Source: Acidovorax benzenivorans
Lineage (GTDB): Bacteria; Pseudomonadota; Gammaproteobacteria; Burkholderiales; Burkholderiaceae_C
Reading direction: 5' to 3'
Length of the DNA: 64,000 bases
NCBI RefSeq assembly: GCF_028680575.1
Contig: NZ_JAPCKI010000016.1
Span: forward strand, 1-64,000
The notes below the pieces were generated by a model. The model was not told the origin of the DNA. It saw nothing but the letters and a program-made list of their open reading frames with translations, and did no database searches. Each line of letters begins with the position of its first letter. Within the stretch, counting starts at the first letter, position 1. This document shows positions 1 to 64,000 of this stretch, one piece after another. Position numbers and translations under genes: made by a program.

Positions 1-102
1 CTTGGTGGCGAATTGCGAAGCATCGGCTTCGTCAGCCTGGGCACCAAAGGAAGCGAAAGCGGCGACAGCGGCGATAGACAGGAAACGTGCGGTGTTGTTC
101 AT
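1..102 (-). CDS. N-terminus of a small exported protein (DUF4148-like), cut by the window edge
   Basis: The first 34 codons are visible on the minus strand, starting at the ATG at 102 behind an AAGGA ribosome site 8 bases upstream. They encode a classical Sec signal peptide: a short polar start (MNNTARF), a hydrophobic Ala-rich core, and a likely cleavage after GAQA, leaving a mature start DEADASQF. Short exported proteins that begin this way in Comamonadaceae are often DUF4148 proteins of unknown role. That assignment is a resemblance only, because the mature domain lies outside the window. The signal peptide and start are clear. Confidence 0.6.
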   Translation of the reverse strand, partial: MNNTARFLSIAAVAAFASFGAQADEADASQFATK

Positions 103-530
103 GATGAAAATCCTTGAAGTTAAAAAAAGCGTCTCAAAAAAACCGGAGCAAAGAGCCAAAAACAAAGAAAACTGCTTCGGACCGGGTTCGGTGAGTCGCC
201 TTGCGGGTTCGGCTCATCGATGGGTTGAACTGTACGCCGATGGGGTACAGAGAAAAACCACCGGGTCGCGAACTAACTGTTCCAGTATTGTGAACAATCA
301 TCGCGGAACTTTTCAGGGTTTACCCAAGCCTGACTGTCTCGGGTCACCCAAAAGCAGGCTGTAAACGCCATCGTTCCATGTAAACCCTGGTGCCAATTTG
401 GGACAGTGACAGAGGGGTGACAAGGGGCTTTGGCCCCAGTCGGACGGGGCCGGACCAGGTCTGGCCTTGGGGCACTGGTGCAGACGGCACGTCCGGCTGT
501 GACCACAGGCGCTTGCAGCAGCGCATGCCG
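103..530. other. Gene-free region with nested inverted repeats
   Basis: No convincing gene is seen between the exported-protein start at 102 and the HD-GYP gene at 631; the open frames here lack family resemblance and good starts. The stretch is structured. CAGGGTTTAC (314-323) is the exact reverse complement of GTAAACCCTG (380-389). Inside this, GTTTAC/GTAAAC (318-323 with 361-366) and AGCCTG/CAGGCT (327-332 with 355-360) can form a competing hairpin. The promoter of the leftward exported gene must also lie here. The function of the repeats is unknown. Confidence 0.4.
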
Positions 531-531
531 C

Positions 532-545
532 TTGATTTGAATCAA
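532..545. promoter_or_regulatory. FNR/Anr-type binding site upstream of the HD-GYP gene
   Basis: TTGATTTGAATCAA matches the FNR/Anr consensus TTGAT-N4-ATCAA at every defined base. It is centred about 92 bases before the HD-GYP start codon. A TATAGT at 599-604 could be a -10 element, which would put the site near -72, a position used by FNR class I activation. Binding and the promoter are inferred; the palindrome is seen directly. Confidence 0.55.
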
Positions 546-630
546 GATTGTGTGTCTGCATGGCGTAGTGCGCGTCAGAGCCCTGCAAGAGAACCTCCTA
601 TAGTGCGCAGTAACGATTTGTGTTGCTTGC

Positions 631-1941
631 ATGACCGATATTCCTCTTTCAGCGGACGCTGATACCGCTGACAGCCCCCACTACCTGCGTGCGCTGACCG
701 ACATGGCCGACCGGCGCACGGTGGTTGCCGATGCCGCCATCTACACCGACAACGGCATCAAGCTGGTGGAGAAGGGGGCGCGCATCGACAGCCGCCTGTA
801 CGACCGCTTGGTGCAGCACAAGCTGCGCGAACCCATCGACCGCCATCTGTCCATCGAAAACCCCGTGGACGTGCCAGCACTGCTGGCCCTGGGCCAGACG
901 CTGATCGAGCAGGAAACCCTGCCCGCCATGCTGGCCGAGGCCCTGGGTTCAGGTGCCCGGTTGTTGGCGCCCTTGCGTTCCCTGCCATTGCCTTCTGCCA
1001 TGGCCTGCAAGCTCACTGTGATGCGCGATCAGCGGCCCGAGCTGTTCCAGCACAGCCTGGTGATGACCACCGTGGCGGTGTTTCTCGCCATCAAAAGTGG
1101 TCTGAGCGAGCGCGACTGCGCTACGGTGGCTGCCGCCGCGCTGCTGCACGACTTGGGCGTGTTGCACATGGACCCGGCCTGGGACGACCCTGGGCACAAG
1201 GTGGTGGGGGTGGGCCGCAAGCACTTGGTGGCCCATCCCATCTCGGCCATGCTCATGATCCGCGACACGCAGGCGTACCCACGCGCTGCCGAGGTGGCTG
1301 TGCTGGAGCACCACGAGCGCATGGACGGCAGCGGTTACCCGCGCGCCTTGGCGGGGGCCGACATCACGCCCATGGGGCGCATCCTGCTGCTGGCCGAAGT
1401 GGTGGCGGCGTTCTACGAGAAATACGACGACATGCCCGCGCAGCGGCTGTCGCTGGTGCTGCGGCTCAACCACCGCAAGTTTCCTTCTGCTCTGGTGGCA
1501 TCCATCCTGCCGCTGCTGCAGGAAGAAGTGGCCCGCGAATCGGCCCTGATGCCCTTGGGCAACGATGCCCCACGCCAGATCGAGCTGCTGGCCCAAGCCT
1601 TTGCCTACTGGGATCAGCTCAAGGCGGCCTTGCCTCCCGACACGGCGGCCAAGGCCCCGGCAGGCTGTGCTTTTCGGTTTGCCGATTCCCGCCTCTTGGC
1701 GTTGCAAAAAGCCTTGATCGAAGCGGGCTCACACCCTCAACACCAGGAGGAATTGCTGGCGCAATTGCAAGGGGACGCCATTGGCATGGCCGAGGTCGCC
1801 CTGGTGGGGCGCGAGGCCTTGTGGCAGCTGCAAAGCATCCTGAACGCCAGCCACCGCCGCTGGCCCCAACTGCCGGACCGCGCCACGCCTGCCGATGCAG
1901 CGGTGGCGGATTGGTGCGACTGGGCGATGCGCACGCTATAG
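631..1941 (+). CDS. HD-GYP domain protein, probable cyclic-di-GMP phosphodiesterase
   Basis: 436-residue cytoplasmic protein with no membrane segment. The C-terminal two thirds is an HD-GYP domain: the metal-binding HD pair lies in LLHDLGVLHMD (H173, D174) and the signature HHERMDGSGYP is at about 227-237. Such proteins hydrolyse c-di-GMP to pGpG or GMP, lowering this second messenger and favouring motility. The N-terminal 130 residues match no sensor domain I recognise. The motifs are intact, so enzymatic activity is expected. The gene stands alone, with a perfect FNR-type site about 90 bases upstream that suggests oxygen-linked expression. A diguanylate cyclase with the opposite activity is encoded about 20 kb away at 22212-23435. 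Confidence 0.85.
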   Translation: MTDIPLSADADTADSPHYLRALTDMADRRTVVADAAIYTDNGIKLVEKGARIDSRLYDRLVQHKLREPIDRHLSIENPVDVPALLALGQTLIEQETLPAMLAEALGSGARLLAPLRSLPLPSAMACKLTVMRDQRPELFQHSLVMTTVAVFLAIKSGLSERDCATVAAAALLHDLGVLHMDPAWDDPGHKVVGVGRKHLVAHPISAMLMIRDTQAYPRAAEVAVLEHHERMDGSGYPRALAGADITPMGRILLLAEVVAAFYEKYDDMPAQRLSLVLRLNHRKFPSALVASILPLLQEEVARESALMPLGNDAPRQIELLAQAFAYWDQLKAALPPDTAAKAPAGCAFRFADSRLLALQKALIEAGSHPQHQEELLAQLQGDAIGMAEVALVGREALWQLQSILNASHRRWPQLPDRATPADAAVADWCDWAMRTL

Positions 1942-2115
1942 CGGTATCGACCCTGCCGGTGCGCTGGCTGCCCCTTCGGTGGCGCGCACTGGCTGGCGAC
2001 GTTTGCTGGTGCTCATCAGCACTGCCTTGAACGCGTACGCCGTTCGCCAGCGTGCCCCGCCTTACACCGACCTCCTTGGTGGGGCTTCACCCGCTGGTTC
2101 CCCCATGCGTCAAAA

Positions 2116-2135
2116 TACTGGTTATATTCACAGTA
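2116..2135. promoter_or_regulatory. LexA box (SOS operator) of the imuA-imuB-dnaE2 cassette
   Basis: TACTGGTTATATTCACAGTA matches the E. coli LexA consensus TACTG-(TA)5-CAGTA at 16 of 20 positions, including both conserved CTG/CAG arms. It lies 29 bases before the imuA start. This cassette is LexA-controlled in most bacteria that carry it, so SOS induction is expected. Confidence 0.85.
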
Positions 2136-2164
2136 TTCGTGTTGCCTGAACCTCTCCCACCACC

Positions 2165-3055
2165 ATGCCTGCGCCACGCCCCATTTTGCGGGTTGCGTCT
2201 GATTTGCCCACCTCCGTGCCTGGGGTGTGGCATGCCGACGCGCTGGGTGCAGGCACACAGCGCGTGCTGCCAACGGGCCATGCCGCGCTGGACGCGCAGC
2301 TGCCGGGTGGCGGCTGGCCCGTGGGGGCCTTGAGCGAGGTGCTGCAGCCCTTGGCGGGTTTGCACGAATGGCAACTGGTGCTGCCCGCACTGGTGCAGGC
2401 CACGGCCAGGCAGAAGGGAGCGGTGGTACTGGTGGCGCCGCCGTGCGAGCCTTTTGGCCCGGCCCTGCAGTCGCAGGGTTTGCGGGCAGAGCGCGTGTGC
2501 GTGGTGCGGGCCGACTCTGCCATGGCGGCCTTGTGGGCGGCAGAGCAGGCGCTGCGCTGCCAGGGCGTGCTGGCCGTTATGGCCTGGCTGCCCCAAGCGC
2601 GGCCTGCCGCCCTGCGGCGGTTGCAATTGGCGGCGGCCCAGCAACAGCAATTGTTGTGGGTGTTTCGTTCGGTCGATGCCGCATGGCCAGCGTCGCAGGT
2701 GTCTCAGGCGTCGCCAGCCCTATTGCGGCTGCAGGTACAGGGGCTGACCCTGCCAGGGGATGCCGCGGCGGCCCCTGGCATACAGGTGCAGATCCTCAAG
2801 CGCCGGGGGCCTCCGCTGGCGCAGGCGATCCATCTGCCGGGCTGCCACCCCCAGCTGGCGCAGGTGCTGGTGGCACAGGCCGATCGGCGGCGCGCAGCAC
2901 AAGAGGCGGCCAGTGCCCTGGTAGCGGGCCGCCAGGCTGCTGCGATGCGGGTGGCCGGGGCCTCCGGGGCCGTGCGGGCACGCAATGCGCCGGGGGGCAG
3001 ACCAGAAGGGAGCAGGCATGCACTGGATCGCTCTGCCATTGCCTTGGTGCGATGA
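2165..3055 (+). CDS. imuA: ImuA, RecA-like accessory protein of the SOS mutasome
   Basis: 296 residues. The start of the conserved region (ALDAQLPGGGWPVGALSEVL) is typical of proteobacterial ImuA/SulA-type proteins, which resemble RecA but have a degenerate nucleotide-binding loop. ImuA works with ImuB and DnaE2 in error-prone translesion synthesis after DNA damage. The gene follows a LexA box and its 3' end overlaps imuB by 38 bases, so the two are probably translationally coupled. The C-terminus is Ala/Arg-rich and low in complexity, which is common in this family. Assignment rests on the N-terminal motif and the invariant gene order imuA-imuB-dnaE2. Confidence 0.88.
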   Translation: MPAPRPILRVASDLPTSVPGVWHADALGAGTQRVLPTGHAALDAQLPGGGWPVGALSEVLQPLAGLHEWQLVLPALVQATARQKGAVVLVAPPCEPFGPALQSQGLRAERVCVVRADSAMAALWAAEQALRCQGVLAVMAWLPQARPAALRRLQLAAAQQQQLLWVFRSVDAAWPASQVSQASPALLRLQVQGLTLPGDAAAAPGIQVQILKRRGPPLAQAIHLPGCHPQLAQVLVAQADRRRAAQEAASALVAGRQAAAMRVAGASGAVRARNAPGGRPEGSRHALDRSAIALVR

Positions 3056-4610
3056 GGCCGCCGCCTCGGCGGGTACAGGCACGGAGAGAAGTACCGACGC
3101 GCTGAACGCCGCCGCAGGCTGGTGGGCCTTGCGTTTTACGCCGCGTGTGGCGCTGGCCGATGGCGAGGCGGTGTTGCTGGAGGTGTCCACCACTGAACGC
3201 CTGTGGGGCGGGCGCGAGGCGCTGCAGGCGCTGGTGCTGCAAGCCTGGGCCGACGCATCGGCCAGAGGTGTGGGGGATAGCGTTGCCAACCAACCCATCA
3301 ACAATCCTGAAAAGCCTGTCAATCCCTGTGGATCGGCCACGGCCAAGGCTCTGTCGCCTGGGGCCCCGGCAGTGTGGGGCACGGGCCCCACGGCCCTGGT
3401 GGCCCAGGCCTGGCTGCGCATGGCGCTGGCAGGGCACCCCTGCCCACCGCAGGGCAGGGTAGAGAACCTGCCTTTGCACACGCTGGCGGCGCTGCGTCCG
3501 CATGTAGCCAGCCTGGAGCGCATGGGTTGCCGCACCTGGGGCACGCTGCGGGCGCTGCCGCGTGCGGGTGTGGCGCGGCGCTTGGGGGCCGGTGTGTTGC
3601 GGGTGCTGGACCAGGCCTTGGGCCATGCCCCCGAGGCCCATGCCTGGCTGCAACTGCCCGAGCAGTTTGTGTTGACCACCGAGCTGCCCGCACTGGCCGA
3701 GTCGGCCGACGCACTGCTGTGGAGCGCCAGCCGCTGCCTCACGGCCCTGCAAGCCTGGCTGCAGGCGCGCCAGCAGGGCGTGCTGGCGCTGGAGCTGGCC
3801 TGGCGCCACGACTTGCGGCGCATGGATGGCGTGGTGTTGCCCCCCACCCAGGCGCTGCAGGTGCGCACCGCCCAGGCCACCCACGACTTGGCGCACCTGC
3901 GGCGCTTGCTGGCCGAAAACCTGGCGCGCACCACGCTGGCAGCGCCGGTCAACCAGATCACGCTGCGGCTGCTTGACGCGGCTCCGCTGCCGCACCGCAG
4001 TGCCAGCCTGCTGCCCCCGGGGGATGTGGGGGGGCGTGACCTCGCAAGCCATGGCAGCGCCGATCCGGCAGATGCCCCAGGCGAGGCCCTGCACCAATTG
4101 CTGGAGCGCCTGTCGGCCCGCTTGGGCGCCGACCATGTGGTGGCCCCGGTGCTACTGGCCGACCACCGGCCCGAACGCATGCAGCAATGGCGCGCGGCTG
4201 CTGAAGTGCTGGGCGCGCCCTCGACTGCCACGCGTACACCCGCCAGTTCTGCGTCTGTGCGTGCGGACGATGCTTCGCAGGGCATCGCCCCGGATGCCCC
4301 CTTGTTGCCCACCTGGCTGCTGAACCCGCCGCCGCGGCTGGTTGTGCAGGGCAACCGCCCCTGCCACCACGGCCTGCTGCGCCTGCTGGCTGGGCCCCAT
4401 CGGTTTGAGGCGGGCTGGTGGTCTGCCACCGACGACGCCGTGGACCCGGCACACCCCTGCGCGGGCCTGGCCTTGCGCGACTACTTTGTGGCCCACAACG
4501 ACGTGGTGGGGCTGGTGTGGGTGTTTCGCGAGCGACTGGCGCCTGCGCTGGATGGCACGCAGGCGCCAGCGCGCCCCCACCGCTGGTTTCTGCACGGAAT
4601 CTTTGGGTGA
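3018..4610 (+). CDS. imuB: ImuB, Y-family polymerase-like mutasome scaffold
   Basis: 530 residues from the ATG at 3018, chosen because an AAGGGAG ribosome site precedes it and the product then begins MHWIALPLPW, as in homologues; an earlier in-frame start would add 11 residues. ImuB resembles Y-family polymerases but lacks the catalytic acidic residues, and links ImuA, the beta clamp and DnaE2. The C-terminal signature is present: GPHRFEAGWW, RDYFV, a VWVFRE stretch and the ending WFLHGIFG. The 5' end overlaps imuA, and dnaE2 begins 19 bases after the stop, so all three are probably one SOS-induced operon. Confidence 0.9.
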   Translation: MHWIALPLPWCDEAAASAGTGTERSTDALNAAAGWWALRFTPRVALADGEAVLLEVSTTERLWGGREALQALVLQAWADASARGVGDSVANQPINNPEKPVNPCGSATAKALSPGAPAVWGTGPTALVAQAWLRMALAGHPCPPQGRVENLPLHTLAALRPHVASLERMGCRTWGTLRALPRAGVARRLGAGVLRVLDQALGHAPEAHAWLQLPEQFVLTTELPALAESADALLWSASRCLTALQAWLQARQQGVLALELAWRHDLRRMDGVVLPPTQALQVRTAQATHDLAHLRRLLAENLARTTLAAPVNQITLRLLDAAPLPHRSASLLPPGDVGGRDLASHGSADPADAPGEALHQLLERLSARLGADHVVAPVLLADHRPERMQQWRAAAEVLGAPSTATRTPASSASVRADDASQGIAPDAPLLPTWLLNPPPRLVVQGNRPCHHGLLRLLAGPHRFEAGWWSATDDAVDPAHPCAGLALRDYFVAHNDVVGLVWVFRERLAPALDGTQAPARPHRWFLHGIFG

Positions 4611-4629
4611 GCAGGCAGAGCGGTTGTCC

Positions 4630-7600
4630 ATGGGCTTGACGCATCTACCCCCTCCACAGGCCGCTGCGGTGCCAGACCCCGCAGCGGGTGCCGCCGAGCT
4701 GCCGGGCTATGCCGAGCTGCATTGTCTGTCCAACTTCAGCTTTCAGCGGGGCGCATCGCACCCGAAAGAGCTGGTGGCGCGCGCAGCCAAGCTGGGCTAC
4801 CAGGCGCTGGCGCTGACGGACGAATGCTCGGTGGCCGGGGTGGTGCGTGCCTGGGGGGCTGCCAAGGAATGGGGCCTGCACCTCATCGTGGGCAGCGAGT
4901 TTTTGTGGGGCGACCTGCGGCTGGTGGCGCTGGCGCGCGATGCAAAGGGCTGGGGCAACCTGTGCGAGTTCATCACCGCCGCCCGCGCCGCCGCGCCCAA
5001 GGGGCATTACCACGTGGGTACGGGCAGCCCCTGGCATTTGCTGCAGGGGTGCGAGCTGCTGCTGGCGCCATGTCGCCAGCACTTTGATGCTTCTGATTTT
5101 GTAGCTTTCAGCGCTTGTATAACGAGCGCTAGAGGCCAATTTGGCTCAAACTTTGATGCCCATCTGTGGTTGGCGGTAGAGCTGCACATGGCCCCTGACG
5201 ACAGCCTGTGGCTGGCTACGCTGCAGCGCGTGGGCGCCGCGCTCAACCTGCCGCTGGTAGCTGCGGGCGATGTGCACATGCACGCCCGCTCGCGCAAGCC
5301 GCTGCAGGACGTGATCACGGCCGTGAAGCGGGGCTGCTCCGTGGCCGAGTGCGGCTTTGCGCTGCAGCCCAATGCCGAGCGCCACCTGCGCCAGCGCGTG
5401 CGGCTGGCGGGCATTTACCCGCCCCACCTGCTCGCGGCCACGCTCACCGTGGCTGGGCGCTGCACCTTCAGCCTGAGTGAGATCCAGTACCAGTACCCGC
5501 TGGAGACCGTGCCCCAGGGCATGACGCCGACCCAGGGTCTGGCCTGGCTGGTCGATGCCAACACGGCTGGCCTGTACCCCGACGGCGTGCCCGACGCGAT
5601 CGCCGCGCAGATCCGCAAAGAGCTGGACTTGATCGCGCACTGCCGGTACGAGATGTACTTCCTGACCGTGTACGACATCGTGCGGTTTGCGCGCAGCGTG
5701 GGCATCCTGTGCCAGGGGCGCGGCTCGGCGGCCAACTCGGTGGTCTGCTACGTGCTGGGTATCACGGCGGTGGACCCCAAGGACTCCCATCTGCTGTTCG
5801 AGCGCTTCATCAGCAAGGAGCGCAGCGAGCCGCCCGACATCGACGTGGACTTTGAGCACGACCGGCGCGAAGAGGTCATCCAGTACATCTACGACAAATA
5901 CGGCCGCGACCGCGCCGCCATCGCGGCCGTGGTCACCTGCTACCGCACGCGCAGCGCCCTGCGCGACGTGGGCAAGGCCCTGGGCGTGGCGCCCGCGCTG
6001 GTCGATGCATTTGCCAAAGACCACCACTGGTTTGACGAGACCTTCGCCACCGACCGCCTGCAAGAGCTGGCGCAAAGCCTGGGCACGCCCTTGCACCGGC
6101 ACACCGCCCGGCTGTGGATGGAGCTGGCCGCCGACCTGAAAGACTTTCCGCGCCACCTGAGCCAGCATGTGGGCGGCTTCGTGCTCACCCAGGGCAAGCT
6201 CACGCGGCTGGTGCCGGTGGAGCCCGCCAGCATGGAGCACCGCTCCGTCATCCAGTGGGACAAGGACGACCTCGATGAGATGAACCTGCTCAAGGTCGAT
6301 GTGCTGGCGCTGGGCATGCTCAGCGCACTGCGCCGCTGCCTCAACCTGCGTGCAGCCCTGCGCGGTGAGCGCTGGGGCCTGAAAGAGATCCCAAGCGACG
6401 ACCCCGCCACCTACGACATGATCTGCGCTGCCGACACCGTGGGCGTGTTCCAGATCGAAAGCCGCGCCCAGATGAGCATGCTGCCCCGCCTGCAGCCGCG
6501 CCAGTTCTACGACCTGGTGGTCGAGGTCGCCATCGTGCGGCCCGGGCCCATCCAGGGCGGCATGGTGCACCCGTACCTGCAGGCGCGCGAGCGCCGACGC
6601 CAGGGCCTGCCCCTGGAGCTGGAGAAGCCCGAGCTGGAAGACGCGCTGGCGCGCACGCTGGGTATCCCCATCTTTCAGGAACAGGTGATGCAGATCGCCA
6701 TGATCGCGGCGGACTTCACGCCCGGCATGGCCGACGACCTGCGCCGCTCCATGGCCGCCTGGAAGCGCAAGGGCGGCGTGCACCGCTTTGAAGAGCCTCT
6801 CAAGCAAGGCATGAAAGACCGGGGCTACCCGGCCGAATTTGCCGACCGCATCTTCCAGCAGATGTTGGGCTTTGGCGAATACGGTTTTCCCGAAAGCCAC
6901 GCCCACAGCTTTGCGTTGCTGGCCTATGCCAGCAGCTGGCTCAAATGCCACGAGCCCGCATGCTTTTTGGCAGCGCTGCTCAACTCGTTGCCCATGGGTT
7001 TTTACAGCGCCTCGCAACTGGTGCAAGACGCCCGCCGCCACGGCGTGCGCGTGTTGCCCATCGACGTGACTGTGAGCGATATCGACTGCACGCTGGAGGG
7101 CGACCCCGAGCCACTGCGCCCCGCGCGCGGCCTGGGCGCACCGCCGCTGCCCCAGCCCGCCGTGCGCCTGGGCCTGCGGCTGGTGGGCAGTCTGCAGCGC
7201 GAGGCTGCCAAGCGCCTGCTGCAAGCCCGCGCCACAGGCCCAGCCTTTGCCAGCACCGAAGACCTGGCCCTGCGTGCGCAACTGAGCCAGCAAGACCTGC
7301 AGGCCCTGGCCGCCGCCGACGCCCTGGCCAGCCTGTCGGGCCACCGCCGCCAGCAGATGTGGGACGCCGCCGCCCAGCACAACGCGCCGCCCCTGTGGCG
7401 CGACGTGCCCGTGCACGAGGCACCGCTGCAACTGCCCGAGGCCCCCGAGGGTGAAGAAATTTTGTTCGACTACGCCGCCACCGGCCTCACCCTGCGCCGC
7501 CACCCATTGGCCCTGCTGCGCCCCCGCCTGGCCCGCTGGCGCCTGCAAACCGCGCTGCAACTGCACAGCGCCGCCCACGGCCGCAAGGTGCGCGCCTGCG

Positions 7601-7893
7601 GCATCGTCACCGTGCGCCAGCGCCCCGGCACGGCCAAGGGCACCATGTTTGTCACGCTGGAGGACGAAACCGGCCCCGTCAACGTCATCGTCTGGCCCGC
7701 CATGGTCGATGTGTGGCGCAATGCGCTGCTGCGGTCACAGCTGCTGGCGGTGGAAGGCGTGTGGCAATGCAGTGCCGGCCCACCCGGTGGCAATGCCGTG
7801 GTGCGCCACCTGGTGGCCCAGCGTTTCAAGGACCTGACACCACTGCTGGGCCGCATGGGGCAGGCGCTGCAGGGGAGCCGGGATTTTCATTGA
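4630..7893 (+). CDS. dnaE2: DnaE2 (ImuC), error-prone DNA polymerase III alpha-type subunit
   Basis: 1087 residues from the ATG at 4630; a TTG two codons earlier is also possible. Order of domains: PHP domain (from AELHCLSNFSFQRGASHP), C-family palm with catalytic aspartates in PPDIDVDF (D403, D405) and KVDVLALG (D557), helix-hairpin-helix region, and a C-terminal OB fold. It carries out error-prone translesion synthesis with ImuA and ImuB. An oddity: residues about 153-175 (DASDFVAFSACITSARG and following) come from a 69-bp segment containing the window's 39-bp repeat. This segment is absent from the expected family sequence, and HF|DAHLWLAVEL joins smoothly without it. The frame is kept, so the enzyme is probably functional. 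Confidence 0.93.
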   Translation: MGLTHLPPPQAAAVPDPAAGAAELPGYAELHCLSNFSFQRGASHPKELVARAAKLGYQALALTDECSVAGVVRAWGAAKEWGLHLIVGSEFLWGDLRLVALARDAKGWGNLCEFITAARAAAPKGHYHVGTGSPWHLLQGCELLLAPCRQHFDASDFVAFSACITSARGQFGSNFDAHLWLAVELHMAPDDSLWLATLQRVGAALNLPLVAAGDVHMHARSRKPLQDVITAVKRGCSVAECGFALQPNAERHLRQRVRLAGIYPPHLLAATLTVAGRCTFSLSEIQYQYPLETVPQGMTPTQGLAWLVDANTAGLYPDGVPDAIAAQIRKELDLIAHCRYEMYFLTVYDIVRFARSVGILCQGRGSAANSVVCYVLGITAVDPKDSHLLFERFISKERSEPPDIDVDFEHDRREEVIQYIYDKYGRDRAAIAAVVTCYRTRSALRDVGKALGVAPALVDAFAKDHHWFDETFATDRLQELAQSLGTPLHRHTARLWMELAADLKDFPRHLSQHVGGFVLTQGKLTRLVPVEPASMEHRSVIQWDKDDLDEMNLLKVDVLALGMLSALRRCLNLRAALRGERWGLKEIPSDDPATYDMICAADTVGVFQIESRAQMSMLPRLQPRQFYDLVVEVAIVRPGPIQGGMVHPYLQARERRRQGLPLELEKPELEDALARTLGIPIFQEQVMQIAMIAADFTPGMADDLRRSMAAWKRKGGVHRFEEPLKQGMKDRGYPAEFADRIFQQMLGFGEYGFPESHAHSFALLAYASSWLKCHEPACFLAALLNSLPMGFYSASQLVQDARRHGVRVLPIDVTVSDIDCTLEGDPEPLRPARGLGAPPLPQPAVRLGLRLVGSLQREAAKRLLQARATGPAFASTEDLALRAQLSQQDLQALAAADALASLSGHRRQQMWDAAAQHNAPPLWRDVPVHEAPLQLPEAPEGEEILFDYAATGLTLRRHPLALLRPRLARWRLQTALQLHSAAHGRKVRACGIVTVRQRPGTAKGTMFVTLEDETGPVNVIVWPAMVDVWRNALLRSQLLAVEGVWQCSAGPPGGNAVVRHLVAQRFKDLTPLLGRMGQALQGSRDFH
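5101..5139 (+). repeat. 39-bp interspersed repeat, copy inside dnaE2
   Basis: Starts GTAGCTTTCAGCGCTTG and ends AACGAGCGCTAGAGGCCAA, the same 39-base length and ends as the intergenic copies. It is flanked by two exact copies of ACTTTGATGC at 5081-5090 and 5150-5159, offset by 69 bases (23 codons), as an in-frame insertion with target duplication would leave. It is translated as part of the PHP region of DnaE2. Confidence 0.85.
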
Positions 7894-7970
7894 GGGGGAG
7901 TTCTCTGGCTATCGCGGGGATGTGCAACGCAGCATGGCGCCGATTCGCGGCATCTTGACTTGCTTGCCAG

Positions 7971-8007
7971 ATAGCTGTCGCGCAAGCGAGATTGCGCGCC
8001 AGGTCAA
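7971..8007 (+). repeat. Possible decayed copy of the 39-bp repeat
   Basis: Starts ATAGCTGTCGCGC and ends GCGCCAGGTCAA, matching the ends and the GCGC arms of the 39-bp element, but two bases shorter and diverged in the middle. It lies in the convergent gap between dnaE2 and cheW. Low confidence because the similarity is partial. Confidence 0.35.
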
Positions 8008-8009
8008 TG

Positions 8010-8531
8010 TCAATGGGCTGTGATGGCCATTTTGTCGAACACGGTATCCGCTAAAAATTTCTCGATGTCCAGCAAAATGAGCATGCGCTCGTCCACCGAG
8101 CCGATCGCCAGCAGATGCTCGCGGTCGAAATTCGAGTCGAGCGCAGGCACAGGGCGTAGTTGTGAAGGCTCCAGCGTGAGCACATCCGACACGCTATCCA
8201 CCACGGCCCCGACTACACGTTGGCCAATACTCAGCACGATCACCACGGTCAGGTGGTTGTACTGAATTTCTGCCACGCCCAGCTTGATGCGCAGATCGAT
8301 GATGGGGACGATCACACCGCGCAGGTTCATCACACCCTTGACGTGCTCGGGAGCATTGGCGATGGTGGTGGGCTTTTCGTAAGAGCGGATTTCCTGCACG
8401 CGCAGGATGTCCACGCCGTATTCCTCGTTCGCAATCTTGAACGCCAGAAATTCTCGAATCTGGGTCAGCGCCCCTGCGCTGGCCGAGGATGCTGCGAAGG
8501 AAGAAGGCATGTTTGTGGCAGCGTTGATCAT
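8010..8531 (-). CDS. cheW: CheW chemotaxis coupling protein
   Basis: 173 residues from the ATG at 8531, preferred over a TTG 12 bases upstream because GAGGAA sits 7 bases before the ATG. The CheW-like SH3-type fold is shown by REFLAFKIANEEYGVDILRVQEIR, the central VKGVMNLRGVIVPIIDLR block and DSVSDVLTL. CheW bridges chemoreceptors to the CheA kinase at the cell pole. It lies 46 bases downstream of a methyl-accepting chemotaxis gene in the same direction, so the two are probably cotranscribed. No cheA, cheR or cheB is in the window; this is probably an accessory receptor-coupler pair outside the main chemotaxis operon. Confidence 0.93.
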   Translation of the reverse strand: MINAATNMPSSFAASSASAGALTQIREFLAFKIANEEYGVDILRVQEIRSYEKPTTIANAPEHVKGVMNLRGVIVPIIDLRIKLGVAEIQYNHLTVVIVLSIGQRVVGAVVDSVSDVLTLEPSQLRPVPALDSNFDREHLLAIGSVDERMLILLDIEKFLADTVFDKMAITAH

Positions 8532-8577
8532 CGGATTCCTCAACTAGATAGATATGGTTAGCCAGTCGGACCACTTA

Positions 8578-10332
8578 TCAGAAGTTCTCCCACTCGCCGC
8601 CCTCAGCAGCGGCCGAGGCTGCGGCAGGTTTGCTGCTGGACATGCCGATTTTCTGACCGGCCTTCTGACCGGTTGTCTTTGCAACCAAAGGGCGCACTGC
8701 AGGCGCCGGTACTGAGCGTGCAGTAGTCGTAGACGTATGCGTGGCAAATGCGCTGGTGGGGCGGGCTGTGTTGTGGGCACCATCACTTCCGAGCTTGAAC
8801 ACAGCCACCGCCTGTTGCAGTTGCTGCGCCTGCGTATTCAAACTACTGGCAGCCGCCGCGCTCTCCTCAACCAGCGCCGCATTTTGCTGTGTCACTTGGT
8901 CCATTTGCGACACCGCCTCGCCCACTTGGGCAACGCCTTGGCTCTGTTCATTGCTGGCGGCACTCACCTCTCCAATCAGGTCCGTCACACGGCGAATGGC
9001 GGCAACCACCTCGGTCATGGTCGTGCCCGCTTGGTCCACCAAGGACGTGCCCCGTTCCACCTCGGTAACACTGTTGTCAATCAGTGCCTTGATGTCCTTG
9101 GCCGCACTGGCGCTGCGCTGGGCCAGGTTGCGCACTTCACTGGCCACCACGGCAAAACCGCGCCCCTGCTCACCAGCCCGTGCTGCCTCTACCGCAGCGT
9201 TCAGCGCCAGGATGTTGGTTTGGAACGCAATGCCATCGATCACGCTGATGATGTCTGCGATTTTCTTGGAGCTTTCGTTGATAACCCTCATGGTGTTGAC
9301 CACATGGCCTACCACCTCGCCGCCTTGTACCGCGACGGTCGAGGCGTTCACGGCCAGCTGATTGGCCTGGCGGGCGCTGTCAGCGTTTTGCTTGACGGTG
9401 CTGGCAAGCTCTTCCATGGAGGCTGCCGTCTCTTCCAGCGCACTGGCTTGCTGCTCGGTGCGGCTGGACAGGTCTGAATTGCCCTGCGCAATCTCGGAGC
9501 TGGCCGTGGCCACCCCGTCAGCCCCGCTGCGCACTGTGGCGACCACGCCCGTCAGTGCTTTTTGCATCGCGCTCATGGCGGCCATGACACTGACTTCGTC
9601 GCCGCTGCGGGCATGCAGCTCCACGCTCAAGTCACCACTTGCCACGCGCTGGGCGGCATCGGCCAGCTCTGCGGGCTCCGCACCCAGGGCCTTGGACAGG
9701 TCACGCACAATGATCCAACCCACCAACAGACTTAGCACCAGCATGACTGCCCCCAGGGTTGCGATCAGCAACATGGAGCTGGCTGCAGATTTGGTAGCCT
9801 CACCCGCCAATTTGTCTGCGATCTCCTTTTGCAAGGCGCGCGAATCTTCCACCGCCTTGAAGACCACGTTCTGCAGTGAGCGAACCTCACCGATCAGCAG
9901 AGCCCCTGCGGCAGCCTTGTCGCCTTGCTCTGCCATTTCTATCGCACGGTCTATGGCTTTGTTGTAGGGGCCACGATTTTGCTGAATGACCTCAAGGTAT
10001 TCCTTGCCTTTGGGCAAAGTGACGGTCTTGTCCAGTATTTGCAGGAGCTCGTTATTGGCTTTGCGCAGCTCTGCGATCTTCTGTTTTTCTTGGGTGCGGA
10101 ACGCAGGGTCGTCAGAAATCAGGATGTTTCGAGCGTAGCGCCCGATGGCATTCAGATTGTCCTTGAGGTCTGTGAACTCAGCCACTTTGAGCATGCGGTT
10201 CTCAGAGACCTCGCGCAAATCTTGGACGATGGACCGCATATTCAGCGAGCCGACCACCGCGATCACGATGCCGATCAGTGTCAGCAATCCAAAGCCCAGA
10301 ATCAGGCGGGTAGAGACTTTCAAGCGGTTCAT
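8578..10332 (-). CDS. Methyl-accepting chemotaxis protein
   Basis: 584 residues, with an AGAGGA ribosome site before the ATG. Layout: TM1 at about 10-30, a periplasmic four-helix-bundle type sensor (about 31-185), TM2 at about 188-208, a HAMP domain, and a long signalling coiled coil whose hairpin tip contains the canonical [20 protein letters not shown]. The protein ends GGEWENF; the last five residues fit the xWxxF tether that recruits CheR/CheB in some receptors. It detects an unknown ligand and signals through CheW, which is encoded just downstream. The periplasmic domain does not reveal the ligand. Confidence 0.94.
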
Positions 10333-10776
10333 GCGGTCCTCTCTTTACATCCAAGTGAGAAGAGCCTGCTGGGCTGGGTGACACCCATGGCAGAAGCCAG
10401 CAGAACTCAACGGGCTGACAAACGAAACTTCTTGCGACTCCCTGACCCTTCATTGCAACGGGTATCAGCACACAAGGCAACAGGTCATTTCATTTTTATG
10501 AATTATTAGATAAAAATGATAAATAAGACAGGCGAAACATGCTGAATTTGTCATATTTATTTTTTTAAGCCTGTTAGCGATCTCCCAGGGGCGTGCCCCC
10601 GCCAAGCCTGTTGCCCGAAGGGTTGGGGTGAAATCGGGTGATTGCACGCAGCGCAGTGCCTCGGCGTGGCCTACGGGCGAGTCGATGCCAAAGTCCGCTA
10701 TGCCTTGCGCCACGCGCTGTGTCGGGTGACGCCCTGGCTGTTGTCGTTGATCACGCGCCAGCGCGTGCTGGGAGGC
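10333..10776. other. Gene-free region between mltB-like gene and chemoreceptor gene
   Basis: Both flanking genes run leftward, so this stretch should hold the 3' end of the transglycosylase transcript and the promoter of the chemoreceptor. The part from about 10490 to 10566 is strikingly AT-rich for this genome, as expected of a promoter region, but I see no clear sigma-28 or sigma-54 motif. AAGCCTGTT occurs twice (10567-10575 and 10604-10612), and GGGGC-GT-GCCCC (10588-10599) is a short hairpin without a T-run. A frame at 10465-10713 has no recognisable product. Confidence 0.4.
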
Positions 10777-12159
10777 TCAAGGCGCCTGCAGCTTCTGCAA
10801 CAGCTCCAGCGTCGGATACCCATCAGTCACCACGCCCAGGCTGCGCTGGTAGCCGCGCAGTCCTGCGCGGGTGGCGGGGCCCATCACGCCGTCGGGGGTG
10901 CCTGCCGCAAAGCCCTTGCGGTTCAGGGCCTCTTGCAGTGCCTGCAACTGCGCGCGGGACAGGGGCTCGATGTCGCGGGGCCAGGGGGTTGCCAAGGGGT
11001 TGCCCCCGTCGATCTGGCGCGCGAGCAGGGCCACGCCCAGCGCGTAGTTCACCGAGTTGTTGTAACGCAGGATGGTGCGGAAGTTGTTGCCCACCAAAAA
11101 CGCCGGGCCCCGCGCGCCTGCGGGGGTGACGATGGAGGCTGCCGCCAGGTCGGGCAGCGGGGCACCGTCCAAGGCGCGTACCCCTTCGTCCTGCCACTGG
11201 GCGGTGGTCTGGCGCACGGCGGGGTCGGCGCGTGCATGGTCGAAGGTGGGGGGCAACTGCACTTCGGCCCCCCAGGTTTCGCGGGCCTGCCAGCCAGACC
11301 GGGCCAGGAAGTGCGCGGTGGACGCCGTCACATCCGGCACGCTGCCCCAGATGTCGCGGTGCCCGTCGCCGTCGGCATCAATCGCGTAGGCCAGGAACAC
11401 CGAGGGCAGGAACTGCGTGTGCCCCATGGCCCCGGCCCACGATCCGATCATGCGGTCGGCGGCGATGTCGCCCTGGTCAATGATGCGCAGGGCCGCCAGC
11501 AGCTCGGTCTGCGCCCAGGCGCGGCGGCGGCCTTCGTAGGCCAGGGTGGCCAGTGCATCCACCGTGCGGAAGGTGCCAAAGTTGCTGCCGTAGTTGCTCT
11601 CCATGCCCCAGATGGCGGTGATGACGCTGGCCGGCACGCCATAGCGGGCTGCTGCGGCCTGCAGCGCAGTGCTGTTCGCCACCAATTGGGCCTGGCCCTG
11701 GGCGATGCGCTGTGGGGAGACTGCGCTGTCCAGGTACGCCCACGGGGTGCGGGTGAACTCGGGCTGGGCCCGGTCCAGCTCCACCACGCGGGGCAGCCAC
11801 TGTGCCTGGCCCAGCACATCGCGCACGGTGGCGGGGCGGATGCCGGCCTCCAGCGCCTGGGCAGAAAAGGTGGCGAGCCATTGGGCAAAACCGGCCGTGT
11901 GGTCGGCATCGGGGCTGGTTGGTGGCTGTGCGGGTGCCGCCATGGGCGATGCGGTGGGCGCTGGGGTCGTTGAGGTGGCTACCGTGGACCTTGTCACGGG
12001 CGAAGGATTGGTACTGGGGGCCGACGCGCAGCCCGCAAGGGTCAGGGCGGCGGCCATAGCGACCCAGGCAGTCCGTGCGGGGGCGTGGGCGCGTGAGGAG
12101 GCTGAGGGCAGGGCGGGGCTTTGCCCGCCGGGGCAAGAGGATGCAATGGAGCTGGGCAT
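10777..12159 (-). CDS. Lytic murein transglycosylase lipoprotein, MltB family, with peptidoglycan-binding domain
   Basis: 460 residues from the ATG at 12159; an upstream alternative would lengthen an already unusual N-terminus. A hydrophobic stretch ends in the lipobox LTLAGC (Cys at about 44), so the protein is probably an outer-membrane lipoprotein. The SLT_2 domain has the catalytic glutamate in AIWGMESNYGSNFG, followed by GAMGHTQFLPS and the DGDGHRDIWGS block. The C-terminal 60 residues form a PG_binding_1 domain (LQALQEALNRKGF through DGVMGPATRAGL). It cleaves peptidoglycan glycan strands to 1,6-anhydro ends. A Pro/Thr/Ala linker separates the lipid anchor from the enzyme. Confidence 0.9.
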   Translation of the reverse strand: MPSSIASSCPGGQSPALPSASSRAHAPARTAWVAMAAALTLAGCASAPSTNPSPVTRSTVATSTTPAPTASPMAAPAQPPTSPDADHTAGFAQWLATFSAQALEAGIRPATVRDVLGQAQWLPRVVELDRAQPEFTRTPWAYLDSAVSPQRIAQGQAQLVANSTALQAAAARYGVPASVITAIWGMESNYGSNFGTFRTVDALATLAYEGRRRAWAQTELLAALRIIDQGDIAADRMIGSWAGAMGHTQFLPSVFLAYAIDADGDGHRDIWGSVPDVTASTAHFLARSGWQARETWGAEVQLPPTFDHARADPAVRQTTAQWQDEGVRALDGAPLPDLAAASIVTPAGARGPAFLVGNNFRTILRYNNSVNYALGVALLARQIDGGNPLATPWPRDIEPLSRAQLQALQEALNRKGFAAGTPDGVMGPATRAGLRGYQRSLGVVTDGYPTLELLQKLQAP

Positions 12160-12242
12160 GCGCCATTGTCCCGCGAGGCTGCACCTGCACAGGGCACGAA
12201 TGTGCATCAGTCCGTATAGAGGGTGTGTTTACTATGTTTTTG

Positions 12243-12281
12243 ATAGCTGCTGGCGCATATTCTACTTGCGCTAGAGGCCAA
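12243..12281 (+). repeat. 39-bp interspersed repeat
   Basis: Starts ATAGCTGCTGGCGC and ends GCGCTAGAGGCCAA. It lies between the divergent mltB-like gene and sbcB, just upstream of the latter. One of about eight copies in the window. Confidence 0.8.
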
Positions 12282-12378
12282 AAACACTGAAAAATGCGGT
12301 TACAGTGGCGGCTTATTCGCCACCAGCTCCCGCCGATTGCGCGTGAGCCAACGCCTGCCCCCTGTTAGCCTACCGACC

Positions 12379-13827
12379 ATGGCGCCCCACACCTTTCTCT
12401 GGCACGACTACGAAACCTTTGGCGCCAACACGCGCCGCGACCGGCCTGCGCAGTTTGCGGCCATCCGCACCGATGCGGAGCTGAACGAAATCGGCGAGCC
12501 GCTGATGTTGTATTGCCAGCCCGCCAACGACTATCTGCCCGACCCGATGTCGTGTCTCATCACCGGCATCACGCCCCAGCAGTGCCTGGAGCAGGGTGTG
12601 CCCGAGCACCAGTTTGCCGCGCGCATCGAGTCCGAGTTTGCGCAGCCCGGCACGATAGGCGTGGGCTACAACACCATCCGGTTCGACGACGAGATCACGC
12701 GCTTCATGTTCTGGCGCAACCTCATCGACCCGTATGCGCGCGAGTGGCAAAACCAGTGCGGCCGCTGGGACCTGCTGGACGTGGTGCGCATGACCTATGC
12801 GCTGCGGCCCGACGGCATCCACTGGCCCAAGAAGGAAGACGGCGTGACCCCCAGCTTCAAGCTGGAGCACCTGTCCAAGGCCAACGGCCTGCAACACGAG
12901 GCCGCGCACGATGCGCTGTCGGACGTGCGCGCCACCATTGCGCTGGCGCGGCTGATCCGCCAGCACAACGCCAAGCTGTTTGACTTTGCACTCAGCCTGC
13001 ACAAGAAGGACCGCGTGGCCGCCGAACTGCGGCTGCCCGCCACCACGGCCACGGCGCGGGCCTTTTTGCATGTCTCGGGCATGTTCCCCACCGAGCGTGG
13101 CTGCCTGGCCGTGATGTGGCCGCTGGCCAGCCACCCCACCAACAAGAACGAGCTGATCGCCTGGGACCTGGCCCACGACCCGCGCGAGCTGGCCGCGCTG
13201 AACGTGGATGAGATCCGCCTGCGCATGTTCACCCGCTCGGCCGACCTGCCCGAGGGCGTCACGCGCCTGCCCATCAAAACCATCCACCTGAACAAGTCGC
13301 CCATGGTGGTCGGCAATGTGAACACGCTCACGCCCGCGCTGGCGCAGCGCTGGGGCATTGACTTGGCCCAGGCCGCGCAGCATGCTGAGGTGGCGCGCGC
13401 GCTGCCCGACATGAGCGGCATCTGGCCCGCGGTGTTCGCCCGCCCGCAAGAGCCCGCACCGGATGTGGACCAGGACCTGTACGGTGGTTTTGTCGGCAAC
13501 AACGACCGGCGTTTGTTGAACGACCTGCGCACCATGAGCGGTGACAAGCTGGCCAAGGCGCGTGCGAACTTTGACGACCCGCGCCTGGACGAGCTGTTGT
13601 GGCGCTATCGGGCGCGCAACTTTCCGCAGACGCTGTCGCTCGAGGAGCAGGAACGCTGGGAGGCGCACCGCGCAGCCTGCCTGTTCGACGGGCAGGGCGG
13701 GGCGCGCACGGTAGAGCAGTTGTTCACCGAAATCGATACCCTGTCAGAGACCGCCGACGATGAGCGGACGCAGGACATCCTGGGCGCCTTGTACGATTAC
13801 GCCGAACACATCGCACCTGAACGGTAG
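12379..13827 (+). CDS. sbcB: Exodeoxyribonuclease I
   Basis: 482 residues from the ATG at 12379, chosen because the product then begins at the conserved exonuclease I motif (LWHDYETFG). DEDD-type catalytic residues are visible: D and E in HDYETFG, D in NTIRFDDE, and the ExoIII motif HDALSDVRATIALARL. The SH3-like and helical C-terminal regions follow, ending in RNFPQTLSLEEQERW. The enzyme degrades single-stranded DNA 3' to 5' and acts in recombination and mismatch repair. The gene is monocistronic; the downstream gap holds a separate GC-rich repeat. Confidence 0.95.
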   Translation: MAPHTFLWHDYETFGANTRRDRPAQFAAIRTDAELNEIGEPLMLYCQPANDYLPDPMSCLITGITPQQCLEQGVPEHQFAARIESEFAQPGTIGVGYNTIRFDDEITRFMFWRNLIDPYAREWQNQCGRWDLLDVVRMTYALRPDGIHWPKKEDGVTPSFKLEHLSKANGLQHEAAHDALSDVRATIALARLIRQHNAKLFDFALSLHKKDRVAAELRLPATTATARAFLHVSGMFPTERGCLAVMWPLASHPTNKNELIAWDLAHDPRELAALNVDEIRLRMFTRSADLPEGVTRLPIKTIHLNKSPMVVGNVNTLTPALAQRWGIDLAQAAQHAEVARALPDMSGIWPAVFARPQEPAPDVDQDLYGGFVGNNDRRLLNDLRTMSGDKLAKARANFDDPRLDELLWRYRARNFPQTLSLEEQERWEAHRAACLFDGQGGARTVEQLFTEIDTLSETADDERTQDILGALYDYAEHIAPER

Positions 13828-13840
13828 CCATCGAGAGAAG

Positions 13841-13881
13841 CCCCCCTGAGGCGCTGCGCGCCTTTCCCCTTGAGGGGGGAC
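13841..13881. repeat. GC-rich hairpin repeat of the CCCCCTGAGGCGC type, copy 1
   Basis: CCCCCTGAGGCGCTGCGCGCC followed by CCCCTTGAGGGG. Its left part matches a second copy at 20629. It folds through AGGCGC/GCGCCT and CCCCT/AGGGG. It lies 14 bases after the sbcB stop and may help end that transcript, though there is no T-run. Confidence 0.6.
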
Positions 13882-13997
13882 GCACCCGGTGGCCTGGCAG
13901 AGCCAGTTCCACGGGTGCGCTGGCGTTAAGGGCGCGCCGGAATTTATCGTCTTGCCTTGCACGTAGACCAGTAGAAACAGAGCAGCCGCAGATTTTT

Positions 13998-15245
13998 ATG
14001 ACGACACCGCAGAACCACAGTTTCACCACCCAGATCGTGCACGCCGACCGCCTGGCTGGCGCCGAGCAGGGGGCCATCCACCAGCCCATCCACACCTCGG
14101 TGCAGTACGGCTACAACAAGGTCGAAGACCTGATCGCCGTCTTCCAGGGCACGGCCAAGGGCGGCTTCAACTACGCGCGCCAGGGCACGCCCACCACGGC
14201 GGCGCTGGAGGCCAAGATCACGCAGATGGAGCGCGGGCGCGGCTCCATCGTGTTCTCCACCGGCATGGCGGGCATCTGCGCGGTGTTCCTCACGCTGCTC
14301 AAGGCGGGCGACCACCTGGTGGCCAGCCAGTTTGTGTTTGGCAACACCAACAGCGTGTTGGGCACGCTGGCCGACCTGGGCATCGAAGTGACCACGGTGG
14401 ACGTGACCGACGCGGCCAATGTGGCCGCTGCGCTGCGCCTCAACACCCGCATGGTGTTTGTCGAGACCATTGCCAACCCCGGCACGCAGATCCCGGACCT
14501 GGAAGGCATTGGCGCGCTGTGCCAGCAGCGCGGCGTGCTGTACGTGGTGGACAACACCGTAGCCTCGCCCTACCTGTTCCGCGCGGCCACCGTGGGGGCA
14601 GGCCTGGTGGTCAACTCGCTCACCAAGAGCATTGGCGGGCAGGGCGATGCGCTGGGCGGCGCCATCACCGACACGGGGCTGTACGACTGGTCGGGCTACC
14701 CCAACATCTTTGCGGCCTACCGCAAGGGCGACGCCAAGGGCTGGGGGCTACAGCAGCTGCGCAAAAAGGGGCTGCGCGACATGGGCGGCACGTTGTCGTC
14801 CCATGCCGCCCACCAACTGGCGCTGGGCGCGGAGACCCTGTCGCTGCGCATGGACCGCACCAGTGCCACCGCCCTGGCGCTGGCGCAGTGGCTTCAGAAG
14901 CATCCGGCCGTCTCGCGCGTGCTGTACCCCATGCTGCCCTCGCACCCGCAGCACGCCTTTGCGCGCAAGCACCTCAAGGCGGGCTCGTGGCTGCTGTCGT
15001 TCGAGCTGCGCAACCCCGACCAGTGCCTGCCCGTGTGCAACCGCCTGCAGCTGCCCATCAAGGCCACAGGCCTGGCCGACACGCGCACGCTGATCATCCC
15101 GGTGGCGCACACCATCTTCTGGGAGGCCGGCCCTGCCGTGCGGGCCACCATGGGCATTGCCGACAGCATGATCCGCCTGTCGGTGGGCCTGGAAGAGGTG
15201 GAAGACCTGCTGGCCGACTTTGAGCAGGCGCTTGCCGGAGCGTGA
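13998..15245 (+). CDS. Cys/Met-metabolism PLP enzyme (cystathionine gamma-synthase family)
   Basis: 415 residues, the usual size for the trans-sulfuration (type I fold) family. Visible features are the N-terminal YARQGTPTTAALE substrate/PLP region, the GRGSIVFSTGMAGI helix, VVDNTVASPYLF, the PLP-binding lysine in VNSLTKSIGGQGD, and the C-terminal IRLSVGLEEVEDLLADF. Family members act on O-acyl-homoserine or cystathionine in methionine synthesis or breakdown. Exact substrate cannot be fixed from sequence; the WSGYPNIFAAYRKGD insertion is characteristic of a subgroup usually left unnamed. No strong ribosome site precedes the ATG. It stands alone between sbcB and the kinase gene. Confidence 0.85.
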   Translation: MTTPQNHSFTTQIVHADRLAGAEQGAIHQPIHTSVQYGYNKVEDLIAVFQGTAKGGFNYARQGTPTTAALEAKITQMERGRGSIVFSTGMAGICAVFLTLLKAGDHLVASQFVFGNTNSVLGTLADLGIEVTTVDVTDAANVAAALRLNTRMVFVETIANPGTQIPDLEGIGALCQQRGVLYVVDNTVASPYLFRAATVGAGLVVNSLTKSIGGQGDALGGAITDTGLYDWSGYPNIFAAYRKGDAKGWGLQQLRKKGLRDMGGTLSSHAAHQLALGAETLSLRMDRTSATALALAQWLQKHPAVSRVLYPMLPSHPQHAFARKHLKAGSWLLSFELRNPDQCLPVCNRLQLPIKATGLADTRTLIIPVAHTIFWEAGPAVRATMGIADSMIRLSVGLEEVEDLLADFEQALAGA

Positions 15246-15296
15246 ACCTGGGCCTGCACACCCTTTGAACCGCCCACCCTGACCGGGAGTTCCACC

Positions 15297-16625
15297 ATGG
15301 CCACCGCCACCTCTGCACCGCCCGCCACCATCGGCAAGTACCGCATCGAGCGTGAACTGGGCCGGGGCGCCAGTGGCATCGTGTTCCTGGGGCTGGACGG
15401 CTTTCGGGGCCGCAAGGTGGCTATCAAGCAGACCCACGCGCACCTGCTGAAGGTGCCCGAGCAGGCCGAGCGCTACCGCAAGCTGCTGCGCAACGAGGCC
15501 GCGCTGTCGGGCCGGCTACGCCACCCCAACATCGTGCGCCTGCTCGACGCCGATGAAGAAGCGCTGCCGCCCTATCTGGTGCTCGAATACGTGGACGGCC
15601 AGCCGCTGTCCGACTTTGCGACGCCCGACACCTTGCTGCCCGTGCCCCAGGTGCTGGACATTGCCTTCAAGTGCTGCAACGCGCTCGAATACGCCTACCG
15701 CGAGGGCCTGGTGCACCGCGACATCAAGCCCGCCAACCTGATGCTGGCGCGCGGCGGCGATGTGAAGCTGACCGACTTTGGCGCCGCCTTGTCGTTGCGC
15801 AGCGATGCCACGCAGCTGTCCGGCCTGGTGGGGTCGCCGTCGTATATGTCGCCCGAACAAGTGCGCGAACAGGACCTCACCCACCACAGCGACATGTTTT
15901 CGCTGGCCGTGGTGGTGTACGAGCTGCTCACCGGTCGCCGCCCGTTTGATGGCGACACCGACTTCGCCACGCTCTACAAGATCAGCAACGAGGCGCCCAC
16001 ACCGCCCAGCCTGCTGCGCGCGGCGCTGCCTGCGCATGTGGACGAAGTGCTGTTGCGCGCGCTGGCCAAGCAGCCCGCCGACCGTTTTGCCACCTGGGCC
16101 GACTTTGCCCAAGCGCTGCTGGCGGCGCACCGGGGCCTGCCCCGCCAGAAGTCGCAAGACACCGAGGCCGAGCGCTTTGCCCGCCTGCGGGTGCTGCCGT
16201 TTTTTGCCGACTTTCACGACGTCGCGCTGTGGGAGCTGATGCGCCTGGGCAGCTGGCGCCGCCTGGAGCAGGGCACGGTGCTGATGCGCGAGAACACGCC
16301 GGGCGACTCGTTTTGTATCCTCATCGAAGGCCAGGTGGCCGTCAGCCGCCAGGGCTGGAACCTCAGCACGCTGGGCCCCGGCGTCACCCTGGGCGAGATG
16401 ACCTACCTGCGCCCCGACAACCGCATCCGCACAGCCACAGCCGTGGCCGAAACCGAGGTGCTGGTACTCAAGGTGCGCAACCCCGCGTTGCGCGAGGCGT
16501 CGGAGGACTTGCAGTCGCGGTTTGACAAGGCCTTCATCAAGCTGCTGGTAGGGCGGCTGATTGCCACCAACGAGCAACTGGCCGAGTGGGAGCTGGTGGC
16601 TGCGCCTGGGCCTGCCCTCGGTTGA
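15297..16625 (+). CDS. Ser/Thr protein kinase fused to a cyclic-nucleotide-binding domain
   Basis: 442 residues, no membrane segment. The kinase domain (about 12-270) has the glycine loop LGRGASGIVF, the ATP lysine in VAIKQ (K44), HRDIKPANLM (D142), DFG (D160) and SPSYMSPEQ. A second domain (about 295-425) is cNMP/CRP-like: PGDSFCILIEGQVAV, then a phosphate cassette in which the usual Gly-Glu (LGEM) and Arg (RIRTATAVAE) are kept. The architecture implies a soluble kinase whose activity or placement responds to cAMP, cGMP or a similar ligand. A GGGAG ribosome site precedes the ATG. No cognate phosphatase or cyclase is adjacent; targets are unknown. Confidence 0.88.
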   Translation: MATATSAPPATIGKYRIERELGRGASGIVFLGLDGFRGRKVAIKQTHAHLLKVPEQAERYRKLLRNEAALSGRLRHPNIVRLLDADEEALPPYLVLEYVDGQPLSDFATPDTLLPVPQVLDIAFKCCNALEYAYREGLVHRDIKPANLMLARGGDVKLTDFGAALSLRSDATQLSGLVGSPSYMSPEQVREQDLTHHSDMFSLAVVVYELLTGRRPFDGDTDFATLYKISNEAPTPPSLLRAALPAHVDEVLLRALAKQPADRFATWADFAQALLAAHRGLPRQKSQDTEAERFARLRVLPFFADFHDVALWELMRLGSWRRLEQGTVLMRENTPGDSFCILIEGQVAVSRQGWNLSTLGPGVTLGEMTYLRPDNRIRTATAVAETEVLVLKVRNPALREASEDLQSRFDKAFIKLLVGRLIATNEQLAEWELVAAPGPALG

Positions 16626-16647
16626 TACCTTGATTGCTACTTAATTG

Positions 16648-16686
16648 ATAGCTGCTTGGGTATATTCCATCAGCGCTATCGGTCAA
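16648..16686 (+). repeat. 39-bp interspersed repeat, diverged copy
   Basis: Starts ATAGCTGCTTGGG and ends CAGCGCTATCGGTCAA, keeping the 39-base length but with several changes in the right arm. It lies in the convergent gap between the kinase gene and the SpmA/B-like gene, whose stop codon begins three bases beyond the core. Confidence 0.65.
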
Positions 16687-16688
16687 TT

Positions 16689-17918
16689 TCATCCAAAAAA
16701 CCGGTAGCACACCACAATGGCGGCCACCACGCCCGCCAGTTCGGCCAGCAAGGCACAGCCCACGGCGTGCCGTGCACGCTGAATGCCCACGGCGCCAAAG
16801 TACACCGCCAGCACATAAAACGTGGTTTCGGTGCTGCCCTGGATGGTGGCGGCTGCCAGGGCGGCAAAGCTGTCCACGCCCTGGGTCTGCATGGTTTCAA
16901 TCAGCATGGCGCGTGCCGCGCTGCCTGAAAACGGCTTGACCAGGGCGGTGGGCAGCGCGTCCACAAACCGGGCGTCTGCGCCTAGCGTGGTGACGCACCA
17001 GCGGATGCCGTCCAGCACATAGCCCAGCGCGCCCGAGGCGCGGAACACGCCCACCGCGCACAACATGGCCACCAGGTAGGGCAGCAGGCCCTTGGCCACG
17101 TCAAAGCCTTCGCGCGCGCCCTCGATGAAAGCCTCGTACACCGGCACCTTGCGCCAGGCCCCCAGGGCCACAAACAACACGACCAGCGCAAACAGCGTGA
17201 GGTTGCCCAGCAGCGACGACAGCGAGGCCAGGGCCGCCGCGCTGAGCGTGGTGAGCAGCGCCATGAAGCCGCCCAGCACCAGCGCCACGGGCAGCAGGTA
17301 GGCCAGCACCACGGGGCTCCACAGCGGCAGGCGCTGCACCACGGCCACGCTGAGCAGTCCCACCAGGGTGGACGCCGATGTGGCCAGCAGAATGGGCAAA
17401 AAGACCAGCGTCGGGTCGGGCGCGCCCTGCTGCATGCGGTACATGAAGATCGTGACCGGCAGCAGCGTGAGCGACGACGCGTTGAGCACCAAAAACAGGA
17501 TCTGCGCGTTGGTGGCGGTATCGGGCTCCGGGTTCAGCTCTTGCAAGGCCTTCATGGCCTTCAGGCCCATGGGCGTGGCCGCGTTGTCCAGCCCCAAGGC
17601 GTTGGCAGCAAAGTTCAGCGTCATCAGGCCCAGGGCGGGGTGGCCTCGGGGCACGCCCGGCATCAGGCGCTGGAACAGCGGGGCCAGCCAGCGGGCCAGG
17701 GCATCGACCAATCCCGCTCTTTCGGCAATCCGCAAAAAACCCAGCCACAGCGTGAGCGTGCCAAACAGCAGCACCATCACCTCGACCGACAGCTTGGCCA
17801 TGGCAAACAGCGCCTCGACCATGGCCGCAAAAATCTGGGCGTTGCCGCCCACCAGCCATTGGGCCAGCGCGGCCACCGCCGCCGTGAGGAAAAAGCCCAG
17901 CCACAGGGTGTTGAGCAT
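16689..17918 (-). CDS. SpmA/SpmB-type fused membrane protein (nucleoside-recognition Gate domains)
   Basis: 409 residues with about nine or ten hydrophobic helices. The N-terminal half carries the SpmA-like Gate motif (LNFAANALGLDNAATPMGLKA), and the C-terminal half the SpmB-like motif (LPTALVKPFSGSAARAMLIE and TIQGSTETTFYVLAVYFG). In Bacillus the two are separate spore-maturation proteins; in many non-sporulating proteobacteria they are one chain of unknown function. The fusion is thus normal for the group, and an inner-membrane transport role is inferred only. It is divergent from the YebC-like gene across a 269-base gap. Confidence 0.85.
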   Translation of the reverse strand: MLNTLWLGFFLTAAVAALAQWLVGGNAQIFAAMVEALFAMAKLSVEVMVLLFGTLTLWLGFLRIAERAGLVDALARWLAPLFQRLMPGVPRGHPALGLMTLNFAANALGLDNAATPMGLKAMKALQELNPEPDTATNAQILFLVLNASSLTLLPVTIFMYRMQQGAPDPTLVFLPILLATSASTLVGLLSVAVVQRLPLWSPVVLAYLLPVALVLGGFMALLTTLSAAALASLSSLLGNLTLFALVVLFVALGAWRKVPVYEAFIEGAREGFDVAKGLLPYLVAMLCAVGVFRASGALGYVLDGIRWCVTTLGADARFVDALPTALVKPFSGSAARAMLIETMQTQGVDSFAALAAATIQGSTETTFYVLAVYFGAVGIQRARHAVGCALLAELAGVVAAIVVCYRFFG

Positions 17919-18187
17919 CAGTGCACCGGGGAGAAGGCAAGAGAAAGGGCTTTGCGCATGTTGCCGAGGTTAACTGCCCTGCGGCGCATGGGTGGTTTGG
18001 AGCGTGGCGGGAGGGCAACGAAACTGCCAGTGGTGGTCAGTGGTACCCTACAGGGTTCGGTCCGGAGTTGCGCAGCCACCTTCTGGTGGGCTGTTTGGTG
18101 GGCTTTTGATCCTCCTGCACGGCCGCAGCAACTCCCACACACGGCGCCCTGGCGCGCCGCATTCACACCAAGGAAAAGAGATCCATC

Positions 18188-18901
18188 ATGGGCGCGCAGT
18201 GGAAAGCAAAAGGCAAGGCACAGGTGGCCGACGCCAAGGGCAAGCTGTTTGGCAAGCTGGTCAAGGAAATCACCGTGGCCGCACGCGGCGGCGCCGACCC
18301 GGCCAGCAATGCACGCCTGCGCCTGGTGGTGGAGCAGGCTCGCAAGGCCTCCATGCCCAAGGACACGCTGGAGCGTGCCATCAAGAAGGGCTCCGGCACT
18401 GGCGCCGACGCGGTGAACTACGAACGCGTGATCTACGAAGGTTTTGCCCCCCATCAGGTGGCCGTGATGGTTGAATGCCTGACCGACAACGTGAACCGCA
18501 CGGCCCCCGAGATGCGTGTGCTGTTCCGCAAGGGCCAGCTGGGCACCTCAGGCTCGGTGGCCTGGGACTTCAACCATGTCGGCATGATCGAAGCCGAACC
18601 CGCCACCCCCGACGCGGACCCCGAGCTGGCCGCCATCGAAGCTGGTGCGCAAGACTTTGAAGCGGGCGACGAAGAGGGCACCACCACCTTCTGGACCGAC
18701 CCCACCGACCTCGACCTGGTCAGCCGCGCGCTGCCCGCCAACGGCTTCACGGTGCTGTCGGCCAAGCTGGGTTACAAGCCCAAGAACCCGGTGAACCCTG
18801 CCAACCTGACGGCTGAGCAATTGGAGGAGGTCGAGAACTTCTTGGCGGCCATCGATTCGAACGACGACGTGCAAAACGTGTTTGTGAGCCTGGGTGGCTG
18901 A
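18188..18901 (+). CDS. YebC/PmpR-family regulator, variant paralogue
   Basis: 237 residues. The family core is clear: [56 protein letters not shown] and [10 protein letters not shown]. The N-terminus reads [18 protein letters not shown] rather than the canonical [15 protein letters not shown], placing it in the YeeN-like branch. Family members bind DNA or ribosomes; recent work links some to relief of ribosome stalling, so the transcription-factor label is uncertain. A canonical paralogue lies at 43043-43762. The start has an AAGGAAAAGAG ribosome site. Confidence 0.88.
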
Positions 18902-18985
18902 CGCGGGTGCGCTGGTGCAGGCACCGGTGCTGAAGACGGCGCTGCGGATGGCACCCCTGGCTTTGACGGACGAACCCACTGTTTC

Positions 18986-19282
18986 ATGACTGCTGACCAC
19001 TACGCAGCCCTCGGGCTGGCGGCCAACGCGTCGCTGGCGGACATCAAGAAGGCTTTTCGCCAGAAGGCCTCGTTCTACCACCCCGACCGCAACACGGCCC
19101 ACGACGCCGCACAGCGTTTTGCCGAGGTGCAAAAGGCTTACGAGGTGCTGTCTGACGACGACGCCCGCCAGGCCTATGACGACAACCGCCGCCGCAACCT
19201 GCTGGACGACCCGCTGCAGACTGCCCAGGAGATCTGGCAGGCCTACCGCGCACGCATTCTTTCTCATCCTTCTGCCCTGTGA
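18986..19282 (+). CDS. Minimal J-domain (DnaJ-like) protein
   Basis: 98 residues consisting of little more than a J domain. Helix II and the HPD loop are intact (KKAFRQKASFYHPDRN), followed by FAEVQKAYEVLSDDDARQAYD. J-domain proteins stimulate the ATPase of an Hsp70 and deliver clients. There is no Gly/Phe region, zinc finger or client-binding domain, so specificity must come from partners. The stop overlaps the next gene's start by 4 bases (GTGA), and two more uncharacterised genes follow, suggesting that the cluster products are its clients or adaptors. Confidence 0.9.
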   Translation: MTADHYAALGLAANASLADIKKAFRQKASFYHPDRNTAHDAAQRFAEVQKAYEVLSDDDARQAYDDNRRRNLLDDPLQTAQEIWQAYRARILSHPSAL

Positions 19283-19854
19283 AACTTTCTCCCTATTTTT
19301 ATGACCTGCGCTCGGCCTACCAGGCTGAGCTGGACGATCTGGTGTCCGACTCCGAGGGCAACGACGTTCTGCGCAAGCGCCTGGCCGAAAAGCGCAACGA
19401 GATGGCGTTTTTGGTGCAGATGATGGAACTGGCCCCTGAAATGGTGGCTGTGGTCTTTCACCGGGGCTTCCGCTTTACCAAACCGGCTGCAATGGAGCAC
19501 CTACTGGGCTTGCCGGTGAACGAGCTGCCCGACTGGCACAGCCTGACCCACGCCGTGGCGTTGGAGCCCTGGGCAATGAGTCTGGCCCAGACCGTGTTGC
19601 GCGAGCCCCAGGGCGCACGTTTTCTGACGGTGGCTGCCGGCCTGGAATACCTGCAACAGCACGCGCGCCTGGCTCCGGCCGCAGCGTCGCATGCCGACAG
19701 CGATGCCGAGGACGATGGTGAAGATGCCGCCGAGCACGACGACGACTACAACGCCTTGAGCGCCGATGACGCGGTGGACCCGCAAAACAGCCGCAGCCGC
19801 GAAGAGTCCAGCGCCAACTGGCTGGCCGATGTGGGCTTTGAGCGCAAGGAATGA
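19279..19854 (+). CDS. Uncharacterised acidic protein, J-domain gene cluster
   Basis: 191 residues from a GTG start that overlaps the J-domain gene stop. The N-terminal 130 residues look helical and folded, with a conserved-looking stretch (LGLPVNELPDWHSLTHAVAL). The rest is strongly acidic and probably disordered (DSDAEDDGEDAAEHDDDY). No signal peptide, membrane segment or known domain is recognised. The tight overlap with the J-domain gene and with the next gene supports a single operon and a common task, possibly Hsp70-linked, but this is inference. Confidence 0.75.
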   Translation: MKLSPYFYDLRSAYQAELDDLVSDSEGNDVLRKRLAEKRNEMAFLVQMMELAPEMVAVVFHRGFRFTKPAAMEHLLGLPVNELPDWHSLTHAVALEPWAMSLAQTVLREPQGARFLTVAAGLEYLQQHARLAPAAASHADSDAEDDGEDAAEHDDDYNALSADDAVDPQNSRSREESSANWLADVGFERKE

Positions 19855-19859
19855 CGACC

Positions 19860-20621
19860 ATGAGCAGCAGTAACCAACACCTCGCCCTCATCACCAAGAC
19901 CACCAGCCTCATCGCCGCCGGTGACATCGTGGGCGCCGAGTCGGCGCTGGCCGAACTGGCCGACAGCGATGGCGACGGCGCGCTGATGGTGGTGCTGGAC
20001 CAGCTGGCGCCCAAGGACATCCTGGCCGTGATGCGCGAGTACGACGACTCCAAGGCCTCGGTGGTGAACATGCTGGTCACGCCCGAGCAGTTTGCCCGCG
20101 CCATGGTGCTGGAAAAGCAGTACAAGGACCTCACCCACACCCACCTTCGCAACATGGTCAACGCCGTGGTGTTCCGTGACGATGCCGACCCGGTGGAGTT
20201 CCTCACCGCGATTGGCGACCTGGAGGGGGGCGCCGAGGCTCTGGCCAACTACTTTGCCGAAAAGTGGAGCCGTATCGAGGCATTCGCCCGCACCGGCACC
20301 TTTGACGCGACTGAAGACTACGGCCTCACGCTGAGCGACGACGAACTGCTGGCCTCGGGCTATGTGCAGCCGCGCATCGACCTCGATGAGGTGGCCGACC
20401 GCGACTGGATGCAGATGGCCTGGCTGCTGCGTTATGAGTGCCGCGACCTGTTCATCGAGATGCTGCTGGTGCTGCGCGCCAAGGCCCGCGCGTTTGACCT
20501 GGGGCTGGAAGAGGGCGACGAGACGGCCGAAGAAGACGATGGCAAGTTCGAGACCAGCGAAACCGACCGGGGCAAGGCCACGCCGGCCGCACGTGCTTCT
20601 GACGAAGAGTCTGCAATTTAG
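19860..20621 (+). CDS. Uncharacterised helical protein, J-domain gene cluster
   Basis: 253 residues from the ATG at 19860, preferred to an ATG nine bases earlier because AAGGA ends 9 bases before it. The sequence is mostly helical, with short acidic and leucine-rich repeats (ALMVVLDQLAPKDILAVMREY) and a highly charged, probably flexible tail from about 220. No known domain is recognised and there is no export signal. It follows the 191-residue gene with five bases between them. The GC-rich hairpin repeat lies just after its stop. Confidence 0.75.
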   Translation: MSSSNQHLALITKTTSLIAAGDIVGAESALAELADSDGDGALMVVLDQLAPKDILAVMREYDDSKASVVNMLVTPEQFARAMVLEKQYKDLTHTHLRNMVNAVVFRDDADPVEFLTAIGDLEGGAEALANYFAEKWSRIEAFARTGTFDATEDYGLTLSDDELLASGYVQPRIDLDEVADRDWMQMAWLLRYECRDLFIEMLLVLRAKARAFDLGLEEGDETAEEDDGKFETSETDRGKATPAARASDEESAI

Positions 20622-20628
20622 TGAACAA

Positions 20629-20692
20629 CCCCCTGAGGCGCTTCGCGCCTTCCCCCTTCTCTCGAATGGCTGTGCCATTCGGGAAGGGGGAC
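20629..20692. repeat. GC-rich hairpin repeat of the CCCCCTGAGGCGC type, copy 2
   Basis: Shares CCCCCTGAGGCGCT-CGCGCCTT with the copy at 13841 but carries an extended hairpin: CCCCCTT (52-58 of 206xx) pairs with AAGGGGG, enclosing CGAATGGC-TGT-GCCATTCG. It lies eight bases after a stop codon and ahead of the next gene, a position that suits transcript termination or RNA protection. Confidence 0.6.
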
Positions 20693-20790
20693 ACCGCCAG
20701 CGCGGCGGGGCGGCCCTTGCGCGGCGGTCCTGGTATGGGCCGCGCCAGTTTCATAGCCCATGAGCAGCGCGAAGCGCGATAGATTCAGAC

Positions 20791-22083
20791 ATGACCGTGC
20801 CTCCCACGCCTTCCTCAATTTCTGCACCAGTCGCTACTGCCAATGCCCTGCAACTCCACGACGCGCGCCCTTTCTTTGAAAAGGCGCTGGTCTACGGCGT
20901 GCAGCACGGCCTGATTGACGCGGACCGGCTGGCGGCCATCAATGCCGATGCGCCCAAGGGCATGGTGCAGATCGCGCGTTACTTTGGCAGCGAGTTTCTG
21001 CGCCCAGAACTGGAGAAGGCGCGGGACCGCATGGTCAACCTGATCAGCCTGTACCTGCTGGAGACCACGGACGGTGATCTGGCCAAGGCGGCGGTGTCGC
21101 TGCGCGACCACTCCTTTTTGTCGCGCTCCAAGGGCGGCTCGGACATGCTCAAGCGCCTGATCGCCATGCCCGAGAGCAGCAACTTTGGCATGGGCGGCTA
21201 TGCCGATGCCGAGACCCCGCTGCTGGCTGCCTGGTCGCTGCGCAGCCATGCCGACTACCGCGCAGAGCTGGCCCGGCGCAGCCACATTGCCCAAGCCATC
21301 GCCGCCGCAGAGTGGCTGGCCGCGCAGTACGACCTGGACACGGACGAGCTGGAGACCGCCGGTGCCGACGCTGAGGCCGTGATCCGCACAGGGCTGCTGA
21401 TGCAGGCGCTGAACCCCAAGGCCATGGTGGCAGGCGAATGGCCCAGTGCCCCCGCGTTTGAAAAGCTGGTGACCGCCCTGCGCAAAAAGAAGCCCGCCCT
21501 GCCCACCGCACTGCGTTTGCCATCGGGTGTGCCAGCAGAGTTGCGCGACGTGCTGCAAGCTCAGTGCGCCACGGTGCTGGCCGACTTGCCTAAGCTGCTG
21601 CAGTCCTCTGCGCCGCTGCGCACCCTGTTGCGCCCCATGGGGGCCTTCAGGGCGCGTTACTTCTTGCTGGACGACCCATTGGCCGAAGTGGACAACTTTC
21701 ACCGCAGCCTGGATGTGTTGGAGGATGACGACGAGCCTCCACAGTCCGCCAGCAAGACATGGACCAAGGCGACTGCAGGCAATGACGACGAGCATTCGCT
21801 GCTCACGCTGTTCTTGTGCCTCGCTGCTGGCGCGCCCAAGAAGACACTGCTCACCGAGAAAACCGCCGCCAGCCTGGTGCGCAAGATCCGCAAGTCCGGC
21901 CTGCAGCCCGAGCTGGCGTCTGACTTCATCCGCAGCCATGCAGCGGGTGCGTTCCAGCAGGACTACCTTGCGCTGTGGACTGCATTCGTGCAGGACGCCC
22001 AAGCTACACTGCTGAGCGACCGCGACTACCAGATGCACGATGCTCTGGCCCTGCTGCGGCGCGAATGCCACGTGGGAGACTGA
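20791..22083 (+). CDS. Uncharacterised 430-residue protein
   Basis: 430 residues, soluble, mostly helical, with no signal peptide or membrane segment. I recognise no family. The N-terminal third contains RYFGSEFLRPELEKARDRMVNLISLYLLE, and a short acidic linker (LEDDDEPP) divides it from a C-terminal helical domain. It lies 170 bases after the J-domain cluster in the same direction and may belong to it, although a strong hairpin separates them. Codon use and GC content match neighbouring genes, so there is no sign of recent transfer. The following diguanylate cyclase gene begins about 130 bases later. Confidence 0.75.
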   Translation: MTVPPTPSSISAPVATANALQLHDARPFFEKALVYGVQHGLIDADRLAAINADAPKGMVQIARYFGSEFLRPELEKARDRMVNLISLYLLETTDGDLAKAAVSLRDHSFLSRSKGGSDMLKRLIAMPESSNFGMGGYADAETPLLAAWSLRSHADYRAELARRSHIAQAIAAAEWLAAQYDLDTDELETAGADAEAVIRTGLLMQALNPKAMVAGEWPSAPAFEKLVTALRKKKPALPTALRLPSGVPAELRDVLQAQCATVLADLPKLLQSSAPLRTLLRPMGAFRARYFLLDDPLAEVDNFHRSLDVLEDDDEPPQSASKTWTKATAGNDDEHSLLTLFLCLAAGAPKKTLLTEKTAASLVRKIRKSGLQPELASDFIRSHAAGAFQQDYLALWTAFVQDAQATLLSDRDYQMHDALALLRRECHVGD

Positions 22084-22211
22084 CCAAACCGTTCTTCCTT
22101 CCATACGACGGATGGCCCGCAGAACGCACCGCGTTCCAAGGCCCTCGCATTGCGCCACACAGATTGCTTACCTGCCTTGCGGCCATTGCGCAGACAAAGT
22201 CCAACACCACC

Positions 22212-23435
22212 GTGCACAGCCCCACCCTCGTCATCGTAGCGGCCATTCTTGCAGCGCTGGTTACCGCCGTGCTGTCTGCCGTGTGGTTCTTCAACAGGAA
22301 CATCCCGGGGCTGCGCTTGTGGGCGCTGGCATTGTTCTGCACCACTGTGTTTTGCGTCAACCTGTTGCTGCGCGACTTTGTCCCGCTGTTGCCCTCGGTG
22401 TTGTTGGCGCAGGGTTCCATCGCGTTGACGGCCTACCTGTGCCTGCTGGGTGCGCGTGAATACGTGGGGCGAGCGCCGCTGCGACACGGCGTGGCTGCAG
22501 GCGCCATGGTGTTGCTGCTGGTGACGGTGGCGTATTTCACCGTGGTGCAGCCCCACCTGGAGGTGCGTTTTGTGCTGTCGGGGCTGGTGCCTGGCGTGTG
22601 TTTTTTGATCGCAGCGCACTCCATGGCCAAGGGCGGCTTTCGCAAGGTGCCGGCCCGGTATCTGTTTGCGGGCACGTTGGGTGTGCATGGCGCGTTTTTG
22701 CTGGTGCGGCCCTTGTTGTTCAAGCTGGCCACGCCCGCCGATGCATCGCAGCCCGAGGCGGGCATAGTTGCTGCGCTGTCGCAGTTTGTGGTGCTGGAGT
22801 CCACCATGGCGCTGGTGCTGGTGGCGTTTGGTGCGTTGATGCTCGCCAATGAGTTCATCACCAACGAACTGCGCCACCTGGCTGAGATAGACCCACTGAC
22901 CAATGTGTTCAACCGCCGTGCCTTTCTCACCTTGCTGGACAAGGCCATCAGCAATGCCCAGCGCACGCAGACGGCGTTGCCCGTGCTGGTGATGGACCTG
23001 GACCACTTCAAGAAGATCAACGACAGCTGGGGCCACCGTGCGGGTGACGATGTGTTGCGGCATTTTGTGATGCTGGCCCAACGCTGCCTGCGCAAGGAAG
23101 ACGTGATGGGCCGCCTGGGAGGCGAGGAGTTCGCCATCTTCTTGCCCAATGCGGGGGCCGGTGGCGCCATTGCGGTGGCCGAGCGCCTGCGCGCCATGGT
23201 GGAGGCGCACCCTGTGGCGACCGAGCCGCGCAGCATCGCGCTCACGGTGAGTGTCGGCGTCACCCTGTGCTCGGGCAGCGAGTCGGCGGGCACGGCCTTG
23301 CAGCGCGCGGACGAGGCCATGTACCTGGCCAAGGGGCGGGGGCGCAACCGGGTGGAAATGGCGGCGGCGCCCGCAGCGCCCTTGGCCCCAGTTGTTCCCA
23401 CAACGCCTGCCACGCCAACGACCCTGGCGGCGTAG
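22212..23435 (+). CDS. Membrane-bound diguanylate cyclase (GGDEF)
   Basis: 407 residues from the GTG at 22212, where the first hydrophobic helix begins; longer in-frame starts exist but lack a ribosome site and would run into the preceding gene. About seven membrane helices (about 5-215) form an unnamed sensor, followed by a GGDEF domain with LTNVFNRRAF, DLDHFKKIND and the active site GGEEF (303-307). The feedback inhibition site RxxD (RKED, 294-297) lies exactly five residues before it. The enzyme should make c-di-GMP from GTP. The C-terminal 35 residues are Ala/Pro/Thr-rich and probably flexible. Confidence 0.9.
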   Translation: MHSPTLVIVAAILAALVTAVLSAVWFFNRNIPGLRLWALALFCTTVFCVNLLLRDFVPLLPSVLLAQGSIALTAYLCLLGAREYVGRAPLRHGVAAGAMVLLLVTVAYFTVVQPHLEVRFVLSGLVPGVCFLIAAHSMAKGGFRKVPARYLFAGTLGVHGAFLLVRPLLFKLATPADASQPEAGIVAALSQFVVLESTMALVLVAFGALMLANEFITNELRHLAEIDPLTNVFNRRAFLTLLDKAISNAQRTQTALPVLVMDLDHFKKINDSWGHRAGDDVLRHFVMLAQRCLRKEDVMGRLGGEEFAIFLPNAGAGGAIAVAERLRAMVEAHPVATEPRSIALTVSVGVTLCSGSESAGTALQRADEAMYLAKGRGRNRVEMAAAPAAPLAPVVPTTPATPTTLAA

Positions 23436-23601
23436 AGGCAGCCGCGCGCCGGTGAGACCCTTGGCCCCGGTGCGCCTTGCGCCATCGTGGGCTGTGTCGG
23501 CTGCCCGACCCTGGCGATGGCAACAGGTGGTCACAAAGCGGCACCTGCGCGGCACAATCGCCACTTTCACCCCACCCACGGTGACGCGAGCAGACAACCC
23601 C

Positions 23602-24261
23602 ATGGCAGTTCCACCCCCATCTGGCGCCCCCAACGCCGCCACACCCGCCGCCACGCACCCCACAGGTGCCCATCCCGTGCCCTCTGCTCCGCCTGCAGCG
23701 CCTGGCCGAAGGGTGTTTCTGGCCACCGGCGCCGGGGCGGCTCTCGTTGCGGCTGGTGCCGCCGGTTATTTTTTGCACCAGCCGGGCAATGACAGGCAGC
23801 TGGTGTTCGCCACCCTGCACGATGCGATGCGCGAGGCCGAGCGGCTGAACGCAGCCTCTGTCCATGCGCTGGAGCCTGCCACGGCCTGGACCTGGGCACA
23901 GACGGTGGTGCATTGCGCACAGAGCATTGAATATTCGCTGCAAGGTTTTCCGTCGCCCAAGTCTGCGCTGTTCCAGAGCACCCTGGGGGCTGCGGCTTTC
24001 AAGGTGTTTGCCCTGCGTGGCCGCATGAGCCACAACCTGGCGGAGCCTATTCCGGGTGCTCCGTCGCTGGACGCGCAGGCCACGGACGCCTCTGTCGCCA
24101 TGGCCCGGCTGCGCCAGGCGGTGCAGGATTTTGCGGTTCACACCGGTGCACTGCAGCCTCACTTTGCCTACGGCGCCTTGGGCCGGGCGCAGTACGAGCA
24201 AGCGCATGCCATGCACTTGGCGAATCATCTGTCGGCCTTTGACGGGCGCGCTCAGGGCTGA
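23602..24261 (+). CDS. DUF1569 (DinB-like) protein with twin-arginine-type leader
   Basis: 219 residues from the ATG at 23602. A Pro/Ala-rich N-terminus leads into GRRVFLATGAGAALVAAGAAG, which resembles a Tat-type signal or a single membrane anchor. The remainder matches DUF1569: a four-helix DinB-like domain with WAQTVVHCAQSIEYSLQGFP, GRMSHNLAEPIPGAP and the closing AHAMHLANHLSAF. The His residues in these motifs could bind a metal, as in DinB proteins, but the reaction is unknown. It lies alone between the diguanylate cyclase and the RbbA-type operon. Confidence 0.75.
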   Translation: MAVPPPSGAPNAATPAATHPTGAHPVPSAPPAAPGRRVFLATGAGAALVAAGAAGYFLHQPGNDRQLVFATLHDAMREAERLNAASVHALEPATAWTWAQTVVHCAQSIEYSLQGFPSPKSALFQSTLGAAAFKVFALRGRMSHNLAEPIPGAPSLDAQATDASVAMARLRQAVQDFAVHTGALQPHFAYGALGRAQYEQAHAMHLANHLSAFDGRAQG

Positions 24262-24332
24262 CACCGTGCCCTGCTGGGTCTGCTCGGCGGGCCTCGCAAC
24301 GTCTGCCATTGCCGTGCGCAATTGCGGTCAAA

Positions 24333-24346
24333 TTGATGCAAGTCAA
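24333..24346. promoter_or_regulatory. FNR/Anr-like site upstream of the yhiI-rbbA-yhhJ-type operon
   Basis: TTGATGCAAGTCAA differs from TTGAT-N4-ATCAA by one base. It lies 126 bases before the membrane-fusion gene. A TACGAT at 24389-24394 could be the -10, which would centre the site near -61.5, a classical FNR class I spacing. The match is seen; the regulation is inferred. Confidence 0.45.
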
Positions 24347-24471
24347 GTGAGGTGGCTTGCCGCACAGAGCGGATGAGGGCGCTGCGCGTACGATGCTTTT
24401 TGGATGGGAGGCGGCTTCGCTGGTGTGACCTGGAATGCGCTCCTGCCTCCACACCAAAGAGGATCAGAGCC

Positions 24472-25542
24472 ATGGGCAGCAAGTGGAAAATTTACGCGGT
24501 AGCCGCAGCGCTGTTGTTGCTGGGCGCTGTGCTGGTCGTGCGATGGGCACCCTGGCAGGCCAAAGGGCCAGGCCCCGGTTTTGTGAGCGGCAACGGCCGC
24601 ATCGAGGCCACCGAGATCGCCGTGGCCACCAAGCTGGCGGGCCGGGTGCTCGATGTGTTGGTGGCCGAGGGCGACTTTGTAAAAGCCGGTCAACCCCTGG
24701 CCCGGATGCAGATCGACGGCCTGCAGGCCCAGCGCGAAGAGGCCGTGGCCCGGCTGCAACAGGCGCAGCTGGCCATCAGCAGCGCCCAGGTGCAGGTGGC
24801 CCAGCGCGAGAGCGACTACCAGGCTGCGCTGGCCGTGGTGGCGCAGCGCGAGAGCGACCTTGACACCGCCCACCGCCGCCTGCCGCGCTCCGAGCAGCTC
24901 GCGCGCGAAGGCTTTTTCTCCAGCCAGTTGCTCGATGACGACCGCGCCAAGGTGCGCAGCCAGCAGGCCGCTGTGACCGCTGCAAAAGCCCAGGCCAAGG
25001 CTGCGCAGGCGGGCATTGGCGCATCGCGCACGCAGGTGACCAGCGCCGAGGCCAATGTGCGCGCGCTGGAGGCCACGCTGGCCCGCATCGATGTGGAGCT
25101 GGCCGACAGCGAGCTCAAGGCCCCGCGCGATGGCCGCGTGCAGTTCCGCGTGGTGCAGCCCGGCGAGGTGGTGGGCGCAGGCGCACGCGTGCTGCAGCTG
25201 GTGGACCTGAGCGACGTGTACATGACCTTCTTTTTGCCCGAAACCGTGGCGGGCCGCGTGGCGTTGGGCAGCGAGGTGCGCATCGTGCTCGATGCCGCGC
25301 CGGACTTTGTGATCCCTGCGGAGGTCTCGTTCGTGGCCAGCACCGCGCAGTTCACCCCCAAGACGGTGGAGACCGCCAGCGAGCGCCAGAAGCTCATGTT
25401 CCGCGTGCGCGCGCAGATCGACAAGGCATTGCTGCTGCGCCACCAGGAGCAGGTCAAGACCGGCCTGCCCGGCGTGGCCTGGCTGCGGGTGGACCCTGCG
25501 GTGGAGTGGCCTGCAGAACTCGCCGTCAAGGCCGGTCAGTGA
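24472..25542 (+). CDS. HlyD-family membrane fusion protein (YhiI-like)
   Basis: 356 residues from the ATG at 24472, preceded by AGAGGA. One N-terminal membrane helix (about 7-25) anchors a periplasmic adaptor: a biotinyl-lipoyl half-motif ([21 protein letters not shown]), a long coiled-coil hairpin (about 80-220, many Ala/Gln/Glu heptads), then [20 protein letters not shown]. Such proteins link an inner-membrane ABC transporter to an outer-membrane channel. The order adaptor, double-ATPase permease, permease corresponds to E. coli yhiI-rbbA-yhhJ. Its stop overlaps the rbbA-like start by 4 bases (GTGA). No outer-membrane factor is encoded nearby. Confidence 0.88.
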
Positions 25543-28313
25543 ACCTCTCTGCTGACCTGGCCCCTGTCGTGGCCCGCTTGCGCGGCGTGGGCCAGCGCTA
25601 TGGGCGCACGGTGGCGCTGGAGGGCATTGACCTGGAGGTGGCCGCAGGCCGCATGGTGGGCCTGATCGGGCCGGACGGCGTGGGCAAGTCCAGCCTGCTG
25701 GCGCTGGTGGCGGGCGCGCGGGCGGTGCAGCAGGGCACCGTGGAGGTGCTGGGCGGGGACATGGCCAAAAGCCGCCACCGCAGCCGGGTCTGCCCCCGCA
25801 TCGCCTACATGCCGCAGGGCCTGGGCAAGAACCTGTACCCCACGCTGTCGGTGGAAGAAAACCTGCAGTTCTTTGGCCGCTTGTTCGGGCATGACGCGGC
25901 CGAGCGGCGGCGCCGCATTGATGAACTCACGCGCAGCACGGGGCTATACCCGTTTCTGGCGCGGCCTGCGGGCAAGCTCTCGGGCGGCATGAAGCAAAAG
26001 CTGGCCCTGTGCTGCGCGCTCATCCACGACCCCGACCTGCTCATCCTGGACGAGCCCACCACGGGTGTGGACCCGCTGGCGCGCGCCCAGTTCTGGGACC
26101 TGATCGGTCGCATCCGCGCCGCGCGGCCGGGCATGAGCGTGATTGTTGCCACGGCCTACATGGAAGAAGCCCAGCGTTTTGAATGGCTGGTGGCCATGGA
26201 CGAAGGGCGCATTCTGGCCACTGGCACCCCTGCGGAGCTGATGGCCCGCACCGGGCACGCTTCGCTGGAGCAGGCCTTTGTGGCCCTGCTGCCCGAGGCC
26301 AAGCGCCGGGGCCACCAGGCGGTGCAGATTCCGCCGCTGGACCGCTCGCAGGCCCATGATGCCGCCAACGTGGCCATCGAGGCGCGCGACCTGACCATGC
26401 GCTTTGGCGACTTTGTGGCGGTGGACCATGTGAGCTTTCGCATTCAGCGCGGCGAGATTTTTGGCTTCTTGGGGAGCAACGGTTGCGGCAAGTCCACCAC
26501 CATGAAGATGCTCACGGGTCTGCTGCCCGCCAGCGACGGGCAGGCCTGGCTGTTCGGCCAACCGGTGGACCCCAAGGACATGGCCACGCGGCGGCGGGTG
26601 GGCTACATGTCGCAGGCGTTTTCGCTGTACAGCGAGTTGTCGGTAGAGCAGAACCTGGTGCTGCACGCCCGCCTGTTCCACGTGCCCGAGGCCGAAGTGC
26701 CTGCGCGCGTCACGGCCATGCTAGAGCGCTTTGACCTGCAGGCCGCACGCAGCTCGCTACCGATGAAGCTGCCACTGGGCATGCGCCAGCGCCTGTCTCT
26801 GGCCGTGGCGATGGTGCACCAGCCTGAGCTGCTGATCCTGGACGAGCCCACCTCCGGCGTGGACCCGATGGCGCGCGACAACTTCTGGCGCCTGATGGTG
26901 GAGCTTGCGCGGCGCGACAAGGTCACCATCTTCATCTCCACCCACTTCATGAACGAGGCCGAGCGCTGCGACCGCATCTCGCTGATGCACGCAGGGCGTG
27001 TGCTGGAGAGCGCTGCGCCGCAGGACATCGTGGCCAAGCGCGGCGCCGCCACACTCGAAGAAGCCTTCATCGGCTACCTGGAGGATGCTGCGGGCACCAC
27101 ACCGGCCCAGACACCTGTTGAGCCTTCAGAGCAGCCCGCGCTAGCTCCCGTGCCCACCCTCAGCGCGCCCACCTGGCCCGCCCGCCTGCGCCAGAGCCTG
27201 GCCCGCATCCACAGCACCCAGTGGCGCGAATCGCTGGAGTTGCGCCGGGACCCGGTGCGTGGCGCCATGGCGCTACTGGGCTCGCTGATTTTGCTATTTG
27301 TGATGGGCTACGGCATCAGCATGGATGTGGAGAACCTGCGTTTTGCCGTGCTGGACCGCGACCAGACCGCGTTGAGCCGCGCCTACACGCTGAACCTGGC
27401 GGGCTCGCGCTACTTCACCGAGCAGCCACCGCTGGCCACCTATGCCGAGCTGGACGCGCGCATGCGCTCCGCCGAGATATCGTTGGCGCTGGAGATCCCG
27501 CCTGGCTTTGCACGCGACGTGGCACGCGGCCAGCCGGTGCAGATCGGCGCGTGGGTGGATGGCGCCATGCCCCAGCGCGCCGAAACCGTCATCGGCTACG
27601 CCCAGGGCCTGCACCAGCAGTGGCTGGTGGAGCAAAGCCGCAGCCGCACGGGCACCGTGCCCCGGGGCTTGCTGGAGGTGGAGCCGCGCTACCGCTACAA
27701 CCCCGACGTGCGCAGCCTGCCATCCATGGTGCCCGCCGTGATCCCGCTGCTCTTGCTGATGCTGCCCGCCATGCTCACCGCGCTGGCCGTGGTGCGTGAG
27801 AAGGAGCTGGGCTCCATCATCAACCTGTATGTCACGCCCACCACGCGCACCGAATTCATGTTGGGCAAGCAGCTGCCCTATGTGCTGCTGGCGTTGTTCA
27901 ACTTTGGCTTGATGTGCCTGGCGGCGGTGACGGTGTTTGGCGTGCCTATCACCGGCAGCTTTGCCACGCTGACGCTGGGCGCCGTGCTGTTCAGCCTGTG
28001 CTCCACAGGCATGGGCCTCTTGGCCTCCACCGTCACGCGCAGCCAGATTGCGGCCATGTTTTTTGCCATGGTGGGCACGCTCATCCCGGCCGTGCAGTTT
28101 GCGGGGCTCATCAACCCCGTGTCGTCCATGACGGGCTTTGCGCGCTGGGTGGGCGAGGTCTACCCGGCCAGCCACATGTTCACCATCAGCCGGGGCGTGT
28201 TCAACAAGGCGCTGGGCCTGCAAGACCTGCAGACCGAGTTCTGGCCCATGCTGGTGGCTGTGCCGGTCATCATTGGCGCCGCCATTGCGCTCCTCAGAAA
28301 GCAGGAGACCTGA
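25539..28313 (+). CDS. rbbA: RbbA-like ABC protein: two ATPase domains fused to an ABC-2 permease
   Basis: 924 residues from a GTG overlapping the preceding stop. First ATPase: Walker A GPDGVGKS (44-51), [11 protein letters not shown] and [13 protein letters not shown]. Second ATPase: Walker [10 protein letters not shown] (about 312-320), [10 protein letters not shown] in place of a standard LSGG signature, and [13 protein letters not shown]. The C-terminal third (from about 575) is an ABC-2 permease with about six helices and a large periplasmic loop after the first. E. coli RbbA was described as ribosome-associated, yet the permease domain and operon suit an exporter; both readings remain open. 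The adaptor gene precedes it, and a separate permease gene follows after one base. Confidence 0.88.
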
Positions 28314-28314
28314 C

Positions 28315-29448
28315 ATGGCGCTGCGTGGCCGCTGGTCCAATATTTTCCGCCTGGGCATCAAGGAGCTGTGGAGCCTGTGGCGCGACCCGGCCATGTTGTT
28401 CCTCATCGTCTACACCACCACGCTGGCGGTGTATTCGGCAGGCATGGCGCAGCCCGAGACGCTGCACCACGTGCCCATTGCCATCGTGGACGAGGACGAC
28501 TCGGCGCTGTCCCAGCGCATCGCCACCGCGTTCTACGCACCCCAGTTCACACGCCCCGCCATGATCAGCATGCGCGAGGTGGACCCGGGGCTGGATGCTG
28601 GCCGCTTCACGCTGGTGCTGCACATCCCCGCCCACTTCCAGCGCGACGTGCTGGCGGGCCGGGTGCCGCAGGTGCAGCTCAACATCGACGCCACGCGCAT
28701 GGGGCAGGCGTTTGCGGCCAACGGGGCGGTGCAGCAGATCGTGCAGCTGGAGGCGGCTGAGTTTGTGCAGCATGACCGCACCGTGGCCGACCAACCCATT
28801 GAGCTCACGGTGCGCTCGCGCTTCAATCAGGCGCTGAACCCCGCGTGGTTCGGCTCGCTCATGGAGCTGATCAACATCGTGACCATGCTCTCCATCATCC
28901 TCACCGGCGCCGCGCTGATCCGCGAGCGTGAGCATGGCACGGTGGAGCATTTGCTGGTGATGCCCGTAACCCCTGGCGAAATCATGCTGGCCAAGGTCTG
29001 GGCCATGGCGCTGGTGGTGCTGGTCGCTACCTGGGTGTCGCTCACGGCGGTGATCCGCTGGGCGATTGGTGTGCCCATCGAGGGCTCGGTGCCGCTGTTC
29101 CTGCTGGGGGCCACACTGCACCTATTTGCCACCACCTCCATGGGTATCTTCATGGCCACGGTGGCGCGCAGCATGCCGCAGTTTGGGCTGCTGATGGTGC
29201 TGGTGATGATGCCGCTACAGATGCTGTCGGGCGGCGTCACCCCGCGCGAGAGCATGCCGCTGTGGGTGCAGTATGGGATGGCCCTGGCGCCCACCACGCA
29301 CTTCACCGAGCTGGCCCAGGCCATCCTCTACCGGGGTGCGGGCTGGGCGGTGGTGTGGCCGTCGCTGGTGTGGCTGCTGGGGATTGGGGCCGTGCTGTTC
29401 AGCCTGGCGCTGGCACGGTTTCGCAAAACGATTGCGCGGATGGCGTGA
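28315..29448 (+). CDS. yhhJ: ABC-2 type permease (YhhJ-like)
   Basis: 377 residues from the ATG at 28315, with GGAG upstream; the larger open frame around it starts inside rbbA and is not used. It has one N-terminal helix, a large periplasmic domain with the typical VPIAIVDEDDSALSQRIATAF, and about five C-terminal helices containing LIREREHGTVEHLLVMPVTPGEIMLAKV. It is the second permease subunit of the adaptor-RbbA-YhhJ exporter. The substrate is unknown. A 39-bp repeat lies between it and the convergent codA-like gene. Confidence 0.88.
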   Translation: MALRGRWSNIFRLGIKELWSLWRDPAMLFLIVYTTTLAVYSAGMAQPETLHHVPIAIVDEDDSALSQRIATAFYAPQFTRPAMISMREVDPGLDAGRFTLVLHIPAHFQRDVLAGRVPQVQLNIDATRMGQAFAANGAVQQIVQLEAAEFVQHDRTVADQPIELTVRSRFNQALNPAWFGSLMELINIVTMLSIILTGAALIREREHGTVEHLLVMPVTPGEIMLAKVWAMALVVLVATWVSLTAVIRWAIGVPIEGSVPLFLLGATLHLFATTSMGIFMATVARSMPQFGLLMVLVMMPLQMLSGGVTPRESMPLWVQYGMALAPTTHFTELAQAILYRGAGWAVVWPSLVWLLGIGAVLFSLALARFRKTIARMA

Positions 29449-29471
29449 ACGCTAAAAATGCTATTGAATGT

Positions 29472-29510
29472 GTAGCTGTTTGCGCTTGATACATAAGCGT
29501 GAGAGGCTAA
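29472..29510 (+). repeat. 39-bp interspersed repeat overlapping the codA-like stop codon
   Basis: Starts GTAGCTGTTTGCGC and ends AAGCGTGAGAGGCTAA. Its right end supplies the stop codon of the leftward cytosine-deaminase-like gene (stop at 29507-29509). It fills the convergent gap after yhhJ and could fold as a bidirectional hairpin. Confidence 0.75.
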
Positions 29511-30781
29511 TTTGACGTGAAATTCACGTTGTCGGGCCGCCCCGGCAGGTGCAGTTGCGCCACGGGTGCCGGGCTGCTGGCCAGCAGCCTGCCGCGCCGC
29601 CACACGCCCAGGCGCGCTGCGCGCAGGCGGATGGCCTCCACCGGATTGCGCGCGTGCAGCAGCACAAAGTCGGCATACGCGCCCGGCTCGATGCCGTAGC
29701 CCTCCAGCCCCAGCAGCTTGGCGGGATTCACCGTCACTGCATCAAAACACTGCCGCATCGCCGCCTGGCTGGTCATCTGGCCCACGTGCAGGCCCATGTG
29801 CGCGGCCTCCAGCATGTCGGCGCTGCCGCCGCTGTACCAGGGGTCCAGCACGCAGTCATGGCCAAACGCCACCGTCAGGCCCGCGGCCATCAGTTCGGGG
29901 ACGCGGGTCATGCCCCGGCGCTTGGGGTAGGTGTCGTGGCGGCCTTGCAGCGTGATGTTGATGAGCGGGTTGGCCACCACGCCCAGGTCGGCCTCGGCCA
30001 TCAGCGGGATGAGCTTGCTCACGTAGTAGTTGTCCATGCTGTGCATGGAGGTGAGGTGCGAGCCCGTCACGCGGCCGTGCAGGCCCAGGCGCTGGGTTTC
30101 AAAGGCCAGGGTTTCGACATGGCGTGACAGCGGGTCGTCCGATTCGTCGCAGTGCATGTCCACGCGCTTGCCCTGGCTTGCCGCCAGTTCGCACAGGATC
30201 TTCACGCTCTCGGCCCCCTGGGCCATGGTGCGCTCGAAGTGCGGAATGCCGCCCACCACGTCCACACCCATGTCCAGCGCGCGTTTCAGGTTGTCGAGCC
30301 CGCCGGGCGCGCGCAGCACGCCGTCTTGGGGGAAGGCCACCAATTGCAGGTCCAGATAGGGCGCCACGCGCTGCTTGACATGAAGCAGGGCCTGCACCGG
30401 CAGCAGGCTGGGGTGGCTGGTGTCCACATGGCTGCGAACGGCCAGCAGCCCGCGCGCCACGGCCATGTCGCAATACTGCAGCGCGCGCTGCACGATGGCA
30501 TCGTGTGTCAGCGTGGGCTTGAGTTCGCCCCACAGCGCAATGCCTTCGAGCAGCGTGCCGCTCTCGTTCACGCGCGGCTGGCCGTAGCTCAGGGTCGAAT
30601 CCATGTGGAAGTGCGCGTCCACAAACGGCGGGCTCACCAGCAGGCCACCCGCATCCACCGTTTCGTGCGCGGGGGCTTGCAGGCCCTCAGTCACTTCGGT
30701 GATGCGGCCGTTTTGCACGGCGATGGACATGTTCTGGCGCCCGTCGGGCAGGGTGGCGTTGTGGATGAGCAGGTCGAGCAT
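29507..30781 (-). CDS. codA: Cytosine deaminase-like amidohydrolase
   Basis: 424 residues from the ATG at 30781, chosen over an upstream TTG. Amidohydrolase fold with the metal and substrate motifs of CodA: VDAHFHMD, AFPQDG, HCDESDD, VTGSHLTSMHS and FGHDCVLDPWY. E. coli CodA converts cytosine to uracil. Here the residue aligned with E. coli Asp314 is Cys (FGHDC versus FGHDD), a position known to affect substrate choice, so a related base such as isocytosine is possible. It is the last gene of a transport and salvage locus, with upp upstream to use uracil. Its stop codon lies in a repeat, so the last few residues may be recent. Confidence 0.82.
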   Translation of the reverse strand: MLDLLIHNATLPDGRQNMSIAVQNGRITEVTEGLQAPAHETVDAGGLLVSPPFVDAHFHMDSTLSYGQPRVNESGTLLEGIALWGELKPTLTHDAIVQRALQYCDMAVARGLLAVRSHVDTSHPSLLPVQALLHVKQRVAPYLDLQLVAFPQDGVLRAPGGLDNLKRALDMGVDVVGGIPHFERTMAQGAESVKILCELAASQGKRVDMHCDESDDPLSRHVETLAFETQRLGLHGRVTGSHLTSMHSMDNYYVSKLIPLMAEADLGVVANPLINITLQGRHDTYPKRRGMTRVPELMAAGLTVAFGHDCVLDPWYSGGSADMLEAAHMGLHVGQMTSQAAMRQCFDAVTVNPAKLLGLEGYGIEPGAYADFVLLHARNPVEAIRLRAARLGVWRRGRLLASSPAPVAQLHLPGRPDNVNFTSN

Positions 30782-30811
30782 GGTGATCGGCAAAAAGGAC
30801 GACGGAACGAA

Positions 30812-31450
30812 TCAGGCGCCATGCCTGCGGTAGCCTGCCAGCAAGGCGGCCAGCACAGCCATGCCCGCGGCGCAGCCCCGGTTGAGCCAGCGCAGCCCGC
30901 GTTGCGACATCCAGCGCACGGCCTGCCAGCCAGCCGTTGCGTAGGCCACCATGACCAGCGTATCGAGTCCCACGAACAGCGAACCCAGCACGGCGTACTG
31001 CACCGCCTGGGGTTGGGCGGGGTCCACAAACTGCGGCAGGAAGGCTGCAAAGAACAGCAGCGTTTTGGGGTTGGACAGTGCTACGCCCAGGCTGCGCGCG
31101 AAGGCGGCACGCCCCACGGCCTGCTGGCCGGGCACATGGGCCAGCGCGGCCTGCACATCGACGGGTGGGCTGCGCCACAGTTGCACCGCCAGCCACAGCA
31201 GGTACAGCACGCCCGCAATACGCACCACATTGAACAGCGTGGCCGACGCATTGAGCAGCGAACCCAGCCCTACCGCGACCACCACGATGAGGATGCCTGC
31301 GCCCAGCCCGGCGCCCGCCATGCCCCAGGCTGCGCGGCGCATACCGCCCGCCATGCCATTGGCCAGCGCCAGCAGCATGGTGGGGCCAGGGATCACCGCC
31401 AGCGCCAGCGAGGCGGCAGCGAACATCAAGAGGGTTTGCAGCGTGGGCAT
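30812..31450 (-). CDS. LysE/RhtB-family exporter
   Basis: 212 residues with six predicted membrane helices, the usual family size. Family motifs are present near the start (AVIPGPTMLLALANGMAGG) and in the middle (GVALSNPKTLLFFAAFLPQF). Relatives export amino acids or other small metabolites. The ATG follows the stop of the permease gene directly, with AAAGGAG inside the permease end as ribosome site, so translation is probably coupled. Its presence in a nucleobase uptake locus may mean that it releases surplus bases or amino-group products, but this is only inferred. Confidence 0.88.
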   Translation of the reverse strand: MPTLQTLLMFAAASLALAVIPGPTMLLALANGMAGGMRRAAWGMAGAGLGAGILIVVVAVGLGSLLNASATLFNVVRIAGVLYLLWLAVQLWRSPPVDVQAALAHVPGQQAVGRAAFARSLGVALSNPKTLLFFAAFLPQFVDPAQPQAVQYAVLGSLFVGLDTLVMVAYATAGWQAVRWMSQRGLRWLNRGCAAGMAVLAALLAGYRRHGA

Positions 31451-32374
31451 TCAGCGTTCTCCTTTGCGATAAGGTTTCATCAAGGCCTGAGGATAAGCCG
31501 CCTTGCGTGCCACCAGCACCAGCGCCAGGATGGACAGCAGGTAGGGCAGCATCAAATACACCTGGTACGGCAGCCACGCGTCGCCCGCTTGCTGTAGGCG
31601 CAACTGCAGCGCATCGAAGAATGCGAACAGCAGGGCGCCCAGCAGCGCCTTGCCAGGCCGCCAGGAGGCAAACACCACCAGGGCCACGCAGATCCAGCCA
31701 CGGCCGTTGATCATGTTGAAGAAGAAGGCGTTGAATGCCGACAGCGTGAGGAACGACCCCGCCACGCCCATCAGCGCCGAGCCGAGCGCGATGGCGCCCG
31801 TGCGCGTCGCCGCTACGGAGATGCCCTGGCCCTCGGCCGCCTGCGGGTTCTCGCCCACCATGCGCACCGCCAGCCCCAGCGGGGTGCGCATCAGCACCCA
31901 GGCCAGCAGCGGCACCAGCACCAACGCCAACAGCGTGAGCGGCGTCTGGTCCGCCAGGATGGGGATGCCCAGCCACTCCATCGGCGCAAAGGGCTCGATG
32001 GTGGGCGGCGTGTTGACCTTGGGGAAGCTCACGCGGTAGCCGTAATAGCTGAGCGCCGTGGCCAGTAGCGTGATACCCAGCCCAGACACATGCTGCGACA
32101 GCGCCAGCCCCACGGTGAGCCAGGCATGCAGCAGGCCAAACACCGCGCCAGTCAGCGCTGCCACCAGCACGCCGGTCCACAGTCCATGGCCTGCATACAC
32201 GGTGAGCCAGCCGGTGAATGCACCCGCCACCATGATCCCTTCAATGCCCAGGTTGAGCACCCCGGCGCGTTCGCACATGAGAACCCCCAGCGTGCCCAGG
32301 ATGAGCGGCGTGGCCACCCGCAACGTGGCGATCCAGAACGCGGGGTTGGCGAGGATGTCGAGCAGTTCGGTCAT
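31451..32374 (-). CDS. BMP-type ABC transporter permease (NupQ/YufQ-like)
   Basis: 307 residues with about eight to nine membrane helices. Family hallmarks include LGTLGVLMCERAGVLNLGIEGIM near the N-terminus and GRGWICVALVVFASWRPGKALLGALLF. It pairs with the permease at 32489-33550 and the double-domain ATPase at 33575-35131 to import nucleosides or bases delivered by the BmpA-like binding protein. Its start ATG overlaps (ATGA) the stop of a 36-codon frame that spans a repeat. The LysE gene follows with no gap. Confidence 0.9.
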   Translation of the reverse strand: MTELLDILANPAFWIATLRVATPLILGTLGVLMCERAGVLNLGIEGIMVAGAFTGWLTVYAGHGLWTGVLVAALTGAVFGLLHAWLTVGLALSQHVSGLGITLLATALSYYGYRVSFPKVNTPPTIEPFAPMEWLGIPILADQTPLTLLALVLVPLLAWVLMRTPLGLAVRMVGENPQAAEGQGISVAATRTGAIALGSALMGVAGSFLTLSAFNAFFFNMINGRGWICVALVVFASWRPGKALLGALLFAFFDALQLRLQQAGDAWLPYQVYLMLPYLLSILALVLVARKAAYPQALMKPYRKGER

Positions 32375-32481
32375 GCACCCGCCTCAGTATTGTTTACTTC
32401 ATTTTTAATAGCTGCTTGCGCTTGCTGAATAAGCGCTAGAGGCCAATTCGGCTTGAAATTTTGGTGCACGCGCTTGTTCAT
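32371..32481 (-). CDS. Possible repeat-derived small ORF linking two permease genes
   Basis: 36 codons from the ATG at 32481, eight bases after the stop of the upstream permease and with GAGGA four bases before the start. The stop overlaps the next permease ATG in an ATGA junction. The central part, including KPNWPLALIQQAQAAIKNE, is the antisense translation of the 39-bp repeat. The spacing is what a translated coupling ORF would show, but the repeat may simply have landed in an intergenic gap. No homologous protein family is recognised. Confidence 0.4.
   Translation of the reverse strand: MNKRVHQNFKPNWPLALIQQAQAAIKNEVNNTEAGA
32408..32446 (+). repeat. 39-bp interspersed repeat inside the permease operon
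   Basis: Starts ATAGCTGCTTGCGCTTG and ends AATAAGCGCTAGAGGCCAA; this is the copy closest to the consensus. It lies between the two leftward permease genes, where a hairpin could influence relative expression of the two subunits. Confidence 0.85.
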
Positions 32482-32488
32482 GGCGTCC

Positions 32489-33550
32489 TCATTTCCAGCG
32501 AACGCGGTATTGGGTGAGCAAGCCAGCCAGCAGCACCGCAATCAACGAGGTCGCCACGATCACGTCCGCAATGTAGGTGGGCACGCCCACCGCGCGGCTC
32601 ATGCTGTCGGCCCCCACCAGCACGCCCGCCACAAAGGTGCCCGCCGCGATCACGCCCAGCGGATGCAGCCCCGCCAGCATGGCAATCACGATGCCGCTGT
32701 AGCCATAGCCGGGTGACATATCGAGCGTTACGTAGCTGGTGCGGCCCGCTACCTCGATGGCGCCCGCCAGCCCGGCCAGCCCGCCCGAGAGCAGGGCGAC
32801 CAGCACCACGGTGCGCGTGATGGGCACGCCAGCAAACGCCGCTGCCCGTGCGTTGGCCCCGGCGGCGCGAATGTCAAACCCCGGCATCGTGCGCGCCAGC
32901 AGCGCCCACAGCATCACGGCCAGCGACACGGCCCACAGCAGCCCGGTGTGCAGCCGTGTCTGCGGCACCAACTTGGACAGTTCCAGATCGCCCTGCAGCG
33001 CCACACTCTGCGGCCATCCCATGGAGAGCGGGTCTTTCATCGGCCCGTCCAGCAAGGCTGAGACAAGCAGCAGCATGATGAAGTTGAGCAGCAGCGTGGT
33101 CACCACCTCGTCCACCCCCAGCCGCGCCTTCATCAGCGCCGGGCCCAGCAGCAGCGCGGCGCCCGCCAGCGCGGCCGCCAGCATCATCAGCGGGAAAAGC
33201 ACATACGGCGACCACTCCAGCCCCGTGCCCCCATGCATGCCGCCCACGGCCACAGCGGCCAGCGCTCCAGCATAAAGCTGCCCCTCGGCCCCAATGTTGA
33301 ATAGCCGCGCCCGAAAGGCCACGGCGGCCGCCAGCCCCGTCAGGATCAGCGGCGTGGCGCGGGTGAGGGTTTCGGTCAGTGCGAACACCGAGCCGAACGC
33401 GCCTTGCAACAACAGTGTGTAGGTCTGGCCCACAGGCGCCCCGGCCCAGAGCACCAGCAGGGCACTGATGAGCAGGGTGAAGACAACAGCGCCGACGGGC
33501 GCCAGCACATAGGCGGCGGGGGAGGTGTGGTTGCGTTTTTCGAGTCTCAT
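32489..33550 (-). CDS. BMP-type ABC transporter permease (NupP/YufP-like)
   Basis: 353 residues, about ten membrane helices. The family motif FRARLFNIGAEGQLYAGALAA and the EAA-like ARLGVDEVVTTLLLNFIM loop identify it as a branched-chain-type permease of the BmpA/nucleoside subgroup. It forms a heterodimer with the permease at 31451-32374. The ATG lies 24 bases downstream of the ATPase stop in the same leftward operon. Confidence 0.9.
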   Translation of the reverse strand: MRLEKRNHTSPAAYVLAPVGAVVFTLLISALLVLWAGAPVGQTYTLLLQGAFGSVFALTETLTRATPLILTGLAAAVAFRARLFNIGAEGQLYAGALAAVAVGGMHGGTGLEWSPYVLFPLMMLAAALAGAALLLGPALMKARLGVDEVVTTLLLNFIMLLLVSALLDGPMKDPLSMGWPQSVALQGDLELSKLVPQTRLHTGLLWAVSLAVMLWALLARTMPGFDIRAAGANARAAAFAGVPITRTVVLVALLSGGLAGLAGAIEVAGRTSYVTLDMSPGYGYSGIVIAMLAGLHPLGVIAAGTFVAGVLVGADSMSRAVGVPTYIADVIVATSLIAVLLAGLLTQYRVRWK

Positions 33551-33574
33551 GGGGGTTGTTGTTGTGGATGTCGC

Positions 33575-35131
33575 TCAGTGGGCAGCACCGGCCATGGCCA
33601 GACCGATGGCTCCGCGTGTCCAGTCTTCTGCGGGCCGCGCCTCGCTCAAATGCCCGTCGTGCATGACCGCCACACGGTCCCCCAGGGCCAGCACTTCGTC
33701 CAAGTCATCTGAAATCAGCAGCACGGCCGCCCCCGCATCGCGCGCTGCAATGAGCTGCTGCTGCACAAAAATCACTGCACCAATGTCCAGCCCCCAGGTG
33801 GGCTGGTGGGCCACGATGAGCTTGGGCGCGGCTGCAGTGTTGCCTGCGGCGTCCTGTGGCGGCATCAACGCCCGGCCCAGGATGAGCTTTTGCATGTTGC
33901 CTCCCGACAGCGACCGCGCAGGTGTATCGGCTCCGCCGCCACGTACGTCAAAGGTCTCGGCCACGCGCTGTGCGTGCTGGCGTGCGGCGCGGCGTTTGAC
34001 CCAGAAGGCGCGGAACCACGGGTGCGCAAACCAGGGGCCGCGCAGGCGTTCGGACACGGCGTTCTCCCACACCGGCAAATCGCCCACCACGCCCACGGCG
34101 TGGCGGTCTTCGGGGATGCGGGCCACGCCCTGGTTCACCACCCAGGCGGGGTGGGCCTGTAATGGCGCGCCCCGCAGCGTGACCTGGCCTGCGGTGGCGG
34201 CACGCACGCCACACAGCACATCGGCCAGCGCCACCTGGCCGTTGCCGCTGACGCCTGCAATCGCCACGATTTCGCCTGCGCGCAGGGTGAGGGATACATC
34301 GCTCAACCGGTCGCGCCGGGTGGGGGCGGTGCTCACGTTGCTGAGGGTGCAGATGGGCGCGCCCACGTTTCGCGCTGGGCGGCGCTCTGCGGCCTCGATG
34401 GCATGGCCCACCATCCACTGCGCCAGTTGCCCTTGGGTGGTGCCCTGTGCAGGCGCCTCGGCCACCAGCTTGCCCTGGCGCAGCACGGCCACGCGGTGCG
34501 ATACACGCAGCACCTCGCCCAGTTTGTGGCTGATGAAGATGATGGACAGGCCCTGCGCCACCATCTGTGCCAGGGTGTCAAACAGGGCTTCGCTCTCCTG
34601 CGGGGTGAGCACGGCGGTGGGTTCGTCCAGGATGAGGATGCGGGCGCCCCGGTAGAGGGCTTTCAGGATTTCAACGCGCTGGCGTTCGCCCACCGAGAGG
34701 CTGCCGACCTTCGCATCGGGGCTGACAGGCAAGCCAAATTGCTGCGAAACGGCCAGCAGCTTGGCGCGTGCCTCGCTACGGCGCGAGAAGGGCTGCCACA
34801 GCGGCTCGCTGCCCAGCAGCACGTTGTCCAGCACCGTGAGGTTGTCGGCCAGCGTGAAGTGCTGGTGCACCATGCCAATGCCCGCCGCCAGCGCCGCACG
34901 CGGCTGGCCGGGCGGCAGAGGCTGGCCAAAGACTTCAATGCTGCCTTCGTCGGCCACGTAGTGCCCGAACAGGATGGACATCAGCGTGGACTTGCCCGCG
35001 CCGTTCTCGCCCAGCAGGGCCAGCACTTCGCCGCGTGCCAGGGTCAGGCTGATGCTGTCGTTGGCGACGAGCTTGCCGAAGCGTTTGGTGATGCCCGACA
35101 GGCGCAGGACGGGGGCGATGGTGGAGGCCAT
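33575..35131 (-). CDS. BMP-type ABC transporter ATPase, two domains (NupO/YufO-like)
   Basis: 518 residues with two ATPase domains in tandem, as in sugar and nucleoside importers of this class. The first has a full Walker A (GENGAGKST, about 42-50), a signature of LSVGERQRVEI and ILILDEPTAVLTP. The second has a degenerate Walker A (GVSGNGQVAL) and LSGGNMQKLILGR, with an altered Walker B (LIVAHQPTWGLDIGA), as is usual for the second half. It powers the two permeases encoded downstream. The ATG directly follows the stop codon of the nucleosidase gene, indicating coupling. Confidence 0.92.
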   Translation of the reverse strand: MASTIAPVLRLSGITKRFGKLVANDSISLTLARGEVLALLGENGAGKSTLMSILFGHYVADEGSIEVFGQPLPPGQPRAALAAGIGMVHQHFTLADNLTVLDNVLLGSEPLWQPFSRRSEARAKLLAVSQQFGLPVSPDAKVGSLSVGERQRVEILKALYRGARILILDEPTAVLTPQESEALFDTLAQMVAQGLSIIFISHKLGEVLRVSHRVAVLRQGKLVAEAPAQGTTQGQLAQWMVGHAIEAAERRPARNVGAPICTLSNVSTAPTRRDRLSDVSLTLRAGEIVAIAGVSGNGQVALADVLCGVRAATAGQVTLRGAPLQAHPAWVVNQGVARIPEDRHAVGVVGDLPVWENAVSERLRGPWFAHPWFRAFWVKRRAARQHAQRVAETFDVRGGGADTPARSLSGGNMQKLILGRALMPPQDAAGNTAAAPKLIVAHQPTWGLDIGAVIFVQQQLIAARDAGAAVLLISDDLDEVLALGDRVAVMHDGHLSEARPAEDWTRGAIGLAMAGAAH

Positions 35132-36097
35132 CTACTTCCAGGCCGCCAGAAACGCCCGCAACACCTTGGCCGAGTTGGCCGCCGCCAAGCCCATGAAGGT
35201 GCCCATTTCGTTTTCTCCTTCGCCACCTCCCGCCAGATCGCTCAGTGATCGGAACGCGATGTAAGGCACGCCATTGCTGTGCGCCACCATGGCGGTGGCG
35301 GCGGTTTCCATGTCGAGCACGTTGGCCTCGAAGGTCTTGAAGGCGTATTCACGGAAGGCCTTGTTGTCCACAAACGCCTGGCCGGATACGCCGTTGCCGC
35401 CCACCGCCACCTGCGGGCGCTGCTTGAGGCAGGTGGCGGCCAGGCAATGCTCCAGGCCCACGTTCTGCAGGCTGCGGGCGGTGGCCAGCATTTTGGGGTC
35501 GGCTTCAAACCAGAATTTCTTGCTGAGCTTGGGGTTGGCCGCAGACCGCACCTCGACGGGGCGCGGGTGCATCATGCCGAAGGCGGGCATGGTCAGCTCG
35601 CTTTTCATCCAGGCGGGGGCGCTGTACTGGCCGGGTTGGTCTTCGCGCGCCATCAGCCACTCCATGTACTGGCCCCACTGCGCGGGCACCGTGACGTCGC
35701 CAATGTGCAGGCTGGGGTTGACGCCGCCCGCAATGCCACTGAAGACCACGTGGCTGACGTTGAAGCGGTCCAGCACCAGCTGGGTGTTCATGGCCGCATT
35801 GGTCATGCTGATGCCGGAGAGGAACACCACCACGGGCTTGCCTTCGAGCGTGCCGGTGGTGAATTCCACGCCGTTGATGCTGTGCCGGGTGGGTTGCTGC
35901 ACCTGCGGCAGCAGCACGGTCAGCTCGGGCGCAAAGGCGGAGATGACGGCGATGCGCGGTGTGTCATCCAGCCGCAATGCCGTTTTGCCGGGTGCCGTGG
36001 CGGCGCAGCCAACTACCACCGCGGCCAGGGCCAGTGCGCCCAGCAGGCGTGAACACCGGGAGATCAGGGTGGGCTTGGCGGTGTGGAGTGCGTGCAT
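35132..36097 (-). CDS. Lipoprotein nucleosidase of the PNP/MTA-SAH family, probably periplasmic
   Basis: 321 residues. The N-terminus is a lipoprotein signal ending in VVGC (Cys31), followed by Ala rather than Asp, which favours the outer membrane. The rest is a PNP_UDP_1 fold: ISAFAPELTVLLP, VFSGIAGGVNPSLHIGDVTVP, and the active-site end DMETAATAMVAHSNGVPYIAFRSLSD. Relatives split nucleosides such as methylthioadenosine, SAH or purine nucleosides into base and sugar. Export of this fold is unusual (Borrelia Bgp is a known surface case). Its place directly before the ABC ATPase suggests that it releases bases for uptake. Exact nucleoside specificity is unknown. Confidence 0.82.
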   Translation of the reverse strand: MHALHTAKPTLISRCSRLLGALALAAVVVGCAATAPGKTALRLDDTPRIAVISAFAPELTVLLPQVQQPTRHSINGVEFTTGTLEGKPVVVFLSGISMTNAAMNTQLVLDRFNVSHVVFSGIAGGVNPSLHIGDVTVPAQWGQYMEWLMAREDQPGQYSAPAWMKSELTMPAFGMMHPRPVEVRSAANPKLSKKFWFEADPKMLATARSLQNVGLEHCLAATCLKQRPQVAVGGNGVSGQAFVDNKAFREYAFKTFEANVLDMETAATAMVAHSNGVPYIAFRSLSDLAGGGEGENEMGTFMGLAAANSAKVLRAFLAAWK

Positions 36098-36183
36098 GGT
36101 GGGAGTGCTTCGTCAGAGCGGAAATAGGGGTGAGCGTAAAAGCGAACAGGCCACCGCGTTGCTGGGGTGGCCTGCGCTCAGCA

Positions 36184-36210
36184 AGAAAAAACGCGGGCAG
36201 GGTGCCCGCT
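36184..36210 (-). terminator. Rho-independent terminator after the BmpA-like gene
   Basis: Perfect 7-bp stem GCGGGCA/TGCCCGC (36193-36199 with 36203-36209), a 3-base loop, and a GTTTTTTC run on the minus strand immediately after. It lies between the binding-protein gene and the rest of the operon, so it may lower expression of the downstream membrane genes relative to the binding protein. Confidence 0.85.
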
Positions 36211-36221
36211 GCATTCTGTGC

Positions 36222-37232
36222 TTATTTGGCCGTGGACTTGGGTTGGCTGTCGTCCACCTTCACGGTGAACTTGCCCGCCAGGATGTCGGCCTCTTTGGCC
36301 TTGACCTTGGCGACGATGTCGGCCGGTACCTTCTTCTCGAACGTGCCCAGCGGCGCGAGTTCAGAGCCCTTGTGCTTCATCATCGAATACGGGCCGTAGT
36401 CCTCGGCGGTGAACTTGCCGTCCTTGACCAGCTTGAGTGCGCGGTCGATGCTGGGCTCCATGTGCCACAGGGCGGATGCCACCACGGTGTCGGGGTACTG
36501 CGGCTGGGTGTCGATCACGTTGCCGATGGCGAGTTTGCCCTTTTCCTTGGCAGCGTCGCTCACGCCAAAGCGCTCGGCATAGAGCACATCGGCGCCCTTG
36601 TCGATCATGGCAAAGGTGGCTTCCTTGGCCTTGGGTGGGTCAAACCAGCTGTTGATGAAGGTGATGGTGAACTCGACCTTGGGGTTGGTCTCTTTGGCGC
36701 CCACCATGAAGGCGTGCATCAGGCGGTTGACCTCGGGGATGGGGAAGCCACCCACCATGCCGATCTTGTTCGTCTTGGTCATGCCACCCGCGACCATGCC
36801 GGAGAGGTAGGCGGGCTCCTGGATGTAGTTGTCGAACACGCTGAAGTTGGGCGCCTGTGGCTTGCCCGACGAGCCAAGCAGGAAGGAGGTCTTGGGGAAG
36901 TCCTTGGCTACCTTGCGGGCAGCGGCCTCTACCGCAAAGGCCTCGCCCAGGATGAGCTGGTTGCCGCCCGTGGCGTACTCGCGCATCACGCGCTCGTAGT
37001 CGGCGTTGCTGACGTTTTCGCTGGCCTTGTATTCGATCTCGCCGCGTGCTTCGGCCGCCTTGAGCGCCTTGTGGATGCGGCTGACCCATTGCTGCTCGAA
37101 GGGCACCGTGTAGATCGCCGCGACCTTGAGCTTGGACTGCGCTGTGGCCAAAGAGGGCGCCATCGCCATGGCGGCCGAGAGGGCCATGGAGGTGCAGAGC
37201 AGGCGTCCGGTGAAGATGCGGCGAGTGGTCAT
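36222..37232 (-). CDS. BmpA/PnrA-type substrate-binding protein of an ABC importer
   Basis: 336 residues with a signal peptide (RRIFTGRLLCTSMALSAAMAMA, cleaved near ATAQS). No lipobox cysteine is placed before the mature start, so it is probably a soluble periplasmic protein. The BMP domain is shown by KVAAIYTVPFEQQWVSRIHKAL, YATGGNQLILGEAFAVE and KTNKIGMVGGFPIPEVNR. Family members bind purine nucleosides or related compounds. It heads the leftward locus, with a GAAGGA ribosome site, followed by a strong terminator and then the nucleosidase, ATPase and permease genes. Confidence 0.9.
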   Translation of the reverse strand: MTTRRIFTGRLLCTSMALSAAMAMAPSLATAQSKLKVAAIYTVPFEQQWVSRIHKALKAAEARGEIEYKASENVSNADYERVMREYATGGNQLILGEAFAVEAAARKVAKDFPKTSFLLGSSGKPQAPNFSVFDNYIQEPAYLSGMVAGGMTKTNKIGMVGGFPIPEVNRLMHAFMVGAKETNPKVEFTITFINSWFDPPKAKEATFAMIDKGADVLYAERFGVSDAAKEKGKLAIGNVIDTQPQYPDTVVASALWHMEPSIDRALKLVKDGKFTAEDYGPYSMMKHKGSELAPLGTFEKKVPADIVAKVKAKEADILAGKFTVKVDDSQPKSTAK

Positions 37233-37466
37233 GGTGGGGTTCCTTCAGACAAGCAAACAAGGAGGTTGAGTGTGCTGCTACCAAGCAAGGAGCGCGCCAG
37301 TCGGTGGACTGTGTAGCTGCAAACCAGCGGCAAGTCTGCCAGAGGAAAGCCACCAGTTGGTAAAAAAATGGTGCACGCGTGCAGCGCATCCGGAAACCAG
37401 GCTGGGGCACCCCACCAGGGTAGGGCCCCAAATTGACTATTACGCAACGCAGAGAGGCCCGGTGAT
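37233..37466. other. Leader and promoter region of the BmpA-like operon
   Basis: This stretch lies between the upp terminator and the BmpA-like start. No gene is supported. It should hold the promoter for the transport operon. The 12-base palindrome TGCACGCGTGCA (37372-37383) is a possible operator, but no regulator can be named and I cannot identify -35/-10 boxes with confidence. Confidence 0.35.
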
Positions 37467-37507
37467 GAAAAAAAGCCACCGCTGGGCGGCAAGGCCCTAC
37501 GGTGGCT
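37467..37507 (-). terminator. Rho-independent terminator after upp
   Basis: AGCCACCG (37474-37481) and CGGTGGCT (37500-37507) form an 8-bp stem around an 18-base GC-rich loop, followed on the minus strand by an uninterrupted run of T from 37473 downwards. It lies 27 bases after the upp stop and separates it from the transport operon. Confidence 0.85.
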
Positions 37508-37533
37508 GGTGCACGGGCGCTGCCGTTGTGTGC

Positions 37534-38163
<630 letters not shown>

Positions 38164-38251
38164 GGGGAACCTGAAAGGAGGGCAGAGGCTTCTGTGCCGA
38201 TGCACAGTCACGCTCTGCCAAACAGTGAAACAGTGAGTAAAAAAGTGTGGG

Positions 38252-39226
38252 CTAGTCTGCCAGAAACCGGGCGTAGCGCGACAAATCCACATTACCGCCG
38301 CTGATGAGGATGCCGACGCGCGCGCCGTGGATGTCCACGTTGCCGTGTTGGGCCCCCGCAAACGCGAGGGCGCCCGTGGGCTCCACCACGATCTTCATGC
38401 GCTCGGCAAAAAAACGCAGGGCCTCGACCAGTTGCTCGTCGGTGGCGGTGACCATCTCGTCAGCCAGGCGCTGGATGATGGGGAAGGTGAGCTGGCCCAG
38501 TGCCTGGGTCTGCGCGCCGTCGGCAATGGTGTGGGGCGTGGGGATCTGCACCACATGGCCTGCGCGCACCGATTGCTGGCCGTCGTTGCCCGCTGCAGGC
38601 TCTACACCCACCACCCGGCATTGCGGCGCCAGGGCCTCGGCGGCCAACAGGCTGCCCGCCAGCAGGCCGCCACCGCCCACGCAGACGAAGAGGTAGTCCA
38701 GGTCGGGCACTTCTTCAAACAACTCCTTGGCCGCCGTGCCCTGGCCCGCGATCACATGGGGGTGGTCGAACGGGGGGACCAGCGTCATGCCGCGCTCCAG
38801 TGCCAGGCGGCGGCTGATGGCCTCGCGGTCTTCGGTGTAGCGGTTGTAGGTGACCACCTGCGCACCGTATTCGCGGGTGGCGGCCATCTTGGAGGCAGGG
38901 GCGTCTTCCGGCATCACGATGGCGGCGGGCATGTCCAGCAACCGCGCCGACAGCGCAATGGCCTGGGCGTGGTTGCCGGCCGAGAAGGCCAGCACGCCGC
39001 GCTCGCGCTGGTCGTCGGTGAACTGCGCCAGGGTGTTGAAGGCGCCCCGGAACTTGAAGGCGCCGGTGCGCTGCAGGTTCTCGCACTTGAAGAACAGTTG
39101 TGCGCCCAGCCGCTCATCGGCGGTGCTGGAGCGCAGCACGGGCGTGCGGTGCGCCATGCCCTTGAGCCGGTGTGCGGCGGCGGCCACATCGTCGTAGGTG
39201 GGAGGGGTCAGGCTGGGCAGCGTCAT
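38252..39226 (-). CDS. Threonine dehydratase / serine-racemase-like PLP enzyme
   Basis: 324 residues, the size of short catabolic enzymes without an ACT regulatory domain. PLP lysine in [10 protein letters not shown], phosphate-binding loop VGGGGLLAG, and [15 protein letters not shown]. Family members deaminate L-threonine or L-serine, racemise serine, or act on threo-3-hydroxyaspartate; the sequence alone does not decide. AAGGA lies 10 bases before the ATG. The gene is 88 bases upstream of upp in the same direction, but a functional link to pyrimidine salvage is not apparent. Confidence 0.85.
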
Positions 39227-39424
39227 GGTGGCAGCATCCTTGTGGCTGGGGCGGGGCGGCGGTCCACCACGCTCGGTGGCCAGATGATAGCCCTTTGCCT
39301 TGCCATTTCAAGCAAAATGGCCTGCAAGCGCTAGTGCTGTATGCCTGGGCAGCTATACATTTTGATGTGGCGCACGCCTGCGACCGCCCGACAAGGCAGG
39401 CCGCATGGCGCGGCCCGGTGTGGG

Positions 39425-40267
39425 TCAGCCCAGCTCGCTGAACCGCTGCAGGGGTGTGAGCGCCGGGAACTCGCCCGCCCGCTTTTGCTTCATGGCCGTG
39501 ACCGATTCACGCACATGCTGGTTGCTCCAGATGGCGCCTTGCAGCCAGCCCATCTGGCGCAGGCTGTCTTCCACACTGTGGTCGCGGGCGTAGTTCACAG
39601 CCTGCTTGGTGCCCCAGATGGCCACGGGGGGTTTGGATGCAATCTCCTTGGCGCACTGCAGCGCGGCGGCCAGCATGGCTTCTTGTGTGTCGAAGACCTC
39701 GTTGACCAGGCCGTAGCCCAGGGCCTTGGCAGCGCTCAAGCGGCGGCCGGTGTAGGCCAGCTCCTTGACCACGCCCAGCGGGATGAGCTTGGGCAGGCGC
39801 TGCAGTGTGCCCACGTCGGCCACCATGCCGATGTTGATCTCCTGGATGCAGAAGAACGCGTCGGCCGTGGCATAGCGGATGCAGCCCGCCGTGACCATGT
39901 CCACCGCACCGCCAATGCAGCCGCCATGGATGGCCATGATGACCGGGATGCGCAGGTTGTCGATGCGGGTGAAGGTGGCCTGCATGTCGGTCAGCAGGTC
40001 AAAGATGGCGGCGCGGCCTTCGGGGCTCTGGTCGTCCATGGTGATGGCGCCGCCAAAGGTCTCCAGCGCCATGCCCGCGCTGAAATGTTTGCCGGTGCTG
40101 CTGATGACCAGCGCCCGCGCCTCGCCCGCCTGGTGCAGCTGGGCCAGCACCGCGTCCAGCTCGCGCCAGAAGGTGGGGTGCATGGTGTTCATGGCCTCGG
40201 GTTTGTTCAGAACCAGATGGGCCACGTGGTCGGTGATGCTGAGGGAAAAGCAGGTGAGGGTGTTCAT
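39425..40267 (-). CDS. Enoyl-CoA hydratase/isomerase, probable delta(3,5)-delta(2,4)-dienoyl-CoA isomerase
   Basis: 280 residues, crotonase fold. The oxyanion-hole segments are SSTGKHFSAGMALE and IHGGCIGGAVDMVTAGCIRYAT. The stretch EINIGMVADVGTLQRLPKLI closely resembles ECH1-type dienoyl-CoA isomerases, where the Asp of the ADVG motif is catalytic, so isomerase activity in the oxidation of unsaturated fatty acids is more likely than plain hydration. The C-terminal half (VKELAYTGRRLSAAKALGYG) is standard. The gene stands alone, with a repeat-derived palindrome between it and the upstream membrane-protein gene. Confidence 0.83.
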   Translation of the reverse strand: MNTLTCFSLSITDHVAHLVLNKPEAMNTMHPTFWRELDAVLAQLHQAGEARALVISSTGKHFSAGMALETFGGAITMDDQSPEGRAAIFDLLTDMQATFTRIDNLRIPVIMAIHGGCIGGAVDMVTAGCIRYATADAFFCIQEINIGMVADVGTLQRLPKLIPLGVVKELAYTGRRLSAAKALGYGLVNEVFDTQEAMLAAALQCAKEIASKPPVAIWGTKQAVNYARDHSVEDSLRQMGWLQGAIWSNQHVRESVTAMKQKRAGEFPALTPLQRFSELG

Positions 40268-40329
40268 GGGGTGCCACTGTAGACCGGTGAACGCAGGCTG
40301 GGTCGTCGCCTGGGTGACTTTGGGGGATT

Positions 40330-40368
40330 TTGGCTGCTAGCGCTTATCTGATAAGCGCTAGCAGCTAT
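40330..40368 (-). repeat. 39-bp interspersed repeat, perfect-palindrome copy
   Basis: In minus orientation the copy starts ATAGCTGCTAGCGC and ends in GCCAA. It contains a flawless inverted repeat: GCTGCTAGCGCTTATC (40333-40348), one base, then GATAAGCGCTAGCAGC (40350-40365). It lies after the stop of the GRDP-like gene and before the isomerase gene, both leftward, and could act as a strong RNA hairpin. Confidence 0.85.
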
Positions 40369-40418
40369 AAAAACAGGAGCTTTGTGTGCGGCGGCCGAGG
40401 TCTGTGGGGTGCAGCCTG

Positions 40419-41225
40419 TCAATCGCCGCCCCCACCTCCACAACCGCCGCCATCCCCTCCGCCGTCGCTGCCACCTCCATCCGAGCTGTCGGCGCCGCCA
40501 AAGTCGTCCGAACTGCCGCTGTAGCCGCCGTCCGAGAAGCTGGTGCCGCAGTAGCTGTCGCCGCCGCTGCCACCGGCGTCGCTCTTGCGGGCAATGTCGG
40601 AGCAGTCGGGCACGTAGGTGAAGCCGCCTGCAATGGCGAACTTGGCATCCAGCGCAAACAGCAGGGGCAGGCGGCTGGGGGCCTTGGGGTCGATGGATTC
40701 TTCCTTGCACACCCAGTACCAGCAGCGGCGCAGGCCGTCGTTGTGGCGGGCCTTTGTTCCCAGTGCCTCGGCGGGGGTGTGGTGCAAGAAGAAACCCAGG
40801 GCGTTGTGGCACCAGGCTTTGTAGGCCTGCGTGTGCAGGATGAACTCGTGCCACAGCGCATCGACCGCCTTGGAGGGCATGGCCACAAACTGCCGGTTGC
40901 CGCGTAGGCAGGCCATGAAGAATTGGCGCAGGCCGCGTTCGACCAGCTCGCAGTCGCGCGTGCTCAGGTGGGGGTAGGTTTCGCGCAGCTTGCGCTGCAG
41001 AAAACGGGGCAGGGGGGCTTCGCGGATGTAGCGCTGGCGCACTGCATTGGTCCACTGCGTCACCAGCGCCGTGATGATGACGGTGGCTAAAAAGTACAGG
41101 ACCCAGGGCCAGCGCAAGCGCCAGGCGCCTGCAAAGATGCCGATGATGGCCGCCACCCACACGCCAATCGCCAGCAGCATGACCTTGCCGCCCCAGCGCA
41201 GCAGAACGTTTTCGATGCGTGTCAT
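40419..41225 (-). CDS. Membrane protein with GRDP-like domain and Gly/Ser-rich tail
   Basis: 268 residues from the ATG at 41225 behind a strong AAGGAGGG site. Two membrane helices (about 13-33 and 40-60) are followed by a soluble domain with VDALWHEFILHTQAYKAWC, which resembles the VDxxWHxHxL motif of GRDP-like (DUF1399) proteins. A Cys/Gly segment (SDGGYSGSSDDFGGADSSD and beyond) makes the last 55 residues extremely Gly-, Ser- and Asp-rich and ends in repeated GGG with a Cys. The tail looks like an exposed flexible or adhesive segment. The family has no established bacterial function. Confidence 0.68.
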   Translation of the reverse strand: MTRIENVLLRWGGKVMLLAIGVWVAAIIGIFAGAWRLRWPWVLYFLATVIITALVTQWTNAVRQRYIREAPLPRFLQRKLRETYPHLSTRDCELVERGLRQFFMACLRGNRQFVAMPSKAVDALWHEFILHTQAYKAWCHNALGFFLHHTPAEALGTKARHNDGLRRCWYWVCKEESIDPKAPSRLPLLFALDAKFAIAGGFTYVPDCSDIARKSDAGGSGGDSYCGTSFSDGGYSGSSDDFGGADSSDGGGSDGGGDGGGCGGGGGD

Positions 41226-41423
41226 CGTCCCTCCTTCTTTTTGTTGTTGTGTGCTGCGATTTCACGGCGGTCATGTGACTGATTTGTGACGATGTACGGG
41301 ATGTCGTCAAATGGTCACAGGGCACCTTGTCCGGCGGTCCACCAGGGGGGCGGGCAACCGGCGCAGCCAACATGGCTGCTGCGCGGCGCAGGCACGGAGG
41401 GCCCTGCGCCGCCATCGCCTCTC

Positions 41424-42962
41424 TCAACGGCGTTTGCTGCCGCCGCCAAAGATGCCGCCCAGCACGCCCCGCAGGATCTCCTTGCCAATCGTGGTGCCCA
41501 TGGTGCGCACGGCGGACTTGGCCATGGTCTGCGCCAGGCCGTCGCGTTTGCCGCCACGCGGGCCGGTGCTGCCAAACAGCACGTCGTTCAGACCGCCCAG
41601 CAGGCCGCCGCCGTCTTCGGCGGGCGCCCCGGTAGCGACCTTGCCGTTGCCGCCGCCCGCAGCATTGCCCGCCTGCTCGCCCGCTTCGGTGGCGCGGCCC
41701 TTGAGTTTTTCGTAGGCGGACTCTCGGTCCACCACCTTTTCATACACGCCCGCGACCAGCGAGTTGGCCATCAGGGCCTGCCGCTGCTGTGGAGTGATGG
41801 GGCCGAGCTGGCTGCCCGGGGGCAATACAAACACGCGTTCGGTCACGCTGGGGCGGCCCTTGGCGTCCAGAAAACTCACCAGCGCCTCGCCCACGGCCAG
41901 CTCGGTGATGGCGGTCTCAATGTCCAGGCCGGGTTTCTGGCGCATGGTGGTGGCTGTGGCCTTCACGGCCTTCTGGTCGCGCGGGGTGAAGGCGCGCAGA
42001 GCGTGCTGTACGCGGTTGCCCAGCTGGGCCAGCACGCTGTCGGGGATGTCGAGCGGGTTCTGCGTGACGAAATACACACCCACGCCTTTGGAGCGCACCA
42101 GGCGCACCACCAGTTCGATGCGCTCGACGAGCACCTTGGGCGCCTCGTTGAACAGCAGGTGGGCCTCGTCAAAGAAGAACACCAGCTTGGGCTGCTCGGG
42201 GTCGCCGATTTCGGGCAGTTGCTCGAACAGCTCCGACAGCATCCACAGCAAAAAGGTGGCGTACAGGCGCGGCGAATTCATGAGCTTGTCGGCCGCCAGG
42301 ATGTTGACCACGCCATGGCCGTCCACCGTCTGCATGAAGTCCTGGATGTTGAGCATGGGCTCGCCAAAGAACTGCGTGCCACCCTGCTGCTCGATCTGCA
42401 GCAGCCCGCGCTGGATGGCGCCCACGCTGGCGGCGCTGACGTTGCCGTATTCGGTGGTGAATTCCTTGGCGTTGTCGCCCACGTACTGCAGCATGGCGCG
42501 CAGGTCCTTCAGGTCCAGCAGCAGCATGCCGTTGTCGTCGGCAATCTTGAACACCAGGTTGAGTACCCCCAGCTGGGTCTCGTTCAGGTTGAGCATGCGG
42601 CCCAGCAGAAGCGGACCCATGTCGGACACCGTGGCGCGCACCGGGTGGCCCTGTTCGCCAAACACGTCCCACAGCGTGGTGGGGCAGGCCAGGGGGGCGG
42701 GCAGGTCCAGGCCACGCTCCTTGAGCACGGCGGCCAGCTTGTCGCCGATCTTGCCGGGCTGGCTGGCGCCCGTGAGGTCGCCCTTCACATCGGCCATGAA
42801 CACGGGCACGCCAATGCGTGAGAAGTTTTCGGCCAGGGTCTGCAGGGTCACGGTCTTGCCGGTGCCTGTGGCGCCGGTGATGAGCCCGTGGCGGTTGGCC
42901 AGCCCTGGAAGCAGGTGGCATTCAATGGTGTCGTGCTTGGCAATCAAGAGGGGGTCGGCCAT
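41424..42962 (-). CDS. yjgR: HerA-type ATPase, YjgR/DUF853 family
   Basis: 512 residues with GAGGAAA before the ATG. HerA/FtsK-like P-loop ATPase: Walker [11 protein letters not shown] (about 30-39), Walker [14 protein letters not shown] and sensor-type [18 protein letters not shown]. The C-terminal 90 residues are Gly/Lys-rich, with [24 protein letters not shown], typical of YjgR. Related HerA proteins translocate DNA in end resection, but YjgR proteins have no settled role and lack an adjacent NurA nuclease here. The gene is divergent from the yebC-purD cluster across 80 bases. Confidence 0.9.
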
Positions 42963-43042
42963 TTCGGGTTTCCTCGGGGGTGCGGGTCAGGCAAAAAGTA
43001 AAATCGCGCTCAGTAGATTAAATCAATACAAAAGGACTTCTC

Positions 43043-43762
43043 GTGGCAGGACACAGCAAATGGGCGAATATCCAGCACCGCAAGGGGCGGCAGGATGAAA
43101 AACGCGGCAAGATCTGGACCCGCATCATTCGCGAAATCACCGTAGCCGCCCGCTCGGGCGGCGGCGATCTGTCTGCCAACCCCCGCCTGCGTCTGGCGGT
43201 GGACAAGGCCAAGGCGGCCAACATGCCCGCCGACCGCATCAAATACAACATCGACAAGGCCACGGGCAACGCCGAAGGCCTGACCTACGAAGAAATCCGC
43301 TACGAAGGCTATGGCATTGGCGGCGCGGCCATCATGATCGATACCATGACCGACAACCGGGTGCGCACCGTGGCCGAAGTGCGCCACGCGTTCAGCAAAC
43401 ACGGTGGCAACATGGGCACCGAGGGCTCGGTGGTGTTCCAGTTCAAGCATTGCGGCCAGCTGATTTTTGCCCCCGGCACCAGCGAAGACAAGGTGATGGA
43501 AGTGGCGCTGGAGGCGGGTGCCGAAGACGTGGTGACTGACGAAGACGGCGCGGTAGAGGTGCTCACCGCCCCGGCTGACTTTGAAACCGTGAAGAACGCG
43601 CTGGAGGCCGCAGGCCTGACGGCTGAGGTGGCGGGCGTGACCATGCGGCCCGAAAACACCATTGAATTGACGGGCGAAGACGCCGCCAAGATGCAGAAGC
43701 TGCTGGATGTACTGGAAGACTTGGACGACACCCAAGAGGTCTATCACAACGCGGCATTGTGA
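43043..43762 (+). CDS. yebC: YebC/PmpR-family regulator, canonical copy
   Basis: 239 residues from a GTG start with AAAGGA upstream; the product then begins with the canonical [15 protein letters not shown]. The three-domain YebC fold is complete ([57 protein letters not shown]). It is read as a transcriptional regulator, but recent evidence supports a role in resolving ribosome stalls for some members. It is the first of a rightward housekeeping run (purD, hemF, rsfS, rlmH, maf, rng). A diverged paralogue lies at 18188-18901. Confidence 0.95.
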
Positions 43763-43876
43763 CTCTGCACCCGTGGATAACCGCTTTTTTCTTGCCCTGA
43801 CCTGTTTTCCGACTGATATTCCCCCGAATCCTGCCCAGCAGTACAGCACTGCGGGCCGGGTTCACCAAAGGCTCCT

Positions 43877-45157
43877 ATGAAAGTACTTGTGATTGGTGGC
43901 GGCGGCCGTGAACACGCGATGGCGTGGAAACTGAGCCAGTCCCCCAAGGTGACCAAGGTGTTTGTGGCACCCGGCAACGGTGGTACGGCCCTGAACCCCA
44001 AGCTCGAAAACGTGGCGATCTCCGATGTGCGCGAACTGCGTGTGTGGGCGCAGGCCGAAAAGATCGCGCTGACGGTAGTGGGCCCCGAGGCACCATTGGC
44101 GGCCGGTGTGGTCGATGAGTTCCGTGCTAATGGCTTGCGCATTTTCGGCCCCACCAAGGCTGCGGCCCAGCTCGAAAGCTCCAAGGCGTTTTCCAAGTCC
44201 TTCATGCGCCGCCATGGCATCCCCACGGCCGACTACGACACCTTCACCGACCCGGTTGCTGCCCACGCGTTTGTCGACCGGCTGGGTGCACCCATCGTCA
44301 TCAAGGCCGACGGCCTGGCGGCTGGCAAAGGCGTGGTGGTGGCCATGACGCTGCAAGAAGCGCATGACGCCGTGGACTTCATGCTGGTGGACAACAAATA
44401 CGGCGTGACCCATAACGAAGGCGGCGCGCGTGTGGTGATCGAGGAATTCCTCGAAGGCGAAGAAGCCTCCTTCATCGTGTTGTGCGACGGCAAAAACGTG
44501 TTGGCTCTGGCCACTAGCCAGGACCACAAGCGCCTCAAAGACGGCGACGAAGGCCCCAACACCGGTGGCATGGGCGCGTATTCGCCCGCGCCCGTGGTCA
44601 CGGCCGATGTGCATGCCCGCGCGATGCGCGAGATCATCCTGCCCACCATCCGTGGCATGGAAAAAGACGGCATTCCCTACACCGGTTTTCTGTATGCCGG
44701 CCTGATGATTGACGCCAAGGGCCACCCCAAGACGCTCGAATTCAACTGCCGCATGGGTGACCCCGAAACGCAGCCCATCCTGATGCGCCTGAAAAGCGAC
44801 TTCAGCGACGTGATGGCCGCTGCCGCTGACGGCAAGCTCGACCAGATGGAACTGCAATGGGACCGTCGCACTGCGCTGGGCGTGGTCATGGCCGCCCACG
44901 GTTACCCCGAGGCCCCGCGCAAGGGCGACCCCATCACCGGCCTGCCTGCCGAGGCGGATGATGCCGTGGTGTTCCACGCAGGCACGCAGCTGAAAGACGG
45001 CGTGGTCAGCGTGACGGGTGGCCGCGTGTTGTGCGTGACGGTGCTGGCCGACAGCGTCAAGCAGGCGCAGCAACGTGCCTATGACGTGGCGCGCGGCATC
45101 CAGTTTGATGGTGCGCAATACCGTCGCGATATTGGCTTTCGTGCCCTGAAAAGCTGA
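43877..45157 (+). CDS. purD: Phosphoribosylamine-glycine ligase (GAR synthetase)
   Basis: 426 residues, the expected length. N-terminal [20 protein letters not shown]-grasp region with [31 protein letters not shown], the signature RMGDPETQP and [16 protein letters not shown]. It catalyses the second step of de novo purine synthesis, ligating glycine to phosphoribosylamine in the cytoplasm. The stop overlaps the hemF start by one base (TGATG), so the two are probably cotranscribed, a pairing common in Burkholderiales. Confidence 0.97.
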
Positions 45158-46128
45158 TGGCAGACGCTCAGACCTTGAACCCCGCAGACACGGTGACCCG
45201 TGTGCGCGGCTACCTGGTGGGCCTGCAGGCACGCATCACCGATGCACTGGAAGCGGTGGAAGGCGAGGGCGGAGCACGCTTTCTGGCCGATGCCTGGAGC
45301 AAGTCGCCCGGCGAGCCGCTGCAGGGCGACGGCATCACCAAGATCATGGAAGGTGGCCGCGTGTTCGAACGCGCGGGCTGTGGCTTTAGCCATGTGCGCG
45401 GCCCCCAGTTGCCACCATCGGCCACGCAGCACCGGCCCGAGCTGGCAGGCGCTCCGTTCGAGGCCATGGGTGTGTCGCTGGTGTTCCACCCGCGCAATCC
45501 CTATGTGCCCACGGTGCACATGAACGTGCGCATGATCGCGGCCGGGCACCCCGGCCAGGCCCCGACCTGCTGGTTTGGTGGCGGCATGGACCTCACGCCG
45601 TACTACGGGTTTGAAGAGGACGCGGTGCACTTTCACCGCACCTGCCGCAATGCGCTCAGCGCCTTTGGCGACGACAAGTACCCGCGCTTCAAGCAGTGGT
45701 GCGACGAATACTTCTACCTCAAGCACCGCAGCGAGCAGCGTGGCGTGGGTGGCGTGTTCTATGACGACTTCTCGGAGCTGGGTTTTGAACAAAGCCTGGC
45801 CATGACGCAGTCAGTGGGCGATGCGTTCCTGAGCGCCTACCTGCCTATTGTCGAGAAGCGCCAGGGCATGTCCTACGGTGAGCGCGAGCGCGACTTCCAG
45901 CTCTACCGCCGGGGCCGTTATGTCGAGTTCAACCTGGTGTGGGACCGGGGCACACACTTTGGCCTGCAGTCGGGTGGGCGCACCGAGTCCATTTTGTTGT
46001 CCATGCCGCCGCTGGTGTCGTGGTCTTACCAGCGCTCTGATGCTGCGGATTCGGCGGAGGCCGCGTTGCTGCAGCGCTTTCTGGTGCGGCGCGACTGGCT
46101 CGGTGGCGGGCCTGCCACGGTCGCCTGA
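45157..46128 (+). CDS. hemF: Oxygen-dependent coproporphyrinogen III oxidase
   Basis: 323 residues. Signature regions: [61 protein letters not shown] and [23 protein letters not shown]. The enzyme decarboxylates coproporphyrinogen III to protoporphyrinogen IX using O2, in heme synthesis. Translation starts on the last base of the purD stop. In related genomes nadD usually follows; here the next 190 bases hold only a repeat copy and the rsfS leader. Confidence 0.97.
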
Positions 46129-46160
46129 AAGCCTTGAAAAGCGCAAAAGCTATAATTTCA

Positions 46161-46199
46161 ATAGCTGCCAGCGCTTTTCACATGAGCGCAAGAGGCCAA
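46161..46199 (+). repeat. 39-bp interspersed repeat in the hemF-rsfS gap
   Basis: Starts ATAGCTGCCAGCGC and ends GAGCGCAAGAGGCCAA. It lies where nadD would be expected, 33 bases after the hemF stop. Confidence 0.8.
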
Positions 46200-46321
46200 A
46201 AACACCTCACATTGCTGCAGCGCCCCAGCACAACACCCGCGCAACATCCAAGGCTCAGCCCGCTGGCTGTGCGCTGCGTTGCACGCTATATTGATTCCAT
46301 TCCCTTTCTAATCACCGCCTG

Positions 46322-47188
46322 ATGACCACCTCCACCAAATCGGAAACCGCCGCCAAAAAAGACGTCACCAAACTCCAGCGCGCCATCGTTGATGGCCTGG
46401 AAGACGTCAAGGCGCAAGACATCCAGGTCTTCAACACCGAGCATCTCTCGCCACTGTTTGAACGGGTGATCGTGGCATCGGGCACCTCCAACCGCCAGAC
46501 CAAGGCCCTGGCCGCCAGTGTGCGCGATGCGGTAAAGGAAGCTGGTTTTTCCAAGCCCCGCATCGAAGGTGAAGACAACGGCGAATGGATCATCGTGGAC
46601 TGCGGCGCGGCTGTGGCGCACATCATGCAACCGGCCATCCGCCAGTACTACCGCCTGGAAGAGCTGTGGGGCGACACCCCCGTGCGCCTGAAGCTTGGCG
46701 CGGCCAAGCCGGTGTCCAGCGCGGCCACGGAGTTGGCCGAGAAGAAGTCGGCCCAGAAGGCGGCCAAGTCGGACGCCAAGGCGGCGGGCAAGGCGCCAGC
46801 CAAGAAGGCGGCGGCCCCCACCGTAGCCGCCCGTTCGGGCAAGGCCACCGTCAAGGCGGTCGCCAAGACCGCCGCCAAAACAGCACCCAAGCCCGCTGCA
46901 AAAACTGCAGTCAAGGCCGCACCCGCCAAATCGGCGGCCAAGACCAGCGCTACCAAGACAAGCACCGCCAAGCCAGCCAGCAAGACCACTGGCGCAGTCG
47001 CTGCCAAGAAGCCCGCGGCCACCAAGACCCCTGTCAAGACGGTGGTGGTCAAGCCCGGTGGCGCCAAGAAGCCTGCGGCCAAGAAGTCGCCAGTTGCCAA
47101 GGCCCCTGCACGCGCGGCTGCCAAGCCAGCGTCCGCATCGGGCTCCAAGCCTGCGGCCAAGAAGGCACCTGCTCGCAGCAGGGGCTGA
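46322..47188 (+). CDS. rsfS: Ribosomal silencing factor RsfS with long Lys/Ala-rich tail
   Basis: 288 residues, more than twice the usual 105-130. Residues about 15-125 are a normal RsfS (Iojap) domain: LQRAIVDGLEDVKAQDIQVFNTE, FERVIVASGTSNRQTKALA and DNGEWIIVDCGAAVAHIMQP. RsfS binds ribosomal protein uL14 and blocks subunit joining in starvation. The remaining 160 residues are almost only Ala, Lys, Thr, Pro and Ser in KA/AK repeats, like histone H1 or AlgP tails, and should bind nucleic acid non-specifically. No frameshift is needed to explain the tail. The gene sits before rlmH, its usual partner. Confidence 0.92.
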   Translation: MTTSTKSETAAKKDVTKLQRAIVDGLEDVKAQDIQVFNTEHLSPLFERVIVASGTSNRQTKALAASVRDAVKEAGFSKPRIEGEDNGEWIIVDCGAAVAHIMQPAIRQYYRLEELWGDTPVRLKLGAAKPVSSAATELAEKKSAQKAAKSDAKAAGKAPAKKAAAPTVAARSGKATVKAVAKTAAKTAPKPAAKTAVKAAPAKSAAKTSATKTSTAKPASKTTGAVAAKKPAATKTPVKTVVVKPGGAKKPAAKKSPVAKAPARAAAKPASASGSKPAAKKAPARSRG

Positions 47189-47259
47189 TCCGTTTCCGCT
47201 GCAGCGCGCTCTATCCCTTGCGCGCGCTGCGGAGGTCACTCAAGCATCCAGGTTGATCC

Positions 47260-47727
47260 ATGAAGCTGCTGATAGTGGCGGTTGGTCAGCGGGTGCCCGA
47301 CTGGGCGCAAACCGCATACGACGACTACGCCAAACGTTTTCCGCCCGAACTCAAGGTGGAGCTCAAGGCCGTCAAGACCGAGCCGCGCGGCTCCAAGACG
47401 CTGGAGACGCTGTACGCCGCCGAGCGTGAGCGCATCGAAGCCGCCATCCCACGCGGCACCCGCGTGGTGGCGCTGGACGAGCGTGGCACCAACCTCACCA
47501 CCAAGGCCCTGGCCGAGCGGCTCAAGGGCTGGCAACTGGGCGGTGACGACGTGGCGCTGGTCATTGGCGGCCCCGACGGGCTGGACCCGGCCTTTCGTCA
47601 GGCTGCGCACGAGCGCATTCGCCTGTCCGACCTGACCTTGCCACACGCCATGGTGCGGGTGTTGCTCATCGAGCAGCTGTACCGCGCCTGGTCGGTGAAT
47701 GCCGGGCATCCTTACCACCGTGAATGA
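47260..47727 (+). CDS. rlmH: 23S rRNA pseudouridine1915 N3-methyltransferase
   Basis: 155 residues, the normal RlmH size. SPOUT-class features: [14 protein letters not shown] at the start, [19 protein letters not shown], the SAM-binding knot [14 protein letters not shown], and the C-terminal [27 protein letters not shown], which is nearly invariant in the family. It methylates the pseudouridine at position 1915 in helix 69 of assembled ribosomes. It follows rsfS by 71 bases. Confidence 0.97.
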
Positions 47728-47769
47728 TCTGGGTCCGTGTTAATGATGGCCTGGATTACTCCTGTTTTT

Positions 47770-47808
47770 ATAGCTGCTCGCGCTTGATGAATAAGCGCTA
47801 GAGCTGGT
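47770..47808 (+). repeat. 39-bp interspersed repeat between rlmH and maf
   Basis: Starts ATAGCTGCTCGCGCTTG and continues AATAAGCGCTAGAG, after which the usual GCCAA is replaced by CTGG. It ends 19 bases before the maf start codon, inside the presumed rlmH-maf transcript. Confidence 0.75.
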
Positions 47809-47827
47809 TTTTATTCAAAATCCGTTC

Positions 47828-48442
47828 ATGCCTGACTTCATCTACCTTGCCTCCCAGAGCCCCCGCCGGCGCCAGCTGCTCGAACAGCTGGGCGTGCGCC
47901 ACGAACTGCTGCTGCCCAATGTGGCGGGTGACGAGGCTGAAGACGCCGAAGCCATCGAGGCGGTGCTGCCCGGCGAAGCGCCCACGGCCTATGTAGAGCG
48001 CGTGACTGGCCTCAAGCTCGACGCGGCCGTGGCCCGGCGTGCGCGCCGGGGGTTGCCGGATGCGCCCATCCTGTGTTCTGACACCACCGTGGCCCTGGGC
48101 CGCACGATTTACGGAAAACCCGACGACGCATCGCATGCCGCGCGCATGCTGGCCGAGCTGGCCGGGCATGAGCACCGCGTGCTCACCGCCGTGGCGCTGC
48201 AGGTGGGCCCCAAGCGCCTCAGCGCGTTGTCGGTGTCGCGTGTCACATTTGCCGCCATGACGCCTGCGCAGATCGATGCGTACGTAGCCACGGGCGAGCC
48301 GCTGGGCAAGGCGGGCGCCTATGGCATCCAGGGCCGGGCGGCGGCGTATGTAGAGCACCTGGCGGGCAGCTATTCGGGCATCATGGGCCTGCCCATGTAC
48401 GAGACAGCGCAACTGTTGCGCGCGGCGGGCTTCCCTCTATAA
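47828..48442 (+). CDS. maf: Maf-family nucleotide pyrophosphatase
   Basis: 204 residues. [18 protein letters not shown] is the Maf substrate-binding loop; further motifs are [27 protein letters not shown], and [34 protein letters not shown]. Members hydrolyse dTTP/UTP or modified pyrimidine nucleotides, cleaning the pool and affecting septation. The [10 protein letters not shown] element is typical of the dTTP/UTP-type group. The stop is 25 bases from rng, so cotranscription is likely. No clear ribosome site precedes the ATG, where a repeat adjoins. Confidence 0.93.
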
Positions 48443-48467
48443 GCAAAAACAACAGGCTTACCCAGTC

Positions 48468-49958
48468 ATGCAACAAGACATCCTGATCAACTGGTCACCC
48501 CAGGAAACCCGCGTGGCCGTGGTGGAGCACGGCGCCGTGCAGGAGTTGCACGTTGAGCGCACGCTGGAGCGTGGCCTGGTGGGCAACGTCTACCTGGGTA
48601 AGGTGTCGCGCGTGCTGCCTGGCATGCAGTCGGCCTTTATCGACATCGGGCTGGAGCGTGCAGCCTTTTTGCATGTGGCCGATGTGTGGCAGCGCCAGCC
48701 CGATGGTGAGCCGCCCGCATTCGCCCGCAAGAACGAGCCCCAGGTGCCGATTGAAAAACAGGTGTTCGAGGGCCAGGCTCTTATGGTGCAGGTCATCAAG
48801 GACCCGATCGGTACCAAAGGCGCGCGCTTGTCCACGCAGATCAGCATCGCAGGCCGCCTGCTGGTGTTTTTGCCGCAGGACGACCATGTGGGCGTGTCGC
48901 AGAAGATCCCGCCCGCCGAGCGCGATGCACTGCGCGGGCGGCTGCAGGCCCTGGTGGGAGACAAGTCCACGGGCGGTGGTGGTGGCTTTATCCTGCGCAC
49001 CAACGGCGAAGACTCCACAGACGAAGAGTTGGCCGAAGACATTGCCTACCTGCGCAAGACCTGGGCGCGCATCAAGGAAGCCTCGCTCAAGCTGCCTGCG
49101 GGCTCGCTCTTGCACCAGGACCTGGATTTGCTGCAGCGCGTGCTGCGCGATTTGGTGGGTGACCACACCCAGACGATCCGGCTTGACTCGATGGAGCAGT
49201 TCCACCGCTTGCGTGCGTTCGGGCAAGAGTTCATGCCCGCTGCTGCTGGCAAGCTGCAGCACTACAAGGGCGAGCGGCCCATCTTTGACCTGTACTCCAT
49301 CGACGAAGAAGTGGCCAAGGCCTTGGGCCGCCGGGTTGACCTGAAATCGGGCGGCTACCTCATCGTGGACCAGACCGAGGCGCTCACCACCATCGACGTG
49401 AACACCGGTGGCTACGTGGGCGCGCGCAATTTCGACGACACCATCTTCAAGACTAACCTGGAGGCCGCCCAGGCCATTGCCCGCCAGCTGCGCCTGCGCA
49501 ACCTGGGCGGCATCATCATCGTGGACTTCATCGACATGGTGCGCGACGACCACCAGCAGGCCGTGCTTGCGGAGTTCAAGAAGCAGCTGGCGCGCGACCG
49601 CGTCAAAACCATGTCGTCCGGCACGTTCTCGCAACTGGGCCTGGTGGAGATGACGCGCAAGCGCACCCGCGAATCCCTGGCCCACATGCTGTGCGAGCCT
49701 TGCGAGGTGTGCCAGGGCAAGGGCAGCGTGAAAACCGCGCGCAGCGTGTGCTACGACATCCTGCGCGAGATCCTGCGTGAAGCGCGCCAGTTCAACCCAC
49801 GCGAGTTCCGCGTGGTGGCCTCGGCGCGGGTGGTGGAGTTGTTTCTGGACGAAGAAAGCCAGCACCTGGCTGGCCTCTCGGACTTCATCAAAAAACCCAT
49901 CTCGCTGCAGGCCGAAAGTGCGATGGGGCAGGAGCAGTACGACATCGTGCTGCTGTAG
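48468..49958 (+). CDS. rng: Ribonuclease G
   Basis: 496 residues, the length of RNase G without the long C-terminal scaffold of RNase E. The S1 domain (GNVYLGKVSRVLPGMQSAFIDIGLERAAFLH) is followed by the catalytic region: VDQTEALTTIDVNTGGYVG holds the conserved magnesium aspartate, with GGIIIVDFIDMV containing the second. A zinc-link CxxC (CEPCEVCQGKG) is intact. The endonuclease matures the 5' end of 16S rRNA and degrades some mRNAs. It closes the yebC-purD-to-rng run and is convergent with a GST gene 24 bases away. Confidence 0.95.
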   Translation: MQQDILINWSPQETRVAVVEHGAVQELHVERTLERGLVGNVYLGKVSRVLPGMQSAFIDIGLERAAFLHVADVWQRQPDGEPPAFARKNEPQVPIEKQVFEGQALMVQVIKDPIGTKGARLSTQISIAGRLLVFLPQDDHVGVSQKIPPAERDALRGRLQALVGDKSTGGGGGFILRTNGEDSTDEELAEDIAYLRKTWARIKEASLKLPAGSLLHQDLDLLQRVLRDLVGDHTQTIRLDSMEQFHRLRAFGQEFMPAAAGKLQHYKGERPIFDLYSIDEEVAKALGRRVDLKSGGYLIVDQTEALTTIDVNTGGYVGARNFDDTIFKTNLEAAQAIARQLRLRNLGGIIIVDFIDMVRDDHQQAVLAEFKKQLARDRVKTMSSGTFSQLGLVEMTRKRTRESLAHMLCEPCEVCQGKGSVKTARSVCYDILREILREARQFNPREFRVVASARVVELFLDEESQHLAGLSDFIKKPISLQAESAMGQEQYDIVLL

Positions 49959-49982
49959 CAGCAGCGTTGATCGACCGCGTGC

Positions 49983-50591
49983 TCAGGCCTCGATCTGCAT
50001 CGCCGGGCGTGCCTGCACCCGGGCCAGCCAGGCCTGCACATGCGGGTGCGCGTTGACGGGCGCGCCCAGGTACAGGCTGTAGCCCAGCACCGACCCCACC
50101 ACCAGGTCCACCAGCGAATAGTCGGCGCCCAGCATCCAGGGCTGCATGGCCAGGCGAGCATCCAGCACGGCCAGCAGTTCGTTCAGTCCGCGCATGGTGG
50201 CTTCGGCCTGGGTGGCGCTTCGCCAAACCTCCTCGCCCTGGGTCGCCACATGCAGGCGTCCCACCAGCGCGCCGTAGGTCACATAGGACCAAGTGCACCA
50301 TGACAGGGCCTGCAGCGCCTCGGGCGTGCCTGCAGCGGGCCAAAGCCCGCGCTCGATGCCGTAGCGATGGCCCAGCCACAAATGGATGGCCAGGGCCTCG
50401 AACATGGGCGTGCCGTCCACAGTCATCGTAGGCACCTTGCCGTTCGGGTTCAGGGCCAGGTATTCGGGGCGGCGCTGCTCGCCAGCGCGGATGTCGATCT
50501 TCACGCGCTCGTGGGGGACGCCCAGTTCGGCGAGGGCGCAGGCGACGGGTGTGGCGCTGGACATGGGGTACCAGTAGAGGATGACGGACAT
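49983..50591 (-). CDS. Glutathione S-transferase family protein
   Basis: 202 residues from the ATG at 50591, with AAGGAG upstream. Thioredoxin-like N-terminal domain (YWYPMSSATPVACALAELGV, then NPNGKVPTMTVDG with the cis-proline and ESxA-like FEALAIHLWL), followed by an all-helical C-terminal domain with LLAVLDARLAMQPWMLGADYSLVDLVVG. Presumed to conjugate or handle glutathione adducts; the substrate is unknown. It is divergent from a WYL-type regulator with 93 bases between the starts, so that regulator may control it. Confidence 0.87.
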   Translation of the reverse strand: MSVILYWYPMSSATPVACALAELGVPHERVKIDIRAGEQRRPEYLALNPNGKVPTMTVDGTPMFEALAIHLWLGHRYGIERGLWPAAGTPEALQALSWCTWSYVTYGALVGRLHVATQGEEVWRSATQAEATMRGLNELLAVLDARLAMQPWMLGADYSLVDLVVGSVLGYSLYLGAPVNAHPHVQAWLARVQARPAMQIEA

Positions 50592-50684
50592 ACAAGAGCT
50601 CCTTGGGGTTGTGGAAAAAAGGTGTTGCCACTGTAAAAACCATTGCGGACAATTTCGGTCCTCAATAAAAAGTACATTGCCCAC

Positions 50685-51638
50685 ATGCTCAGTTCATCGA
50701 CCCGCCTGCTGCGCTTGCTTTCGCTGTTGCAAACGCGTGCTCACTGGATGGGCGCAGAGTTGGCTGAACGCCTGGAAGTGCATCCGCGCACGCTGCGGCG
50801 CGACATCGACCGCCTGCGCCAGCTGGGCTACCCCGTGCATGCCAGCAGTGGCGTGGCGGGCGGCTATGCGTTTCGGGCCGGGCAGGCGTTGCCACCGCTG
50901 CTGCTGGACGATGAAGAGGCCCTGGCCGTCTCCATTGCGCTGCGCACTGCCACCGCCGGTGCCGTTGGCGGCATTGAAGAGCCCGCACTGCGCGCACTGG
51001 TCAAGCTGGAGCAGGCCATGCCGGCGCGCTTGCGCAAGCGGGTGGACGCGCTGCGCTCGGCCATCCTGCCGCTCGATCGCACGGGGCCAGTGGTGGAGGC
51101 ATCGTTGCTGGCCGCGCTGGCGTCCGCCTGCCGCGACCAGTTGCGCACCGAATTCAATTACGAGGACGGCCAGGGTCGCAGAGCACAGCGCTCGGTAGAA
51201 CCGCAGGGCGTGGTGCACACCGGCCAACGCTGGTACCTGGTGGCGTGGGACAGGGTGCGCCGCGACTGGCGCACCTTCCGTATCGATCGCATCGTGGGTG
51301 ACCCGCAGGTGGGCGCGCATTTTGCGCCCCGGGCCTCTCCCGATGGGGGCGATTTGAAGGGCTATGTGTCGCGCTCCATCTCTGCACCACACCATGCCGA
51401 ACAGGCGCAGGTGGTGCTGCACGCGCCCTACGCCGTGATGTCACGCCGCATCCCGCAGTCCGCTGGCGTGGTGTTCACCCTGGACCAAGGGAAGCGCTGC
51501 CAGCTGGAATGCGTTGCCAATGACTCGTTGGTGTACTGGCTGATGGCCCTCGACGTTGAATTCGAGGTGCTTGCGCCTGCATCGCTGAAGGCGCGGCTGC
51601 GCGTGGCGGGAGAGCGGGCTCTGCGGTGCACGTTGTGA
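50685..51638 (+). CDS. HTH/WYL-domain transcriptional regulator (YafY type)
   Basis: 317 residues from the ATG at 50685. An N-terminal HTH of the DeoR/HTH_11 type (RLLRLLSLLQTRAHWMGAELAERLEVHPRTLRRDIDRL) binds DNA. The WYL domain follows (RWYLVAWDRVRRDWRTFRIDRI), a predicted ligand sensor that may bind nucleic acid or a nucleotide, and a WCX C-terminal extension ends the protein. The divergent GST gene is the most likely target because they share a 93-base promoter region; this is inferred from arrangement only. Confidence 0.9.
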   Translation: MLSSSTRLLRLLSLLQTRAHWMGAELAERLEVHPRTLRRDIDRLRQLGYPVHASSGVAGGYAFRAGQALPPLLLDDEEALAVSIALRTATAGAVGGIEEPALRALVKLEQAMPARLRKRVDALRSAILPLDRTGPVVEASLLAALASACRDQLRTEFNYEDGQGRRAQRSVEPQGVVHTGQRWYLVAWDRVRRDWRTFRIDRIVGDPQVGAHFAPRASPDGGDLKGYVSRSISAPHHAEQAQVVLHAPYAVMSRRIPQSAGVVFTLDQGKRCQLECVANDSLVYWLMALDVEFEVLAPASLKARLRVAGERALRCTL

Positions 51639-51671
51639 AGGCGTGCGACAGGCACCCGAGGAGTAGGAGGG

Positions 51672-52403
51672 CTACAGGGTTTTGGTCAGCGTGACAATCA
51701 CGCGCGACTTGTTGACGTGGCCGAAGAAGGCCTTCTTGTTGGCGCCGACCACGGCCGCACCCAGCGACAGGCCACCGCCGAAGTCATACGCACCGCCCAA
51801 TTGGTAGTCCATGTAGTTGGGCACGCCCAGGTCCTTGATGTCGCTGGCAAAACGCGTGAAGCCCACCGAGGCCTTCACGGTGATGCTGGGCGCCACTTCC
51901 TGGGCAAAGCCGAAGTTCAGGTAGCCCGTGTTGCGGCCCTTCAGGCCCGAGCCAGCCTTGGCGCCGGCAAAGCCGAAGTAGTCCTTGGAGAGGGTGTGCG
52001 AATACTTGGCGGTGAAGGGCCCCATGGTGGCCGCGCCATACAGCTCGGTGGTATTGCCGTTGCTGTTGCCGGGGTAGATGTAGGTCAACGCGCCCACGTC
52101 GAAGTCGGCGCCTGCAGCCTTGAACTTGTAGCCGCCATACAGGTCGGATTCGAGCGAATTGTTGGCCAGCCAGTCCACGCTGGAGTTCCAGTTGCCCACG
52201 TACCAGCCGCTGTCGCCAAAGGCGTAGTCGAAGCCGCCTTGCAGCGCGGGCTTGATGGCCTTGGCCTTGGTGGCGTTCTGGTCCTGGCCACGGAACTTGT
52301 AGTTGGTGGTCAGGCTGATGTTGCCGGTGAGCTGGGCACTGGCCAGCGCGGGCAGCGCGGCCAGCAGGGCGACGGCGAATACTTTGGAAGAAGCGGGATT
52401 CAT
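51672..52403 (-). CDS. TorF-type putative outer-membrane porin (TIGR02001)
   Basis: 243 residues with a signal peptide (VFAVALLAALPALASA, cleaved before QLTGN). The mature protein is made of alternating amphipathic beta strands, with the family start LTGNISLTTNYKFRGQDQN, and ends in an aromatic-poor strand (VIVTLTKTL). Small barrels of this type lie in the outer membrane of proteobacteria; their solutes are unknown. It is divergent from corA across about 170 bases. Confidence 0.82.
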   Translation of the reverse strand: MNPASSKVFAVALLAALPALASAQLTGNISLTTNYKFRGQDQNATKAKAIKPALQGGFDYAFGDSGWYVGNWNSSVDWLANNSLESDLYGGYKFKAAGADFDVGALTYIYPGNSNGNTTELYGAATMGPFTAKYSHTLSKDYFGFAGAKAGSGLKGRNTGYLNFGFAQEVAPSITVKASVGFTRFASDIKDLGVPNYMDYQLGGAYDFGGGLSLGAAVVGANKKAFFGHVNKSRVIVTLTKTL

Positions 52404-52575
52404 GGCAGCAAGTTTTGAGAAAAAGACAAGAGCGCAAGCGTAGAAAAGCCTGCGTATAAAGTTCGCAAAAATTGCAGCCCACCCCGTAAATGTTGCGCAA
52501 GCCCTTGGGTGCGGGGCGTGGTGGCAATGGCAAGATCGCTGGCATCTTCAAGTCTGTGTTGCAAGGAGTGCTGCG

Positions 52576-53550
52576 GTGTTGATCAATTGTGTTGTTTACG
52601 AGAATGGCACCAAGCTGGCCGACATCCCCGTCAGCGAGATCAGCGAGCACATGTCGCTGCCTGGGTGCTTCGTGTGGGTGGCCTTGCAGGATGCAACGGC
52701 CGAAGAACTGGATGAGCTGCAGGCCGAGTTCGGCCTGCACCCATTGGCGGTAGAAGACGCCCGGCATGGCCATCAGCGGCCCAAGGTCGAAGAGTACGCG
52801 TCCTCTCTCTTCGTGGTGCTGCACTTGCTTGAATCCAGCGGTGCTGCCGATCCGGTGTCACGGCTTGGTGAACTCAATGTTTTTGTGGGCAAGAACTATG
52901 TTGTGTCGGTGCGCAACCGCAGTCAACGTGGCTTTGTGGATGTGCGTGCGCGCTGCGAGCAGGAACCCGAGCTATTGCGCAATGGGCCGGGCTTCGTGCT
53001 GTACGCACTCATGGATGCGGTGGTGGACCGCTACTTCCCCGTCATTGATGCGCTGGAGGTGGAGCTGGAAACCATCGAGCAGCAGATTTTTACGCAAGGC
53101 GCTGCGCGAGCCAGCATCCGGCGGCTGTATGAACTCAAACAGCGTCTCACGGTGCTCAAGCATGCGGTGGCCCCGCTGCTGGAAGGGACGGCCAAGCTGC
53201 ACGGCGGGCGTGTTCCGCAGATCTGCATGGGCTCGCAGGAGTACTTTCGTGACGTGGTGGACCACCTGAGCAGGATCAACACTTCGATTGATTCCATTCG
53301 CGACACCATTGGCACCGCCATCCACGTCAACCTCTCCATGGTCACCATCGAGGACGGGGAGGTCGTCAAGCGCCTGGCTGCATGGGCCAGCCTGTTCGCC
53401 GTGTGCACGGCGTTTGCGGGCATCTGGGGCATGAACTTCGACAGCATGCCCGAGCTGAAATGGCGCTATGGCTATGCGACTGCGCTCGCGCTCATCGCGA
53501 GCACCTGTGGTTATCTGTATTACCGCTTTCGCAAGGCGGGCTGGCTGTAG
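52576..53550 (+). CDS. corA: CorA-family magnesium/cobalt transporter
   Basis: 324 residues from a GTG start, with AAGGAG 7 bases upstream. The long cytoplasmic N-terminal domain has HPLAVEDARHGHQRPKVEEY, the helical arm is in the middle, and the C-terminus has two membrane helices. The selectivity motif GMN is in GIWGMNF (residues 285-287). CorA forms pentameric channels for Mg2+ and related ions. It is transcribed towards the kdp potassium operon but is separated from it by a dyad (CGCCGT/ACGGCG) that could act as its terminator. Confidence 0.94.
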   Translation: MLINCVVYENGTKLADIPVSEISEHMSLPGCFVWVALQDATAEELDELQAEFGLHPLAVEDARHGHQRPKVEEYASSLFVVLHLLESSGAADPVSRLGELNVFVGKNYVVSVRNRSQRGFVDVRARCEQEPELLRNGPGFVLYALMDAVVDRYFPVIDALEVELETIEQQIFTQGAARASIRRLYELKQRLTVLKHAVAPLLEGTAKLHGGRVPQICMGSQEYFRDVVDHLSRINTSIDSIRDTIGTAIHVNLSMVTIEDGEVVKRLAAWASLFAVCTAFAGIWGMNFDSMPELKWRYGYATALALIASTCGYLYYRFRKAGWL

Positions 53551-53581
53551 ATCAGCCTGCGATCCGTTGTCCTGTCTGGCA

Positions 53582-53632
53582 TTTTTACGCCGTTTTTACG
53601 GCGCCCCCTGCAGTCTGTGCACACTTTTTACG
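53582..53632. promoter_or_regulatory. TTTTTACG direct repeats before kdp, probable KdpE boxes
   Basis: TTTTTACG occurs at 53582-53589, 53593-53600 and 53625-53632. The first pair is offset by 11 bases, one helical turn, and the third by 32. The E. coli KdpE site is likewise a T-rich tandem (TTTATAC and TTTTTTTACA). A matching 11-base-spaced pair occurs at 61995-62013. Part of the first pair also forms a dyad that could serve corA termination. Confidence 0.5.
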
Positions 53633-53678
53633 GCCACTTTCTGAGAATCAAACATACGTTTTGATGCAGGAGTTGTCG

Positions 53679-53783
53679 ATGGACGTGATATGGATGGCCG
53701 CGTTGGCGGCGTTGTGGGTGGTCATGGCCGAGGCCGTTGTTTTGCTGGGCAAGTTTGGCCCGGCCAAGGGTGAGCGCTCATGA
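53679..53783 (+). CDS. Small single-pass membrane protein encoded before kdpF
   Basis: 34 codons from the ATG at 53679, which has GGAG 7 bases upstream; an earlier in-frame ATG at 53664 is less favoured. The product is one hydrophobic helix (IWMAALAALWVVMAEAVVLL) with a short basic C-terminus ([11 protein letters not shown]). Its stop overlaps the kdpF start (ATGA), so it is translationally coupled to kdp. It differs in sequence from KdpF and I recognise no named family. A role as an additional stabilising or regulatory peptide of the Kdp complex is plausible but unproven. Confidence 0.65.
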   Translation: MDVIWMAALAALWVVMAEAVVLLGKFGPAKGERS

Positions 53784-53878
53784 TCAGTATGGAAATGCTC
53801 TACGGCTTTGGTGCCATCGTGGCCCTGGTCTTGTTGGCCTATCTGGTGTTTGCGCTGATCTGCGCGGAGGAGTTCTGA
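53780..53878 (+). CDS. kdpF: KdpF, small stabilising subunit of the potassium ATPase
   Basis: 32 codons from the ATG at 53780 to the TGA at 53876-53878. One membrane helix with the family pattern [24 protein letters not shown] cut short to the usual ~30 residues; it ends in the typical acidic/Phe terminus. KdpF stabilises the KdpABC complex in the inner membrane. The start overlaps the stop of the preceding small ORF, and kdpA begins one base after its stop. Confidence 0.88.
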
Positions 53879-53879
53879 T

Positions 53880-55685
53880 ATGGATACCTCTGCCTGGAGC
53901 CTGCTGGGGCTCTTCTTGATCGTGCTGGGCGTGCTGGCGTGGCCGCTTGGTAAATGGCTGGCTGCAGTCTGTGAAGGACGGCTCCCAAATTGGATGCATG
54001 CCGCCGAAAAACCTTTGTACCAATTGGCCGGGGTGGCACCTGATCAGATGATGCACTGGCGCAGTTATGCGCTGGCGCTGCTGGCTTTCAATGCCATCGG
54101 AGCTCTCTTTGTGTATGGCCTGCAGCGTTTGCAGCATCTGCTGCCGCTCAATCCGCAGGGCATGGCCGCAGTGTCGGGCGATTCTTCGTTCAACACCGCC
54201 ATCAGCTTTGTCTCCAACACCAACTGGCAGGGCTATGGGGGCGAGTCCACGATGAGCTATCTCACGCAGATGCTGGGCCTGTCGGTGCAGAACTTCTTCT
54301 CGGCGGCTACTGGCATCGCCGTGGCGTTTGCGCTGGCGCGCGGCTTTGCTGCGCGCCGCACCGATGGCCAGGGCTTTGTGGGCAACTTCTGGGCCGATGT
54401 CACGCGCATCACGGCATGGGTGCTGGTGCCCATCGCGTTTGTGATTTCCATCGTGCTGGTCGGGCAGGGCGTGATCCAGAACTTTGACGCCTACAAGGAT
54501 GTGGCGACGCTGGAGACAACGGCCTATGAAGTGCCCAAGCTCGACGCATCGGGCCAGCCGGTGGTGGGCAGCGATGGCGCGCCGGTGATGGAAGCCAAGA
54601 CCAGCAACACCCAGACCCTGGCCATGGGCCCGGTGGCATCGCAAGAAGCCATCAAGATGCTGGGCACCAACGGCGGTGGCTTTTTCAACGCCAACTCCGC
54701 CCATCCCTATGAGAATCCGACGGCCCTGACCAACTTCGTGCAGATGCTGGCGATTTTTCTGATTCCCGCCGCGCTGTGTTTTGCGTTTGGTCGGATCGTA
54801 GGCGACCAGCGCCAAGGCTTTGCGATCCTGGCGGCTATGGCGGTGATGTTTGTGGTGGCCGTGATCGCTGTGGTTTCCGCTGAGAAAGTCGGCAATCCGC
54901 AATGGGTGGGCCTGGGCGTGGAGCAAACCGCCAGTGCCCTGCAAGCGGGGGGCAACATGGAAGGCAAGGAGGTACGGTTCGGCATCAATGCGTCGGCACT
55001 GTTCGCTGCCGTGACCACTGCCGCCTCATGCGGTGCCGTGAACGCCATGCACGACTCCTTCACGCCCCTGGGCGGCATGGTGCCGCTGGTGCTGATGCAA
55101 CTGGGCGAAGTGGTGTTTGGTGGCGTTGGCACGGGCCTCTACGGCATGCTGGTGTTTGCCATCCTCGCCGTCTTCATGGCGGGCCTCATGATTGGCCGCA
55201 CGCCGGAGTACCTGGGCAAGAAGATCGAGGTGCGTGAGATGAAGCTCACCTCGGCCGCCATCCTGGTCACGCCCATTCTGGTGCTGGTGGGCACGGCGAT
55301 TGCCGTGGCCACGGCCGCGGGCAGGGCGGGCATCGCCAACCCGGGCGCGCATGGGTTCTCTGAAATTCTGTATGCGCTGACGTCTGCCGCCAACAACAAC
55401 GGCAGCGCGTTTGCGGGCCTGTCGGCCAACACGCCGTTCTACAACGTGCTGCTGGGGCTGGCGATGTGGCTGGGCCGTTTCGGCGTGATCGTGCCGGTGC
55501 TGGCCATTGCGGGTTCGCTGGCGGCCAAGAAGCGCTTGCCAGTCACGGCGGGCACCATGCCCACACACGGTCCCTTGTTTGTCACGCTGCTGATCGGCAC
55601 CGTGCTGCTGGTGGGTCTTCTCAATTACGTGCCCTCCCTGGCCCTGGGTCCGATGGTGGAGCACCTGATGCTCCGGGTTCAGTGA
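53880..55685 (+). CDS. kdpA: KdpA, potassium-binding and translocating subunit
   Basis: 601 residues with about ten membrane helices. Related to SKT K+ channels; the four selectivity loops are visible, including [14 protein letters not shown] and [19 protein letters not shown], then [12 protein letters not shown]. It takes up K+ with high affinity, driven by ATP hydrolysis in KdpB. Tight spacing to kdpF and kdpB indicates one operon. Length and motifs are normal. Confidence 0.97.
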
Positions 55686-55694
55686 GGTATGGCA

Positions 55695-57794
55695 ATGACC
55701 AAGAAAAAAACTTCTTCCGTTTCGCTGCTGGATGCAGCGTTGATCAAGACCGCGCTCTGGGGTGCGCTGGCCAAGCTCAGTCCGTTGGTGCAGTGGCGCA
55801 ACCCGGTGATGTTCATTGTGTACATCGGCAGCATCTTCACCACGCTGCTGTGGCTGCATGCACTCAATGCGCCTGAGGATGCGAGCATGCGCCCGGCGTT
55901 TGTGCTGGCCATCACGGTCTGGCTGTGGTTCACCGTGCTGTTTGCCAATTTTGCCGAAGCACTGGCAGAAGGGCGCAGCAAGGCGCAAGCCGCCTCGCTG
56001 CGTGGGCTGCGCAAGGAGACCTGGGCCAAGAAGCTCAAGGAGCCTGTGCACGGTGCTGCGTTTTTGCCCGAGCTGGCCACCAACCTGCGCCGGGGCGATG
56101 TGGTGCTGGTGGAGGCTGGCGATGTGATCCCGCTGGACGGCGAGGTGATCGAGGGCGTGGCCTCGGTGGACGAGAGCGCCATCACCGGCGAATCGGCCCC
56201 TGTGGTGCGCGAATCCGGTGGTGATTTTTCTGCTGTGACCGGCGGCACCCGGGTGTTGTCCGACTGGCTGGTGGTGCGCGTGGCAGTGAACCCGGGCGAG
56301 TCGTTCCTCGACCGGATGATCGGCATGGTGGAAGCCGCCAAGCGCCAGAAGACGCCCAATGAGATCGCTCTGACCATTTTGCTCGTGGCGCTGACCATCG
56401 TGTTCCTGGTCGTTACCGTGACCTTGCTGCCGTTTTCGATCTTCAGCGTGCAGGCGTCGGGCGCGGGCACCGTGGTCTCGCTGACCGCGCTGGTGGCCCT
56501 GCTGGTGTGCCTGATCCCCACCACCATTGGCGGCCTGCTGTCTGCCGTGGGGGTGGCTGGCATGAGCCGCATGATGCAGGCCAATGTGATCGCCACCTCG
56601 GGCCGGGCCGTGGAGGCGGCCGGTGATGTGGATGTGCTGCTGCTGGACAAGACCGGCACCATCACCCACGGCAACCGCCAGGCCAGCGCATTTTTGCCTG
56701 CGCCGGGTGTGTCCAAAGAGCGCCTTGCGCGCGCCGCCTTGCTGGCGTCGCTGGCAGATGAAACGCCTGAAGGCCGCAGCATTGTGGAGCTGGCCCGCCG
56801 CGCTGGCGTGGATGGACAGAACCCGCAGGGCGTCAAGCTGGTGCCCTTCACGGCCCAGACCCGCATGAGCGGCGTGGACCTGCCCGCAGGCGAGGGGCCG
56901 CCGGAATCTGCTCTCACCATGCTGCGCAAGGGGGCCGTGCTGGCACTGGCCAAGCATGTGGAAGCCCTGGGCGGCAAGATGCCTCAGGATGTCATGAGCG
57001 CTGCCGACCAGGTGGCCCTGCGGGGCAGCACGCCCCTGGCGGTGGCTGAGGGCAGCCATGTGCTGGGCATCGTCGAGCTCAAGGACATTGTCAAGGCGGG
57101 CATCAAGGAGCGCTTCATCGAGCTGCGCCGCATGGGCATCAAGACCGTGATGATCACCGGGGATAACAAGCTCACGGCGGCGGCCATTGCGGCCGAGGCG
57201 GGGGTGGACGACTTCCTGGCCGAAGCCACGCCCGAAGACAAGCTGGAGCTGATCCGCAAGTACCAGGCCGAAGGCCGCCTGGTGGCCATGACCGGCGACG
57301 GCACCAACGACGCCCCCGCGCTGGCCCAGGCCGACGTGGCCGTGGCCATGGGCAGCGGAACGCAGGCCGCCAAGGAGGCGGGCAACATGGTGGATCTGGA
57401 CTCCAACCCCACCAAGTTGCTGGAAGTGGTGGAGACCGGCAAGGCGCTCTTGATGACACGCGGCTCGCTCACCACCTTCTCCATCGCGAACGATGTGGCG
57501 AAATACTTCGCCATCGTGCCAGCCATCTTCGTGTCCACCTACCCGCAGCTGTCCGCGCTCAACGTCATGCAGCTGGCAAGCCCTTCGTCCGCCATCCTGT
57601 CGGCCGTGATCTTCAATGCACTGGTGATCGTGTTCCTGATTCCCCTGGCCTTGCGCGGTGTGCGCTACCGCCCGGTGGGTGCGGCGGCGCTGCTGCGTCG
57701 CAACCTGGCCATCTATGGGCTGGGCGGGCTGCTGGTGCCGTTTGTGGGCATCAAGCTGATTGACTGGATACTTGTGGCCGTCGGGCTGATCTGA
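55695..57794 (+). CDS. kdpB: KdpB, P-type ATPase subunit
   Basis: 699 residues from the ATG at 55695, which has GAGG at a 7-base spacing; an ATG two codons earlier (55689) has the same GAGG almost touching it. P-type ATPase hallmarks: TGES ([10 protein letters not shown]), the phosphorylated aspartate in [11 protein letters not shown] (about residue 318), and [20 protein letters not shown] in the hinge. It couples ATP hydrolysis to K+ movement through KdpA in the inner membrane. kdpC follows after 10 bases. Confidence 0.97.
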
Positions 57795-57804
57795 GGAGAT
57801 TCTG

Positions 57805-58377
57805 ATGAAAAACATTCTTCGCCCCGCGCTGGTGCTGTTTGCCTTGTTGAGCGTGCTGACCGGGCTGCTGTATCCGCTGGTGGTGACGGGCGCCGCCCAG
57901 GCCGTGTTCCCCCAGCAGGCTGCTGGCAGCCTGGTGCAGCGCAATGGCCAGACCGTTGGTTCGTCGCTGATCGGCCAGAACTTCTCTGACCCCGGGCATT
58001 TCTGGGGCCGCCCCTCGGCCACCGCGCCCATGCCATACAACGCGGCGGCGTCCGGTGGCTCTAACCAGGGGCCGCTCAATCCGGCGCTGGCCGATGCCGT
58101 GAAGGCACGCGTGGAAGCCCTGCGCGCGGCCGACCCCGGCAACACGGCCCCCGTGCCGGTGGACCTGGTCACGGCCTCGGCCAGTGGCCTGGACCCTCAC
58201 ATCAGCCTGGCTGCGGCGCAGTACCAGGCAGGGCGCGTGGCGCGGGCCCGCAGCCTGCCGGTGGCCAGCGTGAATGCCGTGATTGGCAAGCATGCGGAGC
58301 AGCCGCTGTGGGGGCTGCTGGGTGAGCCCCGGGTGAACGTGCTGGCACTGAACCTGGCGCTGGATGGCCTGCGCTGA
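57805..58377 (+). CDS. kdpC: KdpC, assembly subunit of the potassium ATPase
   Basis: 190 residues with one N-terminal membrane helix ([21 protein letters not shown]). Periplasmic domain signatures are [37 protein letters not shown] and the terminal [17 protein letters not shown]. KdpC stabilises the KdpAB complex and contributes to K+ affinity. A GAGGAG ribosome site precedes the ATG, and the gene ends 50 bases before kdpD. Confidence 0.96.
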
Positions 58378-58427
58378 TGTGCTCTGACTTGGGCTGACAT
58401 TTACTTGGCACCGATACTCGTTGATGC

Positions 58428-61199
58428 ATGACTGACATCCAGCGCCCCGACCCCGATGCTTTGATTGCGCAACTGCGCGCCCAGGAAGAGCTGACCCAGC
58501 GGGGCAAGCTGCGCATCTACTTTGGTGCCAATGCCGGGGTCGGCAAGACCTGGGCCATGCTCAGCGCCGCGCAGCGTGAGCGGCGTGCCGGGCGCGACAT
58601 CCTCATCGGCGTGGTGGAAACCCATGGTCGCGCCGAAACCGCAGCGCTGGTGGAGGGGCTGGAGTCGCTGCCCCTGAGGCAGGTGGAGTACCGGGGCCGG
58701 AGCCTTTCCGAGTTCGATCTGGATGCGGCCCTGGCCCGCAAGCCAGCCATTTTGCTGGTGGATGAACTCGCGCACTCCAATGTGCAGGGCTCCCGGCATG
58801 CCAAGCGCTGGCAGGATGTACAGGAGCTGCTGGCCGCTGGCATCGATGTGTGGACGGCACTCAACGTCCAGCATCTGGAGAGCCTGAACGGCACCGTGGG
58901 CGCCATCACCGGTGTGCGTGTGCACGAAACGGTGCCCGACACCGTTCTGGACAATGCCGACGAAGTGGTGCTGGTCGATGCCACGCCCGACGAGCTGATC
59001 GCCCGCCTGGGCGCTGGCAAGGTCTACGTGCCCCAGCAGGCCGAACGTGCGGCGCAGAGCTTTTTCCGCAAGGGGAACCTGATCGCCCTGCGGGAGATTG
59101 CGCTGCGGCGCACGGCGGAGCACGTGGAAGACGATGTGCTGGGCTGGCGGGTGGAGCAGTCGGGCGCTTCCGGCAGCCGCGTGGCCAGTGCCTGGAACAC
59201 CTCGGGCAGCATCCTGGCCTGTGTCGGGCCCCATGAAGACGCGGCACAGACAGTGCGCACAGCTGCCCGCCTCGCGGGGCAGCTCAATGTGAAGTGGCAT
59301 GCTGCCTATGTGGAGACGCCAAGACTGCAGCGCTTGGGCGCAGCCCAGCGCGACAAGATTCTGGCCGTGCTGCAACTGGCGCAGGAGCTGGGTGCCGAGA
59401 CGGCCGTGCTCACGGGCGACCACGTGGCGCCCGCCCTGGCGGCCCAGGCGCTGCATCTGAACTGCGCCACCCTGGTGCTGGGGCGCCCCGCCGCGCGGGT
59501 GGGGTGGCGCAAACTTCTCGCCTCCAAAGGTGTTGCGCGCGAGTTGGCCGATCGGGCGCCTTCGCTCGACATCGTCGAGGCAGCGCATGCGGGCAGTTCG
59601 CGGCGCCTTCCACAGGCGCTGTGGGACCGCAACCTTGGCCTGGATGATGATGGAGATGTTGGCGAGCACGGTACAGGGCGTTATCACTGGCAGGGTTTTT
59701 TGTGGGCGCTGGGCGCCAGCATTGCCGTCACGGTGCTGGCGACACCGCTGCATGGTTTGCTGGAGCTGACCAACATCGTGATGCTCTACCTGGTGGGGGT
59801 TGTCGCGGTGGCCATGCGTTTTGGCCGCGTGCCTGCGGCCATGGCGGCGCTGCTGAATGTGCTGGCGTTCGATTTCTTCTTCGTCTCGCCGCGCCTGTCG
59901 TTCGCGGTGAGCGATGTGCAGTACATCGTCACTTTTGCGGTGATGCTGGGCGTGGGGCTGCTGGTGGGGCAGCTCACCGCCGGGTTGCGGTTTGCCGCCG
60001 GGGTGTCGATCAGCCGGGAGCGGCGGGCCCAGTCTCTCTTTGAGCTCACACGCGAGCTGTCCGCAGCGCTGGAGACCAGCCAGGTTATCGAGATCGGCGC
60101 GGCGGCTGTACAGGGGCATTTTGGGGGCCGCGCCGTGGTGGTGGCGCTGGATGCGTCGGATCGCCTTCAGTACCCCGATGACCTGCCGCCGGGTTTTGAC
60201 AAAAGTGTGGCGGACTGGACGTTGCGCCAGGGCCAGAGCGCGGGCCTGGCCACCAACACCCTGGCCGCACAGACCTGGCGCTATGTGCCGCTGAAGGCCC
60301 CCATGCGTGTGCGTGGCGTGCTGGCGCTGGAGCCTGTGCAGCCCCGCTGGCTGCTGATCCCCGAGCAGGCGCAGCAGCTCGACACCCTGGCCCGGCAGAT
60401 CTCCATTGCCCTGGAGCGTGTGCACTACGTGAACATTGCGCAGCAGGCCGTGGTGGACATGGAGTCAGAGCGGCTGCGCAATGCCTTGCTGGGTGCGGTG
60501 TCGCACGATGTGCGCACCCCCCTCACGGCCTTGATCACGCTCGCCGAAACGCTGCAGAGCGCGCCGCCGCAAGAGACAGACGCCGTGGCCAAAGCCATCG
60601 TGCACCAGGCGCACCAGCTCAATGCGCTGGTCAGCAACCTGCTGGACATGGCGCGGCTGGAGAGCGATGTGTCTGGGCAGGCCGTCAATCTGCGGCGGGA
60701 CTGGCAGTCGGTGGAAGAGGTGGTTGGCTCTGCCATCCGGGCCGCCAGGCCAGCGCTGGGCGACATGCCCGTGCGCACTGAGTTGCCCGCCGACCTGCCG
60801 CTGGTGGAGTTTGACCCTGTGCTCATCGAGCGCGTGCTGGTCAACCTTCTGGAGAATGCGGCCAAATACGGTGCGGGGCCGGTGGTGGTGAAAGCATCCA
60901 CCACAGACAACATGCTGGTGCTGAAGGTGCGAGACCATGGCCCAGGCTTGCCAGCTTCGGTGCGGGGCAGGGAGCACACCCTGTTTGAAAAATTCACCCG
61001 GGGGCAGACTGAATCGGCAACCCCGGGCGTGGGCCTGGGCCTGGCAATCTGCAAGGCCGTCGTGCAAGCGCATGGCGGCACAATTACTGCTGCCAGTGTG
61101 GAAGGGGGCGGCGCGGAGTTCACGTTCACCATTGCGCGGCGCGAGCCTCCGCCGGTCCCCGGTTTTGATGATGTGGAGCGGGGCGTTTCTGCCCCTTGA
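58428..61199 (+). CDS. kdpD: KdpD, sensor histidine kinase of the potassium response
   Basis: 923 residues. N-terminal KdpD domain with Walker A (GANAGVGKTW) and the LVDELAHSNVQGSRHAKRWQD region, then a universal-stress-like domain, four membrane helices (about 425-520), a GAF-type region, and the kinase core. The phosphorylated histidine is in AVSHDVRTPLTAL (H693); N box LVNLLENAAKYG and G box GVGLGLAICKAVVQAHGG are intact. It senses low K+ or ionic stress and phosphorylates KdpE. The stop lies eight bases before kdpE. Confidence 0.96.
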   Translation: MTDIQRPDPDALIAQLRAQEELTQRGKLRIYFGANAGVGKTWAMLSAAQRERRAGRDILIGVVETHGRAETAALVEGLESLPLRQVEYRGRSLSEFDLDAALARKPAILLVDELAHSNVQGSRHAKRWQDVQELLAAGIDVWTALNVQHLESLNGTVGAITGVRVHETVPDTVLDNADEVVLVDATPDELIARLGAGKVYVPQQAERAAQSFFRKGNLIALREIALRRTAEHVEDDVLGWRVEQSGASGSRVASAWNTSGSILACVGPHEDAAQTVRTAARLAGQLNVKWHAAYVETPRLQRLGAAQRDKILAVLQLAQELGAETAVLTGDHVAPALAAQALHLNCATLVLGRPAARVGWRKLLASKGVARELADRAPSLDIVEAAHAGSSRRLPQALWDRNLGLDDDGDVGEHGTGRYHWQGFLWALGASIAVTVLATPLHGLLELTNIVMLYLVGVVAVAMRFGRVPAAMAALLNVLAFDFFFVSPRLSFAVSDVQYIVTFAVMLGVGLLVGQLTAGLRFAAGVSISRERRAQSLFELTRELSAALETSQVIEIGAAAVQGHFGGRAVVVALDASDRLQYPDDLPPGFDKSVADWTLRQGQSAGLATNTLAAQTWRYVPLKAPMRVRGVLALEPVQPRWLLIPEQAQQLDTLARQISIALERVHYVNIAQQAVVDMESERLRNALLGAVSHDVRTPLTALITLAETLQSAPPQETDAVAKAIVHQAHQLNALVSNLLDMARLESDVSGQAVNLRRDWQSVEEVVGSAIRAARPALGDMPVRTELPADLPLVEFDPVLIERVLVNLLENAAKYGAGPVVVKASTTDNMLVLKVRDHGPGLPASVRGREHTLFEKFTRGQTESATPGVGLGLAICKAVVQAHGGTITAASVEGGGAEFTFTIARREPPPVPGFDDVERGVSAP

Positions 61200-61207
61200 A
61201 GAAAGCG

Positions 61208-61912
61208 ATGCAGATACGTACCGTTTTGGTGGTCGAGGACGAACCACAAATCAGGCGCTTCGTGCGCAGTGCGCTGGAGGCCGAGGACTGGCAGGTGCAT
61301 GAGGCCGGGACTCTGCGCGAGGGCCTGTCCGCCGCTGGCACCCGCCAGCCAGACCTGCTGGTGCTGGATCTGGGACTGCCTGATGGCGATGGCGTGGAGC
61401 TGATCCGCGATGTGCGGGGCTGGTCTGCCGTGCCCATCATCGTGCTGTCTGCGCGCACCGACGAGGCGGACAAAATTGCCGCGCTCGACGCGGGTGCGGA
61501 CGACTACCTCACTAAACCCTTTGGCACCGGCGAGCTGCTGGCGCGGGTGCGGGCCAATCTGCGCAGGCCCCGCGCAGCCACTGGCAACGGGCTGGTGCAG
61601 GATGCGGCAGAGCCCGTGTTCCATTTCGGCGATGTTGAGGTGGACCGCAGTGCGCGCCTGGTGCGCAAGGCTGGTGTAGAGGTGCACCTGACCCCCACCG
61701 AGTACCGCATGCTGATGGTGCTGGTGGCCAACGCAGGGCGGGTCATCACCCAAAAGCAGCTGCTGCGCGAGGTGTGGGGGCCCATGCGGTCGGACCAGAG
61801 CCACTACCTGCGCATCTACATGGGGCACCTGCGCCAAAAGCTGGAGGCCGACCCCGCGCAGCCCCGCCACCTGCTCACCGAGTCTGGGGTGGGATACCGC
61901 TTGGCGGTGTAG
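61208..61912 (+). CDS. kdpE: KdpE, response regulator activating kdp
   Basis: 234 residues from the ATG at 61208; a TTG overlapping the kdpD stop could add four residues. OmpR/PhoB architecture: receiver domain with acidic pocket VVEDEPQ, phosphorylated Asp in LLVLDLGLPDGDG and Lys in YLTKPFG; the winged-helix domain (EVHLTPTEYRMLMVLVANAGRV to GVGYRLAV) follows. After phosphorylation by KdpD it binds tandem sites upstream of kdp. Candidate boxes occur both before the kdp operon and just after this gene. Confidence 0.96.
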   Translation: MQIRTVLVVEDEPQIRRFVRSALEAEDWQVHEAGTLREGLSAAGTRQPDLLVLDLGLPDGDGVELIRDVRGWSAVPIIVLSARTDEADKIAALDAGADDYLTKPFGTGELLARVRANLRRPRAATGNGLVQDAAEPVFHFGDVEVDRSARLVRKAGVEVHLTPTEYRMLMVLVANAGRVITQKQLLREVWGPMRSDQSHYLRIYMGHLRQKLEADPAQPRHLLTESGVGYRLAV

Positions 61913-61994
61913 CGCTGGCGCCTGCCCGACGCACCCGCGCAGGTGCGTGCCGAACCCCGGTGCATTGACGGCGATTTGATGGTTGCCCTCGCAT

Positions 61995-62013
61995 TTTTTA
62001 CGAACGATTTACG
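61995..62013. promoter_or_regulatory. Second TTTTTACG-type pair, possible KdpE box before the orphan gene
   Basis: TTTTTACG at 61995-62002 and GATTTACG at 62006-62013 are offset by 11 bases, the same spacing as the first pair upstream of kdp. TAGACT at 62022-62027 or nearby may be a -10 element before the orphan gene at 62036. Regulation by KdpE is inferred from the matching motif and spacing. Confidence 0.45.
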
Positions 62014-62035
62014 CCAGATTTCCTAGACTGAAAGC

Positions 62036-62422
62036 ATGTTCAACACTGGCCACAAGCGCTCTGTTCAGGGCCTATGTGGTGAAAACATGCTCAAGAATTG
62101 CCCCAGTATCGGATTGCACCGGGTGTCCCTGTTGCCTCTGTGTGAGAGCGATGGCGACCCCACCGCGTTGGTGCTGGTTTCGTTCATCACGCCGTATGCC
62201 GATGGGCAAAACCTGCGTGCAACGCTGCAGGCTTTGCTGGGGCGGCAGCTGCGCGGCTACAGCCTGGCGTTCGATGTGCCCCGCCACATGGCCAAGGGCA
62301 CTCTCTACATCCACCGGTGCGACTTGGAGCGCGCTACGCGTTGCCTGGCCTCTGGTCTGCCCCAGCTTGAAATCGGTTGTGCGGCCAGTGTCTCTTGTGC
62401 GGGGGCGCTTTCATGCCATTGA
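62036..62422 (+). CDS. Orphan uncharacterised protein downstream of kdpE
   Basis: 128 residues if translation begins at the ATG at 62036; an internal ATG at 62087 would give 111. No domain is recognised. The centre is a mixed alpha/beta-like sequence (RVSLLPLCESDGDPTALVLV and TLQALLGRQLRGYSLAFDVP), and the end is Cys-rich (CAASVSCAGALSCH). There is no signal peptide. The main support for its being real is the upstream box pair that matches the kdp promoter region. Ribosome sites are weak. Confidence 0.5.
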   Translation: MFNTGHKRSVQGLCGENMLKNCPSIGLHRVSLLPLCESDGDPTALVLVSFITPYADGQNLRATLQALLGRQLRGYSLAFDVPRHMAKGTLYIHRCDLERATRCLASGLPQLEIGCAASVSCAGALSCH

Positions 62423-62509
62423 GCCATTGCAGTGCGCAAAGGTGCCAAACCATTGAGGCTGGCTCTGTACGCAGCGCCCTGCGTGGCGTGGGCCTGGAGC
62501 TGCTGCACC

Positions 62510-62632
62510 ATGGCTGATTGGGTCGCGTTGCTGATGGCCGTGCTGGTGCTTGTGGTTCCGATCGGGGTGGGTTGGGTGGCATTGAAGCTGTCTGATCGCA
62601 AGGCGCAGCGGCCCCGTGGGGACAGCCCGTGA
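62510..62632 (+). CDS. Small single-pass membrane protein upstream of the GNAT/C39 gene
   Basis: 40 codons from the ATG at 62510 (GGAG about 10 bases upstream); a GTG at 62432 would extend it to 66. It has one hydrophobic helix (WVALLMAVLVLVVPIGVGWV) and a basic, Pro-ending tail. The stop overlaps the GTG start of the next gene (GTGA), supporting translation and coupling. No family is recognised. It could be a membrane tether or a substrate peptide of the neighbouring amidoligase system, but neither role is shown. Confidence 0.5.
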   Translation: MADWVALLMAVLVLVVPIGVGWVALKLSDRKAQRPRGDSP

Positions 62633-63747
62633 AGCGACAACCATCGATGGACGTGCGGGGCGTCGCACTGGCTGGCCCTGCAGATCTGCCCGCACTGGAG
62701 CAGTTGGAAAATGCCGCGTTCTCCAGCGACAGGATCTCGCGCAGGAGCTGGGGGCGTCTGTTGTTGAGCCCCTCGGTCCGCGTGCTGGTGTTTCGGTCTG
62801 GCAATGCATTGGACGGTGCCTGCGTGGTATTGCGCCGCGAAGGATCGTCTGTGGCACGCCTGTACTCCATTGCAGTGGCACCGTCCGTGCGGCGCGCGGG
62901 CGTGGCCAGCAGGCTGCTGGCGGCGGCAATCCAGGGTGCGCGTGATGCGGGCTGCGCGGTTCTGCGGCTGGAGAGCAGGGCTGGTAACCTGGCGGCGCAC
63001 CGTCTGTTCGCGCGCCACGGCTTTGTGCACACCGTTTGCAAACCCGCTTACTACGACGATGGCGAAGAGGCCCTGTGCTTTCAGAAGGACCTGTTTGATG
63101 GCGCATTGGCCCAGGCAGCGGCGTCGCACCAGGTGCGCCACTATGCGCAGACGCTGGATTTCACCTGTGGCCCGTGTGCATTGCTGATGGCGATGTCCGC
63201 CATGGACCCGGCCATGCCGGTAAACCAGGCGGCCGAGATCCGCCTGTGGCGAGAGGCCACCACGGTGTTCATGGCTGCCGGCCATGGCGGATGTGGGCCT
63301 TTTGGGTTGGCGCATGCCGCGCTGGCCCACGGCTTTGAGGTGTCTGTGTATGCGGCTGCCGGTGCCTCGCTGTTCATGGACAGCGTGCGCGACCCCCGCA
63401 AGAAGGATGTGATCCAGTTGGTGGAAAACGACTTCAGGGCGGCGCTGGAGGCGCGCCAGGTGCCGATCCATGCACGGCCCGTGTCGCCCGACAGCGTGAT
63501 CGAGCAGCTGCGGGCGGGGCGCCTGCCCATTGTGCTCATCAGCTTGTGGCGCCTGCACCGGCAGAAGACGCCGCACTGGGTGGTCATCACAGGCTTCGAC
63601 GGTGCGGTGTTTCGTCTGCTGGACCCCATGGTGCGCTCCGGCGATCCCGATGGCGGTGTGTCCATCAGCTGGAGCGAATTCAAGAAGGTTGCAAGGTACG
63701 GCCGCCGTGGTCGTACCGCCGCAGTTGTTCTTTCTGGAAAGAAATAA
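62629..63747 (+). CDS. GNAT acetyltransferase fused to a C39-type papain-like peptidase
   Basis: 372 residues from a GTG overlapping the upstream stop, with GGGGA before it; an ATG at 62647 is an alternative. Residues about 10-155 are a GNAT (RimI-like) domain with the acetyl-CoA loop VAPSVRRAGVASRLL (83-97). Residues about 165-372 are a C39-like cysteine peptidase: catalytic Cys180 in LDFTCGPCALLMAM, His316 in TPHWVVITGFDG, and D332 in RLLDP. The pairing of these two domains with an RLAN/RimK ATP-grasp gene is known from predicted amidoligase neighbourhoods that modify or build peptides. The substrate is unknown. Confidence 0.85.
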   Translation: MKRQPSMDVRGVALAGPADLPALEQLENAAFSSDRISRRSWGRLLLSPSVRVLVFRSGNALDGACVVLRREGSSVARLYSIAVAPSVRRAGVASRLLAAAIQGARDAGCAVLRLESRAGNLAAHRLFARHGFVHTVCKPAYYDDGEEALCFQKDLFDGALAQAAASHQVRHYAQTLDFTCGPCALLMAMSAMDPAMPVNQAAEIRLWREATTVFMAAGHGGCGPFGLAHAALAHGFEVSVYAAAGASLFMDSVRDPRKKDVIQLVENDFRAALEARQVPIHARPVSPDSVIEQLRAGRLPIVLISLWRLHRQKTPHWVVITGFDGAVFRLLDPMVRSGDPDGGVSISWSEFKKVARYGRRGRTAAVVLSGKK

Positions 63748-63748
63748 G

Positions 63749-64000
63749 TTGTCCTCAGAACATGTCATCGTGGTGGAGAAGCTGGCCGATTTCCGATGGA
63801 GCCCACCCGACATCAAGGTCATCACGGCAGAGCAATTCGTAGCAGAGCAGCCGCTGCACCGTGGGCGCCTGCGCAAGGTCACCAACCTGTGCAGAAACTA
63901 CGGCTACCTCAGCATGGGCTACTACTGCTCGCTGCTGGCCGAGGCGCGTGGTGACCGCGTAACGCCCAGCGTGGACACCATCCTGAGCCTGCAGCGCAAA
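63749..64000 (+). CDS. RimK-like ATP-grasp ligase with RLAN N-terminal domain, cut by the window edge
   Basis: 84 codons are visible from a TTG at 63749, two bases after the GNAT/C39 stop (GGAAAG upstream); a GTG at 63770 is an alternative start. The visible part matches the RLAN domain found N-terminal to RimK-type ATP-grasp enzymes: the LRKVTNLCRNYGYLSMGYY stretch followed by CSLLAEARGDRVTPSVDTIL. The ATP-grasp domain itself lies beyond the window, so ligase activity is inferred from family. It would join an amino acid, often glutamate, to a peptide or protein. Confidence 0.78.
   Translation, partial: MSSEHVIVVEKLADFRWSPPDIKVITAEQFVAEQPLHRGRLRKVTNLCRNYGYLSMGYYCSLLAEARGDRVTPSVDTILSLQRK

Follow-up and report, generated by a model that had tools for sequence, protein, structure and literature searches.

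Copies of a dispersed Comamonadaceae repeat lie in frame in dnaE2 and in other unrelated genes, where they have probably become protein sequence

REP/RAYT and MITE elements are short, palindromic, non-autonomous repeats that occur in many copies, and DNA uptake sequences are motifs that are kept at the DNA level inside genes, on both strands. In the Rickettsia palindromic elements (RPE), as described in passages of a review (PMC10969869), a dispersed repeat of about 150 bp is found also in frame in many unrelated genes, where it adds a peptide; the same passages call such in-frame use of a dispersed palindromic repeat unusually frequent in Rickettsia, and consider something similar in other prokaryotes conceivable. 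Excerpts from the description of the Beta-proteobacterial repeat element (BRE; PMC3110155) give it a length of about 90 bp and an average of 69% GC in Bordetella, with a partly tandem arrangement, and report one copy in one Acidovorax genome and four in another.

The repeat examined here lies, among other places, in the dnaE2 gene of Acidovorax benzenivorans, in a window of 64,000 nucleotides (the whole stretch of DNA that was analysed; contig NZ_JAPCKI010000016.1, positions 1 to 64,000). Judged by analogy, it is an element that works like RPE as a kind, the likeness being one of behaviour. As with RPE, the same repeat is found between genes and in frame in unrelated genes (20 copies in 19 genes), and there are insert-free homologues (FdsA of genome G020, the patatin-like proteins of G013 and G044, and E. 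coli MoeA), although not as a net gain in cobC and aroE. It differs from the longer RPE in measuring only about 70 bp, in its GC-rich Comamonadaceae host, and in being read in at least five frames. BRE is likewise a dispersed betaproteobacterial repeat, found in Comamonadaceae among others and with some copies wholly within coding sequences, but it is GC-rich and longer, whereas the present element has AT-rich arms and 203 core matches in its genome; BRE was judged to be a different element, the two being set apart by BRE's description only (excerpts of PMC3110155). With REP/RAYT and MITE elements the repeat shares its shortness, its palindromic character, its many copies and a non-autonomous nature, but neither a target duplication (63 copies) nor a covarying stem was seen. 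One Y1_Tnp (RAYT-like) gene was found in the genome (G000 C4:122044-122331, locus L298), with no element copy in its 3.3-kb locus; RAYT was set aside as the mover, no link to the element being seen at this sole Y1_Tnp locus found. Like DNA uptake sequences, the element is a motif kept as DNA within genes in both orientations; unlike them, several of its copies lengthen the protein. The searched literature on repeats of Acidovorax and Comamonadaceae yielded no account of the element, which is not proof of novelty, since that search covered subscription papers thinly.

The host gene in the window, dnaE2 (imuC; positions 4630..7893, forward strand), encodes an error-prone DNA polymerase in an ORF of 1087 amino acids; its relatives of solved structure are alpha chains of DNA polymerase III. 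The ORFs at 2165-3055 and 2985-4610, upstream of it, fit what we take to be the usual imuA-imuB-dnaE2 order. The element occupies positions 5084..5157 of the same strand (edges approximate) with its frame open, and encodes approximately residues 152-176 of DnaE2 (FDASDFVAFSACITSARGQFGSNFD); its core at 5110..5137 (forward strand; AGCGCTTG, a spacer and GAGCGCTAGAGGCC) has no mismatch to the core pattern. An earlier note on this DNA had held the repeat inside dnaE2 to be the same element that is seen elsewhere, and this is directly confirmed by a profile built from 29 other copies in the same genome, with the dnaE2 copy excluded, which scores the dnaE2 slot at 54 bits (nhmmer, E 2e-15). It is to be noted that three of the 20 host-gene copies discussed below (those of PurL, MoeA and the FdsB-like gene) belonged to the 29 profile copies. 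The same note correctly described two copies of ACTTTGATGC, at 5081-5090 and 5150-5159 (both on the forward strand), offset by 69 bases, with the repeat between them and the frame kept. Its size of 39 bp for the element was too small, as the consensus of the 29 copies extends over about 70 bp and consists of TTGCTAT, an AT-rich part, GATAGCTGCTAGCGCTT, 7-8 variable bases, AAGCGCTAGAGGCC and AATTTGACTTAAA.

The part of DnaE2 encoded by the element was modeled with AlphaFold2, using residues 21-390 and 50 sequences, so that the numbering of the fragment is shifted by 20. A helix was predicted at DnaE2 residues 157-168 (137-148 of the fragment; positions 5098..5133, forward strand), entirely within the element; mean pLDDT was 88.1 over the fragment, and the block means were 95 over the element helix. 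By prediction, then, the element residues form a helix that belongs to the folded PHP domain.

Across the genome, 147 matches to the core pattern were found at up to 3 mismatches, compared to 3 for the reversed-pattern control; a second, slightly different core pattern gave 203 matches against 1 control match, balanced by strand (107 and 96). Besides the dnaE2 copy, the window contains cores at 12252..12279 (forward strand, 3 mismatches to the core pattern), 40332..40359 (reverse strand, 3 mismatches) and 46170..46197 (forward strand, 2 mismatches), and an intergenic copy whose core matches the pattern at 32417..32444 (forward strand). The core is imperfectly palindromic (AGCGCTT, 7-8 bases, AAGCGCTAGAGGCC), and its arms are AT-rich. 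Among the copies, however, the Watson-Crick counts were close to those under independence at 6 of the 8 stem pairs, with no clear covariation (for pair 6-16, 77 against 71.5 under independence; for pair 8-14, 28 against 40.2), and a hairpin held by compensatory change was therefore rejected as unsupported. Flanking duplication was not systematic at 63 non-coding copies, the best diagonal reaching a z of 3.0 among about 2000 tried, although old copies could have lost it. Rfam at its gathering threshold placed no RNA family over the window, and the 25-residue element peptide had no match in a plasmid collection at E 10.

Forty-one of the 47 genus-group genomes match the N-terminal part of the window's DnaE2 at 69% identity or more, and 37 of these 41 orthologues carry the element at the same slot and in the same frame (at least 12 bits). 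The 37 comprise all of the first 30 loci, the window's own among them, each of which scores at least 14 bits, together with 7 of 11 further orthologues (32 to 59 bits); the other 4 score 0 bits. In the DnaE2 rows the in-frame slot reads like DASDLIAVSACLSSARGQFDSNF, i.e., the repeat in translation. A second type of DnaE2, about 51% identical, showed no element in the 10 rows listed. Since the same slot and frame are occupied in 37 of the 41 orthologous DnaE2 sequences, we conclude that the dnaE2 copy is old. This speaks strongly against the history that the earlier note implies, namely a recent, lineage-specific insertion marked by a 10-bp target duplication, which had drawn on the two exact decamers and on their distance of 69 bases, a multiple of three. 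Among 31 distinct dnaE2 segments that are at least 78% identical, just 1 has the decamer pair in exact form, and in the remaining 30 the two agree at 3 to 8 of 10 positions; the left decamer is made up of native codons that continue into the element's left end and is not a target duplication, and the right one is the right end of the element plus the next codons. Moreover, the proposed gain of 23 residues would, if taken out of the 47-codon slot of the window, leave 24 codons, fewer than the shortest slot (35) of 105 rows. A recent insertion of this kind is thus rejected on the alignment. The alignment of homologues that had been suggested as a check gave a mixed answer, in that a gap of 23 residues is absent from the near relatives, most of which carry repeat-like DNA.

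The length of the dnaE2 slot is 47 codons in 33 of the 37 element-bearing rows and 43 codons in the other 4 (G025, G029, G045 and G046, with element scores of 35 to 59 bits), and it is also 43 codons in all 4 genus rows without the element. Rows with and without the element therefore differ by 0 to 4 codons within the genus, and by 12 when the shortest outgroup rows are considered. A single 12-bp loss as the source of the differing slot spacings was dropped, as loci L392-L395 retain the right end of the element through the Trp codon. By eye, the slot of the nearest relative (L032, genome G033) resembles the window in its left half and G004 and G017 in its right half, as if recombined. In records of Rhodoferax and Polaromonas (L115, L132, L135), extra element-like copies were seen near dnaE2 but outside the slot.

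For a broader view, a dnaE2 tree was built from 105 distinct rows of 116, with the slot omitted, as a quick build on 330 columns. The slot scores at least 12 bits in all 31 rows that are 78% or more identical, and likewise in 13 of the remaining 74, which are Alicycliphilus, Oryzisolibacter, Paracidovorax, a relative labelled Acidovorax, two Comamonas, five Rhodoferax-like or unplaced betaproteobacterial rows, one Variovorax and one Polaromonas. Sixty of the 105 rows, including one named Acidovorax soli, score below 8 bits, and 1 row is unclear; as controls, none of the 105 reversed slots and none of 525 codon-shuffled slots reached 8 bits. The state of the element on this tree needs at least 9 changes, and both a single old gain with many losses and several gains fit it; few gains are favoured because slot, strand and frame are shared. 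Entry into dnaE2 would predate most splits of the Acidovorax group, and probably took place earlier, in Comamonadaceae. One might also suppose that the element originated within a gene, dnaE2 or some other, as part of its coding sequence and spread to the spacers later, and its Phe codon does align, by eye, with a native DnaE2 Phe in outgroup rows. The outgroup slots L169-L174, L137 and L139, however, are not among the rows of at least 5 bits, and such an origin is made very unlikely also by the AT-rich codons of the element within a GC-rich gene and by the many unrelated genes that the same element fits, in five frames.

These genes were identified from 111 distinct copies of at least 20 bits in one genome, out of about 200 core matches. 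A copy was counted as in frame if the element could be read through without a stop and each of its 180-bp flanks scored best in that same frame; the coding calls rely on codon scores for which 30 long ORFs of the window served as the training set. By this measure 22 of the 111 copies are in frame with both flanks coding. When the right flanks were swapped among the 108 copies with flanks long enough for this control, 200 rounds gave on average 5.4 in-frame copies and never more than 12, against 21 of 108 observed, so that about 5 of the 22 could be due to chance on the swap measure alone. Support from homology exists for 20 of the 22 copies, in 19 genes: those for a biotin-dependent carboxylase, FdsA, a NuoE/NuoF-type FdsB-like protein, an FAD-oxidase/iron-sulfur fusion, HrpA, DnaE2, a patatin-like protein, MurU, TrmJ, a PF10023 aminopeptidase, CobC, UvrD, MutL, PurL, EarP (two copies), AroE, HsdR, MoeA and CDP-glucose 4,6-dehydratase. 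In 15 of the 20 copies the element lies within one continuous family match, and the rest are between domains, after one, or in DnaE2. Two copies were left out of the 20: L241, in which the element is upstream of an enoyl-CoA hydratase domain and the left flank is poor, and L250, which belongs to no family and is the sole copy in the sixth frame. Over the 22 copies the three frames on the element's own strand are used 6, 1 and 4 times and those on the other strand 4, 5 and 2 times; removal of the two doubtful copies leaves five frames. With 18 other genes of the genome showing the element, the connection to a mutagenic polymerase that had been drawn for dnaE2 is nothing special. As a raw count, 3 of the 19 host genes act in DNA repair or mutagenesis (MutL, L143; UvrD, L251; and DnaE2). 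Two neighbours in an apparent formate dehydrogenase cluster (L152 and L022; G000 C3:41316 and C3:43020) have in-frame copies 1.7 kb apart and in different frames. In the EarP gene (L258; G000 C38:453088 and 453540) the two in-frame copies are on opposite element strands, and the length of the family match is nearly unchanged.

At other host genes, too, the element is widespread among relatives, and homologues free of it exist. For fdsA, 29 of the best 30 loci score at least 12 bits and the one remaining locus scores 9.4; the frame is in every case the one used in dnaE2; the FdsA of G020, which is outside these 30 loci, has a short linker in place of the element. In the patatin-like gene, 19 of the best 30 loci reach 12 bits, 9 score between 2 and 12, and 2 score 0; the latter value is that of G013 and G044, which have 23 and 26 codons at this place compared to 38-51 in the others.

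Whether the element added length or took the place of existing codons differs between genes. By the spans of family models, the net gain is at least 19 residues in 8 of 14 genes (HrpA, MurU, TrmJ, the aminopeptidase, UvrD, MutL, HsdR and MoeA) and at most 10 residues in the other 6 (the carboxylase, CobC, PurL, EarP, AroE and CDP-glucose dehydratase). In HrpA, TrmJ, UvrD, MutL and HsdR the gain exceeds the length of the element, and other differences must therefore contribute. The cleanest gain is in MoeA, where 31 residues stand opposite 2 in E. coli MoeA; against solved relatives, PurL is longer by 7 residues and AroE by 5. The best 30 loci of cobC are all of one length although their element scores range from 0 to 38 bits (17 of 30 at 12 or above), and the same is true of aroE, with scores of 8 to 44 bits (27 of 30). 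Plain insertion does not predict such equal lengths with and without the element. The constant length in cobC, aroE and the 43-codon dnaE2 slots is explained by trimming after insertion, with overwriting as the rival. In its full form, this rival holds the element to be a non-transposable site that is driven by biased uptake or gene conversion, overwrites native codons, and fades where the family is gone; the motif without length change in cobC and aroE (30 of 30 loci each) and the balance of core matches between the strands are in its favour. The net gains of 19 residues or more, some beyond the length of the element, the MoeA comparison, and the fact that shorter homologues free of the element exist for fdsA, for the patatin gene and for one spacer all argue against it, and we regard it as unlikely. 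A length of about 70 bp is also long for an uptake signal.

The codons of the element set it apart from its surroundings. GC3 within the element is 0.29 in dnaE2, 0.22 in fdsA and 0.35 in the patatin gene, and 0.87, 0.87 and 0.83, respectively, elsewhere in these genes; over the 22 copies, the median is 0.38 in the element and 0.83 and 0.84 in the flanks. Except in the two doubtful copies, the drop is confined to the element and does not extend into the flanks. This is difficult to reconcile with a chance likeness, i.e., with native Ala/Leu/Ser-rich helices that merely resemble the repeat. There are weak cases that would suit such an account, for example an HscA-like gene (L164), which was dropped as an additional host at 6 bits, and in CobC the element reading presumably fits a native motif. 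Nevertheless, with 17 of the 22 in-frame copies scoring 40 to 63 bits and none of the 525 codon-shuffled dnaE2 slots passing the control threshold, we give chance hardly any credence.

Inside genes the element DNA is also slow to change. Flank windows with a synonymous difference as low as that of the element numbered 14 of 297 in dnaE2, 8 of 233 in fdsA and 5 of 338 in the patatin gene, these windows being overlapping and not independent. The cobC codons CTA CAA AGA TGT GAG are nearly invariant, with AGA in 30 of 30 loci, and the six-codon window T-L-Q-R-C-E, picked post hoc, has a synonymous difference of 0.044, compared to at least 0.148 in 92 other windows, a result that would also suit the overwriting of native codons by a driven site. 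The matching seven codons of aroE, likewise picked post hoc, rank 12 of 216. The in-gene element DNA thus remains recognisable since it changes slowly even at synonymous positions; selection acting at the DNA level and homogenisation between the copies are both possible causes.

At least one core match was found in 190 of 299 family genomes sampled, with tens to hundreds in a minority only (up to 443, in G181); the 1-3 matches of many family genomes do not exceed what the control columns show. The four genus-group genomes with an element-free dnaE2 slot (G013, G016, G020 and G044) have 2, 3, 1 and 3 core matches (controls 0, 2, 1 and 1), as against 525 in G025, 441 in G029, 191 in G045, 319 in G046, 86 in G033 and 64 in G004, all with the element in dnaE2. 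Their dnaE2 slots consist of GC-rich codons, and the element is absent also from fdsA in G020, from the patatin gene in G013 and G044, and from the spacer at 32417 in G013, G016 and G044, the three that were read there. Either the family was lost from these four genomes and the slots decayed, or it never arrived; as they are near relatives, a single event may account for all four. A fifth genome, G007, likewise has no more than 2 core matches.

Among 30 genus loci of the 32417 spacer, scored as the best of the whole locus, 25 reach at least 18 bits, 2 are at 7 and 10, and in 3 (L326-L328) the whole spacer is absent and the genes abut without the element. To judge from search rows, the spacer may be empty also in G020, G036 and G037, the last of which has 250 core matches. 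Judged from these sequences, the intergenic copies are old too. In G043 and G029 (L323, L324), the spacer corresponding to 32375-32488 of the window contains another inverted repeat, this one GC-rich (TTCGGGCTGAGC.TGT.GAAGCC ... CTTCGACAA.GCTC), next to the end of the same gene; it might be BRE or another family.

Overall, we consider it likely that an old repeat family of Comamonadaceae, with a unit of about 70 bp, spread mostly into spacers and sometimes into genes, where it was made into protein. The family would have spread by copying to new sites, probably in trans, like a MITE or REP-type element. Copies in genes would have survived where a frame had no stops, or could lose those it had, and where the protein tolerated the residues, presumably with no harm to the enzyme, and in some genes extra native residues would have been trimmed later; in DnaE2, the residues encoded by the element now make up the predicted PHP-domain helix. 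The idea of the earlier note, that a mobile intergenic element was turned into protein sequence in dnaE2, is thereby partly supported: a mostly intergenic repeat is indeed in a coding position with the frame kept, so that the general idea was right, but the recent, duplication-marked history was wrong.

A more tentative possibility, to which we give clearly less weight, is that the element serves the cell as a site on the DNA, being bound or copied there, and is selected as DNA inside genes; proteins would then follow the motif, and their codons would revert to GC-rich ones, at unchanged length, once the family is gone. The near-absence of the family from the four genomes with element-free dnaE2 slots, although it may count as a single event, raised our estimate of this possibility slightly, and also that of the driven, overwriting site, by a smaller step. 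If true, proteins as different as a DNA polymerase, MutL, UvrD and shikimate dehydrogenase would, throughout a group of bacteria, be shaped by a DNA motif in whichever frame it happens to be read.

For the Comamonadaceae, the family that would have spread and been made into protein provides, in a GC-rich betaproteobacterial group, some 20 in-frame cases in one genome, in at least five frames and with insert-free homologues, and the AT-rich codons within GC-rich genes serve as a marker that eases the detection of old cases. It thus opens the questions of how frequent repeat-derived parts of proteins are, and whether the sequence of a protein can be imposed by a motif in the DNA.
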